NCBI GenBank assembly: GCA_009917695.1
Contig: JAACJG010000004.1
Span: 275,321-339,320, forward strand
Length of the DNA stretch: 64,000 bases
Source: Candidatus Rifleibacterium amylolyticum
GTDB lineage: Bacteria > Muiribacteriota > Ozemobacteria > Ozemobacterales > Ozemobacteraceae
Direction: 5' to 3'
Shown here: positions 1 to 64,000 of the stretch, one piece after another
Layout of the letters: each line of letters opens with the position of its first letter
How positions within the stretch are numbered: position 1 is the first letter of the stretch
The notes under the pieces: generated by a model
What the model was told of the DNA's origin: nothing
Seen by the model: the letters and a program-made list of their open reading frames with translations, nothing else
Database searches by the model: none
Made by a program: the position numbers and the translations under genes

Positions 1-816
1 ATCAGAACCCTTATAATCAACCACCCGGCGCAGTGTCTGATAACCGCGGCGAGTAAGAGTAATTTCGCCAAATTCTTTGCTGATCTGGGAAATCTTGAAG
101 ATGCCCTGGCGGTTGGCTTTGATTTTCATGCCTTCGAGACTGACCTCGACATTAGAAATCGGGCGCTGAGTAGCGGCATCGATAACGGTAAAGGTAATGC
201 TTTCTGCAGTCTGCACACGCTTCAGGTAGATGCGACGACCGGTGCGCAGCAACTGTCCGAGATTGCCAGTAAGAGTCTGGTAGCCGTCGGCCATGAGTAC
301 GGTTTCTCCATCAGCCTCGTCGATGATAATCTGCCCGAGACGGTTGGACTGGTAGACGCGGTTGCCCAGCATCATAGCTACACCACCGATGCCGATTCGT
401 GAAGTTTCGTCAACGATTTCGACAAGCTGCTGGCGAGATGGCATCGGTTCTGAGGCTGGAGCGGGCTTGGTGATTGGCCTGGCACTGACTTTTGTCGGTG
501 CTTTGTGGGCTGCCGCGGCCTTGCTCTTAATGGTGACCTGCACCAGTGGATCGCGCAGAAAGCCGTCTTCCAGCATTCCTGAGATCAGGCGGGCAGCATC
601 GACCGTTTTAAGACCGTTTACCCCAACCGAACCGATAAGTGGAAGCAGCACGCTGCCGTCGTTGCCGACCTGGCGTTCGACCGACAGTTCAGGTTCACCC
701 TTCACCCACACGCTGATGTTGTCGCCAACACCTATGGTGGCGGGTGATGCGTTGACAAAAGCGGTCGAGCCAAGCAGGCCGACTACTATCAACAGTAACC
801 ACTTAATTTTGCTCAT
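1..816 (-). CDS. Polysaccharide export protein (Poly_export family), 3' end cut by window edge
   Basis: The reading frame runs from an ATG at 816 off the left edge (272 codons visible). Residues 1-23 are a signal peptide (MSKIKWLLLIVVGLLGSTAF then VNA). Residues about 25-97 match the Poly_export domain of Wza/KpsD-type proteins: IGVGDNISVWVKGEPELSVE followed by a bulky hydrophobic strand and a DAARLI helix. An Ala/Pro-rich linker follows. The last 70 residues look like a carboxypeptidase-regulatory-like beta sandwich (TFTVIDAATQRPISNVEVSL ... TLTRRGYQTL). Family members export capsule or exopolysaccharide across the outer membrane; the regulatory-like domain is an unusual addition. It lies 78 nt after rpoN on the same strand. 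Family assignment is firm; the exact substrate is unknown. Confidence 0.75.
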   Translation of the reverse strand, partial: MSKIKWLLLIVVGLLGSTAFVNASPATIGVGDNISVWVKGEPELSVERQVGNDGSVLLPLIGSVGVNGLKTVDAARLISGMLEDGFLRDPLVQVTIKSKAAAAHKAPTKVSARPITKPAPASEPMPSRQQLVEIVDETSRIGIGGVAMMLGNRVYQSNRLGQIIIDEADGETVLMADGYQTLTGNLGQLLRTGRRIYLKRVQTAESITFTVIDAATQRPISNVEVSLEGMKIKANRQGIFKISQISKEFGEITLTRRGYQTLRRVVDYKGSD

Positions 817-894
817 AGAATTCCATATTTTTGTTAGGCTGCAAAAAACATCGGAAGCATTTTGCAAAACAATTAGCAATTTATTACATTTTTT

Positions 895-2349
895 TTAATG
901 TTGCTTGCGGGCAGACGAACTCGGAATGTTGAGTTCGATGCGATACTTGGCGACAGTGCGCCTTGCCAGCGTGATTCCTTCTTTTTTCAACATGTCGACG
1001 ATATGGCTGTCGGAAAGTGGCTTGCGCGGGTTTTCCTGCTTGACCAGATCGTCGATGCGCTTTTTGACTGCGAGAGTCGAAACGTCTTCGCCGCTGTGCG
1101 TACGGGCGGCCCCCGAAAAGAAGAACTTGAGCTCGAACAGGCCGCGCGGAGTCTGCACATACTTGCCGCTGGTGGCGCGGCTGACAGTCGATTCGTGCAC
1201 TCCCGCCATCTGGGCGACGTCCTGTAATGTAAGGGGCTTGAGGTGTAGAATGCCGAAATCGAGAAAGTCTTTCTGAACTTCGCAGATTGCCCGGGTAACG
1301 CTCAAAATCGTATCTTTGCGCTTATCAACGTATTTGAGGAACGAGCGCGCCGCTTCCAGTTTGTTTCTGATGAATTCGTAAGTCTCTTTTTCGGTTTTGT
1401 CGCGGTGTTTGATCGCCTCTTTATAGAGGTTGTTGATGCGCAACTGCGGCAGGTCGCGTTCGTTCATGGTGACGACGTATTCATCGCCAACCTTTTCGAC
1501 GAACACTTCGGGAGAAACGTAGATATCGTCGCCCGCCGACGGAAAACTGGCGCCAGGCTTGGGATTGAAACTTTTTATAATTTCTACCGCCGCCTGAATT
1601 TCTTCGAGTTCAATGCCGGTTGCCTTGACGATATTGTGAATGCGATTTTGCGCGAGATCTTCGAGATGACTTGAAATTATTGTGGTTACAGCGTCATCGC
1701 AGTAACCGTCTTCTATGGCCTGAAGCATCAGGCATTCGCGCAGGTCGAGCGCGCCGACGCCAACCGGGTCCATGGTCTGGATGGCTTTGCGCACGCGGTC
1801 GATGACTTCGACATCGACCTTGAGCAGGTCTGCGATCTGCTCGTTAGTGTGGCGCAGATAGCCGTTGCGGTCGATCAGCCCGATCAGGTATTCGCCGATC
1901 TTGATTTCGGTGGCGTTGAGCTTGACTTCGTGCAGTTGCGCGCTCAGATGCTCGCGCAAATTGCTTTTTTTCGAGACGAAACTTTCGAAAGAGGTCTCTT
2001 CTTCGCGGTTGTAGCCGCCTGAAGAAATTTTGAACTCTGAATGTTCGGTATCTTCGATATATTTGGCCCAGTCGACGCCGAAATCGTCGCGGCTGGTTTC
2101 TTTGAATTCGCGCGAGGGAACAGCGCCGCCATCTGTCTGCTCAGCCAGCTTCTCGAGCGGAACCTCAGTGTTCTGAGCGCTCTTTTCGTCGAGCTCGACG
2201 ACCGGGTTGGTTTCGAGAATCTCGATGATCTGGTTTTTCAGTTCAAGGCTGTTGAGCTGCAGAATTTTAATTGCCAGCTGCATCTCGGGGGTCATTTTGA
2301 GTGTCTGCGTGAGCTTTTGCGACAACCCGAGCTTGAGGGAATTATCCAT
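895..2349 (-). CDS. rpoN: RNA polymerase sigma-54 factor
   Basis: 484 residues, the usual family length. The N-terminus has the glutamine/leucine-rich region I (GLSQKLTQTLKMTPEMQLAI, LQLNSLEL) that contacts enhancer-binding activators. An acidic region II spans about 50-115, then the core-binding domain, an HTH around 370-400 (TLQDVAQMAGVHESTVSRAT), and the RpoN box ARRTVAKYR about ten residues from the C-terminus, which reads the -24 promoter element. Sigma-54 directs core polymerase to -24/-12 promoters in an activator-dependent manner. No bacterial enhancer-binding protein is encoded in this window. Upstream is a 600-nt repeat-filled gap, so it probably has its own promoter. Confidence 0.97.
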   Translation of the reverse strand: MDNSLKLGLSQKLTQTLKMTPEMQLAIKILQLNSLELKNQIIEILETNPVVELDEKSAQNTEVPLEKLAEQTDGGAVPSREFKETSRDDFGVDWAKYIEDTEHSEFKISSGGYNREEETSFESFVSKKSNLREHLSAQLHEVKLNATEIKIGEYLIGLIDRNGYLRHTNEQIADLLKVDVEVIDRVRKAIQTMDPVGVGALDLRECLMLQAIEDGYCDDAVTTIISSHLEDLAQNRIHNIVKATGIELEEIQAAVEIIKSFNPKPGASFPSAGDDIYVSPEVFVEKVGDEYVVTMNERDLPQLRINNLYKEAIKHRDKTEKETYEFIRNKLEAARSFLKYVDKRKDTILSVTRAICEVQKDFLDFGILHLKPLTLQDVAQMAGVHESTVSRATSGKYVQTPRGLFELKFFFSGAARTHSGEDVSTLAVKKRIDDLVKQENPRKPLSDSHIVDMLKKEGITLARRTVAKYRIELNIPSSSARKQH

Positions 2350-2951
2350 GGTTTAGCGACCTGCCTGTAGCGTATCTTAATCTTGTCGAGCTCATTATAA
2401 CTTATTGCCGAACTTTACGACAATACTTTAGTTGTTAAAGAATAAAGGAAGAGTTATCCGCAGATTCTGCCGCTGTCAATTCGTGCTCGTGCGCGTAATC
2501 GTAATCGATTCTCTCACAAAGACACAGAGTCACGAAGAAAGGTAAAGAAGAGCCATCTGCAGATTGCGCAGATGGGCGCAGATTTTTGGGGGAGGCTGTC
2601 AGTCTGCGCAGGAGCTTCGGCGCGGCACGCGGGCAATGGTGCGTCTCCTCGGTCATTCTGCGCGGAGTGCAGCAGAGTCCCAGAATCCATGTTTTTTGCC
2701 GTTCAATGAGACCCCGCGACTTCGCCCGCTTTCGTTAAAACTTCGGCCCGATATGCAGATTTAGTGAGCACTCTCCGTCATTGAGACTGCGAGGCATAGC
2801 CGAAGCAGGAAGCAATCCTTCTGCTAATAGGATTGCTTCGTCGCTACGCTCCTCGCAATGACTGTTTTTAAACACACGTTCAAATTTGACAAAGTGCTAG
2901 CCTTTCTGCCTTTATCTGAGTAATCGGTGCAATCTGCGGATGCCTTGCTGT
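2350..2951. repeat. Repeat-mosaic intergenic region between rpoN and mutS2
   Basis: No gene is seen in these 602 nt. In order it holds a CGCAGATT-type motif (2454-2475), a GCGCGTAATCGTAATCGA motif (2491-2510), a CACAAAGACACAGAGTCACG-type motif (2515-2540), another CAGATTGCGCAGAT motif (2559-2588), a REP-like GTCATTCTGCGC half-palindrome (2652-2690), a GTCATTG...CAATGAC palindrome (2777-2864) with a TTCAAATTTGACAAA arm (2879-2893), and an inverted CGCAGATT-type motif (2914-2943). The outermost motifs face each other, so the whole gap is bracketed by an inverted pair. Confidence 0.7.
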
Positions 2952-5441
2952 TTATTGGCCTTTGCTGCCTTTGCGGCGGCGGCTGGGGCGCTCGGGGTCG
3001 AGGCTGGTCGGATCTTCTTCCTTGTCGGCTTCGGCCTTGAAAACGACTACAGTGACACCGAGATCGCCTTCGCCGTAGCGGCCGGGCCGGAACTTTTTCT
3101 TCCAGGGCGAATTCTTGAGAAAGTCTGTGATAGCCTTGTGAAGAGCTCCAGTCCCTTTGCCATGAATCAGAAAGACGCGGCCGAGGTCTGATTCACTCGC
3201 GACCTTGAGATAGGTGTCGATAGCGTCGAGGGCTTCTTCAACCCGCATGCCGCGCAGATCGATTTCGCTGCGCACGAGAGGTCGCGCCGCATAGACGCTG
3301 CCGGAAGGTTTGTCGGCCTTCTTGCTGGTGGCGGCCGGCGAAAGTTCATTGACCGGCAGATGCAGAACTTTGCCGTCAAATTCGACTTCGACACGATTTT
3401 TTTCGGGGTCGTGGCGGCGCACTATACCGGCGTGCAGGTTTTTGTTCCAGATTACGCGGGCGCCGGCAACCAGCTGCTCTGGTTCTGCTGGCGGCAGTTT
3501 GGCGTTGCCAGCGCTGGCAAAGGACTGGTCTTCGGCTCCGGCCTCGGCGAGTTCGCTCATGGTTGAACGCGCCTGGCCATGCAGATTGCGGGCCTGTTGC
3601 AGCGCCGCATCGAGTTCGGCTTTCAGTTCTGGCTGTTCGGCCTTTTCTGCAAGCTGGCGCAGCCTGCTGATCGTGCTTTCGATATCACGCAAGCGCTGGC
3701 GCAATTCGGAAGTGAACTCTTCAGTGAGCTTGTCGCGTCGGGTTTTGCGGAATTCACGCAGCTGTTCGAGGGTTTTGTCGATCTCATTTTCGCGACTGCG
3801 GATGCTGTTGATCTTTTCGACATAGGTGCGGCGAAGCGCTTCGGCGCGGTTGCGCTCGCGCTCTATCGCCTCGATCAGACCTTTTTCGTCGCGGCGTTCA
3901 CCGGCGCAGGACTGTACCAGATCTGCCAGTATCGATTCGGGCAGGCCGAAAGCGCGCGCCATGGCGAGGGCGTTGCTTTTGCCGGGGATTCCGATTTGAA
4001 AGCGAAATGTGGGTTTGAATGTCTCGTAGTCGAATTCCATGGCGGCATTCATGAAGCCGGGCGTGGTGAAAGCCACATGCTTGAGTGAATCGTAGTGCGA
4101 TGTGACTATGCAGAAGGCGCCGCGCCCGCTCAGCTCCTTGAGAAAACCCGAGGCCAGCGCGCCGCCTTCGACCGGGTCGGTGCCCACGCAGATTTCGTCG
4201 ATGAGAATCAGCGAGCGGCTGTCGCTGTGGTCGGCCATTTCCTTCAGCCGCTTTAAATGTGCAGTAAAGGTCGACAGATGATCTTCTATACTCTGGCTCT
4301 CGCCTATGTCTGAGAGTACCTGAGTGAAAACTGGAATTCTGGCATCGCGGTCGGCGAGCACATAGTTGCCGGTCTGCATCAGCAGGGCATTGATGCCGAC
4401 AGTTTTGAGCGCAACCGTTTTGCCGCCCCCGTTCGGGCCGGTGATGATGATGCAGCGCTGCTGCGGGTTCATCCTGATGTCGAGTGGAACGCAGTTCGGG
4501 TGAATCAGCGGGTGACGGGCGTGGTTGAGCTGCAGGTCAGGTTTGTCGGTCGGCTCTGGCCTCTCTGCCTGATATTTGACCGAAAACTCGGCCCGCGCGC
4601 GTACCATGTCGAGCCAGGTAAGCGTCTCGAATTGCTCGACAAGTGAGTTGATCGACTGGTTGAGCAGCGCGGTCAGGCTGGCGAAGATGCGCCTGATCTC
4701 TTCGCGCTCCGAAAGACGCAACTGCGCAAGGCGGTTGTTGGCGGGCAGAAAGGCGAGCGGCTCGATGAACAGTGTCTGACCGGTGCCCGACTGGTCATGC
4801 ACTATACCTTGAATACGACTCTGGGCCGAAGCCAGCACTGGCACAACATAGCGCTCGTTGCGCAGGGTGAAGTAGTGATCCTGGACATCGTCGGTATGCT
4901 GGCTGAGAAAGGCGCTCAGCTGCTTTTCGGTGCTGCTGACCATCTGTGAATATTCGCGTCTTATTGAAGCAAGCGTTGGAGAGGCATCACTGCGCACCTG
5001 GCCGCGGTCGTCGAGGCAGTCATCGATGCGCTGAAACAGGCTGCCGAGTGAGGGCATGTTTTTTATGCGTTCGGCCATGCGCCCGCCCTTCTTTAAGGCC
5101 AGCGCGCCGGAGTGCGCTTCGAACGACTTTTTGACGGTAGCGGCAGCCTCGATATTGGCTTTGACTTTTAAAAAGTCTTCGGAGCCAAGAACGGTGGAGC
5201 CGGAACGCAGTATTTCAAGGACTTCACGAATGTCGCGCAGTCCGCCCGGGTGAATTTTGAGGCCGGTCTGTGAATATTCGAGATATTCATCGATTTCGCA
5301 CAGCCAGCTTTCGATCTGGTTGCGGTCGGTCGCCGGCTGGAGCGCAAGGATATTTTCTTTCGCCGCGCGTGAACCGGCGAAAGAAGAGATGATCGACAGT
5401 ATTTTAGAAAATTCGAGGTTATCTAATGAAAGTTGTTCCAT
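2952..5441 (-). CDS. mutS2: MutS2 family ATPase / Smr-domain endonuclease
   Basis: 829 residues. It has the MutS-like core and clamp domains (about 1-310) and an ATPase with Walker A TGPNGGGKT near residue 335 and Walker B ILIDEICVGTDPVEGGALA, then a long helical connector. A C-terminal Smr domain follows (DLRGMRVEEALDAIDTYL ... HGKGTGALHKAI). MutS2 proteins lack the mismatch-recognition domain of MutS. In characterised bacteria they act against homologous recombination or in ribosome-collision rescue through the Smr nuclease, so either role is possible here. DLRG and HGKGTG are the Smr signature motifs and both are intact. It is a lone gene between two repeat-filled gaps. Confidence 0.95.
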   Translation of the reverse strand: MEQLSLDNLEFSKILSIISSFAGSRAAKENILALQPATDRNQIESWLCEIDEYLEYSQTGLKIHPGGLRDIREVLEILRSGSTVLGSEDFLKVKANIEAAATVKKSFEAHSGALALKKGGRMAERIKNMPSLGSLFQRIDDCLDDRGQVRSDASPTLASIRREYSQMVSSTEKQLSAFLSQHTDDVQDHYFTLRNERYVVPVLASAQSRIQGIVHDQSGTGQTLFIEPLAFLPANNRLAQLRLSEREEIRRIFASLTALLNQSINSLVEQFETLTWLDMVRARAEFSVKYQAERPEPTDKPDLQLNHARHPLIHPNCVPLDIRMNPQQRCIIITGPNGGGKTVALKTVGINALLMQTGNYVLADRDARIPVFTQVLSDIGESQSIEDHLSTFTAHLKRLKEMADHSDSRSLILIDEICVGTDPVEGGALASGFLKELSGRGAFCIVTSHYDSLKHVAFTTPGFMNAAMEFDYETFKPTFRFQIGIPGKSNALAMARAFGLPESILADLVQSCAGERRDEKGLIEAIERERNRAEALRRTYVEKINSIRSRENEIDKTLEQLREFRKTRRDKLTEEFTSELRQRLRDIESTISRLRQLAEKAEQPELKAELDAALQQARNLHGQARSTMSELAEAGAEDQSFASAGNAKLPPAEPEQLVAGARVIWNKNLHAGIVRRHDPEKNRVEVEFDGKVLHLPVNELSPAATSKKADKPSGSVYAARPLVRSEIDLRGMRVEEALDAIDTYLKVASESDLGRVFLIHGKGTGALHKAITDFLKNSPWKKKFRPGRYGEGDLGVTVVVFKAEADKEEDPTSLDPERPSRRRKGSKGQ

Positions 5442-5981
5442 AATTTATCCGCAGATCAGAAAAGACTCTCACTAAGCCACAGAGTCACGAAGAAGAGAGA
5501 CTTGAAGAAAGAAGAGTTTACAGTATTCATGTTTAAACGAGCACTGAATTTTGTTGCGAGGCCTGAAGACGGGTTTGCTTTTTCGTAAGCTTGTGAGCGA
5601 AGCGAATCGCTGGAGAAAAAGCATCCCGTCTGATGGCCGAAGCCTCTGACTTAACAAAAATCAACGCGCTTTTGTATAACATCATGATGTTCATAAAGAC
5701 AATTTATCCGCAGATTACGCTGATTACTCAGATTAGAGTGAGCAGGCCGCGCTTCGCGAGAGCTTGTGCTGAAGCGGCGTCATTGCGAGGAGGTCGATAG
5801 ACCGACGAAGCAATCTCATGTTCAAAAAGGTTAGCCTCAGAGCTGCGGCTTATGCCTTCGGCATACGCTTCGTCGCTGCGCTCCTCGCAATGACTGATTA
5901 ATAAGTAATAATTCAATGTTGGCAAAAGTTTTAGCTTTCTTTCAGATCTGCGAAAATCGGTGTATCTGTGGATTTTCCTTC
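5442..5981. repeat. Repeat-mosaic intergenic region between mutS2 and glmS
   Basis: No gene is seen. Contents: a CCGCAGAT motif and a CACTAAGCCACAGAGTCACG motif (5448-5492), a long imperfect hairpin (5558-5646), a CGCAGATTACGCTGATTACT motif (5708-5732), a REP-like palindrome with GTCATTGCGAGG/CCTCGCAATGAC ends (5779-5894), an arm TTCAATGTTGGCAAA (5912-5926), and an inverted CGCAGATT-type motif (5945-5972). Translations through the palindrome, with residues such as HCEERSDEAYAEGIS, are a by-product of the repeat and not a gene. Confidence 0.7.
5558..5646. repeat. Long multi-tier imperfect hairpin
   Basis: GAGGC (5558-5562) pairs with GCCTC (5642-5646). GACGGGTTTGCTTTTTC (5568-5584) pairs with GAAAAAGCATCCCGTC (5615-5630) except for one extra base. 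AGCG and CGCT pair in the loop. There is no T-run at either foot, so this looks more like a palindromic repeat unit than a terminator. No second full copy was seen in this window. Confidence 0.5.
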
Positions 5982-7814
5982 TTATTCGACGGTGACGGAT
6001 TTGGCGAGATTGCGTGGTTGATCGACATCGAGGCCGCGCAGGTCGGCGACGTAGTAGGCGAACAGCTGCAACGGTACGACATTGATGATTGGCGAGAAAA
6101 TGTCAGAAACGCGCGGGACTTCGATGACATGCTCGGTCAGCGAGGTGATTTCGTGATCGCCTTCGGTAGCGATGGCAAGCAGGCGCCCGGAGCGGGCCTG
6201 TACTTCTTTGAGGTTCGAAATGGTTTTGTCGTAGACATCAGATTCGGTAACTATTGCCATGACCGGCATTTCGTGGTCAATCAGCGCGATCGGGCCATGT
6301 TTCATCTCGCCGGCGGCATAGGCTTCGGCGTGAATATAGCTGATTTCCTTGAGTTTTAGAGCGCCTTCGAGCGCGGTCGGGTAATTGAAGCCCCGGCCAA
6401 GATACAAAAAGCTGCGGGCATCGAGGCAGGTGGCAGCGATGTCGCGAATTGCGTCTTTGCGGTCAAGTACGCGCTCGATCTGTTGTGGCAGTATCTTGAG
6501 CTCGCGTATTTTTTCCTGAACATATTCGGGAGTCAGCACTGAGCGGATTTTGCCAAGCATAAGCGCAAGCAGAGTCAGAGCCGTCAGCATGGCGATATAG
6601 GCTTTGGTCGAAGCAACGCCGATTTCGGGGCCGGCGTGAATGTAGACGAGGCCATCTACTTCGCGTGTCAGCGAGGATTCCTTGGCATTGACTATGCCGA
6701 GGACTTTGGCACCGCGTTTGCGCGCTTCTTTGACTGCAGCCAGCGTGTCGGCCGTTTCCCCTGACTGACTGATTGCTATTACCAGAGTGTTGGCATCGAC
6801 GAGAGGCGAGCGGTATCTGAATTCGCTGGCAAGGTCGCACTCGACCGGAATGCGCACCAGGCTTTCGAGCAGGTATTTACCAACGCAGCCGGCATAGTAG
6901 GCGGTGCCGCAGGCGACCATGACGATGCGCTGCGTGCGGTAAATGTCGGGGCCGGTAAGTTTGAGTTCTTCGAGATAGATTTTGCCTTCTTCTTCGGAAG
7001 TGCGGCCGCCGATGGTGTTGCGAATAACCTGTGGCTGCTCGAATATTTCTTTGAGCATGAAGTGAGAAAACCCGCCTTTTTCGGCGGCGACCGGGTTCCA
7101 GTCGATCTGTACTGATTTTTTTTCGACATCATTGCCGTCTGCATTGAAGAACTTGATGCCTTCGCGGGAAACTTCGGCACCTTCGAAGTTGTCGAGATAG
7201 ACGACCTGACGGGTGTATTGCAGAATTGCGGTTACATCTGAGGCGACGAAGTTTTCGCCTTTGCCCAGACCGACGATGAGCGGGCTTTCTTTGCGGGCGC
7301 AGATGATTTTGTCGGGATGATCTTTATGAATGACAGCAATGGCGTAGGCACCCTCGACGCTTTTGACCGCCTGCAATACTGCCTGCTTGAGATCGCCCTG
7401 ATAACTGGCTTCGATCAGATGCGCGAGCACTTCGGAATCGGTTTCGGATTTAAAGGTATGGCCACTGGCGGCGAGTTCGCGGCGCAGCTTCATGAAATTT
7501 TCGATGATGCCGTTGTGGGCGACCATTATGCTGTCGTGGCAATCCCCGTGCGGATGGGCGTTGAAAGCGGACGGTCGTCCGTGTGTAGCCCAGCGTGTGT
7601 GACCGATACCGATGCTCGATGTCGATTCGAACTCGTCCAGCAGCAGTTTGCGTATGTTGCGAAGTTTGCCGATGTCTTTGCGCACATGAATTTTGTGTTT
7701 ATCGACGACGGCTATACCGGCCGAGTCGTAGCCTCGATATTCAAGTCGGGTGAGTCCGTCAAATATTACTTCGTTGGCAGGCTTGCTGCCGATATAGCCG
7801 ATTATACCGCACAT
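5982..7814 (-). CDS. glmS: Glutamine--fructose-6-phosphate aminotransferase (isomerizing)
   Basis: 610 residues. It begins MCGIIGYIG, giving the N-terminal catalytic cysteine of the class II glutaminase domain; further glutaminase motifs are GHTRWATHG and HNGIIENF. Two SIS sugar-isomerase domains follow (SQSGETADT; GRGFNYPTALEGALKLKEIS), ending with the family tail AKSVTVE. The enzyme makes glucosamine-6-phosphate for peptidoglycan and lipopolysaccharide. It starts 26 nt after the TPR gene and is probably co-transcribed with it and the STAS gene. The 26-nt gap is too short for a glmS ribozyme, so regulation must be by other means. Confidence 0.97.
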   Translation of the reverse strand: MCGIIGYIGSKPANEVIFDGLTRLEYRGYDSAGIAVVDKHKIHVRKDIGKLRNIRKLLLDEFESTSSIGIGHTRWATHGRPSAFNAHPHGDCHDSIMVAHNGIIENFMKLRRELAASGHTFKSETDSEVLAHLIEASYQGDLKQAVLQAVKSVEGAYAIAVIHKDHPDKIICARKESPLIVGLGKGENFVASDVTAILQYTRQVVYLDNFEGAEVSREGIKFFNADGNDVEKKSVQIDWNPVAAEKGGFSHFMLKEIFEQPQVIRNTIGGRTSEEEGKIYLEELKLTGPDIYRTQRIVMVACGTAYYAGCVGKYLLESLVRIPVECDLASEFRYRSPLVDANTLVIAISQSGETADTLAAVKEARKRGAKVLGIVNAKESSLTREVDGLVYIHAGPEIGVASTKAYIAMLTALTLLALMLGKIRSVLTPEYVQEKIRELKILPQQIERVLDRKDAIRDIAATCLDARSFLYLGRGFNYPTALEGALKLKEISYIHAEAYAAGEMKHGPIALIDHEMPVMAIVTESDVYDKTISNLKEVQARSGRLLAIATEGDHEITSLTEHVIEVPRVSDIFSPIINVVPLQLFAYYVADLRGLDVDQPRNLAKSVTVE

Positions 7815-7840
7815 TTTGGGGGGTGTCCTTTCGGGGCGAC

Positions 7841-9433
7841 CTAGAACTTCATTTTGCCGGGCCGTATGCCGCGACTTTCGCGTTCTTCCTTGATTTCGCT
7901 GTTGCGTTTTTCTTCGTTGAGGCGGGTAAATCCTTCAGAGGCCTGCTCGGCGTAAGCAGAATCCTTGAACTGCTCGGAAATCTCGCGGTAAATCTGCATG
8001 GCTTCTGCTTTTTCGCCGTTGCCTTCGAGATATTGTGCACATTCAAGCACTACGCCTGGCTGACCAGGAGATCGTTGCATATACTGTCGGTAGAAGTCTT
8101 TGGCTGAATCTATTTCGCCGCGGCGTATTGCCATGAGCGCCCGCAGTTTGCTGACAAGCGGGTGGGGCATTCGCTTTTCGACAGCCACCAGATGTTCTTC
8201 GGCGTCGCCGGAAGCGCCACTCATTACCAGCCCTTCAGCCAGCACGAGTCGGGCATCGATGTTGTCGGGAAGATCACGAATGATGTTGGCTGCTTCTTCG
8301 AGCCCGCGCGTGATGCTGTAACTTCTTACCAGTGCCATAGCCAGAGCCGCGCGGTATTTAACGCTGCCGGGCATGATGGTGAGGGCGCGGTTGGCTTCTT
8401 CTGCGGCCTGCTCGAAGTATTTGCTTTCCATGAGGATCTGGCATTTGATGTAATGCGCTTCAGGGTTGCCGGCGCCACGGCCGATTACTTCGTTGATCAT
8501 GTTCGACGCTTCTTCGGTAAAGCCGCGATAGAGCTTGATTTGAGCCAGGCCGATCAGGGCATCATCGATGCGCGGATCTTTTTTATTAACCCTGGTAAAG
8601 AGCTTCTCAGCTTCGTCTATGCGGTTCTGTCTGAAAATTACATCGGCAAGATTGAGCATGGCAAAACTGTCTTCTTTGACTTCCAGTGCTTTGCGGAATT
8701 GCGCTTCGGCCTTGGCGTATTCATCGAGCGCACGATAACAGTCGCCAAGAAGAAACAGGCTCTGAAAGTTTTTCGGATTGGCTTTGATGGCCTCTTCGAA
8801 TTTGCCTATGGCTTCCTGAAACAGGCCGGCGTTGAACTTTATGACGCCGATATAATGGTGTGCATCGCTGTTGTTCGGCTCTTTGGCGAGAATTTCGAGA
8901 AACATTCTTTCGGCGCTTTCATTATCACCTTCGTCGATTTTGTCGATGGCCAGCTCAAGCTGGGTCTTGGGCCGTTCTGGTCTTATGTCGTAAGTTTGCG
9001 TGCTGACTCTCGGCTTAACCATTATTCGCGCCTCGGCCGAGGTTACCATTACTTCTTTGGGAACTGAGGTCGGCGCTGATTTCTGCTCCTGCGGGCTGTT
9101 AGCTTTGGCGATTTCAGCTTCGAGCTGCTTTAACAGGTCGCTATATTGTTTCTGGTCAGGATTCCGGGATGTCAGCACACGTGCGTGTTCGAGCGCTTTT
9201 TCCTGATTTCCGGAAAGGGCTAGGCTGTAAGCGAGATAATATCTGGCCTGATCGTGGTCTTTTGCCATGTCGACGACCTGTCCGAGATAATCGGCGGCTC
9301 CGCGATAATCACGCGCGGCATAGAGCTTGAGACCCTGATCGAGCAACACCGGAACCAGATCCTGGGCGCAGAGCATCGCGTTCGCAGCAAGCAGCAGGCA
9401 GGCGCAAAGCAGGGCGGCAATTTTCCTGAACAT
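7841..9433 (-). CDS. Secreted tetratricopeptide-repeat protein
   Basis: 530 residues with an N-terminal signal peptide (MFRKIAALLCACLLLAANAM, cleavage near LCAQ). TPR units cover most of the chain; clear ones include DAHHYIGVIKFNAGLFQEAI, FQSLFLLGDCYRALDEYAKA and FAMLNLADVIFRQNRIDEA. TPR solenoids are protein-interaction scaffolds, and an exported one would act in the periplasm or at an outer-membrane complex. There is no catalytic domain. It follows the STAS gene by 15 nt and precedes glmS by 26 nt, so the three probably form one operon. The precise role is not recognisable. Confidence 0.8.
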   Translation of the reverse strand: MFRKIAALLCACLLLAANAMLCAQDLVPVLLDQGLKLYAARDYRGAADYLGQVVDMAKDHDQARYYLAYSLALSGNQEKALEHARVLTSRNPDQKQYSDLLKQLEAEIAKANSPQEQKSAPTSVPKEVMVTSAEARIMVKPRVSTQTYDIRPERPKTQLELAIDKIDEGDNESAERMFLEILAKEPNNSDAHHYIGVIKFNAGLFQEAIGKFEEAIKANPKNFQSLFLLGDCYRALDEYAKAEAQFRKALEVKEDSFAMLNLADVIFRQNRIDEAEKLFTRVNKKDPRIDDALIGLAQIKLYRGFTEEASNMINEVIGRGAGNPEAHYIKCQILMESKYFEQAAEEANRALTIMPGSVKYRAALAMALVRSYSITRGLEEAANIIRDLPDNIDARLVLAEGLVMSGASGDAEEHLVAVEKRMPHPLVSKLRALMAIRRGEIDSAKDFYRQYMQRSPGQPGVVLECAQYLEGNGEKAEAMQIYREISEQFKDSAYAEQASEGFTRLNEEKRNSEIKEERESRGIRPGKMKF

Positions 9434-9448
9434 AAATCCTCCTGAGGA

Positions 9449-9805
9449 TCAGCCTACGGCAAGAAAGTCGAGGCTTTCCTGTTCGCTGGAGGCCTGGTGG
9501 GCCATAAAAAAGAAACCCGACATTTCGAGAACGGTTGAATGGTGCTTGTCAAGGCCCCAGACGCTGATCTGGCCGGCAAAGTCGTCGGCGATCATGCCAG
9601 CGATGTCGAGAAGGGCGGCGACACCAGGACTGCTGATGAGTTCGACTTCAGTGCAGTCAAGTGCAAAGAGGCTGAAGCCGGCATCCAGGCCACTCTGAAC
9701 GGTCTGCTTGAGCATGGTGCCGCCAGTATCTTCGATGTAGCCCTTGAGTCTTATTATTTCGATCTGATCGCGAGTTTCGGTGGTTGCTGAAAACTGCTGA
9801 TACAT
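9449..9805 (-). CDS. STAS-domain protein (anti-sigma factor antagonist type)
   Basis: 118 residues, a single STAS domain: an N-terminal strand (IEIIRLKGYIEDTGG), the core ALDCTEVELISSPGVAALLD and a C-terminal helix. The serine pair in ISSPG sits at the loop that is phosphorylated in SpoIIAA/RsbV-type antagonists. Known members switch partner kinases or anti-sigma factors by phosphorylation. No partner HATPase kinase is in this window. The ATG at 9805 has a GGAGGG ribosome site and is the first gene of a likely STAS-TPR-glmS operon. Confidence 0.8.
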   Translation of the reverse strand: MYQQFSATTETRDQIEIIRLKGYIEDTGGTMLKQTVQSGLDAGFSLFALDCTEVELISSPGVAALLDIAGMIADDFAGQISVWGLDKHHSTVLEMSGFFFMAHQASSEQESLDFLAVG

Positions 9806-9817
9806 ATTCCCTCCGTA

Positions 9818-9858
9818 TATAGGATCCTATACTACTTCACTCCAGTCTTAATTTTCAA
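9818..9858 (-). promoter_or_regulatory. Putative STAS-operon promoter with overlapping palindrome
   Basis: On the minus strand TTGAAA (9858-9853) and TAGTAT (9834-9829) are separated by 18 nt. A perfect 14-bp palindrome TATAGGATCCTATA (9818-9831) overlaps the -10 end and the expected start point, a position where a dimeric repressor could bind. The palindrome is seen directly; its function is inferred. Confidence 0.4.
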
Positions 9859-10138
9859 CCGTTTTGAACTATAAAACATGAGAGGGCACAACTGCGGTAT
9901 TTTTTGCAGATTCAGCATCGATAAAGAGAGCGAAGAAGAAAGAGGGAAAAAACTCGCGCTTAGGCGCGGAGCCGCGAAGAAGATGATGAAGAAAGAGAAA
10001 GAGAAAGAGAAAGAGAAAGAGAAAGAGAAAGAGAAAGAGAAAAAGATCGATACCGATAGCGATACCGATACCGATACCGATACCGACAACGACGCAGAAG
10101 ACGAGTAGGGAGAGCGTTGAGAAACTGCGGAAAATAAA

Positions 10139-10164
10139 AAATGTGCCGTTTTGAGCGACACATT
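10139..10164 (-). terminator. Possible minus-strand intrinsic terminator
   Basis: Read on the minus strand, AATGTGTCG pairs with CGGCACATT around a CTCAAAA loop (one mismatch) and runs into TTTTTATTTT. It could stop transcripts from the transglycosylase gene far upstream, but the distance (about 830 nt) makes this uncertain. Confidence 0.35.
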
Positions 10165-10374
10165 GAAAGGGAGTTAGGGATTAGGTTGTCCATTCACGAA
10201 AGCTCAGCTTTAAGTTAAAGTTGAACCTTACATGAACTTCAACATTCATATCGGCGAGAAAAATTAAAGTGTTTAGCTTTTTTTTATTTTTTTTTGTCGT
10301 AAATTTCAGCCGGATTAAGACGATAAAAGAAATAACGAAAAATCAGATTATCGAGCAATCCGGAGGTAAGCAGC

Positions 10375-10596
10375 ATGAAAAAAGAAAGCCTCATGACCAT
10401 TCCAGAGCTGATGGAATTTCTCAAGGTCAAGCGCAATACCATCTATACTCTCAGAAACCTGGGTCTTCCGACCGTCAAAATCGGCCGCTCTGTGCGCTTT
10501 CGCGCTGACAGCGTTATCAAATGGCTCAGTGATCTTGAGAAAACCAGTAATTCGCCGGTTTCAGCCTATCTGAGTGATAACACTCACCTGTTGTAA
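10375..10596 (+). CDS. Small excisionase-type helix-turn-helix protein
   Basis: 73 residues, a single MerR/excisionase-like HTH: a TIPELMEFLKVKRNTIYTLR helix pair, then the wing PTVKIGRSVRFRADSVIKWL. This layout (HTH, GLP, K-G-R, RF, D-V-WL) is the excisionase-family DNA-binding domain, found in recombination directionality factors and small regulators. A strong ribosome site CGGAGG lies 8 nt before the ATG. The upstream DNA is AT-rich compared with the surroundings, suggesting acquisition, but no integrase or attachment site is visible nearby, so it may be a stand-alone regulator. Confidence 0.75.
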   Translation: MKKESLMTIPELMEFLKVKRNTIYTLRNLGLPTVKIGRSVRFRADSVIKWLSDLEKTSNSPVSAYLSDNTHLL

Positions 10597-10598
10597 GC

Positions 10599-10748
10599 AT
10601 GAGTGAGACGGCGAAAGAGATATTTTACCTGCTGAGTTTCTCGGTTGGAAGTGGCTTTTTGTTGAGCAAGACAATTTTTGCGCTCTACAGAACCTGGCAG
10701 GACGACAGCTGGCTGGAAAAGGGACGCGGGCGTCGCTGCAAGCCCTGA
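10599..10748 (+). CDS. Possible 49-residue membrane micro-protein
   Basis: An ATG two bases after the HTH gene's stop opens a 49-codon frame. It encodes a probable single membrane helix (IFYLLSFSVGSGFLLSKTIF) with an arginine/lysine-rich tail (KGRGRRCKP). There is no separate ribosome site, so translation would rely on coupling to the HTH gene. No homologue is recognised; it could be a chance frame. Confidence 0.35.
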   Translation: MSETAKEIFYLLSFSVGSGFLLSKTIFALYRTWQDDSWLEKGRGRRCKP

Positions 10749-10789
10749 TTTACTGCTCTTAGCCGGCTGCTGTGAATTTTATAAAATTT

Positions 10790-10823
10790 GTAGGGGTTCA
10801 ACATGTTGAACCCCTACGTTTTT
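10790..10823 (+). terminator. Perfect 14-bp-arm palindrome with T tail
   Basis: GTAGGGGTTCAACA (10790-10803) is followed directly by its exact complement TGTTGAACCCCTAC (10804-10817) and then GTTTTT. It can act as an intrinsic terminator for the HTH/micro-protein pair. Its perfect, loop-less symmetry also resembles a dispersed palindromic repeat unit. Confidence 0.6.
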
Positions 10824-10949
10824 GTCAAAGTTGAATTTACGCTAAAAATAGTCATTGCGAGGAGCGTAGCGACGAAGCAATCTCTTTGACTATAGGATTG
10901 CTTCGCTTCGCTCGCAATGACGGAAAACCACATGTTCAATGTTGACAAA
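10821..10949. mobile_element. 129-bp MITE-like element around a REP-like palindrome
   Basis: Ends are TTTGTCAAAGTTGAA (10821-10835) and TTCAATGTTGACAAA (10935-10949), inverted repeats matching at 13 of 15 positions. Inside is a palindrome with GTCATTGCGAGGAGCG and GCTCGCAATGAC ends (10851-10921). It has no coding capacity. Partial relatives that keep one arm lie at 2777-2893, 5779-5926 and 16405-16598. No clear target-site duplication is visible. Confidence 0.55.
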
Positions 10950-10993
10950 GCACTGCGCTGTCTTTCGGGAAAATGGCAAACAGAGACTCATGT

Positions 10994-13042
10994 CTACTTA
11001 TAAAGGCGGGTGTAGTTCCAGTGGCTGCCCATGACTTTTTTGTAGTAATCACGGGTTTCAGGCAGTGGAATGCGATCGAGACGGTCGAGCACTGGCAGGT
11101 TGGCATGCGGGCCCTGCTCGACCTTGCGGGTAACGTTGCCCTGACCGCCATTATAGGCTGATGACGCGAGATACAGGTCGCCCTTGAACATATCAGCGAG
11201 GAATTTGAGATACCATGAGCCGTATCTGATGTTGAGGTCGACTTCCCAGAGTTTTTTCTGGGTATAGCCTTTTTCGCCGAGTTTGCCGGCTATCCACTTG
11301 CCGGTCGATGGCAGAATCTGCATCAGGCTGTGGGCGTTGCTGCGCGAAAGAGTCTGCGGGTTGAAGTGGCTTTCTTCACGCATGATCGACAGTATCCAGA
11401 ATGGGTCGATGCCGAATTTTTTGGCATTGGCACGCACCTGTGTCTCGTAAGCAAAGGGATACATGGCTTTCCAGGCCCATTCTGGCAGGGTGTCGAGCGA
11501 GCGGTCGGCTTCGAGGGCCTGACGGAACAGGCGTTCGGCGAAGGCGGTGAGTTGGTTATAATCATTGTTCGCGCTGGCGATGTCGATGATGGCCTTGTAA
11601 AGTGCTATGTTTGCCGGGTTCTGGTCGGTAAGTCTGATTGCCTCGGCTCGCGCCAGACCAGCAAAATCAGTTTTCCACATCTTTTTCATGGCATCGCAGC
11701 GCTTCTTCAAAGTTGGGGCAAGTTTTCCGGCAGCCTTGCCGTTGAGCAGAAGTTTGTCGTTGCGTGAAGCCGGTGCGACCCAGGTGATGAAGAACGAGTT
11801 GGGGTATTTCCTTTTTAACAGCTTGAGCAGGGTTTGTGCCTCGTCGCTTTTCTCGCCAAGAGCGAGGATTGAATACCCCAGTGCATCGTCGGCGCGATAA
11901 TGGCCGGGAAAGGTTCTGGCAAGAAACATGAAATAAGGCACAGACTTGGCCAGGCGACCATTGTCGAAATGCTCCAGGCCCATTTCGTAGATATGAACCG
12001 GAAACAGCGCGCCGAGATCACCGACTTTGCTGAGCCGGGTAAGCAGTTCAAGAGTTTCCGTGTCATTTCCCGTCTGATAGGCTGAACGCATTTTTCGATA
12101 AAGGGCGGCCGTTTCGTTTACCGGAAAAGTAGGGGTCTGGAGAGCTACGCGATAGTCTGCAATCGCCTGTATATGACTGTTGCTGAAGTGGTAAGCGTCG
12201 CCGCGCAGCTGATGAGCGAGTGCCATGACGGCAGGAGCTGCTTTTCTTGCGTTAATAACCGAATTATATAGCGGCATTGCCTGTGTCAGCTTGTTGCTTT
12301 GTCGCAAAGCTTCTGCTTTGAACAGGTCAACTGTCGGCTGACCCCATTTACCAAGCAGTTTGGCCTGGCCGTGACTCTTTTTGAAAAAATCATCGATAAC
12401 GCCTTCGGAATTGGCTAATAGAAGGATTTCAAGCCACTCGTCGTCTTCAAATGCCCACTCATCAGGTTTAAGTAGAATTTTTTTGAGCAGCGGCTGCGAT
12501 GCGGCAGCACTTCGGTAGAAGACCTTGTTTGAGTGGTATCCGCGCAGAGCCTGTATGGCGATACGGCTTTTGCGGCCGGGTTTCAAAAACGGGAGTTCAG
12601 AAAGTTTTTCGAGGGCGGTGCCGCGCAACCATGGGGTTGGCATCTCGCGACCGGCAGCTTCAAGCCGGGCAACAGTGTTCTCATCGGCTGTTTCGAGCTG
12701 TAGCAGATAGTGTGGCATGCGACTCTGCAAGGCGGCTTCAGTTTCGGGATAGCGGCTTATGACCATGCCGTAGAGGTTGAGCGCTTCAATCTTGCGACCG
12801 AGGTTTTTGAGGGCTTCAGCCTGCACAAAAAGCTTGAGATCTTCTAGCTCCGGCGAGGCTTTGAGTGATTCAACTTTTTTGAGCAGTTCAGCATATTTTT
12901 TTGCGCTGTAAAGTTTTGCGATGGCATCGAGCTGGCGATCGAAGGTTTGCGCCGGCAGCATTGTGGCAGCAAGCATGCATGCCAGCACCAGCATGATTTT
13001 GAATTTCCCAATCAACTTTAACATCAACTTGAAGTTTTTCAT
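10994..13042 (-). CDS. Periplasmic soluble lytic transglycosylase with helical repeats
   Basis: 682 residues. An N-terminal signal peptide is followed by a superhelical TPR-like region (about 35-500) resembling the doughnut of Slt70. The C-terminal SLT domain (about 530-682) carries the family 1 motifs: the catalytic glutamate in ILSIMREESHFNP, ALMQI-like SLMQILPSTG, and SSAYNGGQGNV. The enzyme cleaves murein to 1,6-anhydro products. The start lies within a lysine-rich signal sequence (MKNFKLMLKLIGKFKIMLVL). It stands alone on its strand, divergent from the EF-G-like gene. Confidence 0.9.
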   Translation of the reverse strand: MKNFKLMLKLIGKFKIMLVLACMLAATMLPAQTFDRQLDAIAKLYSAKKYAELLKKVESLKASPELEDLKLFVQAEALKNLGRKIEALNLYGMVISRYPETEAALQSRMPHYLLQLETADENTVARLEAAGREMPTPWLRGTALEKLSELPFLKPGRKSRIAIQALRGYHSNKVFYRSAAASQPLLKKILLKPDEWAFEDDEWLEILLLANSEGVIDDFFKKSHGQAKLLGKWGQPTVDLFKAEALRQSNKLTQAMPLYNSVINARKAAPAVMALAHQLRGDAYHFSNSHIQAIADYRVALQTPTFPVNETAALYRKMRSAYQTGNDTETLELLTRLSKVGDLGALFPVHIYEMGLEHFDNGRLAKSVPYFMFLARTFPGHYRADDALGYSILALGEKSDEAQTLLKLLKRKYPNSFFITWVAPASRNDKLLLNGKAAGKLAPTLKKRCDAMKKMWKTDFAGLARAEAIRLTDQNPANIALYKAIIDIASANNDYNQLTAFAERLFRQALEADRSLDTLPEWAWKAMYPFAYETQVRANAKKFGIDPFWILSIMREESHFNPQTLSRSNAHSLMQILPSTGKWIAGKLGEKGYTQKKLWEVDLNIRYGSWYLKFLADMFKGDLYLASSAYNGGQGNVTRKVEQGPHANLPVLDRLDRIPLPETRDYYKKVMGSHWNYTRLYK

Positions 13043-13184
13043 TTATTTCTCCTGTTGATAATCTTTGTACCAGAAAGTGCAACTTGAATTCAAGCCCTCC
13101 TTATAAATTCGACTGCTGAGGCAAATGCCCAACATCCTTCTAAGTGGGCAATCTCATCTGCCATATTTTATGTACAGTCAGGCG

Positions 13185-13213
13185 TTGCAATTTTCTTGGA
13201 TTTGCTGTATAAA
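13185..13213 (+). promoter_or_regulatory. Sigma-70-type promoter of the EF-G-like gene
   Basis: TTGCAA (13185-13190) and TATAAA (13208-13213) with a 17-nt spacer, 51 nt before the start codon. The 220-nt divergent gap holds nothing else recognised. Confidence 0.65.
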
Positions 13214-13264
13214 TACCAGATAATTTGCAGGAAACACCTGTTCAGTTAGTATTTTAGGAGATAA

Positions 13265-15349
13265 ATGATGAAACTTTATACCACCGATAAGATTCGCAAC
13301 ATTGGCCTGGTCGGACACGGAGGCTCAGGCAAGACCTCGCTTGCCGAGGCGATGCTTTTTCATACTGGTGCCAACACCCGCATAGGAAAGGTCGATGATG
13401 ATTCGTCGGTGATGAACTACGACCCGGAAGAAACCAAGCGCAAAGCCACCGTTGGCACTTCGCTGGCAGCGATCGAATACAAGGATCACAAGATCAATCT
13501 TCTTGACGCACCGGGTTTTGACGACTTTCTCGGTGAAGTTTACAAGATTTCAGGCGCCATCGATATGGCGATCGTTACGGTTAATGCGCAGTCCGGTCTC
13601 GAAGTCGGCACCGAAAAGAACTGGGCTCTGCTCGAAGCTGCTCAGACTCCGCGCATCGTTTTCCTGAGCAAGCTTGACAAAGAAAATATCAATCTCAACA
13701 AGGTTTTTGATCAGCTCAAAGCTTTTGACAGCAAGATTACACCGGTTATTGTTCCCTGGGGCACATTCGAAAACCTCAAGGGCGTCATCGATCTTATCGA
13801 CATGAAGGCCTATGCCTACACTGATGACAAGGGCAAAGCAATCGAAGTTAAAGATGTTCCGGCTGACCAGCTCGACTATGCCAAGGCTCTGCGCGAGCCC
13901 ATGGTCGAATCTATCGTAGAATGTGACGAAGAGCTGATGGAAAAATTCTTCGAAGGCGCTGAGATAAGTGCAGCTGAACTGCGCGGAGCACTGCGCAAGG
14001 GTATCGCGAAGAATGAAATCAAGCCTCTGATCAGCGGTATGTCTCTCAAGAGCATCGGCACTGAGAACGTTCTCGACTTTATCGTCAACTGCTGCCCGTC
14101 TCCGGCAGAATGCCGCGTTCTTCCGGTGGTTAAAGCCGGCACCAATGAAGAAGTCAAGCTTACTGCCGATGCAAGTGGCCCGGTCTGCGGTTTCATCTTC
14201 AAGAAGATCAACGAAATGGCTGGCGATATGATCTTTTTGCGCGCAGTCAGCGGCACTTTCAATCCCGGCGTTGAATATCTGAACACAACTACCGACAATA
14301 CTGAACGCTTCAGCTCTTTCTCGACTCTCAGAGGCAAGAACAAGGTAGACGTTGAGAAGGTTGTAGCCGGCGACATCGTTGTTCTGGTCAAACCGAAAAG
14401 CTCTACTCACGGTCATACGCTCTGCGAAAAGAGCAATCAGCTGCATGTTAAAGTTCCTGAACTGCCGCAGCCCAAATTGACTTTCGCAGTAAATCCCCGC
14501 ACCAAACAGGACCAGGAAAAGATGGGCTCGGGCCTCAACACCCTGTGTGCTGACGATGGCGTTCTCTCTTACAAATTCGACCCCGAACTCGGTCAGGGTC
14601 TGCTTTCTGGTCTTGGTGACACTCACATTGACGTTGCCATCAGTCGCCTGAAATCACGCTGGGGCGTTGATGTTGATATTTCCAAGCCCAAAATTCCGTA
14701 TCGCGAAACTATCAAGGGCAAATCACGCGTTCAGGGTAAACACAAGAAACAGTCTGGTGGTCGTGGTCAGTATGGTGACTGCTGGATTCGTTTCGAACCG
14801 AATCCGGGCGCAGAATTTGAATTCGTCGATGAAATCGTCGGCGGCGTCATTCCCAAGAACTTCATTCCGGCAATTGAAAAGGGTCTGCAGGATGCCCGCA
14901 AGCGCGGCGTTCTCGCCGGCTTCCTCACCATCGGCTTCAAGGCGATCGTCGACTTTGGTTCATACCATGATGTCGATTCTTCAGAAATGGCGTTCAAACT
15001 TGCGGCAACACTCGCTTTCAAAAAAGGTATCGCCGAAGCCCGTCCGATCATTCTCGAGCCGATCTATGAAGTTGCGGTTACCGTTCCTGATGAATTTATG
15101 GGTGCCATCATCGGCGACCTGAACTCACGTCGCGGCCGCATACTTGGCATGGAACCCCAGGGGGGCACTCAGATTGTAAAAGCTCTGGTTCCATTGGGAG
15201 AAATGTATAAATATGCGACCGATCTCAAGTCGATGACTCAGTCACGTGCTGACTTCAATATGACTTTCAGCTCGTATGAAGAAGTTCCCGCCAACGTCAC
15301 CGACCAGATTATCAAAGAATACAAGACCGAGGACGAAGCCGAAGTCTGA
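13265..15349 (+). CDS. Elongation factor G-like GTPase
   Basis: 694 residues with the full EF-G domain order. The GTPase motifs are G1 GHGGSGKTS at about residues 17-25, G3 DAPGFDDF and G4 SKLDKEN; then domain II, III, IV (GGRGQYGDCWI) and the V-like tail (EPIYEVAVTVPDEFMGAIIGDLNSRRGRI). The G1 loop GHGGSGKT replaces the AHIDAGKT of canonical translocases and marks the divergent EF-G-like (FusA2-type) subfamily, whose role is less certain. AGGAG lies 4 nt before the ATG at 13265 and 7 nt before a second in-frame ATG at 13268, so either could start. It is not in a ribosomal protein operon. An intrinsic terminator follows. Confidence 0.9.
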   Translation: MMKLYTTDKIRNIGLVGHGGSGKTSLAEAMLFHTGANTRIGKVDDDSSVMNYDPEETKRKATVGTSLAAIEYKDHKINLLDAPGFDDFLGEVYKISGAIDMAIVTVNAQSGLEVGTEKNWALLEAAQTPRIVFLSKLDKENINLNKVFDQLKAFDSKITPVIVPWGTFENLKGVIDLIDMKAYAYTDDKGKAIEVKDVPADQLDYAKALREPMVESIVECDEELMEKFFEGAEISAAELRGALRKGIAKNEIKPLISGMSLKSIGTENVLDFIVNCCPSPAECRVLPVVKAGTNEEVKLTADASGPVCGFIFKKINEMAGDMIFLRAVSGTFNPGVEYLNTTTDNTERFSSFSTLRGKNKVDVEKVVAGDIVVLVKPKSSTHGHTLCEKSNQLHVKVPELPQPKLTFAVNPRTKQDQEKMGSGLNTLCADDGVLSYKFDPELGQGLLSGLGDTHIDVAISRLKSRWGVDVDISKPKIPYRETIKGKSRVQGKHKKQSGGRGQYGDCWIRFEPNPGAEFEFVDEIVGGVIPKNFIPAIEKGLQDARKRGVLAGFLTIGFKAIVDFGSYHDVDSSEMAFKLAATLAFKKGIAEARPIILEPIYEVAVTVPDEFMGAIIGDLNSRRGRILGMEPQGGTQIVKALVPLGEMYKYATDLKSMTQSRADFNMTFSSYEEVPANVTDQIIKEYKTEDEAEV

Positions 15350-15365
15350 TCTTAAGCTACCCAAA

Positions 15366-15400
15366 AGCGACCGGCCGGAGCAATCCCCGGTCGCTTTTTT
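15366..15400 (+). terminator. Intrinsic terminator after the EF-G-like gene
   Basis: AGCGACCGG (15366-15374) pairs with CCGGTCGCT (15387-15395), followed by T5. Confidence 0.9.
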
Positions 15401-15424
15401 ATTGCATCCTGAATTTTGTTCGTT

Positions 15425-15505
15425 AACCTGCGCGTAGTCGCAGGATCTCACTGAGCAACAAGAAGTCTGGATTCTGCGACTCCGCTTCGCTCCGCGCAGA
15501 ATGAC
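15425..15505. repeat. REP-like palindrome, GTCATTCTGCGC family
   Basis: CCTGCGCGTAGTCGCAGGATC at one side faces GGATTCTGCGACTCC and CGCGCAGAATGAC at the other. It is one of the copies shared with 2652, 20371, 53273 and 60290. Confidence 0.65.
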
Positions 15506-15605
15506 GCAGTTTTGCCCATAAATCGGCCGATGTCTAAAATTGTGGTTGCAAAAGTGTTGGTTTTCGTTATTATAGATGGCTGATAAGGTATTTTAAGAGG
15601 TGCAG

Positions 15606-16391
15606 ATGCAGGAAGAAAAATCAGTTGCGCCAGCCGTCGGTACTGCAGGCGTCAGGTTGGCTCTACAGTTTAATATCGAGCTGTTAGAGCTGGAGTCGCT
15701 CTGTCATATCTTTCAGGCCAGTATTGCTGCGGGGATCGAGAAGTCTTTATCGCCTGGCATGCAGGCGGTTTTGTTGACTCGGCTGCTCAAACATTCGATC
15801 GACCTCAAGTTTGAACAGAAAGTTATCCATGTCGATTCACTTCCGGTGATAAACGATCATCAGGAGCCGCCGCTAAATACCTTCAAGGCGCGCGTCGTGC
15901 GCGGGATGTTTCTTACCTTTATCGAGCACGAGCGTGGTTTTCCGGGTCTGATCGACAGCATGGCCGGCATTACCTCGGTTGGCCTTGGCGCAGGTTCTTT
16001 CAAGCTTCCTGGCACCGACAGAAAGGTCAAGCTGGCAGAGCTGCAGACAAACTACCCCCCACTCGAGCAGGTTGCCGACTGCCAGGTTAAGTTGATGCAA
16101 AAACTTTTTGTGTCTGGCAATCTCGTTGGCTATCCGAATGTGCGAACCGGCGTTTACAGCCTTTTGACCGGTTGCTCGCTGCTGCCTTTTTATGCGGCAG
16201 TTTACAAGATGAGTTGTGAAAGCCTGCCGGACAATGAAGAGGCACTGCAAAAAGCCATGCTCATGGTAGAAGAGCGTTTTTCGCAAAAATCTGAGAGACT
16301 GCACCGGTTTCTTAACCAGAATCTTTTCAGGGTGCTGTTCGAGGAACTTTTCAACCACGAGAGCACGGTATTCTCAATTTTTTCTCTCTAA
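15606..16391 (+). CDS. Hypothetical protein, no recognised domain
   Basis: 261 residues from the ATG at 15606, which has AAGAGG five bases upstream; a GTG two codons earlier would overlap that ribosome site and is rejected. The chain is soluble and mostly helical, with a leucine-rich N-terminal segment (LALQFNIELLELESLCHIF), a central glycine-rich stretch (TSVGLGAGSFKLPG) and a charged helical C-terminus. No signal peptide or membrane helix is visible. A TTGCAA-N16-TATTAT promoter sits at 15546-15573. It is flanked by repeat elements on both sides and appears monocistronic. Confidence 0.7.
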   Translation: MQEEKSVAPAVGTAGVRLALQFNIELLELESLCHIFQASIAAGIEKSLSPGMQAVLLTRLLKHSIDLKFEQKVIHVDSLPVINDHQEPPLNTFKARVVRGMFLTFIEHERGFPGLIDSMAGITSVGLGAGSFKLPGTDRKVKLAELQTNYPPLEQVADCQVKLMQKLFVSGNLVGYPNVRTGVYSLLTGCSLLPFYAAVYKMSCESLPDNEEALQKAMLMVEERFSQKSERLHRFLNQNLFRVLFEELFNHESTVFSIFSL

Positions 16392-16404
16392 CTATCTCTA
16401 CTGC

Positions 16405-16598
16405 TTTGTCAAAATTGAATCTGGTGTTGTCTGTCATTGCGAGTAGGGCGTCAGCCCAACGAAGCGGTATGCCGCAGGCATAAGCCCAGCTCTGAGGCTA
16501 ACCCCATAGTCAGAGAGATTGCTTCGGCCGCTACCGCCATCCTGGCTATCGCGGCATAAGGGCATCCATGCCCAAATCGCTACGCTCCTCGCAATGAC
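16405..16598. repeat. REP-like GTCATTGCGAG element with one intact arm
   Basis: The left arm TTTGTCAAAATTGAA (16405-16419) matches the arm of the 129-bp element at 10821. The palindrome GTCATTGCGAG...CTCGCAATGAC spans 16433-16598, enlarged by inner insertions. The right arm is degraded (TTCAATAAAA near 16614). This fills most of the 336-nt gap before the lipoprotein gene. Confidence 0.6.
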
Positions 16599-16659
16599 AA
16601 TTTTAAACAAGATATTCAATAAAACCCTACACATTGCACGGCTTTTTTTCTGTAGACTG

Positions 16660-16689
16660 TTGACATCGCTGAGCGATTCAGTTGATAAT
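16660..16689 (+). promoter_or_regulatory. Sigma-70-type promoter of the large lipoprotein gene
   Basis: TTGACA (16660-16665), 18-nt spacer, GATAAT (16684-16689), 38 nt before the start codon; an exact -35 consensus. Confidence 0.75.
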
Positions 16690-16727
16690 GGCAGCATTCA
16701 AAGTTATACCCGGGGGATTGAATCGCT

Positions 16728-19700
16728 ATGGCAGAAAAAAGCCGCAGTCTTAGTTATTTCCTGTTTGTATGTGCACTTCTCAGTGGAGTGATTTTTTATG
16801 GCTGTGGCGGCGGTGGGGGCACGTCATCGAGCAGTGTGCCCCTTCAGATCAGCGGAAATGTGACTTCTCTCATTCCTCTGGCCGGAATGCGTGCTGACTC
16901 TGTTATCAGCCCCGATCTTCGTGCTTCTGGTAATCTTGGCGGAGTCGAAGTGTATCTCGAGAATTATCGCGAACAGAATTCTACTCTCAGCGATACTGAC
17001 GGTCGCTTTTTGCTGTCAGGTGTTCCCGCCGGCAATCACTATCTCGTGGCAATGAAGATGATGGCTACTTACACCGTAAAGGTGCGCTCTTCAGAGCCGG
17101 TAAGCGTATCAGACAGACAACCGGCGGTGCAGGCCGGAACTCTGACCCTGCAGTCTGCTACGGCCAGTGCCAGTGGAAGACTTGTAGATGCTTCGGGAAA
17201 CCCTGTCCGCAATGGTCGCATGACCCTCTGGGGTGAAGCGTTCTACACTGACAGCAATGGCTACTATACTACTCCCGCTATGCCAGAAAACGTTACTGCC
17301 CCTGTAATAGTAGCTGTTCCTGGCTATCAGCCGACCGAAATCGAAGTCAAGTTCACTGACAATCCCCCGTTTATTGAACAGACTATCGTAAATACCTCTT
17401 CTACCAATCGCCCGCCGACCTGTTCTCTCACTGCGTCCAAATACGAAGTATCTCCCGGAACTCCGGTTGCGCTCGCTGCGACCGCCAGCGATCCCGATCA
17501 GCAGCTTGACGAAGATAACTACAGCTGGGCAATAACCGGCGGTATCGGAACCTTTTCCGGAAGCATCAGCGGCCTCAAGGTAACCTGGGCTGCCCCCAAA
17601 GAAAGCGCTGTTGCGACAATCACCTTTACCGTTACTGATAACGAAGGGGTTAAATCGCAGTCAAGTGTGCAGATAATCGTTGGCACCGGTATTTACCAGC
17701 CGAACATCGCTCCGACTTTATCGGCTATAAGCAGTGATCTTTCTACACCGATTTATACGGGCTCTACCGGTCTGCTTTCTGTTGTCGCTACCGACAGCAA
17801 CGGCGACATGCTTTACTATAAATGGAGCGCCGAAGGATCCTTCTCTACGACTTCTGCGTCTTCGACATACTGGACAACACCGACTCTCGATGCAACTCAG
17901 ACAGTGACTGTGACAGTTTCGGTCGATGACCGCAAAGGTGGCCAGGCAACTGCTACCCGTGACTTCGTCATCAGTTACATCGAGAACGACGCGCCTTTTA
18001 CGCCACAGATTATTGCTCCACTGGCTGGTCAACTATTTTTGCCTGGTCAGACTGTGAACTTTATCGGAAGCGCTACAGACCCGCAGGATGGCGTGCTTAC
18101 CGGTGCTGGTATGTCCTGGTTCTTGAATGGCGGCCTGTTTCGCCAGGGTTCAGCTGATTTCGACTACAGCCTGCCAACCACTCCGGCAACTTATGTCGTA
18201 AAACTCCAGGCTGTCGATAAATACAACGTTTCAGCCGACACTTCGATCAGTATCAGAGTGAATTCTGCTCCGGTCGTTTCGATTACGACACCGACGGGCG
18301 GAGCTACTCTGCCAATTGGGGCTCCCATTACCTTTACCGCTGTCGCCAACGATACCGAAGGAACTATTCCCAGCGCGTCATTCACCTGGACTTTCCCGGG
18401 CTCAGTCGTAAAGACAGGCAATCCCTACGTCCTGCCTGGCGGCTCCCTTACCGAAGGATCCAACCAGATACAGGTCTGCGCTATCGACAGCATTGGCGTT
18501 GGAGCGACGGCCACAATCAATATTACAATTGAAAACGCCGGCCCGACGATTCAGATTGACAGTCCGACTGTTGATGCGGTGGCGCTGGGTGAGGATGTCA
18601 CTATCAGCGGTTCGGGTATCGACAATATAACCAAACTGGCGCTTCCGGCGGCGAGCATGACCTGGAAGCTATATGATGGCGCTGTGGCTACCTATACTCT
18701 CAAAGAAGGCTCAGCCAATTTCGTGGCTTCATTCACCAAGACCGGAACTCATGTTCTTACTCTCGTCGGCTCTGACCAGGCCGGCAAAACCACATCAACG
18801 TCGCATCGCTTCAGTGTTAATACCAACCCAACCGTTGCGATTACCCTGCCAGCCTCAGGCACCAGATATGATCTCGGCGCCCCAATCACTTTCAATGCTG
18901 ATGTAACTGACAGCCCCGGCGAAGAAGACTACCTCAACGCCAGCTGGTCTTCTTCAATTAATGGTCACATCGGCGTTGCCTCTGATGGCGACGATCTGTT
19001 TTACTCGAATCTTTCTTCCGGTTCGCATGTGATAACCTGCCAGGGCATAAATGCCCGCTCAGGTCTGGCTTCGAGCACCAGCAGAATGATTCTGGTAAAC
19101 ACTCTGCCTGTTGGCACACTGACTCTGGATCTGACAAATCAATATGCTACTGCCCCTGAAAATGTTCCGGTCTTCATGTCAAATGATTCTGCCATGAACA
19201 TTTCGATGACGATGACGACATTTGATCAGGAAGCCAGCGGCTCGGTTCCTGCCGCTAATATCAAGTGGTTTTTCCAGGATGGTGCAACAGAAGTGCCTTT
19301 TGGAACGGGCGTTACCGTTACGCAGCTTTTCCCGCTTGGTCTTGCTACCGTTACCGTGCGAATTTACGACTCATTCTATCCCGATTTCGAAGATCAGGCC
19401 AGCGCCACTTACCGTGTTAACTTCTATGTGTGGCAGAACAGGGTGTTGAACCTCGGACCTGGGGCTTCCGATCTTCAGTATATTCACATGGCGCCCAGCA
19501 GTAAATACTATCTGACTAAGAGTTCGGCTGGAGTGGCATCTGGAAGTCGCGCGGTAATTGAATATAACTACGTTGACGGTGTGAATGCTTTTCTCGACGA
19601 AGATAAAACTTACGATCTCGTCGCGACCGCCTCGTTCGACAGTGCTGTCGCTGCGGTTATTTATGACAGCAAAGTATTTGCTCTGGCTGTTAACGGGGGA

Positions 19701-20285
19701 AATCACTTTCTATGTTCCGACCCGGCTTCGCCGACGATTTACGACCTGGGCGGAATCAACAACTCGACCAGTGTGGCGGTTCATCTTGGCAGCGACAAAA
19801 CTATCGGTTATCTGACCGTCGGGGCAACTCAACTGGTTAAGTTCAATCCGGCCAGCGAGATTCTCGAAGAGACGATAACTGAAGCCGGCGGTGATAATTT
19901 TACCGGACTGGCAAGAGTCAGGACTCTTGCGGGCTCAGATCTGGTAGGCAAGGTATTTGTTGCCGATACTACGACAAACCGCGTTGTCAGATATCTTGAT
20001 TATTCTCTCGGTAATCCTGTTGTCGTGAATGCCTCTGCCCCTGTCGATATGGCCATCAGCGGCAATTATCTGTTGACCCTCGAAAGCGATGGTAAGATTG
20101 GCGTTTACTATGTTTCTGGTACAGAAAACACCTTTGTCATGCGCTTTGGTGGAACTGCTGCTGATGGTGCATTTTCTGGTGCGACCGGTGTCTGCTGCTC
20201 CGGCAAAGATCTGTTTCTGCTGGAGCCTGGCACCAACTCTGTTCGTGTCATCCGCAGCGGTATGACCAACTGGTTGGATAACTGA
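16728..20285 (+). CDS. Large Ig-like-repeat lipoprotein
   Basis: 1185 residues. The signal peptide ends in a lipobox (VIFYGC) and the lipidated cysteine is followed by a glycine run (CGGGGG). Then comes a carboxypeptidase-regulatory-like domain (about 35-220), and a tandem series of Ig-like/PKD-type beta domains (about 225-890) each opening with NTxPxVxIxxP-type strands (NRPPTCSLTA, NIAPTLSAI, NSAPVVSITTP, NTNPTVAITLP). A C-terminal region of short repeated strands (about 900-1185) resembles a beta-propeller. Such proteins are usually surface-exposed adhesins or matrix binders, but no ligand site is recognisable. Monocistronic, with a strong promoter and terminator. Confidence 0.85.
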   Translation: MAEKSRSLSYFLFVCALLSGVIFYGCGGGGGTSSSSVPLQISGNVTSLIPLAGMRADSVISPDLRASGNLGGVEVYLENYREQNSTLSDTDGRFLLSGVPAGNHYLVAMKMMATYTVKVRSSEPVSVSDRQPAVQAGTLTLQSATASASGRLVDASGNPVRNGRMTLWGEAFYTDSNGYYTTPAMPENVTAPVIVAVPGYQPTEIEVKFTDNPPFIEQTIVNTSSTNRPPTCSLTASKYEVSPGTPVALAATASDPDQQLDEDNYSWAITGGIGTFSGSISGLKVTWAAPKESAVATITFTVTDNEGVKSQSSVQIIVGTGIYQPNIAPTLSAISSDLSTPIYTGSTGLLSVVATDSNGDMLYYKWSAEGSFSTTSASSTYWTTPTLDATQTVTVTVSVDDRKGGQATATRDFVISYIENDAPFTPQIIAPLAGQLFLPGQTVNFIGSATDPQDGVLTGAGMSWFLNGGLFRQGSADFDYSLPTTPATYVVKLQAVDKYNVSADTSISIRVNSAPVVSITTPTGGATLPIGAPITFTAVANDTEGTIPSASFTWTFPGSVVKTGNPYVLPGGSLTEGSNQIQVCAIDSIGVGATATINITIENAGPTIQIDSPTVDAVALGEDVTISGSGIDNITKLALPAASMTWKLYDGAVATYTLKEGSANFVASFTKTGTHVLTLVGSDQAGKTTSTSHRFSVNTNPTVAITLPASGTRYDLGAPITFNADVTDSPGEEDYLNASWSSSINGHIGVASDGDDLFYSNLSSGSHVITCQGINARSGLASSTSRMILVNTLPVGTLTLDLTNQYATAPENVPVFMSNDSAMNISMTMTTFDQEASGSVPAANIKWFFQDGATEVPFGTGVTVTQLFPLGLATVTVRIYDSFYPDFEDQASATYRVNFYVWQNRVLNLGPGASDLQYIHMAPSSKYYLTKSSAGVASGSRAVIEYNYVDGVNAFLDEDKTYDLVATASFDSAVAAVIYDSKVFALAVNGGNHFLCSDPASPTIYDLGGINNSTSVAVHLGSDKTIGYLTVGATQLVKFNPASEILEETITEAGGDNFTGLARVRTLAGSDLVGKVFVADTTTNRVVRYLDYSLGNPVVVNASAPVDMAISGNYLLTLESDGKIGVYYVSGTENTFVMRFGGTAADGAFSGATGVCCSGKDLFLLEPGTNSVRVIRSGMTNWLDN

Positions 20286-20302
20286 CGTAATTCTTCAAAA
20301 AG

Positions 20303-20333
20303 CGGGCGGCTCTACAAAGGGCCGCCCGTTTTG
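20303..20333 (+). terminator. Intrinsic terminator after the large lipoprotein gene
   Basis: CGGGCGGC (20303-20310) pairs with GCCGCCCG (20321-20328), followed by TTTTG. Confidence 0.85.
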
Positions 20334-20370
20334 CGTACGGGGGTCTCAAACAGGTTGCAGGCTTAAAACA

Positions 20371-20495
20371 GTCATCTTGCGCTCATTCGCAGAACCCAGA
20401 ATGGCATCAGGCTGTCATCCTGCGCGTAGTCGCAGGATCCAGAATGACACTAAAACATGGATTCTGCGACTTCGCTTCGCTACGCGCAGAATGAC
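20371..20495. repeat. REP-like palindromes, GTCATTCTGCGC family
   Basis: A degenerate half-unit (20371-20405) is followed by a full palindrome: GTCATCCTGCGCGTAGTCGC at 20414 and GCTACGCGCAGAATGAC ending at 20495. It lies between converging genes. Confidence 0.65.
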
Positions 20496-20516
20496 ATGGT
20501 TTTGTGCGAGTTTTTC

Positions 20517-21848
20517 TTAGAGGCTGTCGCAGAATTCTCTGAAGGTGCGCCGCGCGGCTTTGATGATCTGTTCTTTGCGCAGGTCGCCCTTTAGGCCTGC
20601 TTCGCCCTTGAAGATGCCGAAATTGGCGTTCATCGGGTGAAATTCTTTGTGGCCATCGAAGGTGATATAATGCAGCAGCGAGCCAATCATGGTTTCTGGC
20701 GGAAAGACGACCGGTTCTTTGCCCTGCAGCATGCGCACGGCATTCATACCGGCGACCAGGCCGGTGGCGGCCGATTCTGTATAGCCTTCGACGCCGCAGA
20801 GCTGGCCGGCAAACATGATACGTGAGTCTTTTTTGAGTTGCAGTGTTGGCGTCAGCAGTTTCGGGGCGTTGATGTAAGAATTGCGATGCATCTGGCCGAG
20901 CCTGAAGAATTCAGCTTTTTCGAGGCCCGGAATCATTCGGAAAACCCGCTTCTGTTCAGCGTGTTTAAGATTGGTCTGAAAGCCGACGAGGTTGTAGAGA
21001 CTTGCCAGCAGGTTGTCCTGGCGCAGCTGCACGACGGCGTAGGGGCGCTTGCCGGTGTTCGGGTCGGTCAGTCCGACCGGTTTCATCGGGCCGAAGCGCA
21101 GTGAATCGACACCTGATTCGGCGATGATTTCGACTGGCTGACAGGCGTTGAAATACTTTTTGCGTTCGTCTTTTTCGAGTTTCGACAACTCTATGCGCTC
21201 TGCTTTGACCAGAGCATCGACAAAAGCGAGATACTGCTCTTTGTTCATCGGGCAGTTGATATAGTCGCCTTTTTCACCTTCGCCGTAACGGTCAGCCTTG
21301 AAAGCAACTTTCATGTTGATGCTTTCGGTTGAGACCAGCGGCGCGATTGCGTCAAAAAATTCGAGATGCGCGGTGCCAAGTCTTTTCTTGATGCTCTGCA
21401 GAAGTGCTGGTGAGGTCAGTGGTCCTGTCGCAACTATTACCAGGCCGTCATCGGGAATCTCGGTCGCTTCGTCATTGACGAAGTCTATGAGTGTGTGACC
21501 CTTGAGATAGCGGGTAATCTCGCGGGCAAAGGCGCCGCGATCGACGGCAAGCGCATTGCCGGCCGGAACCCGGTATTTGTAGGCTACGTCTATAATATAG
21601 CTGCCGAGCAGGCGCAACTCTTCTTTGAGAAGGCCGGAGGCACGGTCGGGCAGGTTGCTGCCGATAGAGTTGCTGCAGACCAGTTCGGCGAACTGATCGC
21701 TGGTATGCGCGCCGGTGGAATGCTTCGGGCGCATTTCGACAAGGCGTACCGGAATCTGGCGGCGAATCAGCTGGTAAACAGCTTCGGTGCCGGCCAGGCC
21801 AGCGCCCAGGACAGTTACACCAATGGTTTTATTCTTCCTGCTCGTCAT
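20517..21848 (-). CDS. trmFO: Methylenetetrahydrofolate--tRNA-(uracil-54-C5)-methyltransferase
   Basis: 443 residues. The FAD-binding dinucleotide fold is at the start (VTVLGAGLAGTEAVYQL). TrmFO-specific motifs follow: LVEMRPKHSTGAHTSDQFAE, ELVCSNSIGS, GNALAVDRGAFA and the FAGQLCGVEGYTESAATG block near the C-terminus. It makes ribothymidine at tRNA position 54 using methylene-THF and FADH2. Its start overlaps the end of topA by 20 nt and it is the last gene of the dapA-to-trmFO operon; a topA-trmFO pairing is common in other bacteria. Confidence 0.96.
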   Translation of the reverse strand: MTSRKNKTIGVTVLGAGLAGTEAVYQLIRRQIPVRLVEMRPKHSTGAHTSDQFAELVCSNSIGSNLPDRASGLLKEELRLLGSYIIDVAYKYRVPAGNALAVDRGAFAREITRYLKGHTLIDFVNDEATEIPDDGLVIVATGPLTSPALLQSIKKRLGTAHLEFFDAIAPLVSTESINMKVAFKADRYGEGEKGDYINCPMNKEQYLAFVDALVKAERIELSKLEKDERKKYFNACQPVEIIAESGVDSLRFGPMKPVGLTDPNTGKRPYAVVQLRQDNLLASLYNLVGFQTNLKHAEQKRVFRMIPGLEKAEFFRLGQMHRNSYINAPKLLTPTLQLKKDSRIMFAGQLCGVEGYTESAATGLVAGMNAVRMLQGKEPVVFPPETMIGSLLHYITFDGHKEFHPMNANFGIFKGEAGLKGDLRKEQIIKAARRTFREFCDSL

Positions 21849-24165
21849 TTTCGGTGCTTTCCGGGACTACTTTGTATTTGCAGCCCTTACCAGAACATTT
21901 GATGAATTTTCCTGACTTTTTGGTGCTGTGCCAGACCAGAGGAGCGCTGCATTCGGGGCAGAGTTCGCCGGCAGGCATGGCCCAAGTCGTCAGATCGCAT
22001 GTGGGATAATTCGAACAACCGTAAAAGATACGGCCGCGTTTTGACTTCTTCTCAAGCATTCTGCCGCCGCATCCAGGTTTTGGGCAGGCAACGCCGCTGT
22101 CTTTGACTATAGGCCGGGTATTCTTGCATTCAGGGTAATTGGTGCAGGCAATGAAGCGGCCGAAACGGCCGGTTCTGATCTGCATGGGCGAACCGCACTT
22201 GTCGCATTTTTCGTCGATGAGCTCGGCTTCGCCACGTTCTTCGCTGCCGAACTGGCTTAAGAGCTCGGCCATCGCCATCGGACCGGCTGGCACGCCATTG
22301 GCGAACAACAGAAGCTCTTCGGGAATATTGATTGTCGATTTGCAGGTCGGATAACCGGAACAGGCAAGAAACTTGCCGCTGCGACCGAGTCTGACCACCA
22401 TTGTCTGACCGCACTTTTCGCAGTTAATGTCAGAATCGATCTGTACGCGGTCTATCTCGGCTTCGGCCTTTTTAAGGTCTTTTACAAATGGCTCGTAGAA
22501 GTCGCTTAATACATGCACCCAATCAACTTCTCCCTCTTCAATCCGGTCGAGAGAACTTTCCATGCTGGCGGTGAAGCCAGGGTTGATGATGTCGGCAAAG
22601 CACTTTTCGAGAATGTAGTTGACGACGAAGGCTGAATCAGAAGGCTGTAGCCGGCCTTCGGTCTTATGTACGTAGCGCCGCTGCTGAATGGTATCGACGA
22701 TGGTGGCGTAGGTGCTTGGTCGGCCTATGCCTTCTTTTTCAAGGGTTTTGATCAAAGATGATTCGCTATAGCGTGGTGGTGGCGTGGTAAAATTCTGTTC
22801 GCCAGCGACGCTGCATAGATGCAGCTTTTCGCCTTCTTCAACCGGCGGCAGCTTCTGTTTGCCGTCAGTATCTATTTCGGCCGGCTCGTCTTCTTCGCGC
22901 GAAACCGCGTAGAGTGAGGTGAAACCATCAAATACCATGGTGGTGCCGGTTGCCTGCAGCAGGTTGCCATCGACATCGACATCGATGGTGACAACTTTGT
23001 AACGTGCTTCGGCCATCTGTGAAGCGACGTATCGCTTCCAGATGAGCGAATAAAGCTTCAGTTGCTCTGGTTTGAGCCAGGCGGCCATTTTTTCGGGAGT
23101 GCGCATTACCGAAGTTGGTCTGATAGCTTCGTGGGCGTCCTGCGCGCCTTTTTTCATCTTGAAATGGCGTGGTGCTTTCAGCAGATATTCACTGCTGTAA
23201 CTGCTTTTGAGGTATTCGTCGAGCTCGGCCAGTCCTTCCGGGGCGATGCGCACTGAGTCGGTTCGCATGTAGGTGATCAGACCAACCTGACCTTCTTTGC
23301 CAATTTCGACGCCTTCGTAAAGCTTCTGAGCGACAGACATGGTGCGGCGTGGCGTAAAAGAGAACTTCTGTGCTGCCTCTGCCTGCAAGGTGCTGGTAAT
23401 GAAAGGTGGAGGAGGGGTCTGTCTGCGTTCACGACTGTTTACAGCGGTGGCCGTGAGATCGGCTTTCTTGATGGCTGCGATGATTGTATCGGCACTTTCC
23501 TTGTCGGGAACGGTAGTTTTCTTGCCCGACTGCTTTACCAGTCTGACCTGAAATTTGCGATTGGCAGAAGTTTTGAGTTCTGCGTCTATTGTCCAGAATT
23601 CTTCGGGTACGAATGCCAGTATTTCTTTTTCGCGCTGGCAGATGAGGGCAACGGCAACCGACTGCACGCGTCCGGCAGAAAGACCGAGGCAGATTTTCTG
23701 CCAGAGCAGTGGCGACAACTTATAGCCGACGAGGCGGTCAAGAATACGCCGGGATTGCTGGGCGCTGACCAGTGGAAAGTCGATTGGTCGCGGGTGTTGA
23801 AGTGATTTTAGAACGTCCTCGCGGGTTATCGAGTTGAAAGTAATGCGGCACTCTGAAAGCGGGTCGATATTGAGCACATTGGCGAGGTGCCAGCTGATTG
23901 CTTCGCCTTCGCGGTCAGGGTCAGGGGCGAGGTAGACACGCTCGACACTGCGCGCGAGTTTTTGCAGGCGAAGTATAACTTCTTTGCGATCTTTGACTAC
24001 ATGAAAATCTGGCACAAAACCGTTGTCTGGACTGACACCAAAGCGTGAGGGCGGCAGGTCGATGACATGGCCCTTGCTCGCTTCGACGATGAATTCCCTG
24101 CCCAAAAATTTTGACAGTGTTTTTATTTTACCGGGTGATTCTACTATGATCAGGTTTTTACTCAT
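21829..24165 (-). CDS. topA: DNA topoisomerase I (type IA)
   Basis: 778 residues. Toprim domain first (LIIVESPGKIKTLSKFLG, APDPDREGEAISWH), then the arch with the catalytic tyrosine in GLITYMRTDS (about residue 300), and SAGRVQSVA. The C-terminus has four topoisomerase zinc modules: CEKCGQTM..., CDKCGSPM..., CPKPGCGG... and CPECSAPL.... The enzyme relaxes negative supercoils through a 5'-phosphotyrosine link. It overlaps trmFO by 20 nt and follows smg by 4 nt. Confidence 0.97.
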   Translation of the reverse strand: MSKNLIIVESPGKIKTLSKFLGREFIVEASKGHVIDLPPSRFGVSPDNGFVPDFHVVKDRKEVILRLQKLARSVERVYLAPDPDREGEAISWHLANVLNIDPLSECRITFNSITREDVLKSLQHPRPIDFPLVSAQQSRRILDRLVGYKLSPLLWQKICLGLSAGRVQSVAVALICQREKEILAFVPEEFWTIDAELKTSANRKFQVRLVKQSGKKTTVPDKESADTIIAAIKKADLTATAVNSRERRQTPPPPFITSTLQAEAAQKFSFTPRRTMSVAQKLYEGVEIGKEGQVGLITYMRTDSVRIAPEGLAELDEYLKSSYSSEYLLKAPRHFKMKKGAQDAHEAIRPTSVMRTPEKMAAWLKPEQLKLYSLIWKRYVASQMAEARYKVVTIDVDVDGNLLQATGTTMVFDGFTSLYAVSREEDEPAEIDTDGKQKLPPVEEGEKLHLCSVAGEQNFTTPPPRYSESSLIKTLEKEGIGRPSTYATIVDTIQQRRYVHKTEGRLQPSDSAFVVNYILEKCFADIINPGFTASMESSLDRIEEGEVDWVHVLSDFYEPFVKDLKKAEAEIDRVQIDSDINCEKCGQTMVVRLGRSGKFLACSGYPTCKSTINIPEELLLFANGVPAGPMAMAELLSQFGSEERGEAELIDEKCDKCGSPMQIRTGRFGRFIACTNYPECKNTRPIVKDSGVACPKPGCGGRMLEKKSKRGRIFYGCSNYPTCDLTTWAMPAGELCPECSAPLVWHSTKKSGKFIKCSGKGCKYKVVPESTENDEQEE

Positions 24166-24169
24166 GTTG

Positions 24170-24658
24170 TCAGTGCAATTCTATAGAGTGTGGCACGAGG
24201 TCCGAATGCTCGTTTTCGATTTCGGCCAGAGGCTTGGTCATCAATATGATGAGTTCCATGCGGCTGGCTGAAACCTGGCGCATGTCATTTTTCATCAGGT
24301 ATTCAAGCGCCTTTTCAAAATGAAGTTGCGAGATAACGCCGTCTTCGACGAGTTTGAGCATAAGCTGCTGCGCTTCGGGCGAGAGGCGCATGGCTTCGCT
24401 GGCATGCAGATGTCTTATTCCGCGAGGCTCGCCAGCGGCAGAACATTCGCGCTCGCTGACTCTGACTATCGGATCGACGCGCGAGGTAAGCATTGCAACC
24501 AGGCTCATGGCGGTGTCTATGTCATCTAAACGGTAACCCTTTTCGAGCAGTTTACTGACTATCGGGTCCTTTTCATCGATTCCGCTGGTCTCGATGCGTT
24601 TGATAACAATATTCATAATTTTCATTATGTTTGTTAACGGGCTTTTAATGTTGTTCAT
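24170..24658 (-). CDS. Smg/DUF494 family protein
   Basis: 162 residues. The C-terminal half matches the Smg/DUF494 pattern: SPEAQQLMLKLVEDGVISQL, then a helix with FEKALEYLM and a final hydrophobic MELIILM strand. The position also fits, since smg lies beside dprA and topoisomerase genes in other bacteria. Function is unknown. Its ATG overlaps the dprA stop (ATGA) and AAAGG lies six bases upstream, so it is translationally coupled to dprA. An internal Met12 is an alternative start. Confidence 0.7.
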   Translation of the reverse strand: MNNIKSPLTNIMKIMNIVIKRIETSGIDEKDPIVSKLLEKGYRLDDIDTAMSLVAMLTSRVDPIVRVSERECSAAGEPRGIRHLHASEAMRLSPEAQQLMLKLVEDGVISQLHFEKALEYLMKNDMRQVSASRMELIILMTKPLAEIENEHSDLVPHSIELH

Positions 24659-25797
24659 AGCCTACCTTTTAACAATGCTTTATTTCTGGTCTGATATCTG
24701 TTTCCCTGAGTTTTCACCAGATAATCTCTCATTTCGAGCTGCAAAAGTAAAGAAAACAATCTGTCGCGCGACCAGCCCGATTCGAGCAATTTATCTATAG
24801 ATACAGGTTCACCGGCCAGAGCTGCAAGTAATTTTTTTTCTTCATCAGTAAGATCATCAAATTCATCAATTTTTTCAAGGTTTTTTTTCTGAGGTAAAAG
24901 TTCGGCGTAGTGTTCGATGATCTCGTCGGGGTTGGTAACCAGCAACGCGCCTTCTTCAATGAGGTTGAGCGTGCCTTCGGAGGTGCTGCTGCCGCTGATG
25001 CCGGGAAGGGCGAAAACTTCACGATTCTGCTCGGCCGCAAGTCTGGCGGTGATAAGCGAGCCGCTGCGCGCACTGGCTTCTACCACCAGAGTGGCGAGGC
25101 ACATTCCTGATATTATGCGGTTACGAATAGGAAAATGCCATGGCCTGGCAACAACGCCGGGCGGGTATTCTGATATAATTGCGCCGTTTTTGAGAATGGC
25201 ATCGCGGATGCGGCGGTTGCCACGCGGATAAATTACATCAGGCCCGTTTGCCAGCACGGCGATGGTGGTGGCATTGGCTTCGACGGCGCCACGGTGGGCG
25301 TGAGTGTCGATGCCGAGGGCAAGTCCGCTGACAATGGTAAAGCCGGCCTGAGCCAGATTGAAGGCGAAGTCTCGTGCCAGGTCGTAGCCCATCTGGGTGC
25401 CGTTGCGCGCGCCAACAATAGCTATTGCTGGTGCCGACGGGTTACTTATGCTTCCCTTGATGAAGAGAACCGGCGGCGAATCGGGGATTTCACGCAGCAA
25501 CTGCGGATATTCTTCTTCGTCGAAGCAGATCATGCGAATCTGCTTTTGTTCAAGCAGTTCGGGGGCACAGATTGGCTCGGTTCTGGCGGCTGTTTTGAGA
25601 AAGCGGTCAAGGCGCACGTTATCCCAGCCCTTGACTTTAAGAAGCTCTTCGCGGCTTGCGATAAAGGCGCGTTGCGGGCTGCCGAATTCCTGAAGAAGCC
25701 CGGCTCTGATCGTCGAACCAAGCCAGTTCATGTTGGCCAGCTGAAGCCAGAGGCGTTGTTGCCCTGCACTTTTATTTGAATGGCCGGCCTCAGCCAT
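24655..25797 (-). CDS. dprA: DNA processing protein DprA
   Basis: 380 residues: an N-terminal SAM-like region, a central Rossmann fold (IAIVGARNGTQMGYDLARDF; IVSGLALGIDTHAHRGAVEA; LANGPDVIYPRGNRRIRDAI; SEYPPG; ASARSGSLITARLA) and a C-terminal winged-helix region. DprA binds incoming single-stranded DNA and loads RecA during natural transformation. No competence uptake genes are in the window. Its start overlaps the end of the HEAT-repeat gene by 8 nt. Confidence 0.96.
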   Translation of the reverse strand: MAEAGHSNKSAGQQRLWLQLANMNWLGSTIRAGLLQEFGSPQRAFIASREELLKVKGWDNVRLDRFLKTAARTEPICAPELLEQKQIRMICFDEEEYPQLLREIPDSPPVLFIKGSISNPSAPAIAIVGARNGTQMGYDLARDFAFNLAQAGFTIVSGLALGIDTHAHRGAVEANATTIAVLANGPDVIYPRGNRRIRDAILKNGAIISEYPPGVVARPWHFPIRNRIISGMCLATLVVEASARSGSLITARLAAEQNREVFALPGISGSSTSEGTLNLIEEGALLVTNPDEIIEHYAELLPQKKNLEKIDEFDDLTDEEKKLLAALAGEPVSIDKLLESGWSRDRLFSLLLQLEMRDYLVKTQGNRYQTRNKALLKGRL

Positions 25798-28114
25798 AGA
25801 ACATGCTCTCCTTGGGGCTTTTGATCTGCTTTATCGCCTTTTTGCACCAGAAAACAATAGTATCGTCGCTTGCGTCCGCGGCGATCTGAGTCAGGCGTGC
25901 CAGAGAATCGACCCCGGCACCGACGAGTGCTTCGAGAGCCAGGCTTTTGACTGAGTTGTGCTCGTTGCTGAAAAGGTTGATGAACAGATCGGGGTTTTCC
26001 TGTGCCATTTCAGCCATGGTTCTTTTGATAGTGCGCGATTCACGTTGGTCTTTGGCTTTGCTGGAGTGGTTCATCAGTGTGAGCGCATCGGCCTCACTGT
26101 TCATGACGCCAAATGATTTTATCGCTGCAATTCTGACCTTCAAAGACTGGTCAGACAAAGAATCCTGAAGAACCGCCCGGGTTTTCATGCCGGGGAAATT
26201 TCCAAGAGATTCGGCGGCCGCCGCTCTGACGTTTTCATCGGTATCTTCCAGCAGCATGATAATATGATCAATGCCGCGGGATTCTCTAAGTTCTGCCAGT
26301 GCTTTGGCAGCGTTACTGCGGAGTTCGTTGTCATCGCCCTCGATGCATTTGATGAGTTCTTCGAATACACGGCTGCCGAGCTTGTCGAAAGCCTGTTTTA
26401 CACTGCGATGAACGTCGGTGTTGCGGTCGGAAAAGCTTCTGATAAGCGGAATAAGTGCGCGCTGATCACCTGTCTTTCCGAGAGAAATCGCGGCGTAGGT
26501 TCGCACCCACTCGCTGTCATCGCGCAGCGCCAGAATAAGCGGTTCGATAAGTTCGGGGGCGTCGATAAGGCCGGCAGCCTGGCAGGCGAACAGGCGCAGT
26601 TCAGCATCGCCCTTGCGCATCGCTTCGATTATGCGCGGCAGGTAACGTTTCCCGACGTCTTTGATAATCTGGCCTGTCCAGTAGCGGATATCTTCGTTAT
26701 CGCTGGCAATATGTCGGATAACATCTTCGATCGGCAGGTTTTCAAGGCGACAGATGCTTTCGGCGGCGGCCTTGCGAACGCTCCAGACTTCGTCGGCAAG
26801 TGAGTTGATCAATGATCTTGCTACTGTCGGGTCGAAAGAAGAGCCAAGAGCTCGCGCCGAGAAATAGCGAATTTCGCGATTGGCATCTTTAAGGGCGCGA
26901 ATGAGATATGGCACTCCCGGTTCGCCGATACTCTCAAGTATGCGGGTTACCCAGTAGCGAACGTCGTCATTCTGGCTTTTGAGCGCTTCGGCTATCTTAT
27001 CGACTCCGCGTTCGCCAATTTCAGTAAGGGCATAGGCACTGCTGCGTCTGACGTTCCAGTCGGGGTGTGACAGGCCGGTTATCAATACCGGTACAGCTCT
27101 TGGGTTTCCGATTTCGCCGAGCGTAGATGCAGCAAAGGCAAGAATTTCAGGGTTTTCAAGCTTGAAAAGCCTCATCAGGGGCTCTACTACCCGCGAGCCT
27201 ATCTTTACAATAGACTTGCGCACAAGAAAGCGATGGTTGTCGTCCATCTTTATAACTTCGTCGAAAAGCTTCTGCAGGCCACTGTTACCGCTCTTTACCA
27301 GGGCTCTCAGGCAACCGTCGCGAATGTCTTCATTCGGGCCACGCAGATACTCGAGCATTGGTTCTACTGCATTCTCACCGATTTCGGCGAGCGCCATGGT
27401 AGCACTCTTGCGTATTGTCCAGTCGGGGTCGGCCAGTGATTCGATAAGAACTCGGATTACTCTTTTGTCTCCAGACTCGCCAAGTGCTGCTGCAATGACA
27501 TAGCGGGTACGCTTGTCGCCGTTACGCAATGCATCGAGCAGAAAACGCTGTGCTTTAGGTCCGAGTTTGCCGAGAGTCTTGATTGCCCAGAAACTTATGT
27601 CTTCGTCTTCTGTTGCTTTGAGTACCTGTTGTAATGGAGCGATGACCGCCTCACCGTATTTTACCAGCGCATCAGAAGCCGATTTGCGCACACGCCAGCG
27701 TTCGTCGCCGAGTGCGCGCAGCAGCACGGTGACGCCCTGCGGCAACCTCGTATTGCCAAGGGCGGTACAGGCGAAATAGCGTATTTCATTATTGGTGCTC
27801 TTCATTGCCCGCAAAATTGCCGGCAGGCCTTTTTGTCCAATTTCGCCGAGTATCTGCAGGGACCAGTGCTGAACATCCTGGTTATACGAATTCAGTGCGC
27901 CTGACAGAACGGTTACGGCAGAATCACCATAGCTTTTGAGTATTTCGGCTGCCGTTTTTCGCACTATCCAGTGCTCGTCAGCCAGGCAGGTAACGAGAAA
28001 CTGTAGTATGTTCTCATCCTGGTTTGCCTTTATGCGATTGAGCAGGTCGAGTTTCTTTTCTCTGGAGGCAGCGGAGAATAATTCAACGTAATACTGGTTG
28101 CTGCTGTTTTCCAT
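25790..28114 (-). CDS. HEAT-repeat protein
   Basis: 774 residues made almost entirely of about 24 HEAT/PBS-lyase-like repeats of roughly 31 residues. Typical units are DEHWIVRKTAAEILKSYG, DERWRVRKSASDALVKYG and HPDWNVRRSSAYALTEIG. The repeated D/E-x-W-x-V-R-x-x-A core makes a right-handed solenoid, usually a protein-docking scaffold. No signal peptide or membrane helix is visible, so it is probably cytoplasmic. It lies between cdaR and dprA (9-nt gap and 8-nt overlap). Its partner is unknown. Confidence 0.85.
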   Translation of the reverse strand: MENSSNQYYVELFSAASREKKLDLLNRIKANQDENILQFLVTCLADEHWIVRKTAAEILKSYGDSAVTVLSGALNSYNQDVQHWSLQILGEIGQKGLPAILRAMKSTNNEIRYFACTALGNTRLPQGVTVLLRALGDERWRVRKSASDALVKYGEAVIAPLQQVLKATEDEDISFWAIKTLGKLGPKAQRFLLDALRNGDKRTRYVIAAALGESGDKRVIRVLIESLADPDWTIRKSATMALAEIGENAVEPMLEYLRGPNEDIRDGCLRALVKSGNSGLQKLFDEVIKMDDNHRFLVRKSIVKIGSRVVEPLMRLFKLENPEILAFAASTLGEIGNPRAVPVLITGLSHPDWNVRRSSAYALTEIGERGVDKIAEALKSQNDDVRYWVTRILESIGEPGVPYLIRALKDANREIRYFSARALGSSFDPTVARSLINSLADEVWSVRKAAAESICRLENLPIEDVIRHIASDNEDIRYWTGQIIKDVGKRYLPRIIEAMRKGDAELRLFACQAAGLIDAPELIEPLILALRDDSEWVRTYAAISLGKTGDQRALIPLIRSFSDRNTDVHRSVKQAFDKLGSRVFEELIKCIEGDDNELRSNAAKALAELRESRGIDHIIMLLEDTDENVRAAAAESLGNFPGMKTRAVLQDSLSDQSLKVRIAAIKSFGVMNSEADALTLMNHSSKAKDQRESRTIKRTMAEMAQENPDLFINLFSNEHNSVKSLALEALVGAGVDSLARLTQIAADASDDTIVFWCKKAIKQIKSPKESMFYG

Positions 28115-28123
28115 GCTTGTCCT

Positions 28124-29419
28124 TTATTTTTGATCGGGCTGTACAGTATGTGTTGCCGGAACCATACTGCCGCTGGCGGTCGGTATGCTGTCTACCGGTT
28201 GTGAAGCAGAAGCCGCCTCAACGGGTTCTTCTGGCAGCTCGGAGACCTGAATGCTTACGCTCGCCGGCATTATTCTAACGCTGACATCAGCTGGCAGGCC
28301 AGGAGGGGCGCCCAGTTCGATATTCTCGTAGTTTCCCGGCTTCATTTTCTCGATGTCGAGAACGATCTTCAGCTGCGCGTCGCGAACTTTTTCGATATCC
28401 TGCAAAAAGCCTTTGATCTCAAGCGAATATGATGACACCGAGACCGATGCATGCTGATTCGAAGTTTTTTTGAGTTCGAAGGTCAGGCCGTCAAAAGTTC
28501 TGGTAACTTTTTCGTCGCCCATGATTACGTTGAGGACAGGCGTTTCTGTTGAAATCAGCTTGAATTTATCGGGAAGTTCCAGCTTCACTGCCATCGAGGC
28601 ATTATCATTGAGAATTGAAAGATCGATTGGCTTGAAGCTGACTTCATTCAAGTTTGCAAGTGCCCGGGTTGGTCCTTTTACGACTACTGATTCGGGTGAA
28701 AGCGTGAAGCTTGCAAGCTTTTTGCCCTCTGGTGCCTTATTTATGAATACTGGCTTGGTCAGAGCTACGGTTTTGCTTGGCTCACCTTCTTTGACCAAAA
28801 TTCCCAGGTCGATTTTGGCAGGGCTGACGGCGATCTCTTCACTGCTAAGACCACCTTCAAGCACGACCTTAACCGGGCGCTGCTCGCTTATCGAATTTTT
28901 GATCTGTTCGAGATTGACCTCGATTACACAGTTGCTTACACGGTTAATAAGGCTTTCTGGGCCTTCCAGAGTAACCTGTCCGGGACTGAATCGTGGTTCG
29001 TCGGCGAGATAGCCATCGGCCGGCATACCAGTTACTTCGACTTTAACGTCGAATTTTTTGCGCGCCAGCGGAATGACTTCGATCTGAATCTGCGGCGGTG
29101 ATACCGAAACCACAGTAAGACCGGGAGCGGCAATAACACGTACCGGCAATTGCGCCCGGCCGGGTCTGACGTTGTAGAGGTCGACAGTGACCTGAACTCT
29201 GCCGTTGCTGGAAAGAATAAAATCGCGGCGGGTTCCTTCCATCTGTACCTGAACCGTAGGTTTTGCCGGAGCAATCTTAACCATTTCGGGCAGATTGCGG
29301 TATTCAACTTCTGCCGGCAAAGTGCGGCGAATCATCGGCGGAATCACGAGATTAACGTAGATCCAGGCAAATATGCCCAGTAAAATCGACAATATTTTTA
29401 ACCAGACGCGGTTGTTCAT
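28124..29419 (-). CDS. cdaR: YbbR-domain protein, CdaR-type regulator of diadenylate cyclase
   Basis: 431 residues with one N-terminal membrane helix (VWLKILSILLGIFAWIYVNL) followed by about four extracytoplasmic YbbR beta domains (VEVEVTG-like strands; GPESLINRVSNCVIEVNL; GPTRALANLNEVSFKPI). A Pro/Ser/Thr-rich tail ends it. In Firmicutes the equivalent CdaR sits next to and regulates CdaA, and the same order is kept here with a 4-nt overlap. The identification rests on YbbR architecture plus position. Confidence 0.85.
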   Translation of the reverse strand: MNNRVWLKILSILLGIFAWIYVNLVIPPMIRRTLPAEVEYRNLPEMVKIAPAKPTVQVQMEGTRRDFILSSNGRVQVTVDLYNVRPGRAQLPVRVIAAPGLTVVSVSPPQIQIEVIPLARKKFDVKVEVTGMPADGYLADEPRFSPGQVTLEGPESLINRVSNCVIEVNLEQIKNSISEQRPVKVVLEGGLSSEEIAVSPAKIDLGILVKEGEPSKTVALTKPVFINKAPEGKKLASFTLSPESVVVKGPTRALANLNEVSFKPIDLSILNDNASMAVKLELPDKFKLISTETPVLNVIMGDEKVTRTFDGLTFELKKTSNQHASVSVSSYSLEIKGFLQDIEKVRDAQLKIVLDIEKMKPGNYENIELGAPPGLPADVSVRIMPASVSIQVSELPEEPVEAASASQPVDSIPTASGSMVPATHTVQPDQK

Positions 29420-30234
29420 TTGCGTGAAAACAACCTCCTGCTGCTCCGGTTCACCCGGGTGAATGCTGCTGCTACCAGTTTCTGAACGCGGTCCATGGTC
29501 AGACCGCGGGTCAGCTTGCCGCTTTTGGCCTTCGAGATCTGTCCGGTTTCTTCGCTGACGACAAAAACCAGGGCGTCAGTGAGTTCGGTTATGCCGATAG
29601 CAGCACGATGCCGCGAACCAAGCTCTTTGGCTACTTCGCTATGATTGCTGGTTGTCGGCAAAAAACAGCTGGCTGCCGCTATTTTTTGTCCCTGAATGAT
29701 CACGGCGCCGTCATGTAATGGCGTAAATGGCATGAATACAGTGCTGAGAAGCTCGGATGTGATGCTGCTGTTGAGCTGAACGCCATTTTCAATAAAATCT
29801 TTCAATCCGATTTCCTGTTCAAAGACAATCAGAGCACCAATGCGCTTTTTGGCACAGGCTTCGATGGTTTTGCAGACTTCTTCCGCCATTTCCGGAATCG
29901 AATCTTCGCTGCCTGCCTGTTCGCTCAGAAAGCGGCCCTTGCCGATGTCTTCAAGAGCTCGCCGCAGTTCGGGCTGAAAAATGACGACCAGAGCCAGAAA
30001 ACCTGTGGGCAGAGCGTTAGAAAGAGCCCAGCTGACGGTGTTGAAATCCAGATCTTTGGTGATGACCAGCAGCACCAGGATGATGCCGAGCCCCTTGAGC
30101 AGGTTGAAGGCCCGGGTGCCTTCGATAAAAAGAAGAGCCCGGTAAATGCCATAACTGACCAGCGCTATGTCAAAGATGTCTACGAGCGAGATATCTCTGA
30201 AGATGGTCAGCAGAAGGTTCAGTAAATGCTGCAA
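29416..30234 (-). CDS. cdaA: Diadenylate cyclase, CdaA type
   Basis: 272 residues. The N-terminus carries three membrane-helix candidates (IFDIALVSYGIYRALLFI; LLKGLGIILVLLVI; TGFLALVVIFQPEL). The DisA_N catalytic domain follows with the defining motifs LHDGAVIIQG and GSRHRAAIGITE, which bind ATP and metal. The enzyme makes c-di-AMP, a second messenger for potassium, osmotic and cell-wall homeostasis. It begins 3 nt after dapA and overlaps cdaR, so expression is coupled to lysine/diaminopimelate synthesis at least transcriptionally. Confidence 0.95.
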   Translation of the reverse strand: MQHLLNLLLTIFRDISLVDIFDIALVSYGIYRALLFIEGTRAFNLLKGLGIILVLLVITKDLDFNTVSWALSNALPTGFLALVVIFQPELRRALEDIGKGRFLSEQAGSEDSIPEMAEEVCKTIEACAKKRIGALIVFEQEIGLKDFIENGVQLNSSITSELLSTVFMPFTPLHDGAVIIQGQKIAAASCFLPTTSNHSEVAKELGSRHRAAIGITELTDALVFVVSEETGQISKAKSGKLTRGLTMDRVQKLVAAAFTRVNRSSRRLFSRK

Positions 30235-30237
30235 TGC

Positions 30238-31113
30238 TTACTCCAGGCCAGTGGCAATTTTTTTCATCAGTTCGAGCGTAATGGCCGAAGGCTGGCAAAG
30301 AGGAAGTCGAGCAAAATCACTGATAAGGCCTCGGTTTGCCAGTGCTGCCTTGGTGGGAAGCGGATTGGTTTCGACAAACAGACCCCGGTGCAGTTCGAGC
30401 AGCTTGAAGTGAATAGCACGGGCGGTGTTCCAGTCGCCGTTCAGCGCTGCGTCATTGAACTGTTTCATCATTCTGGGGGCAACGTTGGCTGTTACTGAAA
30501 TAGTGCCGACGCCTCCACAGGCCATTATCGGCAGGTTCAGCGCGTCTTCGCCAGAAAGCAGGGTGAAGCCGGTCGGTGCCCGCCGGATTATCTCCATAGC
30601 CTGTTCGAGGTTGCCGGAGGCTTCTTTTACTGCGACAATATTGCTTACTTCGGCCAGTTCCAGGGTGGTGTCGGCCAGCATGTTGCAGCCAGTGCGCCCG
30701 GGAACATTATATAGCACCACCGGCAGGCTGGTGGAAGCAGCAACGGCTTTGAAATGGCGCTTGAGCCCTTCCTGCGGCGGCTTGTTGTAGTATGGCGTAA
30801 CTACCAGCACCGATTCGGCACCGAGATCGGCAGCCTTTTCCGTAAGCTCACAGGTAGCTCGCGTATCGTTGCTGCCAGTACCGAACATTATCGCAATTTT
30901 GCCGGCAACTTTGGCGGTTACGGCCTTCATCAAAGCTTTCTTTTCGTCGAAATTAAGAGTGGCTGATTCACCTGTGGTTCCGCAGATGACCAGCCCATCG
31001 GTTTTCGCTGTGAGATGCATGTCGAGCAGGCGTTCGAGTGCGGCAAAGTCGATCTGGTCGTTTTTCGTAAATGGAGTTATCAACGCTGCCCATGAGCCTT
31101 TGATTGAATTCAT
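30238..31113 (-). CDS. dapA: 4-Hydroxy-tetrahydrodipicolinate synthase
   Basis: 291 residues, normal length. TIM-barrel aldolase with GTTGES (Thr46/47), YYNKPPQEG, catalytic Tyr135 in LYNVPGRTG and the Schiff-base Lys163 in IVAVKEASG. It condenses pyruvate with aspartate semialdehyde in the diaminopimelate/lysine pathway. It is the first gene of the eight-gene minus-strand operon; GGGG precedes the ATG by 8 nt. The promoter at 31156-31164 is of extended -10 type. Confidence 0.96.
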   Translation of the reverse strand: MNSIKGSWAALITPFTKNDQIDFAALERLLDMHLTAKTDGLVICGTTGESATLNFDEKKALMKAVTAKVAGKIAIMFGTGSNDTRATCELTEKAADLGAESVLVVTPYYNKPPQEGLKRHFKAVAASTSLPVVLYNVPGRTGCNMLADTTLELAEVSNIVAVKEASGNLEQAMEIIRRAPTGFTLLSGEDALNLPIMACGGVGTISVTANVAPRMMKQFNDAALNGDWNTARAIHFKLLELHRGLFVETNPLPTKAALANRGLISDFARLPLCQPSAITLELMKKIATGLE

Positions 31114-31155
31114 TATTTATTCCCCGTGCTGGTAAATTTCACTATCTTTTGTAGC

Positions 31156-31164
31156 ACTATACCA
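31156..31164 (-). promoter_or_regulatory. Putative extended -10 promoter of the dapA-trmFO operon
   Basis: On the minus strand TGG directly precedes TATAGT (31161-31156), with no convincing -35 at 17 nt. This places the start about 35 nt before the dapA ATG. Confidence 0.45.
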
Positions 31165-31199
31165 TAGAGTCCGTCAATTGTGCGTTTCAGATTTGAAAA

Positions 31200-31643
31200 A
31201 AAATATAATATCTGCCCCCTCTAAATTAGAATTGCCTCAACTGCGCACAAATTAATAAGCCATAAGAAACATCCGCGAATTACTCAGATTGCTCGGATTA
31301 GTGAGTAAAAGCTCGCACAGAGCCGCAAAGACACAAAGAAAGGAATATGAAGGATAAAGAGAAAATGAGAAAAGGAATTTAGAGAAGTTATCCACCGATT
31401 GCGCGGATTGCCGCAGATTTTTTGAGGGTAAGCAAGCCTGCTTATTTACTTTTGCGGCCCTATACGACCCCTTAGTTATAATCTGCGAAATCTGTATAAT
31501 CTGCGGATGCCGCTATGCCTTTTCTCTTTGCTCTTATCTTCGTGTCTTGGCGCCTTTGTGCGAAAACTTCCTTCTTTTCATCTGTCTGTGTCTTTGTGAG
31601 GCCCGATCACGCGCAGAATATTGCTTGTTTTGACCGGGAATTG
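31200..31643. repeat. Repeat-mosaic intergenic region, mirror-image order
   Basis: No gene is seen between dapA and the flavoprotein gene. In order: CGCGAATTACTCAGATT-type (31274-31300), GCACAGAGCCGCAAAGACAC-type (31315-31340), CCACCGATTGCGCGGATT-type (31394-31421), then in inverted orientation CTGTATAATCTGCGGATG (31491-31508) and GTCTTGGCGCCTTTGTGCG (31543-31561), GTCTTTGTGAGG (31590-31601), and finally a degraded end of the 189-bp element (31609-31643). Confidence 0.6.
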
Positions 31644-31694
31644 TTCTGAGGCTTCATTGTTCAATTGACTTTGCCGAAAGGTGGTTGTATTGTT

Positions 31695-32390
31695 ATGACG
31701 AATATGACAACTGCAACGCTCGACACCAAAGTTGTTTTAAAGCCTCTCATACTCTGTTGCCTGCCAGAAAATGGCCAGCAGCCTTATGAGGCATTAACGT
31801 CTTTGCCGCCCTTGTTTGCTCAGCCGGAAATAGCCTTGTCACATTCGGCGCAGCAGCGTGGCTGGTTGCGCAGTCTGGCCGGCGATTACCCGGTTTATTG
31901 TCAGGCGGATATCGAGCGGCTTGTGCTCAAACTCACCACCTACGACCTTCTCATCGTCAATCCGCTCAGCCTTAATACGCTTGCCAAGTTTGCCCTGGGT
32001 CTGCGCGATTCTTTCCCCGCAGAACTCTTATGGCAATATTCGCAGCTCGGCCGGCCGATTTTGTTGGCCGAAGATTCTATGCCAGACGACAGTTCGGCGA
32101 TGAACCCGCATCTTGTGCGTATATATCGCCAGCACTGGCAGACTGTCACTGGCGGCAGCGTCAGTGGTTTCAAGCCTGACAATGTTGCCGAGCTGGCTGC
32201 CCGGCTGGTCCGCGCCCGAACCGTTGCCAGAGGATTGCCTCCCGCTGGCTCCCGGGTTTTCATAACACGTGATGACATAATAGCAGCTGCTGATCTACTT
32301 GAACCATTACGGGTTCCGGCCAATGCCGTGATTACCGATATCGCCCGCGAAGAAGCTGCCGCCCGCGGCGTCGTCATTATCCAGGGCTGA
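31695..32390 (+). CDS. Flavoprotein-family protein (HFCD-like)
   Basis: 231 residues from the ATG at 31695, with GAAAGGTGG about ten bases upstream; an in-frame TTG at 31665 is less likely. The middle resembles the flavoprotein/PPC-decarboxylase fold: DLLIVNPLSLNTLAKFALGL corresponds to the NTxAKxAxG block, followed by PILLAEDSMPD. The C-terminal section (FITRDDIIAAADLLEPLRVP then ITDIAREEAAARGV) resembles the tail of stand-alone flavoproteins in microcompartment operons. No microcompartment genes are present here. Substrate unknown; a divergent FMN-dependent decarboxylase or a non-catalytic flavoprotein are both possible. Confidence 0.5.
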   Translation: MTNMTTATLDTKVVLKPLILCCLPENGQQPYEALTSLPPLFAQPEIALSHSAQQRGWLRSLAGDYPVYCQADIERLVLKLTTYDLLIVNPLSLNTLAKFALGLRDSFPAELLWQYSQLGRPILLAEDSMPDDSSAMNPHLVRIYRQHWQTVTGGSVSGFKPDNVAELAARLVRARTVARGLPPAGSRVFITRDDIIAAADLLEPLRVPANAVITDIAREEAAARGVVIIQG

Positions 32391-32394
32391 GCAG

Positions 32395-32446
32395 GGCTCG
32401 CACAAAACCACAAAGATATCTCACAGAGCCACAAAGCCACAAAGAA
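32395..32446. repeat. CACAAAGCCACAAAG-type repeat, doubled
   Basis: CTCGCACAAAACCACAAAG is followed directly by CTCACAGAGCCACAAAGCCA, two units of the CACAAAG family in tandem. Confidence 0.6.
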
Positions 32447-32486
32447 GATAAACAGCAGGGCTTTCCCGACTAAGTAATTTGGGGGC

Positions 32487-32515
32487 TTGGTACGGCAGGC
32501 AGGTCGTGGTATACT
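32487..32515 (+). promoter_or_regulatory. Sigma-70-type promoter of the yebC-ruvAB-mutS cluster
   Basis: TTGGTA (32487-32492), 17-nt spacer, TATACT (32510-32515), 33 nt before the yebC ATG. Confidence 0.75.
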
Positions 32516-32547
32516 TGCAAAACACTTCCCAATTCAGGAGGGTTTTA

Positions 32548-33309
32548 ATGTCAGGTCATAATAAGTGGGCCAAGGTTAAACACGTAAAGGCAAAAGTTGA
32601 TGCCGTAAGAGGCCGCCAGTTTACCAAGATCATCAAGGAAATCACCATTGCTGCACGCAGTGGTGGCGGCGACCCTAACTCCAACCCCAGGCTCCGAACC
32701 GCCCTGCAGTCTGCTAAAGACGCGAATATGCCAAAAGACAATATCGAGCGCGCCATCAAAAAAGGCACTGGCGAACTCGAAGGCGTTAGTTACGAAGAAG
32801 TTACCTATGAAGGTTATGCTCCCGGCGGCGTTGCCGTAATGGCCAGATGCCTCACCGACAACACCAACCGCACCGTTGCTGAAGTTAATAAGATTTACAG
32901 CAAAAACGGCGGCAATATGGGCGTACCCGGCTGCGTTTCGTTCATGTTCGAAGCGCGCGGTTACTTTTTTCTGCCATCTGAAAGCAATCCCGGACTCAGC
33001 GAAGAGACTCTGATGGACATCGTTCTCGAAGCCGGAGCCGAAGACCTCAAGGTTCTCGAAGATGGTTTCGAAATCCTGTCAGAGCCGACTTCATTCTATG
33101 CAGTCCGCCAGGTGCTTGACGAAAAAGGACTCAAGATCGAAGATGCCAAAATCACCAGTCTGCCCAAGACGACGGTGAAAGTTACCGGCGCCGATGTCAG
33201 CAAGGTTCTCAAGCTGGTTGACGCTCTCGAAGAGCATGACGACGTTCAGGATGTCTACTACAACTACGACATTTCCGACGAAGATATGGAAATGGCGCTC
33301 AACGCCTGA
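32548..33309 (+). CDS. yebC: YebC/PmpR family protein
   Basis: 253 residues from the ATG at 32548 (MSGHNKWAKVKHVKAKVDAV, the universal family start), with CAGGAGG six bases upstream. All three domains are present: AARSGGGDPNSNPRLR, ERAIKKGTGE, YEGYAPGGVAVMA, then NRTVAEVNKIYSKNGGNMG and the C-terminal LEEHDDVQDVYYNYDI. The family was described as transcription regulators, and newer work links it to translation of proline-rich stretches. It is the first gene before ruvA, the classical yebC-ruvA-ruvB order. Confidence 0.95.
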   Translation: MSGHNKWAKVKHVKAKVDAVRGRQFTKIIKEITIAARSGGGDPNSNPRLRTALQSAKDANMPKDNIERAIKKGTGELEGVSYEEVTYEGYAPGGVAVMARCLTDNTNRTVAEVNKIYSKNGGNMGVPGCVSFMFEARGYFFLPSESNPGLSEETLMDIVLEAGAEDLKVLEDGFEILSEPTSFYAVRQVLDEKGLKIEDAKITSLPKTTVKVTGADVSKVLKLVDALEEHDDVQDVYYNYDISDEDMEMALNA

Positions 33310-33372
33310 GATAAACCGGCTCAGCAGGCTCGCCCGGGTCGCTTGTTTGCACCCGGGCAGCTTTATCTCAGG
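33305..33372 (+). promoter_or_regulatory. Two-tier hairpin between yebC and ruvA
   Basis: CCTGAGATAAA (33305-33315) is exactly complementary to TTTATCTCAGG (33362-33372). Nested inside, GCCCGGGT (33332-33339) pairs with ACCCGGGC (33351-33358). The outer arm includes the yebC stop codon. There is no T-run, so it is more likely an mRNA stability, processing or translation-control element than a plain terminator. Confidence 0.55.
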
Positions 33373-33395
33373 GGCTATTGTTCAGGTGTGATGCA

Positions 33396-34004
33396 ATGAT
33401 CGAATTTATTAAAGGCAGATTGCACGGCAAGCAGCCGCACCGTGTGGTTGTTGAATACAACGGCCTTGGCCTGGAAATTCTGGTTCCCTTTACGACAAGC
33501 AGTCGCCTGGGTGCTGTCGGCAGCGAAATTGAGCTTCTCTGTCACCTGCACTGGCGCCAGGAAGACGGTCCGCAGCTCTTTGGTTTTTCTGCCGAAGACG
33601 AACGCCAGCTTTTTCGGTTACTCAACCAGGTTAACAAGGTTGGGCCGAAGCTTGCCATCAATATCATGTCAGCCACCACTCCCGAAGCTTTCGCCACTAT
33701 GATTCTATCTGAAGACGTGGCTCGTCTTACCGCACTCAAGGGAGTTGGCCCGAAATTGGCTTCGCGTCTGGTTGTCGAACTCAAGGAAGGTATAGCTAAA
33801 CTTGGCATTGGTGCGACACAACCGCTGGAGGCTGAAAGCGCAACTTCGATTCCTTTCGAGGCCGATGTTCGCGAGGCTCTCGAAAACCTTGGCTATACCG
33901 GCAAAGAAATTGCCCAGAGCCTTAAGCGCGTGGCAAAAGATCTGGCTGCTGATGCAACCATCGAAGAGACCATCGAAGCAGTGCTTCGCTCGTTCTCTTC
34001 ATAA
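33396..34004 (+). CDS. ruvA: Holliday junction branch migration protein RuvA
   Basis: 202 residues from the ATG at 33396 (MIEFIKGRLHGK, the usual RuvA opening), with AGGTG upstream. OB-fold domain I, paired helix-hairpin-helix motifs in domain II (LNQVNKVGPKLAINIM, LTALKGVGPKLASRLVVEL) and domain III at the C-terminus (DVREALENLGYTGKEIAQSL), which contacts RuvB. It binds four-way junctions as a tetramer. Its stop overlaps the ruvB ATG by one base. Confidence 0.96.
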   Translation: MIEFIKGRLHGKQPHRVVVEYNGLGLEILVPFTTSSRLGAVGSEIELLCHLHWRQEDGPQLFGFSAEDERQLFRLLNQVNKVGPKLAINIMSATTPEAFATMILSEDVARLTALKGVGPKLASRLVVELKEGIAKLGIGATQPLEAESATSIPFEADVREALENLGYTGKEIAQSLKRVAKDLAADATIEETIEAVLRSFSS

Positions 34005-35122
34005 TGGCATTCATGAAAAAGAAAGAACGACAGAAGATAGTCGAGTTCGACGCAGACGAACTCGCTCTGCCCGACGAACGCGAAGAGGGCTCGATTCTGG
34101 CGCGCACACCGCTGCCGGGTGATGAAGAAATTCTTCTGCCGAGCCTGAGACCGCGCAAATTTAATGAATTCATCGGCCAGTCAGCAATTGTCGAGAAGTT
34201 GCGGGTTTTTATTGCGGCTGCCCGCGAGCGTCAGGAACCACTCGATCACACTCTGCTGCTTGGCCCGCCCGGTCTGGGCAAAACCACGCTTGCCAATGTC
34301 ATTGCTGCTGAAATGGGTGTGCAGATACGCATTACCTCCGGGCCGGTGCTTAATCGAGCCGGCGATGTCGCTGCTTTGCTGACAGGTTTGCGACAGGGCG
34401 ACGTGTTGTTTATCGATGAAATTCACCGGCTCAGCAAAAACGTCGAAGAAGTGCTATATCCGGCCATGGAAGACTACCACTTCGACGTTCTGATCGGCAA
34501 GGGGCCGACCGCCCGCAGCCTGCGTATGAAAGTGCAGCCTTTTACGCTGATCGGTGCGACCACCCGCGAGGGCGATGTTTCGGCACCTCTACGCACCAGA
34601 TTTGGCGTTGTTTCCCGTATCGATTACTATACCATCGATGAACTGAAAGTGCTGATCGAATCAGTTTCGCAGAAGCTGCAATACCCGGTCACACCTGAAG
34701 CTGCCGGTGAAATAGCCCGCCGCGCCCGTGGGACACCGCGTGTCGCCATAAGAATGTTCAAACGCATGCGTGACGTTGCCCAGGTCGGGCGCCAGGAATC
34801 GGTCGATCTCAAAACCGTCGAAAGTGGCATGCGTATGTTGCAGGTCGATAGCATGGGCCTTGACTACATCGACCGCAAGATTCTCGAAATTCTGCTCAAA
34901 CGTTTCGACGGCGGCCCGGTAAGCCTTGATACGCTTGCCGTATCGGTTGGCGAAGAGGCAGATACCATTTACGATGTCTATGAGAGCTTTTTAATTCAGA
35001 TAGGTTTTATCGCGCGCACCAGCCGCGGCCGTATCGCCACCCGCGCGGCCTATGAATATTTTGGTATGAAGCCGCCCGAACAGAATCCTTCGCAGAACCA
35101 GCTGCGCCTTTTCGATAACTGA
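34004..35122 (+). CDS. ruvB: Holliday junction helicase motor RuvB
   Basis: 372 residues, somewhat longer than the usual 330-350 because of a charged N-terminal extension. AAA+ motifs: Walker A GPPGLGKTT, Walker B LFIDEIHRL, sensor 1 GATTREG, then the winged-helix domain ending SRGRIATRAAYEYFG. It pumps DNA through the RuvA-junction complex. The extreme C-terminus is QNQLRLFDN, whose QLRLF matches the sliding-clamp-binding pentapeptide consensus; that is not a standard RuvB feature. Met4 is an alternative start. Confidence 0.96.
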   Translation: MAFMKKKERQKIVEFDADELALPDEREEGSILARTPLPGDEEILLPSLRPRKFNEFIGQSAIVEKLRVFIAAARERQEPLDHTLLLGPPGLGKTTLANVIAAEMGVQIRITSGPVLNRAGDVAALLTGLRQGDVLFIDEIHRLSKNVEEVLYPAMEDYHFDVLIGKGPTARSLRMKVQPFTLIGATTREGDVSAPLRTRFGVVSRIDYYTIDELKVLIESVSQKLQYPVTPEAAGEIARRARGTPRVAIRMFKRMRDVAQVGRQESVDLKTVESGMRMLQVDSMGLDYIDRKILEILLKRFDGGPVSLDTLAVSVGEEADTIYDVYESFLIQIGFIARTSRGRIATRAAYEYFGMKPPEQNPSQNQLRLFDN

Positions 35123-35130
35123 CAGAGGAT

Positions 35131-37749
35131 ATGACAGTGGAACCGACAACACAGACGCAAAATGCTAATGACAGCGGCCTGACGCCGTTGATGCAGCAGT
35201 ATAAAGACATCAAGGCGGCGAATCCGACAGCCATTCTGCTGTTTCGCTGTGGAGACTTTTACGAAACCTTTTTTGAAGACGCTGTTCTCGTCGCCCAGGA
35301 ACTTCAGATAACTCTGACCGCGCGCGGCAAGAGCAGTGGCAACCCGGTTCCGCTTGCCGGTGTTCCCTATCACAGTATCGATGGTTATATCGCCAAGCTG
35401 ATTCAGAAGGGTTTTACCGTCGCGATCTGCGAACAGGTCGAAGATCCGAAAAAGGCCAAAGGCCTGGTTAAACGAGAAGTGGTTCGCATCATTACGCCTG
35501 GTACCGTCGCTGACCCGAATATGCTCGAAGAGACGTCGAACAATTACCTGGCTGCTTATGCTGCTACTCCCGAACGCTTTTGTCTGGCTGCTGTCGATCT
35601 CAGCACTGGTGAGGTGATGTTGACCACCGGCGATCAGAGCGAAATGCAGATGCTGCCGGAAGAGTTTACCCGCCTGCTGCCGAGAGAGATACTGGTGCTT
35701 GCTGAAAGTGCTGATAAACTCCCAGTCGCTCCGCCATGGAAGCATCTGCGCGCTGAGGTGCACCCTTCGCGCATCAGTGAGGCCGATTCGGTAGAAATGT
35801 TGTGCAATCTTTATCCCTCCGAGCATCGTGCCAGATTTCTCGCTTTGCCATCTCTGCAACTGCGCACTCTTGGCATTCTGGCCGATCATCTGCTCGATAC
35901 TCAGCGCTGTTCGCTCAGGCATCTGAGTCTCCCGGTTGATTACAGGCTGGGCGACGGCATGGTGCTCGACGAAGCTACCCTGAGTAATCTTGAGCTTCTT
36001 GCCAATGGCAGGCAGGCTGCCGGCGGCACTCTGTTTGATGTTCTCAATCGTACACGCACCAGCATGGGTGCGCGAACTCTCAAAAAATGGCTGCTCAAGC
36101 CGCTGGTCAGCAAAGAGGCCATCGAGCGCCGACTTAATCAGGTCGAGGCGCTGGTAGCGCAACCATTGCCTCTTGCTGAAATTCGCGAATTGCTTAAAGG
36201 TACGCCTGACCTGGAAAGAATCTTGAGCAAAATAACTCTTGGCGGCCGAAATCCTCGCGATTTGCAGGCGCTTTCGGCCGGTCTTGCGCGAGTTCCTCAT
36301 TTGCAAAGGCAGCTTCAGTCTGCCGGCCTGAATGATCTGGCAGCAGCTATGCAGCCGCTCGATGAATTAACCGATCTTATCGACAGTCACCTGCTCGAAG
36401 AGCTGCCGGCAGTGCTGGCTGACGGTGGCGTCATCGCTGCCGGCATCAATCCTGAGCTTGACGAATTGCGTGGTTTGTTGAAAGATGGCGACGAGTGGCT
36501 TCGCCGTTTTGAAGAACAGGAAAAGCAGCGCACCGGCATCAAGACGCTCAAGGTCAAAAAGAACAGTGTGTTTGGCTATTTTATTGAAATATCAAGAAGC
36601 CTGGCCGATCAGGCTCCTGACAATTATGTGCGCAAACAGACTCTTACTACCGGTGAACGTTTTATCACGGCTGAGCTGAAAGATTACGAAAACCGTGTAT
36701 TCACGGCCAGCGACAAATCGGTGGCAATCGAAAAAGAGATTTATGAAGATCTGATTAGCCGCATGCTGGAAAGTATTGACGGTATTAAGCGCAATGCTGC
36801 CGCTGTAGCTGAAGCAGACACTCTCTGTTCGCTGGCTCAACTGGCCTGTGAAAATCAGTATACTCGTCCGCTTATGCTCGATGACGATACTTTGCGTGTT
36901 ATCGGTGGTCGGCATCCGGTGGTAGAAAAGTTTCTCGGTAGCGGTGAGTTTACTCCCAACGATCTTATGCTTGATTCAAGCCGGCGCCAGGCGATAATTA
37001 CCGGCCCCAACATGGCCGGTAAATCGACTTATCTGCGTCAGACTGCTCTAATCGTGCTGATGGCGCAGATCGGTTCTTATGTTCCAGCTGAGAGCGCAGA
37101 AATCGGTATTGTCGATCGTATTTTTACGCGGGTAGGGGCTTCTGATAATCTGGTGCGCGGTCAGTCGATCTTTATGGTCGAAATGATGGAATCATCAGCG
37201 ATTCTAAAGAGCGCAACTGCCCGCAGCCTGCTGATTCTTGACGAAATTGGTCGTGGCACTTCGACTTTCGATGGTCTTTCTCTAGCCTGGGCTATTCTTG
37301 AACATATCAGTCTGCACATATCGGCGCGCACACTTTTTGCGACGCATTATCACGAACTTACCGATCTCGACAGTGTGCATCCCGGTGTTTTCAACCTTAA
37401 CGTTGGCGTCAGTCATGATGAGAAAACAGGCGATATGGTGTTTCTGCATAAGATTCACGAGGGCGCTGCCAGCAAGTCTTATGGTATAGAAGTGGCGCGA
37501 CTGGCTGGTTTGCCGGGGACGGTAATCGACCGGGCCCGCGAAATTCTGTTTGAGCTCGAAAAGAGTGAACAGGACGAGCTAGGCCGGGTAACCCGCAGTC
37601 TTAAGCCGCAGGAAAGACCGCAGCAGCTCAGTCTGTTTTCGCCCGGAAATGAGCTGATCGAAGCGGTGAGTCGTATCGATATCAACAATATCACGCCGCT
37701 CGAGGCTCTTAATATTTTGCAGCGGCTCAAGGGAATGGCCAATGGCTGA
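35131..37749 (+). CDS. mutS: DNA mismatch repair protein MutS
   Basis: 872 residues. The mismatch-recognition domain carries the Phe-x-Glu motif (LLFRCGDFYETFFEDA). Connector, lever and clamp domains follow, then the ATPase with Walker A TGPNMAGKST and Walker B LLILDEIGRGTSTFDG, and FATHYHELTDL. After the ATPase lies a clean clamp-binding motif QQLSLFSPG, then the C-terminal helix pair. AGAGG is 3 nt before the ATG; an in-frame GTG two codons on is better spaced. It follows ruvB by 8 nt. No mutL is in the window. Confidence 0.97.
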   Translation: MTVEPTTQTQNANDSGLTPLMQQYKDIKAANPTAILLFRCGDFYETFFEDAVLVAQELQITLTARGKSSGNPVPLAGVPYHSIDGYIAKLIQKGFTVAICEQVEDPKKAKGLVKREVVRIITPGTVADPNMLEETSNNYLAAYAATPERFCLAAVDLSTGEVMLTTGDQSEMQMLPEEFTRLLPREILVLAESADKLPVAPPWKHLRAEVHPSRISEADSVEMLCNLYPSEHRARFLALPSLQLRTLGILADHLLDTQRCSLRHLSLPVDYRLGDGMVLDEATLSNLELLANGRQAAGGTLFDVLNRTRTSMGARTLKKWLLKPLVSKEAIERRLNQVEALVAQPLPLAEIRELLKGTPDLERILSKITLGGRNPRDLQALSAGLARVPHLQRQLQSAGLNDLAAAMQPLDELTDLIDSHLLEELPAVLADGGVIAAGINPELDELRGLLKDGDEWLRRFEEQEKQRTGIKTLKVKKNSVFGYFIEISRSLADQAPDNYVRKQTLTTGERFITAELKDYENRVFTASDKSVAIEKEIYEDLISRMLESIDGIKRNAAAVAEADTLCSLAQLACENQYTRPLMLDDDTLRVIGGRHPVVEKFLGSGEFTPNDLMLDSSRRQAIITGPNMAGKSTYLRQTALIVLMAQIGSYVPAESAEIGIVDRIFTRVGASDNLVRGQSIFMVEMMESSAILKSATARSLLILDEIGRGTSTFDGLSLAWAILEHISLHISARTLFATHYHELTDLDSVHPGVFNLNVGVSHDEKTGDMVFLHKIHEGAASKSYGIEVARLAGLPGTVIDRAREILFELEKSEQDELGRVTRSLKPQERPQQLSLFSPGNELIEAVSRIDINNITPLEALNILQRLKGMANG

Positions 37750-39748
37750 AGATTTCTGGGCGCCGGTTTTTGAGCGGCTGCTTGAAGATTACGCCTTTCT
37801 CGAACTGGTTGCCGTCGATTCTTCTGAAAACGACCTGATCAGCTTGGTTAAACCGAACCGGGCTCTTTTTGCGCGCTGCGCCCGTTTTATCAAAAAAAAT
37901 CGAGTTCTCGACAAGCCGGCGCTGGCTCGCGAGATGTTGGCTTATTCACGCAATGACAGGGCCTTGCGCCAGATCATTCTTTTTACCTGGGTCGAAAAAA
38001 ATCCTCAGACAATGAAGTTCCCAACTCTGGCGACGGATGTCGAAAGTGAATCTAAGCTGCTTTCAGGCGCGTTTGGCAGTCCGGCAAAGGTAAGAATTCT
38101 TGCGCAGATTGATCCACGTCCGGCTGCCCGCCCGATTTATGAGCGCGTTCTCTCTATTATCTCAGAGAATGTGGCAATTGAAGACGTAAAACCGGCTGCC
38201 ACTGAAGACTCTGCTGGCGATGAGGCAGCCAGAAACAATCTTGCAGCAAGGATTGCTGAGCTCGAAAAGCTTCTTGAGAGCTTCAAGGTCGAGAATCGCC
38301 AGCTTAAAAAACAGGTTGAGCAGCAACGTAACGAGCTTACAGCCCAGAGCCGGCGGATCGAAGACTTTGTCGGCAGACTCAAAAAGGCTGAGTACACGAA
38401 TCAATCGCTTGAAAATGAGTCCGCCGGGTTACGTAGTCGGCTGGCTTATGCCGAAGAGCAGCTGAAAAAGGCCTCTGTTGCTGTAGAAATTCGACCTGCC
38501 GTTGATGATTCCGAGAAGCTTGCTGCTTTTGAGGCTGAGATCGAAGCCTTGCGGCGTGCTGTAGATAATCGTGAGGCTACCATACGGCGTCTTGACGCTG
38601 AAAAAGGCGAACTTACCGCGAAACAGGCGATTGAGTCAGACAAAGATCGTCAGATTGAAGGTTTGCGCCGGCGTTTGACTGACCTTGAATCAATGTCGCA
38701 AGTCGGACCGCGTCTGGCCGGTCAATTGATCAGCACGCACAAGGAACCTTGTGGGCAGCGCAGCTGGCTTTTCATGTCGATTTCGGGCCGGGCGATATTT
38801 GTTGAGGGATCTCTGGTCAGTCGAACCTCGCTGGTGTGCGAAGAATTTGCCATTTTGCAACTCAACAGAGAAAACCGGCCGGTTGCTATCGAGTCGCTCG
38901 AAGCTGATGCGCGCCGTGAAATTTGTGGATGCGTCGAGGTCTGTGGGAGTGACCTCTATCTGGTTGCAGATTCGCAACGTTATCAGGTAATGGTCGAAAT
39001 TCCAGAAACCAGTATTGGCCTGCCGGTCAGAGCTGTATGGCTGCCTGAGTTCGCCGAAAGACGCGCCGGCATTTATCGGGTTGAGGTTCTGGCGCAGCAC
39101 GACAGGCCGGCGCTGGTTCAGAAAACGGCAGACATCAGGCAGTTGCGCGCTTTTTTTCGAGTTAGCCGGCTCAATCTTGCCCGCCTTGGTGAGCTTTTAA
39201 GGCAGCAGGGTGTGGAATACGAGATTTCGGCTGATGGGCAGATGACTTTTCTGGCAGACTATCACGAAGTTCTTGCGCCTCTGCGTATGCATGTAAAAAT
39301 ATATCGAAGCTGCAAAAATGCTGCCTGTCAGGAACTCGCCGGCGGTGAGGCTTTGGTGAGAGAAGCTGCTGCCGGGCAGACCTGCGATTTTTGTGGCTGT
39401 CAGCTGCCATCGGAGGCGGTGTCGGTTGCTAAGACTTTTTCGGGTCAGCGGGTAATGATATTTGGCGGCGACTATGTCGGATCTGAATACGAAAGAGTTT
39501 TGTCCAGATATAATCTCAGTGTCGAATGGTTCAGCGGCTTCAGGAGTCTGGGAGAGTTGAAGAACGGCCTGGGTCGACCAGATCTGGTGGTTGTAATTGT
39601 CAGACAAATTTCGCATACGCTTTTACGTGAGCTTGTAGCAGCTGTAAACCGTGATTCATTGCCGGTGCTTTATAGCTCCCGCCGTGGCATTTCTGGTGTT
39701 CTCGCTGACCTGACTGATCATTTCGATTCCAGACAAAAAAATATTTAA
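37742..39748 (+). CDS. Coiled-coil protein with zinc ribbon and C-terminal DUF2325 domain
   Basis: 668 residues, overlapping the end of mutS by 8 nt. The N-terminal 150 residues are helical and unrecognised. About 163-315 form a long coiled coil (LEKLLESFKVENRQLKKQVE and continuing heptads). A mixed alpha/beta region follows. Near 522-550 two cysteine pairs (CKNAAC and CDFC) look like a zinc ribbon. From about 569 the chain reads RVMIFGGDYVGSEYERVL ... DLVVVIVRQISHTLLRELV, the pattern of DUF2325. Function is unknown; the coupling to ruvAB-mutS suggests a link to DNA repair. No signal peptide. Confidence 0.7.
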   Translation: MAEDFWAPVFERLLEDYAFLELVAVDSSENDLISLVKPNRALFARCARFIKKNRVLDKPALAREMLAYSRNDRALRQIILFTWVEKNPQTMKFPTLATDVESESKLLSGAFGSPAKVRILAQIDPRPAARPIYERVLSIISENVAIEDVKPAATEDSAGDEAARNNLAARIAELEKLLESFKVENRQLKKQVEQQRNELTAQSRRIEDFVGRLKKAEYTNQSLENESAGLRSRLAYAEEQLKKASVAVEIRPAVDDSEKLAAFEAEIEALRRAVDNREATIRRLDAEKGELTAKQAIESDKDRQIEGLRRRLTDLESMSQVGPRLAGQLISTHKEPCGQRSWLFMSISGRAIFVEGSLVSRTSLVCEEFAILQLNRENRPVAIESLEADARREICGCVEVCGSDLYLVADSQRYQVMVEIPETSIGLPVRAVWLPEFAERRAGIYRVEVLAQHDRPALVQKTADIRQLRAFFRVSRLNLARLGELLRQQGVEYEISADGQMTFLADYHEVLAPLRMHVKIYRSCKNAACQELAGGEALVREAAAGQTCDFCGCQLPSEAVSVAKTFSGQRVMIFGGDYVGSEYERVLSRYNLSVEWFSGFRSLGELKNGLGRPDLVVVIVRQISHTLLRELVAAVNRDSLPVLYSSRRGISGVLADLTDHFDSRQKNI

Positions 39749-39755
39749 GAAATAC

Positions 39756-39784
39756 TTGCGCATTAAACAGTTTTATGTTAAAGT
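39756..39784 (+). promoter_or_regulatory. Putative promoter of the sigma factor leader
   Basis: TTGCGC (39756-39761), 17-nt spacer, TGT then TAAAGT (39779-39784). The -10 is weak but has a TGN extension. A TATAAA at 39784 is an alternative. Confidence 0.4.
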
Positions 39785-39804
39785 ATAAATAAGAGAGAAA
39801 AAAA

Positions 39805-40020
39805 TAATCGGAACGATCAGAGAGAGCCGCTAAATTGCGGTGTTTTGTTGTTTTTAAAAAACTTGAGAGAGATCAGAGAGAAAAATCTCCAGAAAAACTT
39901 TTATTCGTTAAATATTTCAGAACTTGTTCCGATTAAATTCCGGGTTGCCGTACACCATGCGGGATCAGGAGGACGACGCCGGTGTACATGACCTCACGGC
40001 AGCCCCAGAAAGAAACGGAG
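39805..40020 (+). promoter_or_regulatory. Long structured 5' leader of the sigma-70 factor gene
   Basis: A long-range stem TAATCGGAAC (39805-39814) / GTTCCGATTA (39926-39935) is a perfect 10-bp match. It encloses a small CCGC/GCGG hairpin followed by a T-rich run (39827-39855) and an 11-nt direct repeat GATCAGAGAGA (39815 and 39871). A second domain follows: GGGTTGCCG (39942-39950) pairs with CGGCAGCCC (39997-40005), nested around TACACC (39951-39956) / GGTGTA (39981-39986), ending 11 nt before the ribosome site CGGAG. The arrangement suggests a riboswitch-like or thermosensor leader. It matches no family I can name. Confidence 0.5.
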
Positions 40021-40027
40021 ATTCTAT

Positions 40028-40888
40028 ATGGCAAGTATATATAACAACGATCGGGATAACGACAGTCAGTTACTTAAGAGCTACTTTAAAGATCTTAAGA
40101 AGCACCCTCCTCTATCCAGAGAAGAAGAGATTGCTCTTCTCCGGCAGGTTCAGGAAGGAAATTCGCGTGCTCGGGCACGTCTGATTCTTGCCAACCTCAG
40201 GTTTGTTGTGGCCGTCGCCAAACGTTATCGCCACATCAATGAGGTTCCGTTCGAAGATCTGATTGCAGTTGGCAACCTGGGGCTCATGCGTGCCGCCCAG
40301 AGATTTGACTGCGAAAAGAACGTTCGCTTCATATCTTATGCCGTCTGGTGGATCCGCCAGGCTATGATACAGATGGTTTCAAGCCACGGCAATCCGATTC
40401 GTCTACCGCTTAATCGTGTACACACCGGTCTCAAGATCAAAAAAGTCGAAGAGACTCTTATCAAAAAACTCAATCGTCGCCCGACCATCGATGAGCTGGC
40501 CGAGGCCGCCATGATGAAAAGCAAAGATCTGCGCAAGTTCATGCGTGACATCCCCAATGTCGTCTCCATGGACACCACACCCGTAGACCCCGAAGAAGAT
40601 CTCTTTCTGCGTGACGTGATCACTGATAACGATTCTGACCCTCTGGCCGAGGCCGAAAAAAAGGCGCTTGAAGGCGAACTTGCCAAGGTCATGGATTCAC
40701 TCACTGACCGCGAACGTGTCGTTCTGATGCATCGATTTGGTCTGCATGATACGCGCTCGTACACTCTTGAGGAGATTGGCAAGTTGCTTGGCGTTACACG
40801 AGAACGTGTGCGCCAGATCGAGTCGCAGGCGCTTGCCAAGCTGCGCAACCCCCGTCGCTCAGTCAATCTGCAGACCTATCTGACCTGA
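40028..40888 (+). CDS. Sigma-70 family RNA polymerase sigma factor (group 1/2)
   Basis: 286 residues with regions 1.2 to 4.2: DSQLLKSYFKDLKKHPPLS (1.2), RLILANLRFVVAVAKRYR (2.1), EDLIAVGNLGLMRAAQRFD (2.2), FISYAVWWIRQAMIQ (2.3-2.4), RRPTIDELAEAA (3) and YTLEEIGKLLGVTRERVRQI (4.2). Region 1.1 is missing, as in RpoS/SigA-like short factors, so it may be an alternative group 2 factor or the lineage's compact primary factor. CGGAG precedes the ATG by 7 nt. It has its own promoter, a long structured leader and a strong terminator. Confidence 0.9.
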   Translation: MASIYNNDRDNDSQLLKSYFKDLKKHPPLSREEEIALLRQVQEGNSRARARLILANLRFVVAVAKRYRHINEVPFEDLIAVGNLGLMRAAQRFDCEKNVRFISYAVWWIRQAMIQMVSSHGNPIRLPLNRVHTGLKIKKVEETLIKKLNRRPTIDELAEAAMMKSKDLRKFMRDIPNVVSMDTTPVDPEEDLFLRDVITDNDSDPLAEAEKKALEGELAKVMDSLTDRERVVLMHRFGLHDTRSYTLEEIGKLLGVTRERVRQIESQALAKLRNPRRSVNLQTYLT

Positions 40889-40902
40889 ATTCAGTCATAA
40901 AA

Positions 40903-40936
40903 AAACCGTCAGAGCCACATGGCTCTGACGGTTTTT
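40903..40936. terminator. Bidirectional intrinsic terminator
   Basis: AAAACCGTCAGAGCC (40903-40917) pairs perfectly with GGCTCTGACGGTTTT (40921-40935), with an A-run before and a T-run after. It serves the sigma factor gene and the converging M16 gene. Confidence 0.92.
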
Positions 40937-40946
40937 ATTTTCAGTT

Positions 40947-43559
40947 TTATTTCTCGGGGCGAGCGATCAGCAGCAGATAATTTTTGAAATTACTGCCGGC
41001 GCTCTTTTTAACGTCATCGACGGTTATCTGACTGTAGACTCCAAGAATTTCTTCAAGAAAATCGACTTTCAGGCCGTTCCAGAGAAAGCCGGCAAGAGTG
41101 GCGGCCTGGGCATCAGAGCGCTCGAGCGCCCGGTTAAACCAGGATTTGAGTTTTTTACCGGCGGCCTGAATATCTTCGCGTGACACATTGAGCTCAGGTA
41201 TCTGAGCGACAACACGCTCGATCGTCTTGCGGGCTTCATCGACCTTTTCGACCGGAACCGCCGCGTAGAAAGCGAATACTGAGAACAGTTGATTGGCGCG
41301 ATATACGCCCCAGAGGCCGCGCTGGGCATCGATTTTTTTGAGTTCCTGTGAGATCAGTGCGTTGTTGCTGGCGAACAGCAGGTGGCTCAACACCGAATTA
41401 GCTCCGAACGTCGTGCGTATTTCATCCTGATTGTTCAGGTTAAGAAATGGCTTCATTCTGAATCCAACGCCAATATAAGCATACTCACTGCTGGCCGGAA
41501 GTTGGACTTCTCTGACTTCTATTTTTTCGAGAGGCTGGGCGACCCAGGTGGGGCAGGTTGCCTTGATCGCACTCTTTCCTTTGGGTGCTGCAGCAAATGT
41601 TTCTGAAACGAGTTTGAGAGTCTGGTCGCTGTCGAAGTTGCCGACGGCGGCTACGCACATGTTGGCGCCTACAGCCCATTCTTTGTAGAATTTTTTGATT
41701 CTGTCGAAATTGATCTTTTCCATGTCGCTGCCGAGAAGATCTGGCGCATAGAAGTTCATGCCGGGGTAGAGCCCATCAACCATGTTGCCGTAAATTATAT
41801 TGTTGACCGAGGCCTTGTCGTCGGTGATTCGCTGCAGAATGCGCTCTTTGGCCTTGTTGAAGTAGTTCTCAGAAAATTCAGGATTCTGCAGCAGCTTTTT
41901 CAGGAAAGCCAGCAGTTCTGGCAGTTTCTGCTTCTGGGTGCGGGCCGAGATGATCAGACTTTCGTTATTGAAAACCGCTTCGAGACGCGCACCAATTTCG
42001 TCGAGCTGGGTGTTGAGACGGCGGTTCTCACGGTCGTTGATATAGTCGCAGACCATTTCTGCAACCATGCGGGTGAGTTTCTGCTCGTCTTCGTTGCCGA
42101 CACAGAGATCGACCCCGAAAAGAATCGACAGACCAACGACTTCGCTTCCGGCAAAACTGCGCACAACGATGCGGGCACCGTTGTCGAGTGTCTGCATTCT
42201 GACCGGGACATCTTCTGCCTTCTGAAACTTGAGCGGGTAGATGATTCTGACGCCATAGCGGTCAGAACTGAACATTTTCTGTGCCAGATTCTTCATGTCG
42301 GAAGGTGTGACGCGGCTGAATGCAGCTGAGATACCTTCGCTGATCCGGTAGTTGCCCATGAGCTCGGCGAAGCCAAGTTCGTAGACGCGTTCAAGCCGTG
42401 ATTCTCTTTTTTCAAGGGTCTTGAGCTGCATCATTTCAACCATTCGCCGTAATTCTTCACCGTGTGGCGGCGTCATGTAAAGATTTGCAAGTGAAGACAG
42501 AATAAAGTTGGTTGCGCGGTTAACGTCTGCTTCGCGACTGCTGAAGCCAATGAGAAAAAGGCCATTGTCGCGCCCCGGTATGTAACGGGCGAAGAGATTC
42601 TTGAGTTCAGGAAAGTCCTTGCGAACTGAATACTCGAGCCAGGAATTATTGATGTCATACAGAGAAGCCTGCCAGAGAGACGCGGCAGCCATGTCGGGGT
42701 CGGAGATTCCCGGGGCTTCAAAACCGATGAGTACTTCGGTTTCTTCAATGTCAGCAAAGTCGATATTTTCGACTTTGCGCGACCCGCCAGTTTTTGCATG
42801 GGTTTGAGGTTTTTCGTCACTGACGATGGCAGCCTTCTGGTTGCCGAATTTCTCCATGGCAGTCTTGAATACATCGACTGCCTGGATGTCACCGATAACC
42901 ACCAGCACGGCGTTGTTTGGAACAAAAATGCTGGAAATGAAGCCATTCAGGTCTTTGAACTCAGCTCCGGCCAGTTTTTCTTCGCTGATTGGGCCATGGC
43001 ATTCGATTGCGGCATCCTGATAGAGGTCTTTCCACATCATTCTTTCCATCAGGCCGGTCGATTTAGGGTATTTTTTTGCTGATCTGACGAAACGTATCGC
43101 TTCATCTTTTGCCTGCGAGAAATCTGCTTCAGTAGGTTTGAGCTTAAAAGCGATACTGTGCAGTGAATCAAGCATAGTATCCAGGCTTTCTGCGTTACCG
43201 TTACAGGCGGCGTAGAACATTTCCTGACCGCCGCCGAATTCGTTGATTATTCCAACCGATTCAAGACGGGCATTGAAGTCGAAACGGGTTTCGCCTGCGA
43301 AATCTGCCGATTCGATGAGAGAACGATAAATGCGACCAATGCCGGAGTTGCAGTTGTTGAGATAATAGGGATGGGTATTGAAGATGATCCCGGCGGCTGC
43401 GACAGGCAGACTACGGTCTTCGACGACGATGACGCGCAGGCCATTCGGCAGAATCGCTCTTTCTGGCGGTGATTTCACCAGGGCGAACAGGCTTCCTGCC
43501 ACCAGAACGAACGCGCTGAGCGCTACCCAGTATGTAAGTTTGCGATTTATAAGGTTCAT
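40947..43559 (-). CDS. M16 (pitrilysin/insulinase) family protein, apparently non-catalytic
   Basis: 870 residues: a signal peptide or membrane anchor (LTYWVALSAFVLVAGSLFAL), then two M16 repeats (LPNGLRVIVVEDRSLPVAAA at about 40; LDNGARIVVRSFAGSEVVGL at about 455). In the first repeat the zinc motif HxxEH is replaced: the segment after the NSG turn reads GIGRIYRSLIES where active enzymes have GVAHFLEHMLF. The second repeat, normally non-catalytic, also lacks it. This suggests a periplasmic structural or chaperone-like homologue unless an active partner is encoded elsewhere. It lies 37 nt after the small secreted gene 43593-43955. Confidence 0.85.
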   Translation of the reverse strand: MNLINRKLTYWVALSAFVLVAGSLFALVKSPPERAILPNGLRVIVVEDRSLPVAAAGIIFNTHPYYLNNCNSGIGRIYRSLIESADFAGETRFDFNARLESVGIINEFGGGQEMFYAACNGNAESLDTMLDSLHSIAFKLKPTEADFSQAKDEAIRFVRSAKKYPKSTGLMERMMWKDLYQDAAIECHGPISEEKLAGAEFKDLNGFISSIFVPNNAVLVVIGDIQAVDVFKTAMEKFGNQKAAIVSDEKPQTHAKTGGSRKVENIDFADIEETEVLIGFEAPGISDPDMAAASLWQASLYDINNSWLEYSVRKDFPELKNLFARYIPGRDNGLFLIGFSSREADVNRATNFILSSLANLYMTPPHGEELRRMVEMMQLKTLEKRESRLERVYELGFAELMGNYRISEGISAAFSRVTPSDMKNLAQKMFSSDRYGVRIIYPLKFQKAEDVPVRMQTLDNGARIVVRSFAGSEVVGLSILFGVDLCVGNEDEQKLTRMVAEMVCDYINDRENRRLNTQLDEIGARLEAVFNNESLIISARTQKQKLPELLAFLKKLLQNPEFSENYFNKAKERILQRITDDKASVNNIIYGNMVDGLYPGMNFYAPDLLGSDMEKINFDRIKKFYKEWAVGANMCVAAVGNFDSDQTLKLVSETFAAAPKGKSAIKATCPTWVAQPLEKIEVREVQLPASSEYAYIGVGFRMKPFLNLNNQDEIRTTFGANSVLSHLLFASNNALISQELKKIDAQRGLWGVYRANQLFSVFAFYAAVPVEKVDEARKTIERVVAQIPELNVSREDIQAAGKKLKSWFNRALERSDAQAATLAGFLWNGLKVDFLEEILGVYSQITVDDVKKSAGSNFKNYLLLIARPEK

Positions 43560-43592
43560 GGCCTCCTCCAGATGCTGGTCATGTCGTGAATG

Positions 43593-43955
43593 CTATTTTG
43601 ACAGCAGTACTCTACCGCTGGATTTGTCTTTTATTACAAAACTGTAGCTTTTTACAGCTACCATCTTATAATTCTCTTCGCCGTAGATGACGCTCTTATA
43701 GCCGATGTCTTCGGCATACTGGCGTCTCGCTTCGATGAGATATGGTTGAATCTCATTGTTGGTGTCATTGCGCAGGTTACGGAAATCACGCTCGGTGAGA
43801 TCGACATAGATGTCGAACTTGTCGCCGCGGTCGGTAAATATCGACAGTTCGAGTACGTAATCACGGTTCCAGGCCTGTGCCCCAGCCAGTGCCAGCAGGC
43901 TGATAGCCAGTATCAGCCATAGAGTGCTTCTGAATAATGTAAAATTCCTGAGCAT
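43593..43955 (-). CDS. Small secreted protein of unknown function
   Basis: 120 residues from the ATG at 43955. Earlier in-frame starts lie in a TTTGTGCGAG repeat unit and are rejected. Residues 1-28 form a signal peptide (FRSTLWLILAISLLALAGAQ, cleavage near AQA). The mature part is charged (VLELSIFTDRGDKFDIYVDL, RNLRNDTNNEI, YAEDIGYKSVIYGEENY). No family is recognised. It probably forms a two-gene unit with the M16 protein, which begins 33 nt downstream, so the two may work together in the periplasm. Confidence 0.6.
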   Translation of the reverse strand: MLRNFTLFRSTLWLILAISLLALAGAQAWNRDYVLELSIFTDRGDKFDIYVDLTERDFRNLRNDTNNEIQPYLIEARRQYAEDIGYKSVIYGEENYKMVAVKSYSFVIKDKSSGRVLLSK

Positions 43956-44317
43956 ACGCAACAATCTAAGCCAAACCACGAAAAAAAGCAATTTCTTTGA
44001 CACCCGCCGGGCGATCTCGCACAAAGCCGCAGAGACACTAAGAAAAACCTCGCGCAGAGCCGCAGAGGCGCAGTAGAGAATTCAGATGGATAATCCGCCG
44101 ATTACGCCGATTTCGCTGAATGAAATAAGGGTATTTTCGTGCGCGTGCGCGTAATCGTGATCGAAAAGATCTCGCACAAAGCCGCAGAGACACGAAGAAA
44201 GATGAAGATATCCGAAGATGATCCGAAGATAAAGCAGATATAGCTGATGAGAAGAGAGATTTATTGCGCCTGGCGAGCTCGAGAAGGCTTGAGGTCGTTT
44301 TGAGTTTGTATTTTGGC
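43956..44317. repeat. Repeat-rich intergenic region
   Basis: No gene. CTCGCACAAAGCCGCAGAGAC units at 44014-44041 and 44171-44200, a variant CTCGCGCAGAGCCGCAGAGG at 44048-44072, a CCGCCGATTACGCCGATT motif at 44094-44111, and a GCGCGTAATCGTGATCGA motif at 44146-44163. The last also occurs at 2491-2510, again directly before a CACAAAG unit. Confidence 0.6.
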
Positions 44318-44353
44318 AAAAAACACCCGCCAGGAGTTGCTCCCGGCGGGTGT
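44318..44353 (-). terminator. Intrinsic terminator of lipoprotein 44366-47245
   Basis: ACACCCGCC (44323-44331) pairs with GGCGGGTGT (44345-44353); on the minus strand it runs into T6. It is nearly the same as the terminator at 49128-49164. Confidence 0.9.
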
Positions 44354-44365
44354 GGTGTGGTCTGG

Positions 44366-47245
44366 TCAGTAGTTGCTGTCGTAATAATAGGTTGCCAGAT
44401 CGTTGTTTTCTGCCATATGCAGCATATACATCATTCCGGTTGTTTTATCGAGACGTATTCTGGTGAGATCTTCTGCCAGAGAGTATAAAGGAGCAGCGTA
44501 GTCTGGATGGAGGAGCGATTGGATGAAAATCAAGCCCTGATCGACCCGATGAAAGTAATCATAGTCGCCGCCAGGTGCTGTGCAGATCCAGACTCTGCCT
44601 TGCGCATCGTAGTCGAGACAGAGTATGCTTGAAAGGTCTCTCTGATATCCGCTTAAACTGTCGACAGAGTAACCATTGTAATAGGCAGGCGAACCTCCGT
44701 AAGCGGCTATGTTTATCTTGCCATCTATCGCAGAAGCTCCCAATATCCGCTGACTAAATTCCAGTGTTCCTATGATGGGTGGCGACAGGCTCAGATCTGC
44801 ATTGGTGAAGGCTCTTATGACGGTTACATCAATCGCATCTCCGGGTGTCTCTACACATATCAGATAAAGAGCGTTGGTTGATCGGTCATAAGCTATTTCG
44901 GCGGATTTGCCGGCATCGACGTAGTTTTTGTTCGTGTTCATGCTGAAAGCCGGGTTCTTGACTGCGAGGTTTGCCGGATCCAGCTCATATATGCAGACAT
45001 AAGTACTGGCATATCTTGCAACCAGAAACAGCCTGTTGTCAAAGCTTCTGACGCTCGCGGTCGATACAGTTCCCAGTCCGAATCCGTCCGGATCAGTGAC
45101 AAGGCTTTTAGATGTAGCGCCCGTAAGATTAAGGCCCAGTTTGGTCAACATAGGTTCACCGCTCGTCACGTGCGTCAAAAAGATTCCGCCAGAGTGCACT
45201 GCCAGGCTATGAATTGCTGTTGGTGACATTCCATCGTCAGAAATCGTTGTCGATATGTGAGTATTATTTGTCAAATCTACTGCAAACAATGTGATTGGTG
45301 CGCCAGTAGTCATGCCTGTTGCCGCTATGTAAGCTTTGTTGTTATAGACTTCAAAGCCGAAGATGGTCCCATTGCTGGGGATGTCAGCCTCAGCCAGCAA
45401 GGTTCTGGCTTTGATGAAGTTCAATCCCTGACTTTTGGTACTGAAAGAATATTGTGCCATAGGTGTTATTGTTTGATTCGGATAATGGCTGATGACAGTA
45501 ATGCTGTATTCTGTTCCAGGCCTAAGGTTTTTATATGTATGGCTGCTGCCGGCAATATTCTGAGGCGGCACTATCTGTGTGGTCTCTTGCCAGAGTTCTA
45601 CGCTGACTTCGCTTACAAATGGCGCGTTATTCCATGTGAAGGTAATCGAGGTGTCTGTAGATTCAGCGGTAATATTCGTTGGCGGCAAAAGTCCTCTGGT
45701 AAAGGTTTTCTGATTGCTGTTAACTTTAGTTGTGCCGGACAGGTTGGTGGCCATAACCGAGTAGTTGCCGGGCGGCAGATTGCTGATGTCGAATTTGCAG
45801 ACAGAGGTTGTCCAGCTTGTAGTACCGGTTGCTGTGAGGTTGATCCCGTTGGCAGAAGCCTGGGTGAGTGGTGCAGCTGTCTGGAAAGGGCCACCGTTGA
45901 GGGTGAGAACGTTTCCGGTAATAGATGTGGTGCTGATATATGGAACGAAGAATGTCGCGCTCAGGTTGGCGCCGGTTACGTCAACCCCTGAACTTACTGC
46001 TACGTTCAAAGCGCTGCTCTGATAGCCGTTGATGGCAGGGTCTACTCTGATCGTGTAATTGCCAGGTGGCACCCTGGTGAAACTGAAGTTGGCCGGAGAG
46101 ACAGCGCCAACCGGTCGGCGCGCGACAAAAGAGGGAGTTCCAGACTGGTTCTGTAAAATGATCTCACCTTCTGTTATTGTCCAGCCTGAAGTGGGCGCGC
46201 CCCAGGTTACTGTTCCGCTGACGTTCGAACCGTCTTTTGCAGTCGTCTGGGTTATGCCTGCCACTGTGGTCGTGCTGTTGCTGAGGCTGTTCAAGGTTAC
46301 CCTTACTGAACCTGGTTCAAAAATATAATCGGTGTTGACTGCCATAACAACATAGTTGCCGGGCATGGTGACGCTGAAGGCAAAGTTGCCGCTGGCGTCG
46401 GTATTGGTGCCGAGCAGGCTGTTGTCTTCCTGACGTGTCAGCATCACAAAAATCCCGCCCAGTTCGCTCGAAGTAACGCCGGTTCCGGCTATCAGGCTGC
46501 CGCTGAGAGTCTGATATGCCGTAGTTTTGGCTGTCAGTGCGAAAGTCCCGACGTCTGTCGTCTCGCCCGGTCTTACAGTGATACCAGTTTTGGCTGAAGC
46601 ATCGCCGAAGGCTGAAATCACCTGAATCTCGTATGCCGCGCCCGAAGTCGAATTAGAGGGCACATTGTTGATCGTAAAATTGCCGTCAGAGTTGGTCAGG
46701 GCGATGTAGGAGGTGCCGGTAATGTAGACGAATGCACCTGAAATATTCTGAGTCACGCCGCCAATGGTCTGGGCAACCTTGCCGCTGATCTTGCCGGTGG
46801 GTGTCAATTGCGGGTTGAGTGTGGTCACCTGGCCAAGCAGAACGCCGGTCTGCACGAACTGGTGGTTCTCGTCGCGCATTGCGATCAAAGTATATTCACC
46901 GACCGGAATTTCGGTAAAGTTGTAGACACCTTCACCGTTCGTGGTGGTTGACCAGGCCCCATCGCCGATAGCCTGCTGTGCCAGCAGTGAACCTTTCAGG
47001 GCAGGCATCTGCGCCATTCCGGCCGTATGCGCCTTTTCGCTTTTGTAGAGGTTTACTGTAGCGAAGGGAGTCGGTGTGTTGTCGAACAATACTGTTCCGC
47101 TGAGACTGGCGGTCTCGCCGCTGGTCAGCGTCGGGCCTGCCGGATTGCTCGCGCTGCCGGTTCCGCCGCCGCCCCCGCCGCATCCAATGATTGCCAAAGA
47201 CAACGTAACCAGGCAAAACAGCGCAATAACGGGTTTTTTAAACAT
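44366..47245 (-). CDS. Large lipoprotein with carboxypeptidase-regulatory-like and fibronectin III domains (paralogue A)
   Basis: 959 residues. Lipobox SLAIIGC followed by a glycine run (CGGGGGG). Four to five carboxypeptidase-regulatory-like beta sandwiches come first (ASLSGTVLFDNTPTPFATVN; GKISGKVAQTIGGVTQ; ISGSLIAGTGV), then a fibronectin III-like domain (TDTSITFTWNNAPFVSEVSV). The C-terminal 300 residues (FGFEVYNNKAYIAATGM ... YMLHMAENNDLATYYY) look like a beta-propeller. It is a clear paralogue of 49176-51998 along its whole length. Probably a surface-exposed binding protein; ligand unknown. Confidence 0.85.
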   Translation of the reverse strand: MFKKPVIALFCLVTLSLAIIGCGGGGGGTGSASNPAGPTLTSGETASLSGTVLFDNTPTPFATVNLYKSEKAHTAGMAQMPALKGSLLAQQAIGDGAWSTTTNGEGVYNFTEIPVGEYTLIAMRDENHQFVQTGVLLGQVTTLNPQLTPTGKISGKVAQTIGGVTQNISGAFVYITGTSYIALTNSDGNFTINNVPSNSTSGAAYEIQVISAFGDASAKTGITVRPGETTDVGTFALTAKTTAYQTLSGSLIAGTGVTSSELGGIFVMLTRQEDNSLLGTNTDASGNFAFSVTMPGNYVVMAVNTDYIFEPGSVRVTLNSLSNSTTTVAGITQTTAKDGSNVSGTVTWGAPTSGWTITEGEIILQNQSGTPSFVARRPVGAVSPANFSFTRVPPGNYTIRVDPAINGYQSSALNVAVSSGVDVTGANLSATFFVPYISTTSITGNVLTLNGGPFQTAAPLTQASANGINLTATGTTSWTTSVCKFDISNLPPGNYSVMATNLSGTTKVNSNQKTFTRGLLPPTNITAESTDTSITFTWNNAPFVSEVSVELWQETTQIVPPQNIAGSSHTYKNLRPGTEYSITVISHYPNQTITPMAQYSFSTKSQGLNFIKARTLLAEADIPSNGTIFGFEVYNNKAYIAATGMTTGAPITLFAVDLTNNTHISTTISDDGMSPTAIHSLAVHSGGIFLTHVTSGEPMLTKLGLNLTGATSKSLVTDPDGFGLGTVSTASVRSFDNRLFLVARYASTYVCIYELDPANLAVKNPAFSMNTNKNYVDAGKSAEIAYDRSTNALYLICVETPGDAIDVTVIRAFTNADLSLSPPIIGTLEFSQRILGASAIDGKINIAAYGGSPAYYNGYSVDSLSGYQRDLSSILCLDYDAQGRVWICTAPGGDYDYFHRVDQGLIFIQSLLHPDYAAPLYSLAEDLTRIRLDKTTGMMYMLHMAENNDLATYYYDSNY

Positions 47246-47942
47246 TTTTCAGGTCTCCTCTGTCGATCGGTACAACTGTTCTTTTCTAAAAGACAAAAAA
47301 CGGCTCTGGAGCTGCTGTAATCTTCATTGAATAAGCTGTAGCCGGTTTTATACAAGTTCCATTCTGCTCTTCATTATACTTTTTGTCAACACCTGCAGAA
47401 AAATCAGACGGCCTCCGCACAAAGCCGCAAAGACAAGAAGAAAGACCGGCTGCTCTTATGGCTTCAGCCAGTAGAGCAGCCTGCCCCCGCAGGACTCCCC
47501 GAGGGAGGAGATAGTCCGCCGATTGCGAAGAATTTAAAATGAAGGAAGAAAGGGCAGGTAAAATGCAGAAGGCCAACGAGAGATTGGGATTGCTGAGCAA
47601 TTTTAGAATTATGATTTATGCAGATTGGCAAAACAATTGACAATTTACATAAACCCTGCGCAGAGCTCGATTGACACAACGAGACAGACTGTTTAAGTCC
47701 TCGATTGCGCTGTTTCCTTTCAGAAGGACTCAGATTGTTTGTCGCATATTGCCAGCTTGAGATCTGAGAATAAGCATGTGAAATGGAAATGACAAATGCT
47801 TGATTTTTATCGTTGTTGATATCGACTTCTTTTTGAGCGATTGTATGGAAGAAAACTTGTCATGATTTCAGTCCCTGTTCTTTTTTCCTGCAGAAACCGG
47901 CTTACTGTTTCCATCAGTTTAATCATTGGAGGGTTTAGAGCG
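47246..47942. other. Intergenic region of 697 nt between lipoprotein A and the secreted protein gene
   Basis: A CCGCACAAAGCCGCAAAGAC-type unit lies at 47415-47448, followed by small GC hairpins CCTGCCCCCGCAGG (47479-47492) and CTCCCCGAGGGAG (47495-47507) and a CCGCCGATTGCG motif (47517-47528). From about 47620 to 47942 the DNA becomes AT-richer and I see nothing beyond the ribosome site GGAGGG at 47928. Confidence 0.5.
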
Positions 47943-48866
47943 ATGAAAAAATTGTTAATGCTCATGATGTTTGTGTTGTCGATGAACTTGGTCGTGGCTA
48001 ATGAAATCAAAGTTGAGCTTGGAGATGTGTTTTCATTGAATATTCCGGCAGGCAACTCATGGAAAACTGAGTTCGATGGAACTTTTTCTGGTGCTAAATG
48101 CGGACATTGGGCGGCAAAACGGTATATCTATGATGGACAAAACAATGAATCTCTTGATCTATTCGAGGTGGGTCGTTTCAGGCTGGGTAATCGAAAAGTT
48201 TTTTTTGAACAGGCGAGCGTTGGGAACATTCACAACCCTGGTGGAAATACAGATCACTGGGCCGAAGTAGGAGATTTTAGCGGCGAACATTGTGTCAGAA
48301 TTGAGTATGATGCCGCAGCGGGCAGATGTTGCGTTTATATTGACAACAACTTGAAGGGTGACTTTCTTGTCAGGTCGAGAACAAGTCCTGATATGTCACG
48401 GCTTATTGCGGCTGGATTTTCCGGCTTTGTTCGCGTTATTGAAGGAGGAACGGTATCCTTTTCTGGCAAGAATTCGAGCATGGATGACGTCATTGGCTTA
48501 GGCCGCGGAGGCGGTGCGCCAGGCCAGGGCACTCGCGAATTCACGGCTCCGAGTGTCGGTACAGTTGTGGTTACGGCAAAGCTTTCTACCTTTGGCCCGG
48601 CACGCTTGCAGGTAGAAATTGACAGCGACGGCAATAAGCGTAATTGGCTTGTCTGGGAAAGAGCAAACGACAGTGATCCATCTCCACTCAAACTGGATGG
48701 AACAGAGGTGCCTGAGTCAATGTCTGAGCGTTCACCTGGCGATTATTCGCCAAATGAAATGGTATTCGAAGAGAAGCTGAAAAAAGGTGATAAAGTCACT
48801 CTGACTCTGACCGGCAGTTTTGGTGCCGGCACTCCGATTCTTGATTACAAGTTCAATAAACACTGA
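47943..48866 (+). CDS. Secreted protein of unknown function
   Basis: 307 residues from the ATG at 47943, with GGAGGG nine bases upstream. An earlier in-frame ATG at 47841 has no ribosome site and would bury the signal peptide (KKLLMLMMFVLSMNLVVANE). The mature part has alternating strands with repeated glycine/aspartate turns (GGNTDHWAEVGDFSGEHCVR; RCCVYIDNNLKGDF; GFVRVIEGGTVSFSG), suggesting a lectin-like beta sandwich, and a C-terminal beta region (TLTLTGSFGAGTPILDYKF). Base composition is more AT-rich than its neighbours, and it sits in the opposite direction between two paralogous lipoproteins, so it may be an insertion. Confidence 0.7.
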   Translation: MKKLLMLMMFVLSMNLVVANEIKVELGDVFSLNIPAGNSWKTEFDGTFSGAKCGHWAAKRYIYDGQNNESLDLFEVGRFRLGNRKVFFEQASVGNIHNPGGNTDHWAEVGDFSGEHCVRIEYDAAAGRCCVYIDNNLKGDFLVRSRTSPDMSRLIAAGFSGFVRVIEGGTVSFSGKNSSMDDVIGLGRGGGAPGQGTREFTAPSVGTVVVTAKLSTFGPARLQVEIDSDGNKRNWLVWERANDSDPSPLKLDGTEVPESMSERSPGDYSPNEMVFEEKLKKGDKVTLTLTGSFGAGTPILDYKFNKH

Positions 48867-49127
48867 CTTTTTGTCATCTTCATCAAATTTGCCAGTGTGG
48901 GATTTTTACAGTATTTAAGAGCTCATTGATTTTTTTTCGGTCTAAAGCTTCGGTCTTCAGCCAGGCTGCTTTTTCTCCATAATTGTCTCTAACTGGCACT
49001 GGCCTTCGGAAAACCACGTCACTGACCAGCTTGCCGAAAGAGCAGGCAGCGTTTTCAGGCTTTGCAATGTTCGGCCACGAAAGGCGATTCAAGACGCAGG
49101 CGTAAGCGTTCGTCTGTCGGCAGAAAA
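48867..49127. other. Intergenic stretch with a possible gene remnant on the minus strand
   Basis: An 83-codon minus-strand frame (49134-48883) reads protein-like in its second half (SDVVFRRPVPVRDNYGEKAA, KTEALDRKKINELLNTVKI). It lacks a ribosome site and a sensible N-terminus, and runs through the terminator of the lipoprotein gene. It may be the 3' relic of a lost gene; I cannot name the family. Confidence 0.25.
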
Positions 49128-49164
49128 TAAACACCCGCCCGGGGAAGCTCCCGGGCGGGTGTTT
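49128..49164 (-). terminator. Intrinsic terminator of lipoprotein 49176-51998
   Basis: AAACACCCGCCCGGG pairs with CCCGGGCGGGTGTTT around a short loop; it resembles the terminator of paralogue A. Confidence 0.92.
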
Positions 49165-49175
49165 GTAAGATCAGA

Positions 49176-51998
49176 TCAGTAGTTGCTGTTGTATTTGTAA
49201 ATCGCCAGCTGGTTAGCGGCGTTAAAATGCAACATGTACATTATGCCGGTTGAAGCTGCAAATTTAGGAGCCAGGTCTACGGTTAGATAATAACCGTTGA
49301 ATACTTTAAGGGATTGCTGGATGTTAAGGTTAAAATCTAACTGTTGTAGATAATGTTGTTGGCTTAATGGGCTTTTATAAGCCCATGTTCGGTTTTGTTT
49401 GTCAAATCCGATGCCGGAATTGACGTATGACGTTGGGAAGCTAGAGTAACCACTTCTCGCATCCATAACATAGGCGTTAGGAGTTCCTGACATATCATAT
49501 ACCAGGAAAAGCTGATTGCCTGCTGCATGAAATCCTAGAAGAGAGGAACTAGAAAATTGCCCAACAGTTGGAGGATTGGCAATTGTGATGTCCAGGTTGT
49601 TGAATGCTCGTACTTCATAATAGGTGCTGTCATTATAAACCAGATAAATACTGTTCATTACAGGGCTGTAGGCGATGTCCGTAGAATATCCTGAGGCATT
49701 CGCTCCGGCAGTGACGCTTCCTGAGTTAACGACGCTTAAAGACGAGTTGAGCTCTCTAAGCGCTATGAGAGTGCCTGATCTGACAACGAGGAAGATTCTG
49801 TCGTTCAGGCTTCTGACTCTAGCCATTTCTGGCGCAGCAATGGAGAAATCAGTCGCGATGTCTTTGGTGAAAGTTGGCGCACCGAGACTGCTGCTGAAAG
49901 CAGATATTGTAAGCGACGCAGCAGGGGTTGAATAGGTCAGATATGCTCCACTTGAGTTTGCGGCTAGACTGCGCGCTGATGTATCAGAGTCTGTTGTCAT
50001 TACACTGCTTGAATTAATCAGGGCATTTGTTGTCAGATCAAAGGACTGAATTGTAATCGGTCCGGAGTTGTCAAATGCTACATATGCGGTGTTGCCAACA
50101 ACTTCGAAGCCGAAGATTGTTCCTGTTGCAATGCCGGCGCCTGTGAGCTGCACGGAAGGTATGCTGTTAATTCCATCAGCTTTGGTGGCGAATGAGAAGG
50201 TTTGGGGGGTAGAGTTCGGGAGATTGGGATAGGTGCTGATGACTTCGATCGTGTAAGTGGTGCCGGGCAGCAGTTTGTCGTAGGTAAAGCTGTTGCCGAG
50301 AATTTTTTGCGGCGGTCTTACCTGGGCGGCACCCAGCAGGAGTCTGATCTGAACTTCGGTGACGTGGGGGGCATTCTGCCAGTTGTAGGTGATCGAGGTG
50401 TCGGTTGAGGAGCCGGTGAAGCTGGCGGCAAGAGGTGCCAGTACCGGGCGGGTGAAGGGTTTCTTGTTGCCGGGCAGGCGGCCTTCGGGCAGGATTTTAA
50501 CCAGCTGAACGATGTTGTCGCCGGGTGGCACCTGAGCGATGTTTATCACTACAGATGTATTGCTGATCGAGATGATGGTTGCCGGCTTGTCGTTTACGAA
50601 TGCCAGAAGGTTGGCGGCAACTGTTCCGAAATTGTTGCCGGGAATTGTAAGCTGATCTGGAGATGCTGCTACGGTGGTCGGAGTAGAAGTGATTATCGGC
50701 GCTATAAAAGTGGTAACCAGAGAGCGGTCGGTCAGGTCTACACCCTGAGTTACCGTAAAGGCGGCAGTAGCGCCGGTATAACCATTGCGCAGCGGATTTG
50801 CTTTGAGAACGTATGAGCCGGGGGGAATATTTTCAAAGCGGAATGGCGCTGGCGACTGATTCGAAATGATGCGGCGGTCAACAAAAGTTGGGCCGGCGGT
50901 AGTTGTTCCTTCTATTATTATTTCGCCTTCAGTGAAAGTCCAGTCGGTTATTGCCGGCCAGGTAACATTGCCTGCAACTACAGAGCCGCCTGTCTGAATG
51001 TGTGATAAGACGAAGTCAGCAAGATTTTCGGTTGTGTTGTCGAGAGCCGTTACAGTTACAGTTTGTGAAGCTGGTGCGAAATCGAGAAAACCTTCTGTTG
51101 GCATGACATAATATCTTCCCAGGCGGTTAACGAAAAAACTGTAATTGCCGGTGCTGTCAGTTGAAGTTCCGATAAGAACGCCATCGACCTCGGCTGCAAG
51201 AATTACGAACTGATCGACGATGTCAGCGCTGGTTGCTCCGGCGCCGGCGACAAATTTGCCGGCAATTTCCTTGTAGCCTTCAGTCTGCTGCGAGAGAGAA
51301 ATTGTGCCTATGTTGGTGGTTTCGCCCGGGTTAACGACGACTCCGGTTACTGGCGATGCGGTGCCTTTGCCGGGCATTACGGCGACTTCATAGGCAGTGC
51401 TGTCTGCGAGCGCATTTGACGGCACGTTGTTGATGACGAAATAGCCTGAAGCATCGGTCAGCGCGATGTAAGAAGTGCCTGAAACATATACGAAAACGGC
51501 GGCGGCACCCTGCTCGGAGGTTCCGATCATGGCGGTGACACGCCCACCGATCTTGCCGGTTGGCGTGAGCTGTGCGTCGAGTGAAGTCACCTGACCAAGC
51601 AACACGCCGGTCTGGGCGAACTGATGATTTTCGTCTTTAACGGCGATAAGGGTATATTGACCAACCGGAACATCGGTAAAGCTGTAGACTCCGGCGCCAT
51701 TGGTCGTGGTTGAATATGCGCCATCACTGATAAGCTGCTGGGCGATCAGGGAACTTCTGAGGGCTGGCATCTGAGTCATGCCAATGGTTGGAGCTTTTTC
51801 GCTTTTGTAAAGATATACTGAGGCATTGGCCAGCGGAACGCTGTCGAACAGCACGGTGCCGCTGAGGCTGGCGGTTTCTACGCTCGAAGCGGTCGGGCCG
51901 GCCGGGTTGGCTGTGCCGCCGCCACCGCCGCCGCAGCCGATGATGGCCAGAGAGAGAACGAAAAGACAGGTTAACAGTAGTGCGGATCTTCTTAACAT
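49176..51998 (-). CDS. Large lipoprotein with carboxypeptidase-regulatory-like, IPT/TIG and fibronectin III domains (paralogue B)
   Basis: 940 residues. Lipobox SLAIIGC then CGGGGGG. The N-terminal 230 residues closely follow paralogue A (ETASLSGTVLFDSVPLANAS; GVYSFTDVPVGQYTLIAVKD; TGVLLGQVTSLDAQLTPTGK), as does the C-terminal beta-propeller-like part ending KYNSNY. It differs by an IPT/TIG-like domain around 440-520 (TIPGNNFGTVAANLLAFVND) before the shared fibronectin III-like domain (TDTSITYNWQNAPHVTEVQI). Likely an outer-surface binding protein. A small lipoprotein gene lies directly upstream on the same strand (25-nt gap). Confidence 0.85.
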   Translation of the reverse strand: MLRRSALLLTCLFVLSLAIIGCGGGGGGTANPAGPTASSVETASLSGTVLFDSVPLANASVYLYKSEKAPTIGMTQMPALRSSLIAQQLISDGAYSTTTNGAGVYSFTDVPVGQYTLIAVKDENHQFAQTGVLLGQVTSLDAQLTPTGKIGGRVTAMIGTSEQGAAAVFVYVSGTSYIALTDASGYFVINNVPSNALADSTAYEVAVMPGKGTASPVTGVVVNPGETTNIGTISLSQQTEGYKEIAGKFVAGAGATSADIVDQFVILAAEVDGVLIGTSTDSTGNYSFFVNRLGRYYVMPTEGFLDFAPASQTVTVTALDNTTENLADFVLSHIQTGGSVVAGNVTWPAITDWTFTEGEIIIEGTTTAGPTFVDRRIISNQSPAPFRFENIPPGSYVLKANPLRNGYTGATAAFTVTQGVDLTDRSLVTTFIAPIITSTPTTVAASPDQLTIPGNNFGTVAANLLAFVNDKPATIISISNTSVVINIAQVPPGDNIVQLVKILPEGRLPGNKKPFTRPVLAPLAASFTGSSTDTSITYNWQNAPHVTEVQIRLLLGAAQVRPPQKILGNSFTYDKLLPGTTYTIEVISTYPNLPNSTPQTFSFATKADGINSIPSVQLTGAGIATGTIFGFEVVGNTAYVAFDNSGPITIQSFDLTTNALINSSSVMTTDSDTSARSLAANSSGAYLTYSTPAASLTISAFSSSLGAPTFTKDIATDFSIAAPEMARVRSLNDRIFLVVRSGTLIALRELNSSLSVVNSGSVTAGANASGYSTDIAYSPVMNSIYLVYNDSTYYEVRAFNNLDITIANPPTVGQFSSSSLLGFHAAGNQLFLVYDMSGTPNAYVMDARSGYSSFPTSYVNSGIGFDKQNRTWAYKSPLSQQHYLQQLDFNLNIQQSLKVFNGYYLTVDLAPKFAASTGIMYMLHFNAANQLAIYKYNSNY

Positions 51999-52023
51999 CT
52001 TGATAAAACTCCTGTAAGCGGAC

Positions 52024-52692
52024 TCAGCCGATTATTATGCCTGAAATAGTTTTGGGATCGTAACCATCTCGTTCGATGACCATGTAATAGGTGCCGGGAA
52101 TCATGTTTGTGAATGAGTAAAAACCGGTTTCGTCGGTGGTTGTAGAGCCTGCGAAAGTGCCGGTAGCCTGATCGTAAATCTCGATCAGAGCGCCGCTGAC
52201 TGGCAGGCCACTGGTTTCGTCTGAAATTACGCCTTTTACCCCGGTTTCAGTAACGACAACTATCGGCAGTTCAGTAATCTCGATGTCGTCGAGATACCAG
52301 GCGGTGACATCTTTGAACATGGTGAAAATCAGCTTGAGACTGCCGCGTGTCGGGTTTGTCGACAGATAACTGGTATAAACCCTGGCATTGCTGCTGCTGA
52401 GGTATTGGATTTCATCGATCTGCAGGGGCCATTCTTCGCCGCTCATATCTTTGAAATATATGTAATTGCCTTCGCCGGTGGTTTCCTGCTCGACAAGGGC
52501 TTCTCCGGTTTCACTGCTGACAAGGCCTGCCTGTGAACTCTGCCAGGCGGCGAGAAGTTCATAAACTGCTGACTCAGGTGTCGACGTGTTGACGCCGGCC
52601 CCAGAAGAAGAGCCTCCTCCAGAACAGCCAACCATGGCGGTCAGCGCAAAGAACATTAAAATAGCCCATGCAGGCAGGTTCTTACCACTCAT
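52024..52692 (-). CDS. Small lipoprotein with C-terminal carboxypeptidase-regulatory-like domain
   Basis: 222 residues from the ATG at 52692, which has GGGAGG six bases upstream; the ATG nine codons earlier lacks one. Lipobox AMVGC followed by SGGGSSSG. A middle region (about 40-145) is a small alpha/beta fold resembling an NTF2/lumazine-binding-like domain (SAVYELLAAWQSSQAGL; LKLIFTMFKDVTAWYLDDIE). The last 70 residues are a carboxypeptidase-regulatory-like sandwich (VKGVISDETSGLPVSGALIE; TDETGFYSFTNMIPGTYYM). It precedes paralogue B by 25 nt and is probably co-transcribed. Confidence 0.75.
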   Translation of the reverse strand: MSGKNLPAWAILMFFALTAMVGCSGGGSSSGAGVNTSTPESAVYELLAAWQSSQAGLVSSETGEALVEQETTGEGNYIYFKDMSGEEWPLQIDEIQYLSSSNARVYTSYLSTNPTRGSLKLIFTMFKDVTAWYLDDIEITELPIVVVTETGVKGVISDETSGLPVSGALIEIYDQATGTFAGSTTTDETGFYSFTNMIPGTYYMVIERDGYDPKTISGIIIG

Positions 52693-52734
52693 TACATTCC
52701 TCCCGGAAAGAAAACTCATTACAACTATTATGAA

Positions 52735-53151
52735 CTATTCGCCAATAACCTTGATCAGCACACGTTTTCGCCGGTTACCGTCGAATTCGCCGTAGAAAAT
52801 CTGTTCCCATGGGCCAAAATCGAGTTTTCCGGCAGTTATTGCAACGACCACTTCGCGACCCATGATGGTGCGCTTGAGATGTGCATCAGCATTGTCTTCG
52901 CTGCCATTGTGCTTATACTGCGAGTATGGCTTCTCGGGCGCAAGCTTTTCGAGCCATACTTCGAAATCATTGTGCAGTCCGCTTTCGTCGTCATTGATAA
53001 AAACGCTGGCGGTGATGTGCATGGCGTTAACCAGCACCAGACCTTCCTGGACACCACTGGCTGCAACAGCCTGCTGAACCTCGGGGGTTATATTGACCAG
53101 GCCGCGCCGGCCCTTGATTTCGAACCAGAGTTCCTGTCGGTAGCTTTTCAC
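52735..53151 (-). CDS. YjbQ/UPF0047 family protein
   Basis: 138 residues, usual length. Family motifs: [36 protein letters not shown] (HITASV), and [37 protein letters not shown]. Some members show weak thiamine-phosphate synthase activity, and the family is annotated that way, but the true role is unsettled. It lies 42 nt upstream of the small lipoprotein gene on the same strand. A thiamine transporter gene (thiT) is 6.5 kb away, not linked. Confidence 0.9.
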
Positions 53152-53248
53152 TGAACTGGTCTCCTTGAGAATATGAACTTATCAACCGCTTAGAACACTT
53201 TATTCTAAACTCTTTTTTTGCTTTCTTCAAATTTTTTGTGGTTCAAAT

Positions 53249-53437
53249 AGCAATTCTCGGTCAAAATCAAGTGTCATTCTGCGCGAGCCGTCAGGCGCAG
53301 TCGCAGAATCCATCTTTTTAGCGGCCTCTCTGGATCCTGCGACTGCGCTTCGCTTCGCGCAGGATGACGAACAAAAAGCCAGGCTCCAACATCGTGATCC
53401 CTGTTGTTGCGGGTTTTACGCCTCACCGAGAATTGCT
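53249..53437 (-). mobile_element. 189-bp MITE-like element, copy 1
   Basis: Bounded by AGCAATTCTCGGT (53249-53261) and its exact inverse ACCGAGAATTGCT (53425-53437). The centre is a REP-like palindrome (GTCATTCTGCGC at 53273, GCGCAGGATGAC ending 53368). The reverse complement aligns end to end, without length change, with copy 2 at 60220-60408, at roughly 80-85% identity by eye. No reading frame is present. No target duplication is evident. Confidence 0.75.
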
Positions 53438-53455
53438 GGCTGTTGTGCAGAATGC

Positions 53456-53484
53456 TGGCAAAAAAATGGCGGTGGTGATATTAT
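53456..53484 (+). promoter_or_regulatory. Putative promoter of gene 53524
   Basis: TGGCAA (53456-53461), 17-nt spacer, TGA then TATTAT (53479-53484). The -35 is poor; the -10 is extended. Confidence 0.45.
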
Positions 53485-53523
53485 CAGGTGACTGAAACTT
53501 TACGCATCAAAGGAAGATAAGCA

Positions 53524-53805
53524 ATGCTCGACAGAATTGACCGACTGGTGTTCTATTTTACCGTTGAGTGCGCTAACTGCCGGGACGTTATGAAGGTCAG
53601 CCACGAAACCATTCTCATGAAGTCTGGCGAGCTTTTCTGCTCTCTATGCGGAAAAGATGTTAAAGTGCCAGATTATGAGAAACTTGCGCGTGCTGCTGCC
53701 AGCCTTAACGAATATGTCAGTGACAGTTTTAACTCCAAATACGTCAAGCTGGTGCTCAACGAAAAATACGTTCCGCTGGATGACATGCCCGCTGCCGGGC
53801 ACTGA
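53524..53805 (+). CDS. Small zinc-ribbon-like protein
   Basis: 93 residues. Two CxxC pairs (ECANCRD at about 16-20 and FCSLCGK at about 39-43) about 20 residues apart form a likely treble-clef or zinc-ribbon module, followed by a helical C-terminus (YEKLARAAASLNEYVSDSFN). AAGGAAG precedes the ATG by 9 nt. No family is recognised and no signal peptide is seen. It stands alone, downstream of the 189-bp element, between it and a degenerate repeat. Confidence 0.65.
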   Translation: MLDRIDRLVFYFTVECANCRDVMKVSHETILMKSGELFCSLCGKDVKVPDYEKLARAAASLNEYVSDSFNSKYVKLVLNEKYVPLDDMPAAGH

Positions 53806-53825
53806 GCCGATCGTTCTCCTGCCAT

Positions 53826-53960
53826 TTTACGCGCAGCTGTCAGGCGAAATTGCAGAAACCATATGCTTTGTTGAAATTCTGTGAGATTCTGCGACTTCGC
53901 GCAATGACGGTTTAGCTAGCGCAGGATGGTTTGCCTTCGTGACGGTTAGCTAGCGCAGGC
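53826..53960. repeat. Degenerate GTCATTCTGCGC-family repeat with a short direct repeat
   Basis: Worn pieces of the REP-like family (GATTCTGCGACTTCGCGCAA) and a doubled GACGGTTAGCTAGCGCAGG-like unit (53906-53925 and 53941-53960). Confidence 0.4.
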
Positions 53961-53991
53961 TTACGGTTACGTTTTGTGCCGCATGCTGAGT

Positions 53992-54549
53992 TTACAACTG
54001 AGCGAGGACGCCTTTGTTGACCTGTTTTACCGCATCGGCGCCAAGGAGTTGTTCGACGAGCGCAAAAGCGAACTCGAAGGTGGTTCCGGCTGCGCGCGAA
54101 GTGGTGACGTTGCCGTCAATGACTACCCTGTCTTCGCAATAATTGACGCCGACCATGTGTTCGGCTGCAGCCGGGTGTGAGGTGGCGCGCCGTCCATTGA
54201 TCAGGCCGGCTTTGGCGAGCACAGCAGGTGCGGCGCAGATTGCCGCGACTTTTTTTCCGGCTGCATGCATTTTCTGGATGAAGCCGATGACCTTTTGATT
54301 AGCGCCGAGATTGCGGGTGCCGTCGATTCCGCCTGGCAGAATGGCGATATCGCAGTTTTCGACCGCGATCTCGTCGAGGCAGAGATCTGGCAGCATGCTG
54401 ATATTGCGCGAGCCTTTGACGGCGGCTTTGTCGGCAGCGAGTGTGACAGTTTGCGCTTCGATGCCGGCGCGTCTGAGAATATCGACAGTTATGGTCAGTT
54501 CCATTTCTTCAAAGCCGGGTGCCATGAATACCAGCGCTTTTTTGGTCAT
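53992..54549 (-). CDS. DJ-1/PfpI family protein
   Basis: 185 residues, one DJ-1/PfpI domain: KALVFMAPGFEEMELTITVD with the conserved glutamate, ILPGGIDGTRNL, and the nucleophile-elbow cysteine in VAAICAAPAVLAKAGLI, then ATSHPAAAEHM and GNVTTSRAAGTTFEFAFALV. It is closest in pattern to the DJ-1/YajL/ThiJ branch (deglycase or chaperone-like claims, oxidative stress), not the PfpI protease branch. It follows the glycosyltransferase gene by 75 nt. Confidence 0.93.
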   Translation of the reverse strand: MTKKALVFMAPGFEEMELTITVDILRRAGIEAQTVTLAADKAAVKGSRNISMLPDLCLDEIAVENCDIAILPGGIDGTRNLGANQKVIGFIQKMHAAGKKVAAICAAPAVLAKAGLINGRRATSHPAAAEHMVGVNYCEDRVVIDGNVTTSRAAGTTFEFAFALVEQLLGADAVKQVNKGVLAQL

Positions 54550-54624
54550 TATCGGTTTTCTCCTCCGTAAAAGTTTAATTCGATTACGAGAATGATCAGG
54601 ATTACGCGAACTAGTAAGATCGTT

Positions 54625-55857
54625 TCATGGGCGCAACAGGTCGAGGCAGGTGATGAAAACATCATCGACGCTGATGGCACGCATGCAGGCGTTGTCGTTG
54701 CAGGCGGTGGCACGGTGGTTGTATGAGCTGACACAGGGTGAGCAGGCGAGTTCGGCCGAAATTGCGACCTTGTTTTTGCCGAGAGCGCCGTAGAGTCTCG
54801 GGGTTTCTGGGCCAAACAGGGTTATGACCGGCAGATCGGTCAACGAGGCAAAATGCGAAGGGCCGCTGTCGTTGGTGATCATCAGGTCACAGACTGAATA
54901 CAACACGAGCAGCTGGCGCAGTGAAGTTTTGCCGACCATGTTGATGACGCGGCTGTTGCCAAGAGCCGCGGCGACGCGTTCTGACTCTGGCCTCTCATTC
55001 ATGGTGCCGGTAAGGACAATACTTATCTCAGGCTTTTCGAGCAGGCGGCGGCCGAGTTCGATGAAGTTTTCGAGTGGCCAGCGGCGCAGCGGCACCAGTT
55101 CACTTGAGTTGGCATTGATGATGACCAGGCGGTTCTCGCGCGGACAATCTGGCGCTTCACGATAAAGCTGCTCTCTGACCTGTTGCTGCTCTTCCGGTGT
55201 CGTGTTGAGAGTCGCCAGTTCGAGCTCGTCGAGGGGTTTTACTGCGGTTTTGTTGAGAGGAATCTGCCCGGCCGGCTGAATCACCGCTTCGACCATCGAC
55301 AGAAAGGTCTGGGCGGTGTGAATATGCGGGTTATATTGTACCGGATGTGTAAAAAAGCAGCCTTTATAGAGGCCTTCCATGGTAAATCGGTTAAAACCGC
55401 AACTGGAACTGGCTCCGGTCAGTTCGGCAAGAATAGCCGATGCGCGCGAAAAGAATTCGAGGTCGAAGACCAGATCGAACTCGGCGAGGTTGAGCGAAAC
55501 AAGTCGGTGCAGTGCGTCCCAGGCGAAGATGAACAAATTCGAAGTTCGAATGGTATGAATGTTCGCCTTTGGCACCAGGCCAAGCATGTCCACTGCTGCT
55601 GTATTCTCGGCGAAAACGAGAAAGTGAAATTCGCAGTCCGGCCAGATTTCGCGGGCGCGCCTGAGCATCGCATACATGAGAACTGTGCTGCCCATTTCCG
55701 CCGGCTTGACCATGAGAATTTTGCCGATCGGAGCATCGGCGAGCGAGCCGAAGCGGCGGGGCCAGAAACGGTCGAGAATTTTGCGGCGCAGGCTGAGCAG
55801 GGCACAGATGGGCGGGCCCAGAGTTGCATCGATTTTTCGCATGGTATCTGGTTTCAT
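54625..55857 (-). CDS. Glycosyltransferase family 9 (heptosyltransferase-like)
   Basis: 410 residues with an N-terminal extension of about 40 residues before the first Rossmann strand (GKILMVKPAEMGSTVLMYAM). The C-terminal GT-B domain has the family 9 signature ITNDSGPSHFASLTDLPVITLFGPE, and LVIINANSSELVPLRRWPLE. Family 9 enzymes add ADP-heptose or related sugars to lipopolysaccharide core at the inner membrane. CSPC and CNDNAC cysteines near the end resemble those in heptosyltransferases that end with CxxC. No other LPS gene is adjacent. Confidence 0.9.
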   Translation of the reverse strand: MKPDTMRKIDATLGPPICALLSLRRKILDRFWPRRFGSLADAPIGKILMVKPAEMGSTVLMYAMLRRAREIWPDCEFHFLVFAENTAAVDMLGLVPKANIHTIRTSNLFIFAWDALHRLVSLNLAEFDLVFDLEFFSRASAILAELTGASSSCGFNRFTMEGLYKGCFFTHPVQYNPHIHTAQTFLSMVEAVIQPAGQIPLNKTAVKPLDELELATLNTTPEEQQQVREQLYREAPDCPRENRLVIINANSSELVPLRRWPLENFIELGRRLLEKPEISIVLTGTMNERPESERVAAALGNSRVINMVGKTSLRQLLVLYSVCDLMITNDSGPSHFASLTDLPVITLFGPETPRLYGALGKNKVAISAELACSPCVSSYNHRATACNDNACMRAISVDDVFITCLDLLRP

Positions 55858-56023
55858 GTTGCGATTATAGCACAGAGGTTCGTATGACCCAAAATATTAT
55901 TCAAACCTGTACTGATAAGGGTTCTTTTGGCTGTCTATGCTGGTTCTGCCGTCTGGCAAAAAACGGCGGCATGGCGCGGGTGATTTATGTTATATTGCGT
56001 TTATTCAATCTGCGGGGGATGCT

Positions 56024-56593
56024 ATGGAACCAGCTGATTTTGCAGTGCGTATCGAGGAAGTGATGACCGAGGAGTGCTCGAGTTACGAGTGCGTTCTGGT
56101 CGACGATGATGAGATCGGGCGACTGTGGACGTTCGTTATTGAAGACACCTTCAGCGGCTATTTGAGCGTTGATGACAACGAAGAAAGCTTGAAGGTGCGG
56201 ACAGTGACAGTAGGCATAAATCTCAAGGATATCACCGGCGCTTCGCGCGAGGAGCTGCTCGAATTGTTCGCGCGCAATGCCGGGCTGGTAAGCGCCAATT
56301 TCAGTGTGATGAAGTTCCCGGTCGCTGCTGATGCAGAAGAAGAACCTTTGATAATAGATGAAGGTGAAGATGTTGATTTTGCTGGCGACGAAGCTGAACC
56401 GGAACTGCATGATATGCTGATCATTCAGACTCGTTTGCCATTCGAGGCTTTTGCCCCGGAAGACTTTGGTGGTTACATACAGAATCTGCTCTTTCAGGCT
56501 GATCTGCAGCTGACTCAGGCGGATGATGACGAAGAGGGCGGGCTAACTGATTTTGATGAAGACGATGAACTTGACGATGATTTTGATGATTGA
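56024..56593 (+). CDS. Acidic protein of unknown function
   Basis: 189 residues from the ATG at 56024, preceded by GGGGGA. The fold looks alpha/beta with a two-part pattern (LWTFVIEDTFSGYLSVDDNE ... LFARNAGLVSANFSVMKF, then LIIQTRLPFEAFAPEDFGGY), loosely like YbjN or secretion-chaperone folds; this is weak. The C-terminus is a strongly acidic run of Asp/Glu. No signal peptide. It is followed 13 nt later by gene 56607 and is probably co-transcribed. Confidence 0.7.
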   Translation: MEPADFAVRIEEVMTEECSSYECVLVDDDEIGRLWTFVIEDTFSGYLSVDDNEESLKVRTVTVGINLKDITGASREELLELFARNAGLVSANFSVMKFPVAADAEEEPLIIDEGEDVDFAGDEAEPELHDMLIIQTRLPFEAFAPEDFGGYIQNLLFQADLQLTQADDDEEGGLTDFDEDDELDDDFDD

Positions 56594-56606
56594 GGAGTGA
56601 CAGTCG

Positions 56607-57380
56607 ATGCAGCCGCAAACCAGCCTCAGCCTGCCAGAAGCAATCAAAAGCGATATTAGTATTTATCTTGCTCCCGATGAGAAAGTGCTCAAGGCGATCA
56701 GGTCAGACGCTGAGCGCACAGCCAGTAAGGGCCAGGTCTGGCTGATTCTGAGCACTGGATCGGTTATTTTTCATACCTGTGAGATCGGTAAGGAGCCTAT
56801 TATTGCTCTGTTGTCACGGCGCGAGATTCGTGAGATCGAATATTTTCAGCGCTTGAATGAAGTCGTGCTTACTTTTGTGCCGGCACGCAGCCCGCAGAAC
56901 GTTACGCGACTTAGTTTTGCCAACAGTCAGCGGCCTGAGCTGGAAGATTTTTGCGACGATCTTGCTGATCTGATCAGTTTTAAAAAAGAGACGGCGGGCG
57001 GCGTAAAAACTTATGCAGCGCCGGTAGTGTCTTCGCCCACGCCAGACACACAGGAGTTGCCGTCTTCTGCCCTGCGTAGCGCCGCTTCGGCAGTGAAATA
57101 CTCGACAAAGCCGGTTTCTGAGAGTCGCCCGAAAGTTGAGCCGGTTGCGGCAAAGAAGGCTGCGCCAGAAATTAAACCTGACGTGAAGATTGCCGAATCG
57201 CCAAAAGAAGCTCCTGCTTCATCACCTGATTCTTCGTCAGCTGTAAGCATTGATAAGGTTGTTCAGAATACGACTGCGCAAGGAGCGATTGGCTATGTCG
57301 TTGCTGCAACAGTCATCTCTGTTCTGGTCGGGTTCCTCTGGTACAAGTTTTTCAGCTCACTGGCCCGAATCAAAGATTGA
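56607..57380 (+). CDS. Tail-anchored protein with PH-like N-terminal domain
   Basis: 257 residues. The first 130 residues alternate strands and a helix in a PH-like way (LAPDEKVLKAIRSDAE; GQVWLILSTGSVIFHTCEIG; REIREIEYFQRLNEVVLTFV), like the bacterial domains that open with an 'L..gE.v' strand. A Pro/Ser/Ala/Lys-rich disordered linker spans about 135-225. A single C-terminal membrane helix (IGYVVAATVISVLVGFLWYK) ends it. It would face the cytoplasm, anchored at its tail. Paired with the acidic gene before it; function unknown. Confidence 0.65.
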   Translation: MQPQTSLSLPEAIKSDISIYLAPDEKVLKAIRSDAERTASKGQVWLILSTGSVIFHTCEIGKEPIIALLSRREIREIEYFQRLNEVVLTFVPARSPQNVTRLSFANSQRPELEDFCDDLADLISFKKETAGGVKTYAAPVVSSPTPDTQELPSSALRSAASAVKYSTKPVSESRPKVEPVAAKKAAPEIKPDVKIAESPKEAPASSPDSSSAVSIDKVVQNTTAQGAIGYVVAATVISVLVGFLWYKFFSSLARIKD

Positions 57381-57395
57381 CGCAGCTGATCAGGC

Positions 57396-59186
57396 TCACA
57401 TGCTCCCGGTTTTGAACTGACCCCAGAGATCTGTGAAGTCTTTTACTGCTTTGCCTGATTCTGACACGAGATGGCATTTATTCAACCTTATCAGATATGA
57501 GCCGCCGGCTCTAAGCATGCGGTAAGGCACGAGTTCAAGCAGAGTGTTGTTTTCTTTCCAGCTGACCGAGAAATTGCTGCGCAGTGAAGTGCCATCGAGA
57601 ACCATTTTTGCTCCTGAATCAAGGCTGGTGATCTCAATTTCGAGATCATTATAGAGCGAATCTGGCTGCATGCTGCGGTCGAAGCGAATGGCGAAGGGGC
57701 CAGAGCGGCCCACATCGGTATCGCCATTTTTCGGGCTGGTCGAAACAATGCTGGGGCTCGGGTCGGCATCAGTGGTGAACTCGCCGTAAAGGCCTTCATA
57801 GGTTTTCAGCATCCGGCCATCGGCAGCGCGCGCGTTCCATCGCGAAATCGTCATGCTGTAGCGGGTGCTGGCAGCGAGCGGTTGGCGTGGATAAAGCTGC
57901 AGAACCGTGTCTGACTTCCAGACGATGCGAAAGTGCTGCTCGATAATCGGGCCGTTCAGAGCAATCAGGCCGGCTCCGCTTTTGTTCTGTATCATCAGGT
58001 TGATGTCGTTGAAGACCGAAGCCTTTTCCATCACCTGGCCGAAACCAATCTCAAATGGGCCCGAGACCGGAAAAGCGGTCTGATTCATATATGGTCTGGT
58101 CCAGGAAATTACCGCATCCAGTTCAGGAATGGTGCCGGCTTTTGACAGGCGTGCATTCACAAGTGTCAGTCCGTCAATCGAAACCGGAACGTAGTAGCCC
58201 TCGATGGTTTGATAGCCATTACGGGCGAGTCTGATCGTAGTTTCGCCGTTGCCGGTTATATTCGAACCGAGAATGGCACGTCCATCGCTGCTACCCGATA
58301 CCGCCTGACTTGCGCCTGCATCTACCGTAACTTCGGCGATCGGCTTGACTTCGCCGGCGCTGTTTTCGACGGCGGTAACCTCGATCATGCCTCGTTTGAG
58401 CAGAAATGAATCGCCTCTTGCTACAGCTACGCTGACTTCATTATAACCCGGGTAAAAGGTCAGTTCGTCCATTATGCGCAGACCGTCTCCAACAAGCAGA
58501 GAGGCGTTATAGCTTACTTCCCAGGTGAGATATTTTACCGTAACCAGAGTAGAAGTTGCCAGCGCCTGAGCCTGGTCGATGTTGAACTCTACCATGCCGC
58601 TTCCGTCGCTGACGCCAACTTCACCAATGGCGGCAAGTTCGATTCTGGCACCCGAAATCGGAACTACCGGGCTGCCTGGTTCAGCGCTGAAACGACCGGT
58701 AAGAATCGAAGTGCGGTCGGCATATATCGTCAGTCGATAAGTGCTGTTGCCAACAACATCTACGCTATATTCGGCTTTGGCCTGTCCACCGCGAACATCA
58801 GTCGCGATGCAGGTTATGAGGTTGGTCGAAGTGTGGCTGGGGGCTTTCCAGACGGCATTGCTGCCTTCGGTAGAGATGATGTCGCCATCACTGGCTTCCC
58901 ACGCTATATTGACCTGGCCGCCCGCCGGATCGATTGCCTCGGCACGCAGATTGAGTTCTGCCTGAGGGCCAACAACGTTGCGTGTGGCATAAATAACGAC
59001 AACCGGCACCGGGTCGCCGCTTGTTTTTGTTTCGGTGCTGCCGATGTTGAGTTCTGATTCAGGATCGGCCGCTGCCGGATTGAGAGAACTTATAGAATTA
59101 GCGCTTGTGCAGCCGGCAATAAGTGTTGCCACCAGCACACAAAGCGCTGCGTAGAGCAATTGTTTGGCGAGATTCTGTGTTTTCAT
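57396..59186 (-). CDS. Lipoprotein with SbsA-type Ig-like domains
   Basis: 596 residues. Lipobox LIAGC then TSANSISS. One Ig-like/PKD domain (VVVIYATRNVVGPQAELNLR; NIAWEASDGDIISTEGSNAV), two carboxypeptidase-regulatory-like sandwiches (about 150-345), and two C-terminal Big_5/SbsA Ig-like domains, the second opening PSIVSTSPKNGDTDVGRSGP and containing IRFDRSMQPDSLYNDLEIEI. These domains occur in surface and S-layer associated proteins. Monocistronic, converging on gene 56607. Confidence 0.85.
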   Translation of the reverse strand: MKTQNLAKQLLYAALCVLVATLIAGCTSANSISSLNPAAADPESELNIGSTETKTSGDPVPVVVIYATRNVVGPQAELNLRAEAIDPAGGQVNIAWEASDGDIISTEGSNAVWKAPSHTSTNLITCIATDVRGGQAKAEYSVDVVGNSTYRLTIYADRTSILTGRFSAEPGSPVVPISGARIELAAIGEVGVSDGSGMVEFNIDQAQALATSTLVTVKYLTWEVSYNASLLVGDGLRIMDELTFYPGYNEVSVAVARGDSFLLKRGMIEVTAVENSAGEVKPIAEVTVDAGASQAVSGSSDGRAILGSNITGNGETTIRLARNGYQTIEGYYVPVSIDGLTLVNARLSKAGTIPELDAVISWTRPYMNQTAFPVSGPFEIGFGQVMEKASVFNDINLMIQNKSGAGLIALNGPIIEQHFRIVWKSDTVLQLYPRQPLAASTRYSMTISRWNARAADGRMLKTYEGLYGEFTTDADPSPSIVSTSPKNGDTDVGRSGPFAIRFDRSMQPDSLYNDLEIEITSLDSGAKMVLDGTSLRSNFSVSWKENNTLLELVPYRMLRAGGSYLIRLNKCHLVSESGKAVKDFTDLWGQFKTGSM

Positions 59187-59243
59187 GAAACACCTCCAGC
59201 TGTCAGCCCTATCGGCGCAAGGTGGAGATTTTTTAATGAGAAT

Positions 59244-59312
59244 TGATTTAGAAATCGATACCCGATAGAGAACCGATACCGATACCGAACCCGATAGCGA
59301 TACCGATAAGAG
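59244..59312. repeat. CGATAC hexanucleotide microsatellite
   Basis: Imperfect tandem units (CGATACC, CGATAGC, CGAACC) before the rpmB promoter. The same hexamer forms the tract at about 10046-10086. Confidence 0.7.
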
Positions 59313-59350
59313 AGAGCGGGGATGGTGTACAGTAAAGTTAAATTTTACAC

Positions 59351-59379
59351 TTGATTAGTTGGCGGATGTCTGGTATCAT
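59351..59379 (+). promoter_or_regulatory. Sigma-70-type promoter of rpmB
   Basis: TTGATT (59351-59356), 17-nt spacer, TATCAT (59374-59379) preceded by TGG, 37 nt before the start codon. Confidence 0.7.
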
Positions 59380-59415
59380 AATCTTTCACTTCGGCTTGAT
59401 CTTGGAGGTTTGAAT

Positions 59416-59604
59416 ATGTCAAGACTTTGTATGGTTTGCAATCGTGGACCAAGGGTTGGCTTTAAGCTCAGCCATTCTCATCATCGCACAAAAAGACGCT
59501 GGAGCATCAACCTCCAGAAAAAACGGGTCATGCTCAACGGCGCTCGCGTTCGTGGATACATCTGCACCCGCTGTCTGGGCAGCGATAAAGTAACTGCAGC
59601 TTAA
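59416..59604 (+). CDS. rpmB: 50S ribosomal protein L28
   Basis: 62 residues from the ATG at 59416, with GGAGG seven bases upstream. Family core: RGPRVGFKLSHSHHRTKRRW then NLQKKRVMLNGARVRGYICT. It keeps both zinc-binding cysteine pairs (CMVC near the start and CTRC near the end), so it is the zinc-requiring C+ form. In several bacteria the C+/C- switch is tied to zinc supply. Monocistronic. Confidence 0.95.
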   Translation: MSRLCMVCNRGPRVGFKLSHSHHRTKRRWSINLQKKRVMLNGARVRGYICTRCLGSDKVTAA

Positions 59605-59626
59605 GCATTTCCTGCCGTAATCGGCG

Positions 59627-60154
59627 TCAGTTCTGTCTAGCGCACAGAGTTTGGTGATTCCGGGCGATGTAGCTGACAATGATGACGCAGATGGCGGTTT
59701 CCGGGAGCATGTGACCGAGATTGTAGAGGCAGCTGGCCAAAATAGCCTGCATAAAAGTGTCTTTACCGGTCACAAAGAAAATTGCACCGGCGACAACGTG
59801 TAGTAGCAGACGGATAACGTTTGCCAGCGTTGTCGCCGCTGCTGCTTTGAGGGGATTTTGCCATGCAATCATGCCGGCAAGGCCGACAGCGGCATAGGCG
59901 AGAGGATAATCGAGAATAAACTGCACGGGATGCACGATAAAAGGGCGGGTTGTCAGCATCAGCAGACCAAGCAGAAAGCCGCTGGCGCACCCGGTCAACA
60001 AACCATGGCGGGCACTAAGCAACAACAGGGGCAGCACGCCGAGCGACACTGAGCCACCGCTCGGCATCTGGAACAGCTTGATGTTTGCCAGCGCCAAAGC
60101 GGCTGCCAGCAGCATTCCACATTCGGTTACGACGTTGAGCTTTCTGATCCGCAC
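59627..60154 (-). CDS. thiT: Thiamine ECF transporter substrate-binding subunit
   Basis: 175 residues, about six membrane helices. The ThiT pattern is clear: LFQMPSGGSVSLGVLPLLLL, then LTGCASGFLLGLLML, and HPVQFILDYPLAYAAVGLAG. ThiT captures thiamine and uses a shared ECF energizing module, which is not encoded here. The start is a GTG at 60154 with GGGGTGA upstream. No TPP riboswitch features are seen in the short leader. Promoter TTGCCA-N17-TATCTA at 60198-60170. Confidence 0.88.
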   Translation of the reverse strand: MRIRKLNVVTECGMLLAAALALANIKLFQMPSGGSVSLGVLPLLLLSARHGLLTGCASGFLLGLLMLTTRPFIVHPVQFILDYPLAYAAVGLAGMIAWQNPLKAAAATTLANVIRLLLHVVAGAIFFVTGKDTFMQAILASCLYNLGHMLPETAICVIIVSYIARNHQTLCARQN

Positions 60155-60169
60155 TATTCACCCCGATTT

Positions 60170-60198
60170 TAGATACCATTATTTGACATTCTTGGCAA
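60170..60198 (-). promoter_or_regulatory. Sigma-70-type promoter of thiT
   Basis: On the minus strand TTGCCA (60198-60193), 17-nt spacer, TATCTA (60175-60170) preceded by TGG. Confidence 0.6.
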
Positions 60199-60219
60199 TG
60201 TTGTAAAGATTAAGTCGGC

Positions 60220-60408
60220 AGCAATTCTCGGTGAGGCGTAAAGCCATCATCAACAGTGATAACGATTTTGGGGTTTGACTTTTTTGTTTGTCAGCCTGCG
60301 CGGAGCGAAGCGCAGTCGCAGGATCCAGAGAGGCCGATATAATGTGGATTCTGCGACTTCGCCTGACGGCTCGCGCAGAATGACTGTTTATTTTGACCGA
60401 GAATTGCT
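60220..60408 (+). mobile_element. 189-bp MITE-like element, copy 2
   Basis: The same 13-bp perfect terminal inverted repeats as copy 1 (60220-60232 and 60396-60408) and the same internal palindrome (60290-60384), in the opposite orientation. The left 25 nt (AGCAATTCTCGGTGAGGCGT onward) and the right 20 nt are almost unchanged between copies; the variable part is between 60243 and 60285. Confidence 0.75.
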
Positions 60409-60425
60409 GATGTGCGGCAGGGTTT

Positions 60426-60454
60426 TTGTGGGCTGGCGAATAATGTGGTATCAT
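60426..60454 (+). promoter_or_regulatory. Putative promoter of the TAXI gene
   Basis: TTGTGG (60426-60431), 17-nt spacer, TGG then TATCAT (60449-60454), 28 nt before the start codon. It lies just outside the 189-bp element. Confidence 0.55.
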
Positions 60455-60482
60455 CTGTTCAGTTCGTATCAGGAAGGGGTAA

Positions 60483-61442
60483 ATGATGAAAAAATTCTAT
60501 CTGCTGGCGGCGCTTCTGCCGACTTTACTGATAATTGCCGGACTCACCGGCTGTGGTGGATCGAGTTTGAGCCGCAATGAGTATACGATTGCGACTGGCT
60601 CCAAATCAGGCGTTTATTACCCAATTGGCGAAGCTCTGGCATCGATACTCAAAAAGTCGTTTCCGGCTGTCACGCTGAATATTATGGAAACTGCCGGCAG
60701 TGTCGAAAACCTCCAGCTGTTGCGCGATGGCAAGGTTGATATGGCTCTGGTTCAGAATGACATCGCTTTTTATGCGGTTGAGGGCGAAGCCATGTTTAAC
60801 GGTCAGAAGATAACTAATGTTACCGGCATTGCCACGTTGTTTCCTGAAGTCGTGCAGATAGTTGTGCGCAAGGAAACAGGTATAACGACTCTGGCAGACC
60901 TGGTTGGTCGCAAAATAGCAGTCGGCAGCAAAGACAGCGGAACTTTCTACAATGCTCAGCAGATTCTGACTGTTGCCAAAGTATGGGAGCAGATCGATCA
61001 TCAATATCTTAACGCTGGTGATGCGATGAAGGAGATGCAGGAAGGGCGTATCGATGGTTTTATCTTTACCAGTGGCCTGCCTAACCCGTCGATAGTTGAG
61101 CTGGCGCGCAAGGTTGAAGTCAGTCTGGTACCAGTCGAGCCTGATCTTGTGCAGAAACTGGTCAACTCTTATTCCTTTTATTACCCCTCGACTATCGAGG
61201 CAAACCAGTATCCGGGTCAGACCGAAGAGATTTCTGCGGTCGAAATCAACGCCATACTGGTGTCGGGCCCCAAGCTCAGCGAAAACGACCAGTATCTGAT
61301 GACAAAGCATCTTTTTGGTGCTCCCAACGATCTCGGCAATAGCCACCCACGCCTGAGCAAAATGACCAAAAACAGCCTGCGCCGGCAGATGCCGGTTCAG
61401 CTGGGCAAAGGTGCTTATAAGGCACACTCTGAGACCCCTTGA
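60483..61442 (+). CDS. TAXI-family TRAP transporter solute-binding lipoprotein
   Basis: 319 residues. Lipobox AGLTGC, then the TAXI signature YTIATGSKSGVYYPIGEALA, LNIMETAGSVENLQLLRDGK, DMALVQNDIAFYA, GRKIAVGSKDSGTFYNAQQI and DGFIFTSGLPNPSIVELA. TAXI proteins bind carboxylates such as glutamate or 2-oxoglutarate for DctQM-type permeases. No TRAP permease gene is adjacent, so it is an orphan receptor here. AGGAAGGGG precedes two adjacent ATGs (60483 and 60486). Confidence 0.92.
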   Translation: MMKKFYLLAALLPTLLIIAGLTGCGGSSLSRNEYTIATGSKSGVYYPIGEALASILKKSFPAVTLNIMETAGSVENLQLLRDGKVDMALVQNDIAFYAVEGEAMFNGQKITNVTGIATLFPEVVQIVVRKETGITTLADLVGRKIAVGSKDSGTFYNAQQILTVAKVWEQIDHQYLNAGDAMKEMQEGRIDGFIFTSGLPNPSIVELARKVEVSLVPVEPDLVQKLVNSYSFYYPSTIEANQYPGQTEEISAVEINAILVSGPKLSENDQYLMTKHLFGAPNDLGNSHPRLSKMTKNSLRRQMPVQLGKGAYKAHSETP

Positions 61443-61510
61443 GCATATATTCAGACCCGGGCTGAATTTTGCCGATAATTATTGCAGACTACCATACCAA
61501 GGAGTGCAAC

Positions 61511-62650
61511 ATGAATTCAGTTCCGGGTGGCAAACTCAGAGTCGGCGTTATTTTCGGTGGCAGGTCAGGCGAACATGAAGTATCGCTGGTTTCGGCCAAA
61601 TCGATCATGAAAGCGCTCAATCCTGACAAATACGAAGTCATACCTGTCGGTATTACCCGTCAGGGCGCCTGGATGGTTGGCGTTAAGCCAGAGGCACTGC
61701 TCGAATACGGAAAGTCAGAAACACGCGGCTGCCTGCCCTTCAATTCCGCTTCAGGCGGAATGGCCAGCCTGAACTGCGATCCGGCGAGCAAGGGTTTGAT
61801 GCTGATCGATCGTCCGCAAAGCGAGAACCAGGTGCAGCTCGATGTGCTGTTTCCAATAATTCATGGAACTTATGGCGAAGACGGTACTCTTCAGGGTATG
61901 CTCGAACTCGCTGATATGCCCTACGTTGGTTGCGGCGTGCTTGCTTCGGCGGTTGGCATGGACAAAACTTTCGCCAAGCGACTGTTTCGCGAAGCCGGCA
62001 TAGAAATCGCTCCATTCAAAGAAATTTTGCGCAGTCATTATCGCGCCGATCCTGAAAAGGCCATGACAGAAATTGAATCTGAACTTGGCTACCCCTGTTT
62101 TGTAAAGCCCGTCAACTCGGGTTCTTCGGTCGGCATCAGCAAGGCGAAGAACCGTGCCGCTCTTAAAGATGCTCTTGATCTGGCTGCCCGATATGACCGC
62201 AAAATTCTTATCGAATCTTATGTGAATGGCCGCGAAATAGAGGTTTCGGTTCTTGGTAACGATGACCCGATCGCATCGCTGCCAGGCGAAATCGTGCCTT
62301 GCAACGAGTTCTATGATTATAATGCCAAATATGTAGACGATCGTTCAGAACTTAAAATTCCGGCTGATATGCCGGCTGAAACTGTCGAAGAGATCAGGGC
62401 GCTCGCTATCAAAGCCTATCGTGCGCTTGACTGTGCCGGCATGGCTCGTGTCGATTTCTTTCTTGAGCGTGGAACTAATCGCATTATTATCAACGAGATA
62501 AACACTATTCCTGGTTTTACCAGCATCAGCATGTATCCAAAACTCTGGGAAGCCACCGGAATCAGCTATCCTCAGCTGGTTGACCGCCTGGTTGATCTGG
62601 CACTCGAACGCTATCGCGATAAGCAGGAATCACTGGCAACGGTTTCGTAA
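61511..62650 (+). CDS. ddl: D-alanine--D-alanine ligase
   Basis: 379 residues from the ATG at 61511 (AAGGAGTG upstream; an ATG 14 codons earlier has none). ATP-grasp enzyme: GVIFGGRSGEHEVSLVSA, HGTYGEDGTLQGMLEL, VKPVNSGSSVGISKAKN, AGMARVDFFLE and NEINTIPGFTSISMYPKLWE. It supplies the D-Ala-D-Ala dipeptide for peptidoglycan. The EGxDG-loop position reads YGEDGTLQG as in Ddl. It follows the TAXI gene by 68 nt and converges on the right-edge gene. Confidence 0.96.
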   Translation: MNSVPGGKLRVGVIFGGRSGEHEVSLVSAKSIMKALNPDKYEVIPVGITRQGAWMVGVKPEALLEYGKSETRGCLPFNSASGGMASLNCDPASKGLMLIDRPQSENQVQLDVLFPIIHGTYGEDGTLQGMLELADMPYVGCGVLASAVGMDKTFAKRLFREAGIEIAPFKEILRSHYRADPEKAMTEIESELGYPCFVKPVNSGSSVGISKAKNRAALKDALDLAARYDRKILIESYVNGREIEVSVLGNDDPIASLPGEIVPCNEFYDYNAKYVDDRSELKIPADMPAETVEEIRALAIKAYRALDCAGMARVDFFLERGTNRIIINEINTIPGFTSISMYPKLWEATGISYPQLVDRLVDLALERYRDKQESLATVS

Positions 62651-62653
62651 CAT

Positions 62654-64000
62654 TTATTCGACTGCACGCGTTCCTGGCGTGTTATCTACTGCAAAAATGC
62701 ACCCTTCCGGGGTGCTTTCCCATTTATAGGGGCCGAACTGGCAGGCTTTCAGCATGGCTTCACTGCATATCTGGCATATCTTGTCCTGCGGCAGGGGCGT
62801 TTCGGCGGTAAAGGCACTGAATTTCTGACTGCAGAAAACTACCTTCAGCTGCTGCTGCGGTGCCAGATAGATGCAGTCGGCACCGAGTCGATTGTGGCGT
62901 GCGGCCAGGGCGCAGAGCTCGCTTTCGCTGTCACTGGCGTTTACCTGGTAATCGAGCGAAGTCAAAAAGGCAGACTCATCACGGCCGAGTTTCCAGTCAA
63001 CGGCAAGGCGACCACGCCAGAGTGATACCAGTACCAATCCGTCTGGTCGTGAAGTCGCTGGCAGATAGAGGCCGGTGGCGGCCCGCAGATTGACTCTTGA
63101 TTCGTCGAGAGTCAGCGGGTCGAATTCACTGCGTTCGCCTTCGCGCATGTTTTCAGGAAAAAAATTAAGCTTGTTGATGATTTCGAGACTCTGTAAAAGC
63201 TGATCTGACAGGTTTTCGGCGGCAAACGTCGTGTCGATTTCCATCTGTTGACTGCGTTCGAGCGTGCGTCGCAGAATGCCGCAGAAGGCTACGCCTGAAA
63301 GCAGCGCCAGGGCCTCGATGAAATACGGGCCTGAACCGAACAGTCTGGCCCAGAATATCGGGCTGATGGCGGGTAGAATTGAGAGACCGCTGGTAAAAGC
63401 GATAATCAGAAGAAAATCATTAAAGACAGCATTGTGCTCGAATTTGCGGCGACTCCTTGTAAGCAGCAGGCGAAGGTTCTCGCCGGACAAGTGGTTCTGC
63501 ATGCCACCAAAAATAACTGAGGCCGCCGAAAAGCTCAGGGCGCCGATTTCGACAATACCCTGACGATAACCATCGCGTGATGTGTAGATTTTTTGTGGCA
63601 GGTCGATATTCAGGTCGCCGGCGCTATAGCGTTTGAACATCAGCCATGGAAGAACGAGCTGCAGCATCAGATAAATCGAGGCAAAGAAGACGACAGGAGA
63701 AACAGCCGCTCCAACCGGGCGGGTGATCGGCCAGATCGGCAGCCAGGTAACCATGAGATGCAGAACGATAAGGGCAAGAGTTGCTGAGATCAGTGCGAGG
63801 TGCCTGACAAGCATCAACGATAGCTGCTCGAAACAATAGCTTAACAGCCCGTTACTGTTTTTCTTGACCAGACTTTCGATGCTGTGCAGCGGAATCTGAC
63901 AGAAAAACCAGCTTAAAAGCAGATGAAAGAACAGGAAGCTGAAAGTAGCCTGGATTTCGAGGTGCTCGGCCACACGCAGCGACAGCAGCAATATGGCTGA
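62654..64000 (-). CDS. Multi-pass membrane protein of unknown function, 5' end beyond the window
   Basis: At least 448 residues; the frame stays open to the right edge, so the true start is outside. The N-terminal half has about five hydrophobic helices (FSFLFFHLLLSWFFCQIPLH; ALISATLALIVLHLMVTWLP; AVSPVVFFASIYLMLQLVLP; FNDFLLIIAFTSGLSILPAI). Between them, the segment with VIFGGMQNHLSGENLRLLL then RSRRKFEHN resembles the spacing around the M48/M56 HExxH site, but the histidine-glutamate pair is not intact. The C-terminal 200 residues are soluble, with a CQICSEA motif. I cannot assign a family. Confidence 0.55.
   Translation of the reverse strand, partial: SAILLLSLRVAEHLEIQATFSFLFFHLLLSWFFCQIPLHSIESLVKKNSNGLLSYCFEQLSLMLVRHLALISATLALIVLHLMVTWLPIWPITRPVGAAVSPVVFFASIYLMLQLVLPWLMFKRYSAGDLNIDLPQKIYTSRDGYRQGIVEIGALSFSAASVIFGGMQNHLSGENLRLLLTRSRRKFEHNAVFNDFLLIIAFTSGLSILPAISPIFWARLFGSGPYFIEALALLSGVAFCGILRRTLERSQQMEIDTTFAAENLSDQLLQSLEIINKLNFFPENMREGERSEFDPLTLDESRVNLRAATGLYLPATSRPDGLVLVSLWRGRLAVDWKLGRDESAFLTSLDYQVNASDSESELCALAARHNRLGADCIYLAPQQQLKVVFCSQKFSAFTAETPLPQDKICQICSEAMLKACQFGPYKWESTPEGCIFAVDNTPGTRAVE

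Follow-up and report, generated by a model that had tools for sequence, protein, structure and literature searches.

The two short repeats described here are genuine: they are old copies of a mini-transposon without genes of its own. They lie on contig C4 of Candidatus Rifleibacterium amylolyticum, in a stretch of 64,000 nucleotides that was analysed as a whole and is called the window below; the genome (G000) comprises 5.39 Mb in 35 contigs. Both repeats very probably descend from a non-autonomous DDE transposon, that is, a MITE, and have since decayed. The ends, the copy number, a 9-bp duplication, an empty site, a full-length partner with the same ends, and a REP core were all observed. A previous sequence-only reading had arrived at the MITE interpretation, and all the checks that it proposed came out in its favor.

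Structure and Surroundings of the Two Elements

The two equally long elements in opposite orientation, with AGCAATTCTCGGT and its inverse at their ends, are present as the sequence-only reading described them. It had measured them as 189 bp with 13-bp ends; the pairing of the ends was borne out, while the unit proved to be one base longer at each end, with a length of 191 bp and 14-bp inverted-repeat ends, CAGCAATTCTCGGT...ACCGAGAATTGCTG. The boundaries were set at 191 bp and 14 bp because the 9-bp duplications begin there. The features are listed below by window position.

53248–53438, plus strand: MITE copy 1, 191 bp, without coding capacity; its site is empty in G002 and G005
53248–53261, plus strand: left terminal inverted repeat of copy 1, TAGCAATTCTCGGT, whose first base has changed from C
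53425–53438, minus strand: right terminal inverted repeat of copy 1
53273–53312, plus strand: first CGTC-type REP palindrome of copy 1, GTC-ATTCTGCG...CGCAGAAT-CCA (type after PMC3733652)
53331–53368, minus strand: second CGTC-type REP palindrome of copy 1, inverted, TGG-ATCCTGCG...CGCAGGAT-GAC, head-to-head with the first (type after PMC3733652)
53455–53484, plus strand: promoter-like site downstream of copy 1, CTGGCA-18-TATTAT; outside the element
60219–60409, minus strand: MITE copy 2, 191 bp, in the orientation opposite to copy 1
60219–60232, plus strand: terminal inverted repeat of copy 2, GGTGAG end
60290–60327, plus strand: REP palindrome of copy 2
60345–60384, minus strand: REP palindrome of copy 2
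60396–60409, minus strand: terminal inverted repeat of copy 2, GGTCAA end

The two copies are equal in length, opposite in orientation, and 88% identical, and a single mutation has put T in place of C at position 53248, in the left end of copy 1. The length of 191 bp, the 14-bp terminal inverted repeats (TIRs), and the lack of a plausible open reading frame are the features that mark them as MITEs. Each copy sits between divergently oriented genes, upstream of plus-strand genes. An Rfam search gave no match. Within the window, the exact 13-mer AGCAATTCTCGGT was found at the four element ends only, and no over-representation was observed when three mismatches were allowed (26 versus 21.7 expected). 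With one mismatch, the whole genome contained 36 copies versus 8 for the reversed control. Other repeated sequences in the window are two paralogous large putative lipoproteins (44366–47245 and 49176–51998), whose genes are close together and have further similar stretches nearby in the sister genome, and a 33-nt repeat of the type CTCGCACAAAGCCGCAGAGACACGAAGAA, with eight copies between 2508 and 47443.

Copies in Relatives, Target-Site Duplication, and Empty Sites

Further copies with constant ends were present both in the genome and in its relatives. The 189-bp query detected full-length relatives at about 7 places in the window's genome and about 12 in the sister species G002, together with many partial matches in these genomes that covered the core only; these counts were drawn from sequence searches and are approximate. 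G002 is a species of the same genus, and its copy counts and coordinates are identical to those of the genome of Candidatus Riflebacteria bacterium HGW-Riflebacteria-1, whose D-Ala-D-Ala ligase is 84% identical to the one encoded downstream in the window. Of 40 genomes of the phylum, 13 contained the 14-mer end. In further genera (G006, G010, and G017), MITEs were found that have these ends but other interiors and no REP, so it was in the lineage leading to G000 and G002 that the REP-bearing type multiplied. G012 alone held 50 copies of the end, many of them 40–90 bp from contig ends, which suggests a multi-copy element with these ends that broke the assembly, and a recent burst.

Target-site duplication was examined in 35 non-redundant end pairs, spaced 90–300 bp apart, by comparing their flanks with those of shuffled pairs. 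The mean match of the 9-bp flanks was 0.756 versus 0.261 for the shuffled pairs (z = 16.2), and exact 9-mer repeats flanked 7 of the 35. A weak excess was seen at a flank length of 8 (z = 4.2, two exact 8-mers), and lengths of 3–7 and 10–12 stayed at or near background (|z| of 2.1 or less). Three other copies in the window's genome (L008, L009, and L026) have kept 8 of the 9 duplicated bases. No recognisable 9-bp duplication was found at the two window copies (1/9 and 3/9 bases matching). Their duplications are decayed, and the claim of a 9-bp duplication for them therefore rests on the sibling copies and on the empty site.

The search for empty sites in close relatives was successful for copy 1. 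In G002, the homologous flanks of this site are 12 bp apart versus 215 in the window, and in G005 the interval falls short of that in the window by about 190 bp. At the copy 2 site, G002 carries an unrelated repeat sequence instead.

The Autonomous Partner and Its Transposase

The sequence-only reading had proposed looking for a full-length transposon with the ends of the MITE, and related genera proved to have one that shares both. The autonomous element on contig C71 of G015 is 1564 bp long and carries a 439-aa transposase between the ends CAGCTATTCTCGGTCAA and CAGCAATTCTCGGTGAG; no duplication was found in its flanks. A second autonomous type, in G006, is represented by two such ends on separate contigs, with portions of the transposase gene. 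The MITE and the autonomous element each have one GGTCAA end and one GGTGAG end, and these match individually. An identical stretch of 21 bp, CAGCAATTCTCGGTGAGTTGT, occurs in one G002 MITE copy and the G015 element, and 17 bp, CAGCAATTCTCGGTCAA, are held in common with the G006 element. Beyond these ~17–21 bp, local alignments between the MITE and the autonomous element were no better than those of shuffled sequences, and the idea that the MITE interior came from the autonomous element was rejected on this ground.

The transposase scored 27.2 bits against DDE_Tnp_1, above the cut-off of 23. None of the NCBIfam transposase models reached its cut-off, the best being IS4_2 (30.7 versus 152); one plasmid homologue is annotated as ISNCY, and the PDB contained no sequence relative. 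Distant relatives of the transposase in G006 and G017 have similar ends and exact 9-bp repeats (AGGGCGACG and AGCTGATGC), as do those on plasmids of Saccharobesus, Calothrix, and Anabaena (TAAATAAAG, GAAATATAC, and GGCAACGAC). The transposase was not found in G000–G005, which include the window's genome and its congeners, and a DDE_Tnp_1 search in G000 and G002 gave no match. With the window's genome being ~95.6% complete, the absence of the transposase is likely but uncertain. The window copies are probably stranded, their partner missing from the genome, because the transposase was not found there.

In the mechanism that we propose, a transposase of an IS family with CAGYAATTNTY-type ends would bind the two non-identical ends (..GGTCAA and ..GGTGAG), move the element, and insert it at staggered cuts, the repair of which would produce the 9-bp direct repeats. 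It would have acted in trans, by cut-and-paste or copy-out, from a full-length element of ~1.56 kb that survives in other genera of the family, and the autonomous copy would have been lost from this genome. The REP dimer and the right arm multiplied along with the ends in the lineage that includes G000 and its sister, and both copies landed between divergent genes, copy 1 upstream of a conserved promoter.

Promoters and Expression

Both copies had been thought to lie directly before a plus-strand promoter. This held for copy 1, with the site at 53455–53484; at copy 2, a scan for a plus-strand sigma-70 promoter gave no match, and only a -10-like TATCAT, which the sister species also has, is visible. 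Most of the CTGGCA-18-TATTAT that follows copy 1 on its right is preserved where G002 and G005 have the empty site, and this comparison indicates that the promoter-like site predates the insertion and is no part of the element. The proposal that the element affects expression was not upheld, as the promoter at the copy 1 site is not within the element and exists at the empty sites too; the MITE copies are presumably without effect on the host. A terminator scan detected none at copy 1 and one weak T-tailed stem at the element edge at copy 2.

The REP Core and Its Dispersal

The core consists of GTC-ATTCTGCG...CGCAGAAT-CCA, an 18-nt spacer, and TGG-ATCCTGCG...CGCAGGAT-GAC, and it has a CGTC/TGTC tag, a stem of 8–9 bp starting with AT, and a CCA tail. 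Its loops are 6 nt in the shortest copies and longer in the MITE copies, outside the range of 4–5 nt. Apart from the longer loops, the core fits the definition of CGTC-type REPs in PMC3733652, two of which are joined here as a head-to-head dimer; exceptions to the loop length are mentioned in that paper. We named it "CGTC-type" and kept it out of CGTC-1 to CGTC-4 because its loops are longer than 4–5 nt.

The core motif was counted 95 times in G000, 119 times in G002, and 8 times in G001, with zero copies in G003–G006 and G012. Only 13 of the 95 half-sites in G000 lie inside TIR-bounded elements, and REP dimers without the 14-bp ends occur; the earlier observation of the core elsewhere in the window without the ends was confirmed, e.g., at 15469 and 20428/20459. 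CGTC-type REPs are found in at least four MITE subfamilies with the same ends and different arms: the window type; L026 and L025, with GTCATTGCGA palindromes; L175/L215; and L216/L072. One subfamily exists both without the REP dimer (L202:7026–7180) and with it (L216:1536–1771 and L072:1395–1627), the dimer-less L202 and the dimer-bearing L216 being in the same genome. In the L216-type subfamily, the dimer insert has CTGTGA direct repeats at its borders. A RAYT-like tyrosine transposase gene was identified (L293, at G000:C1:111277–111525, and L295), with synteny conserved between G000 and G002, and no core REP was found within 1.5 kb of the RAYT genes.

Several other repeats were noted. A second palindrome family, GTCATTGCGA, built in a core-like style, occurs at window positions 2853, 5779, 5885, 10851, 10912, 16433, and 16589, and a perfect palindrome, GTAGGGGTTCAACATGTTGAACCCCTAC, similar to a GTAG-tagged REP, lies at 10790–10817. 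At contig ends of G000 (L013, L023, L055, and L059) and in G002 (L314), the same ~120-bp sequence, with the end ...TTGACTTTTAACACAGCA, abuts CATTCTGCG, which there is mostly the head of a CGTC-type REP; the sequence resembles the terminus of a multi-copy insertion sequence with the CATTCTGCG motif as its target. At two further G000 contig ends (L012 and L053), another multi-copy sequence, which contains the palindrome ATATATTCACC...GGTGAATATAT, has inserted into a MITE copy and near a REP.

Since we know of no transposase for CGTC REPs, nesting in a DDE-mobilised MITE comes into question as a vehicle and would be one possible route of their dispersal. That CGTC-type REPs in Riflebacteria spread partly inside such MITEs is a tentative idea, and rather on the unlikely side; with the nested dimers, the way in which CGTC REPs move becomes open to testing.

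Alternative Explanations

The equal length and 88% identity of copy 1 and copy 2 might also result if one had arisen from the other by segmental duplication or gene conversion in the window. However, the flanks are unrelated, with no similarity beyond the 14-bp ends; several contigs and the sister species carry copies; and the copy 1 site is empty elsewhere. Segmental duplication was rejected on account of the unrelated flanks, and the probability of either process is negligible. It is very unlikely that the element has been retained for a regulatory or insulating role, as a hairpin between divergent promoters: two relatives lack it at the copy 1 site although the promoter is conserved, a relative has an unrelated repeat sequence at the copy 2 site, and no selection for position is evident, despite the strong fold (z = -6.9 as single-stranded DNA) and the location of both copies upstream of plus-strand genes.

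We also considered the REP hairpin dimer as the unit that spreads, by means of a RAYT-type tyrosine transposase, with the 14-bp ends as a mere insertion site. The core is far commoner than the ends in G000, dimers without the ends exist, and the genome has one RAYT-like gene, which is conserved in G002; yet the 9-bp duplication adjoins the 14-bp ends and not the REP edges, and other genera have elements with the same ends but without REP. RAYT mobilisation of the 191-bp unit was rejected, with the boundaries being wrong and no core lying around the RAYT gene. Spread by RAYT is highly improbable and is contradicted for this unit, while it may hold for cores outside MITEs. The non-autonomous DDE transposon is thus the reading that we prefer.

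Comparison with Known Systems

A search of the open-access literature yielded no paper on transposable elements of this phylum and no relevant match to the end sequence. The present case is complete in that it combines a MITE, a target duplication, an empty site, and an autonomous partner, and it defines the ends and the 9-bp duplication for a DDE transposon group of Riflebacteria, cyanobacteria, and Gammaproteobacteria. A REP pair within a MITE of this kind is unusual.

As far as the available text of PMC6382973 describes it, MITEAba12 of Acinetobacter is likewise short and non-coding, with 9-bp duplications and with TIRs common to a full-length IS to which its similarity is confined to the ends. 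Its ends (GGCTTTGTTGCA...) and its IS are unrelated to those found here, that text describes no REP dimer, and the IS is co-resident, whereas the IS of the Rifleibacterium MITE was not found in the genome. The cyanobacterial "ISNCY" elements (Gloeothece WP_013335080.1 and relatives) encode a homologous transposase, with 33% identity over 96%. The IS copies of Gloeothece, Calothrix, and Anabaena end in CAGCAATTCTCATT, and those of Calothrix and Anabaena are flanked by exact 9-bp duplications, but these elements are ~1.8–1.9 kb long and differ in the last end bases, and the name ISNCY is a catch-all.

The CGTC-tagged REPs, in the available text of PMC3733652, resemble the core in the GTC tag, the 8-bp stem starting from AT, the CCA tail, the head-to-head dimers, and the lack of a flanking RAYT. 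They differ in their loops of 4–5 nt, versus 6 nt or longer here, and in that the dimer here lies inside a DDE-type MITE. A REP dimer nested in an inverted-repeat frame, as in our elements, is also described in that text for GTAG-15 of A. variabilis and CGTC-1 of H. neapolitanus; those frames are linked there to neither a transposase nor a target duplication, whereas the frame described here is linked to both.
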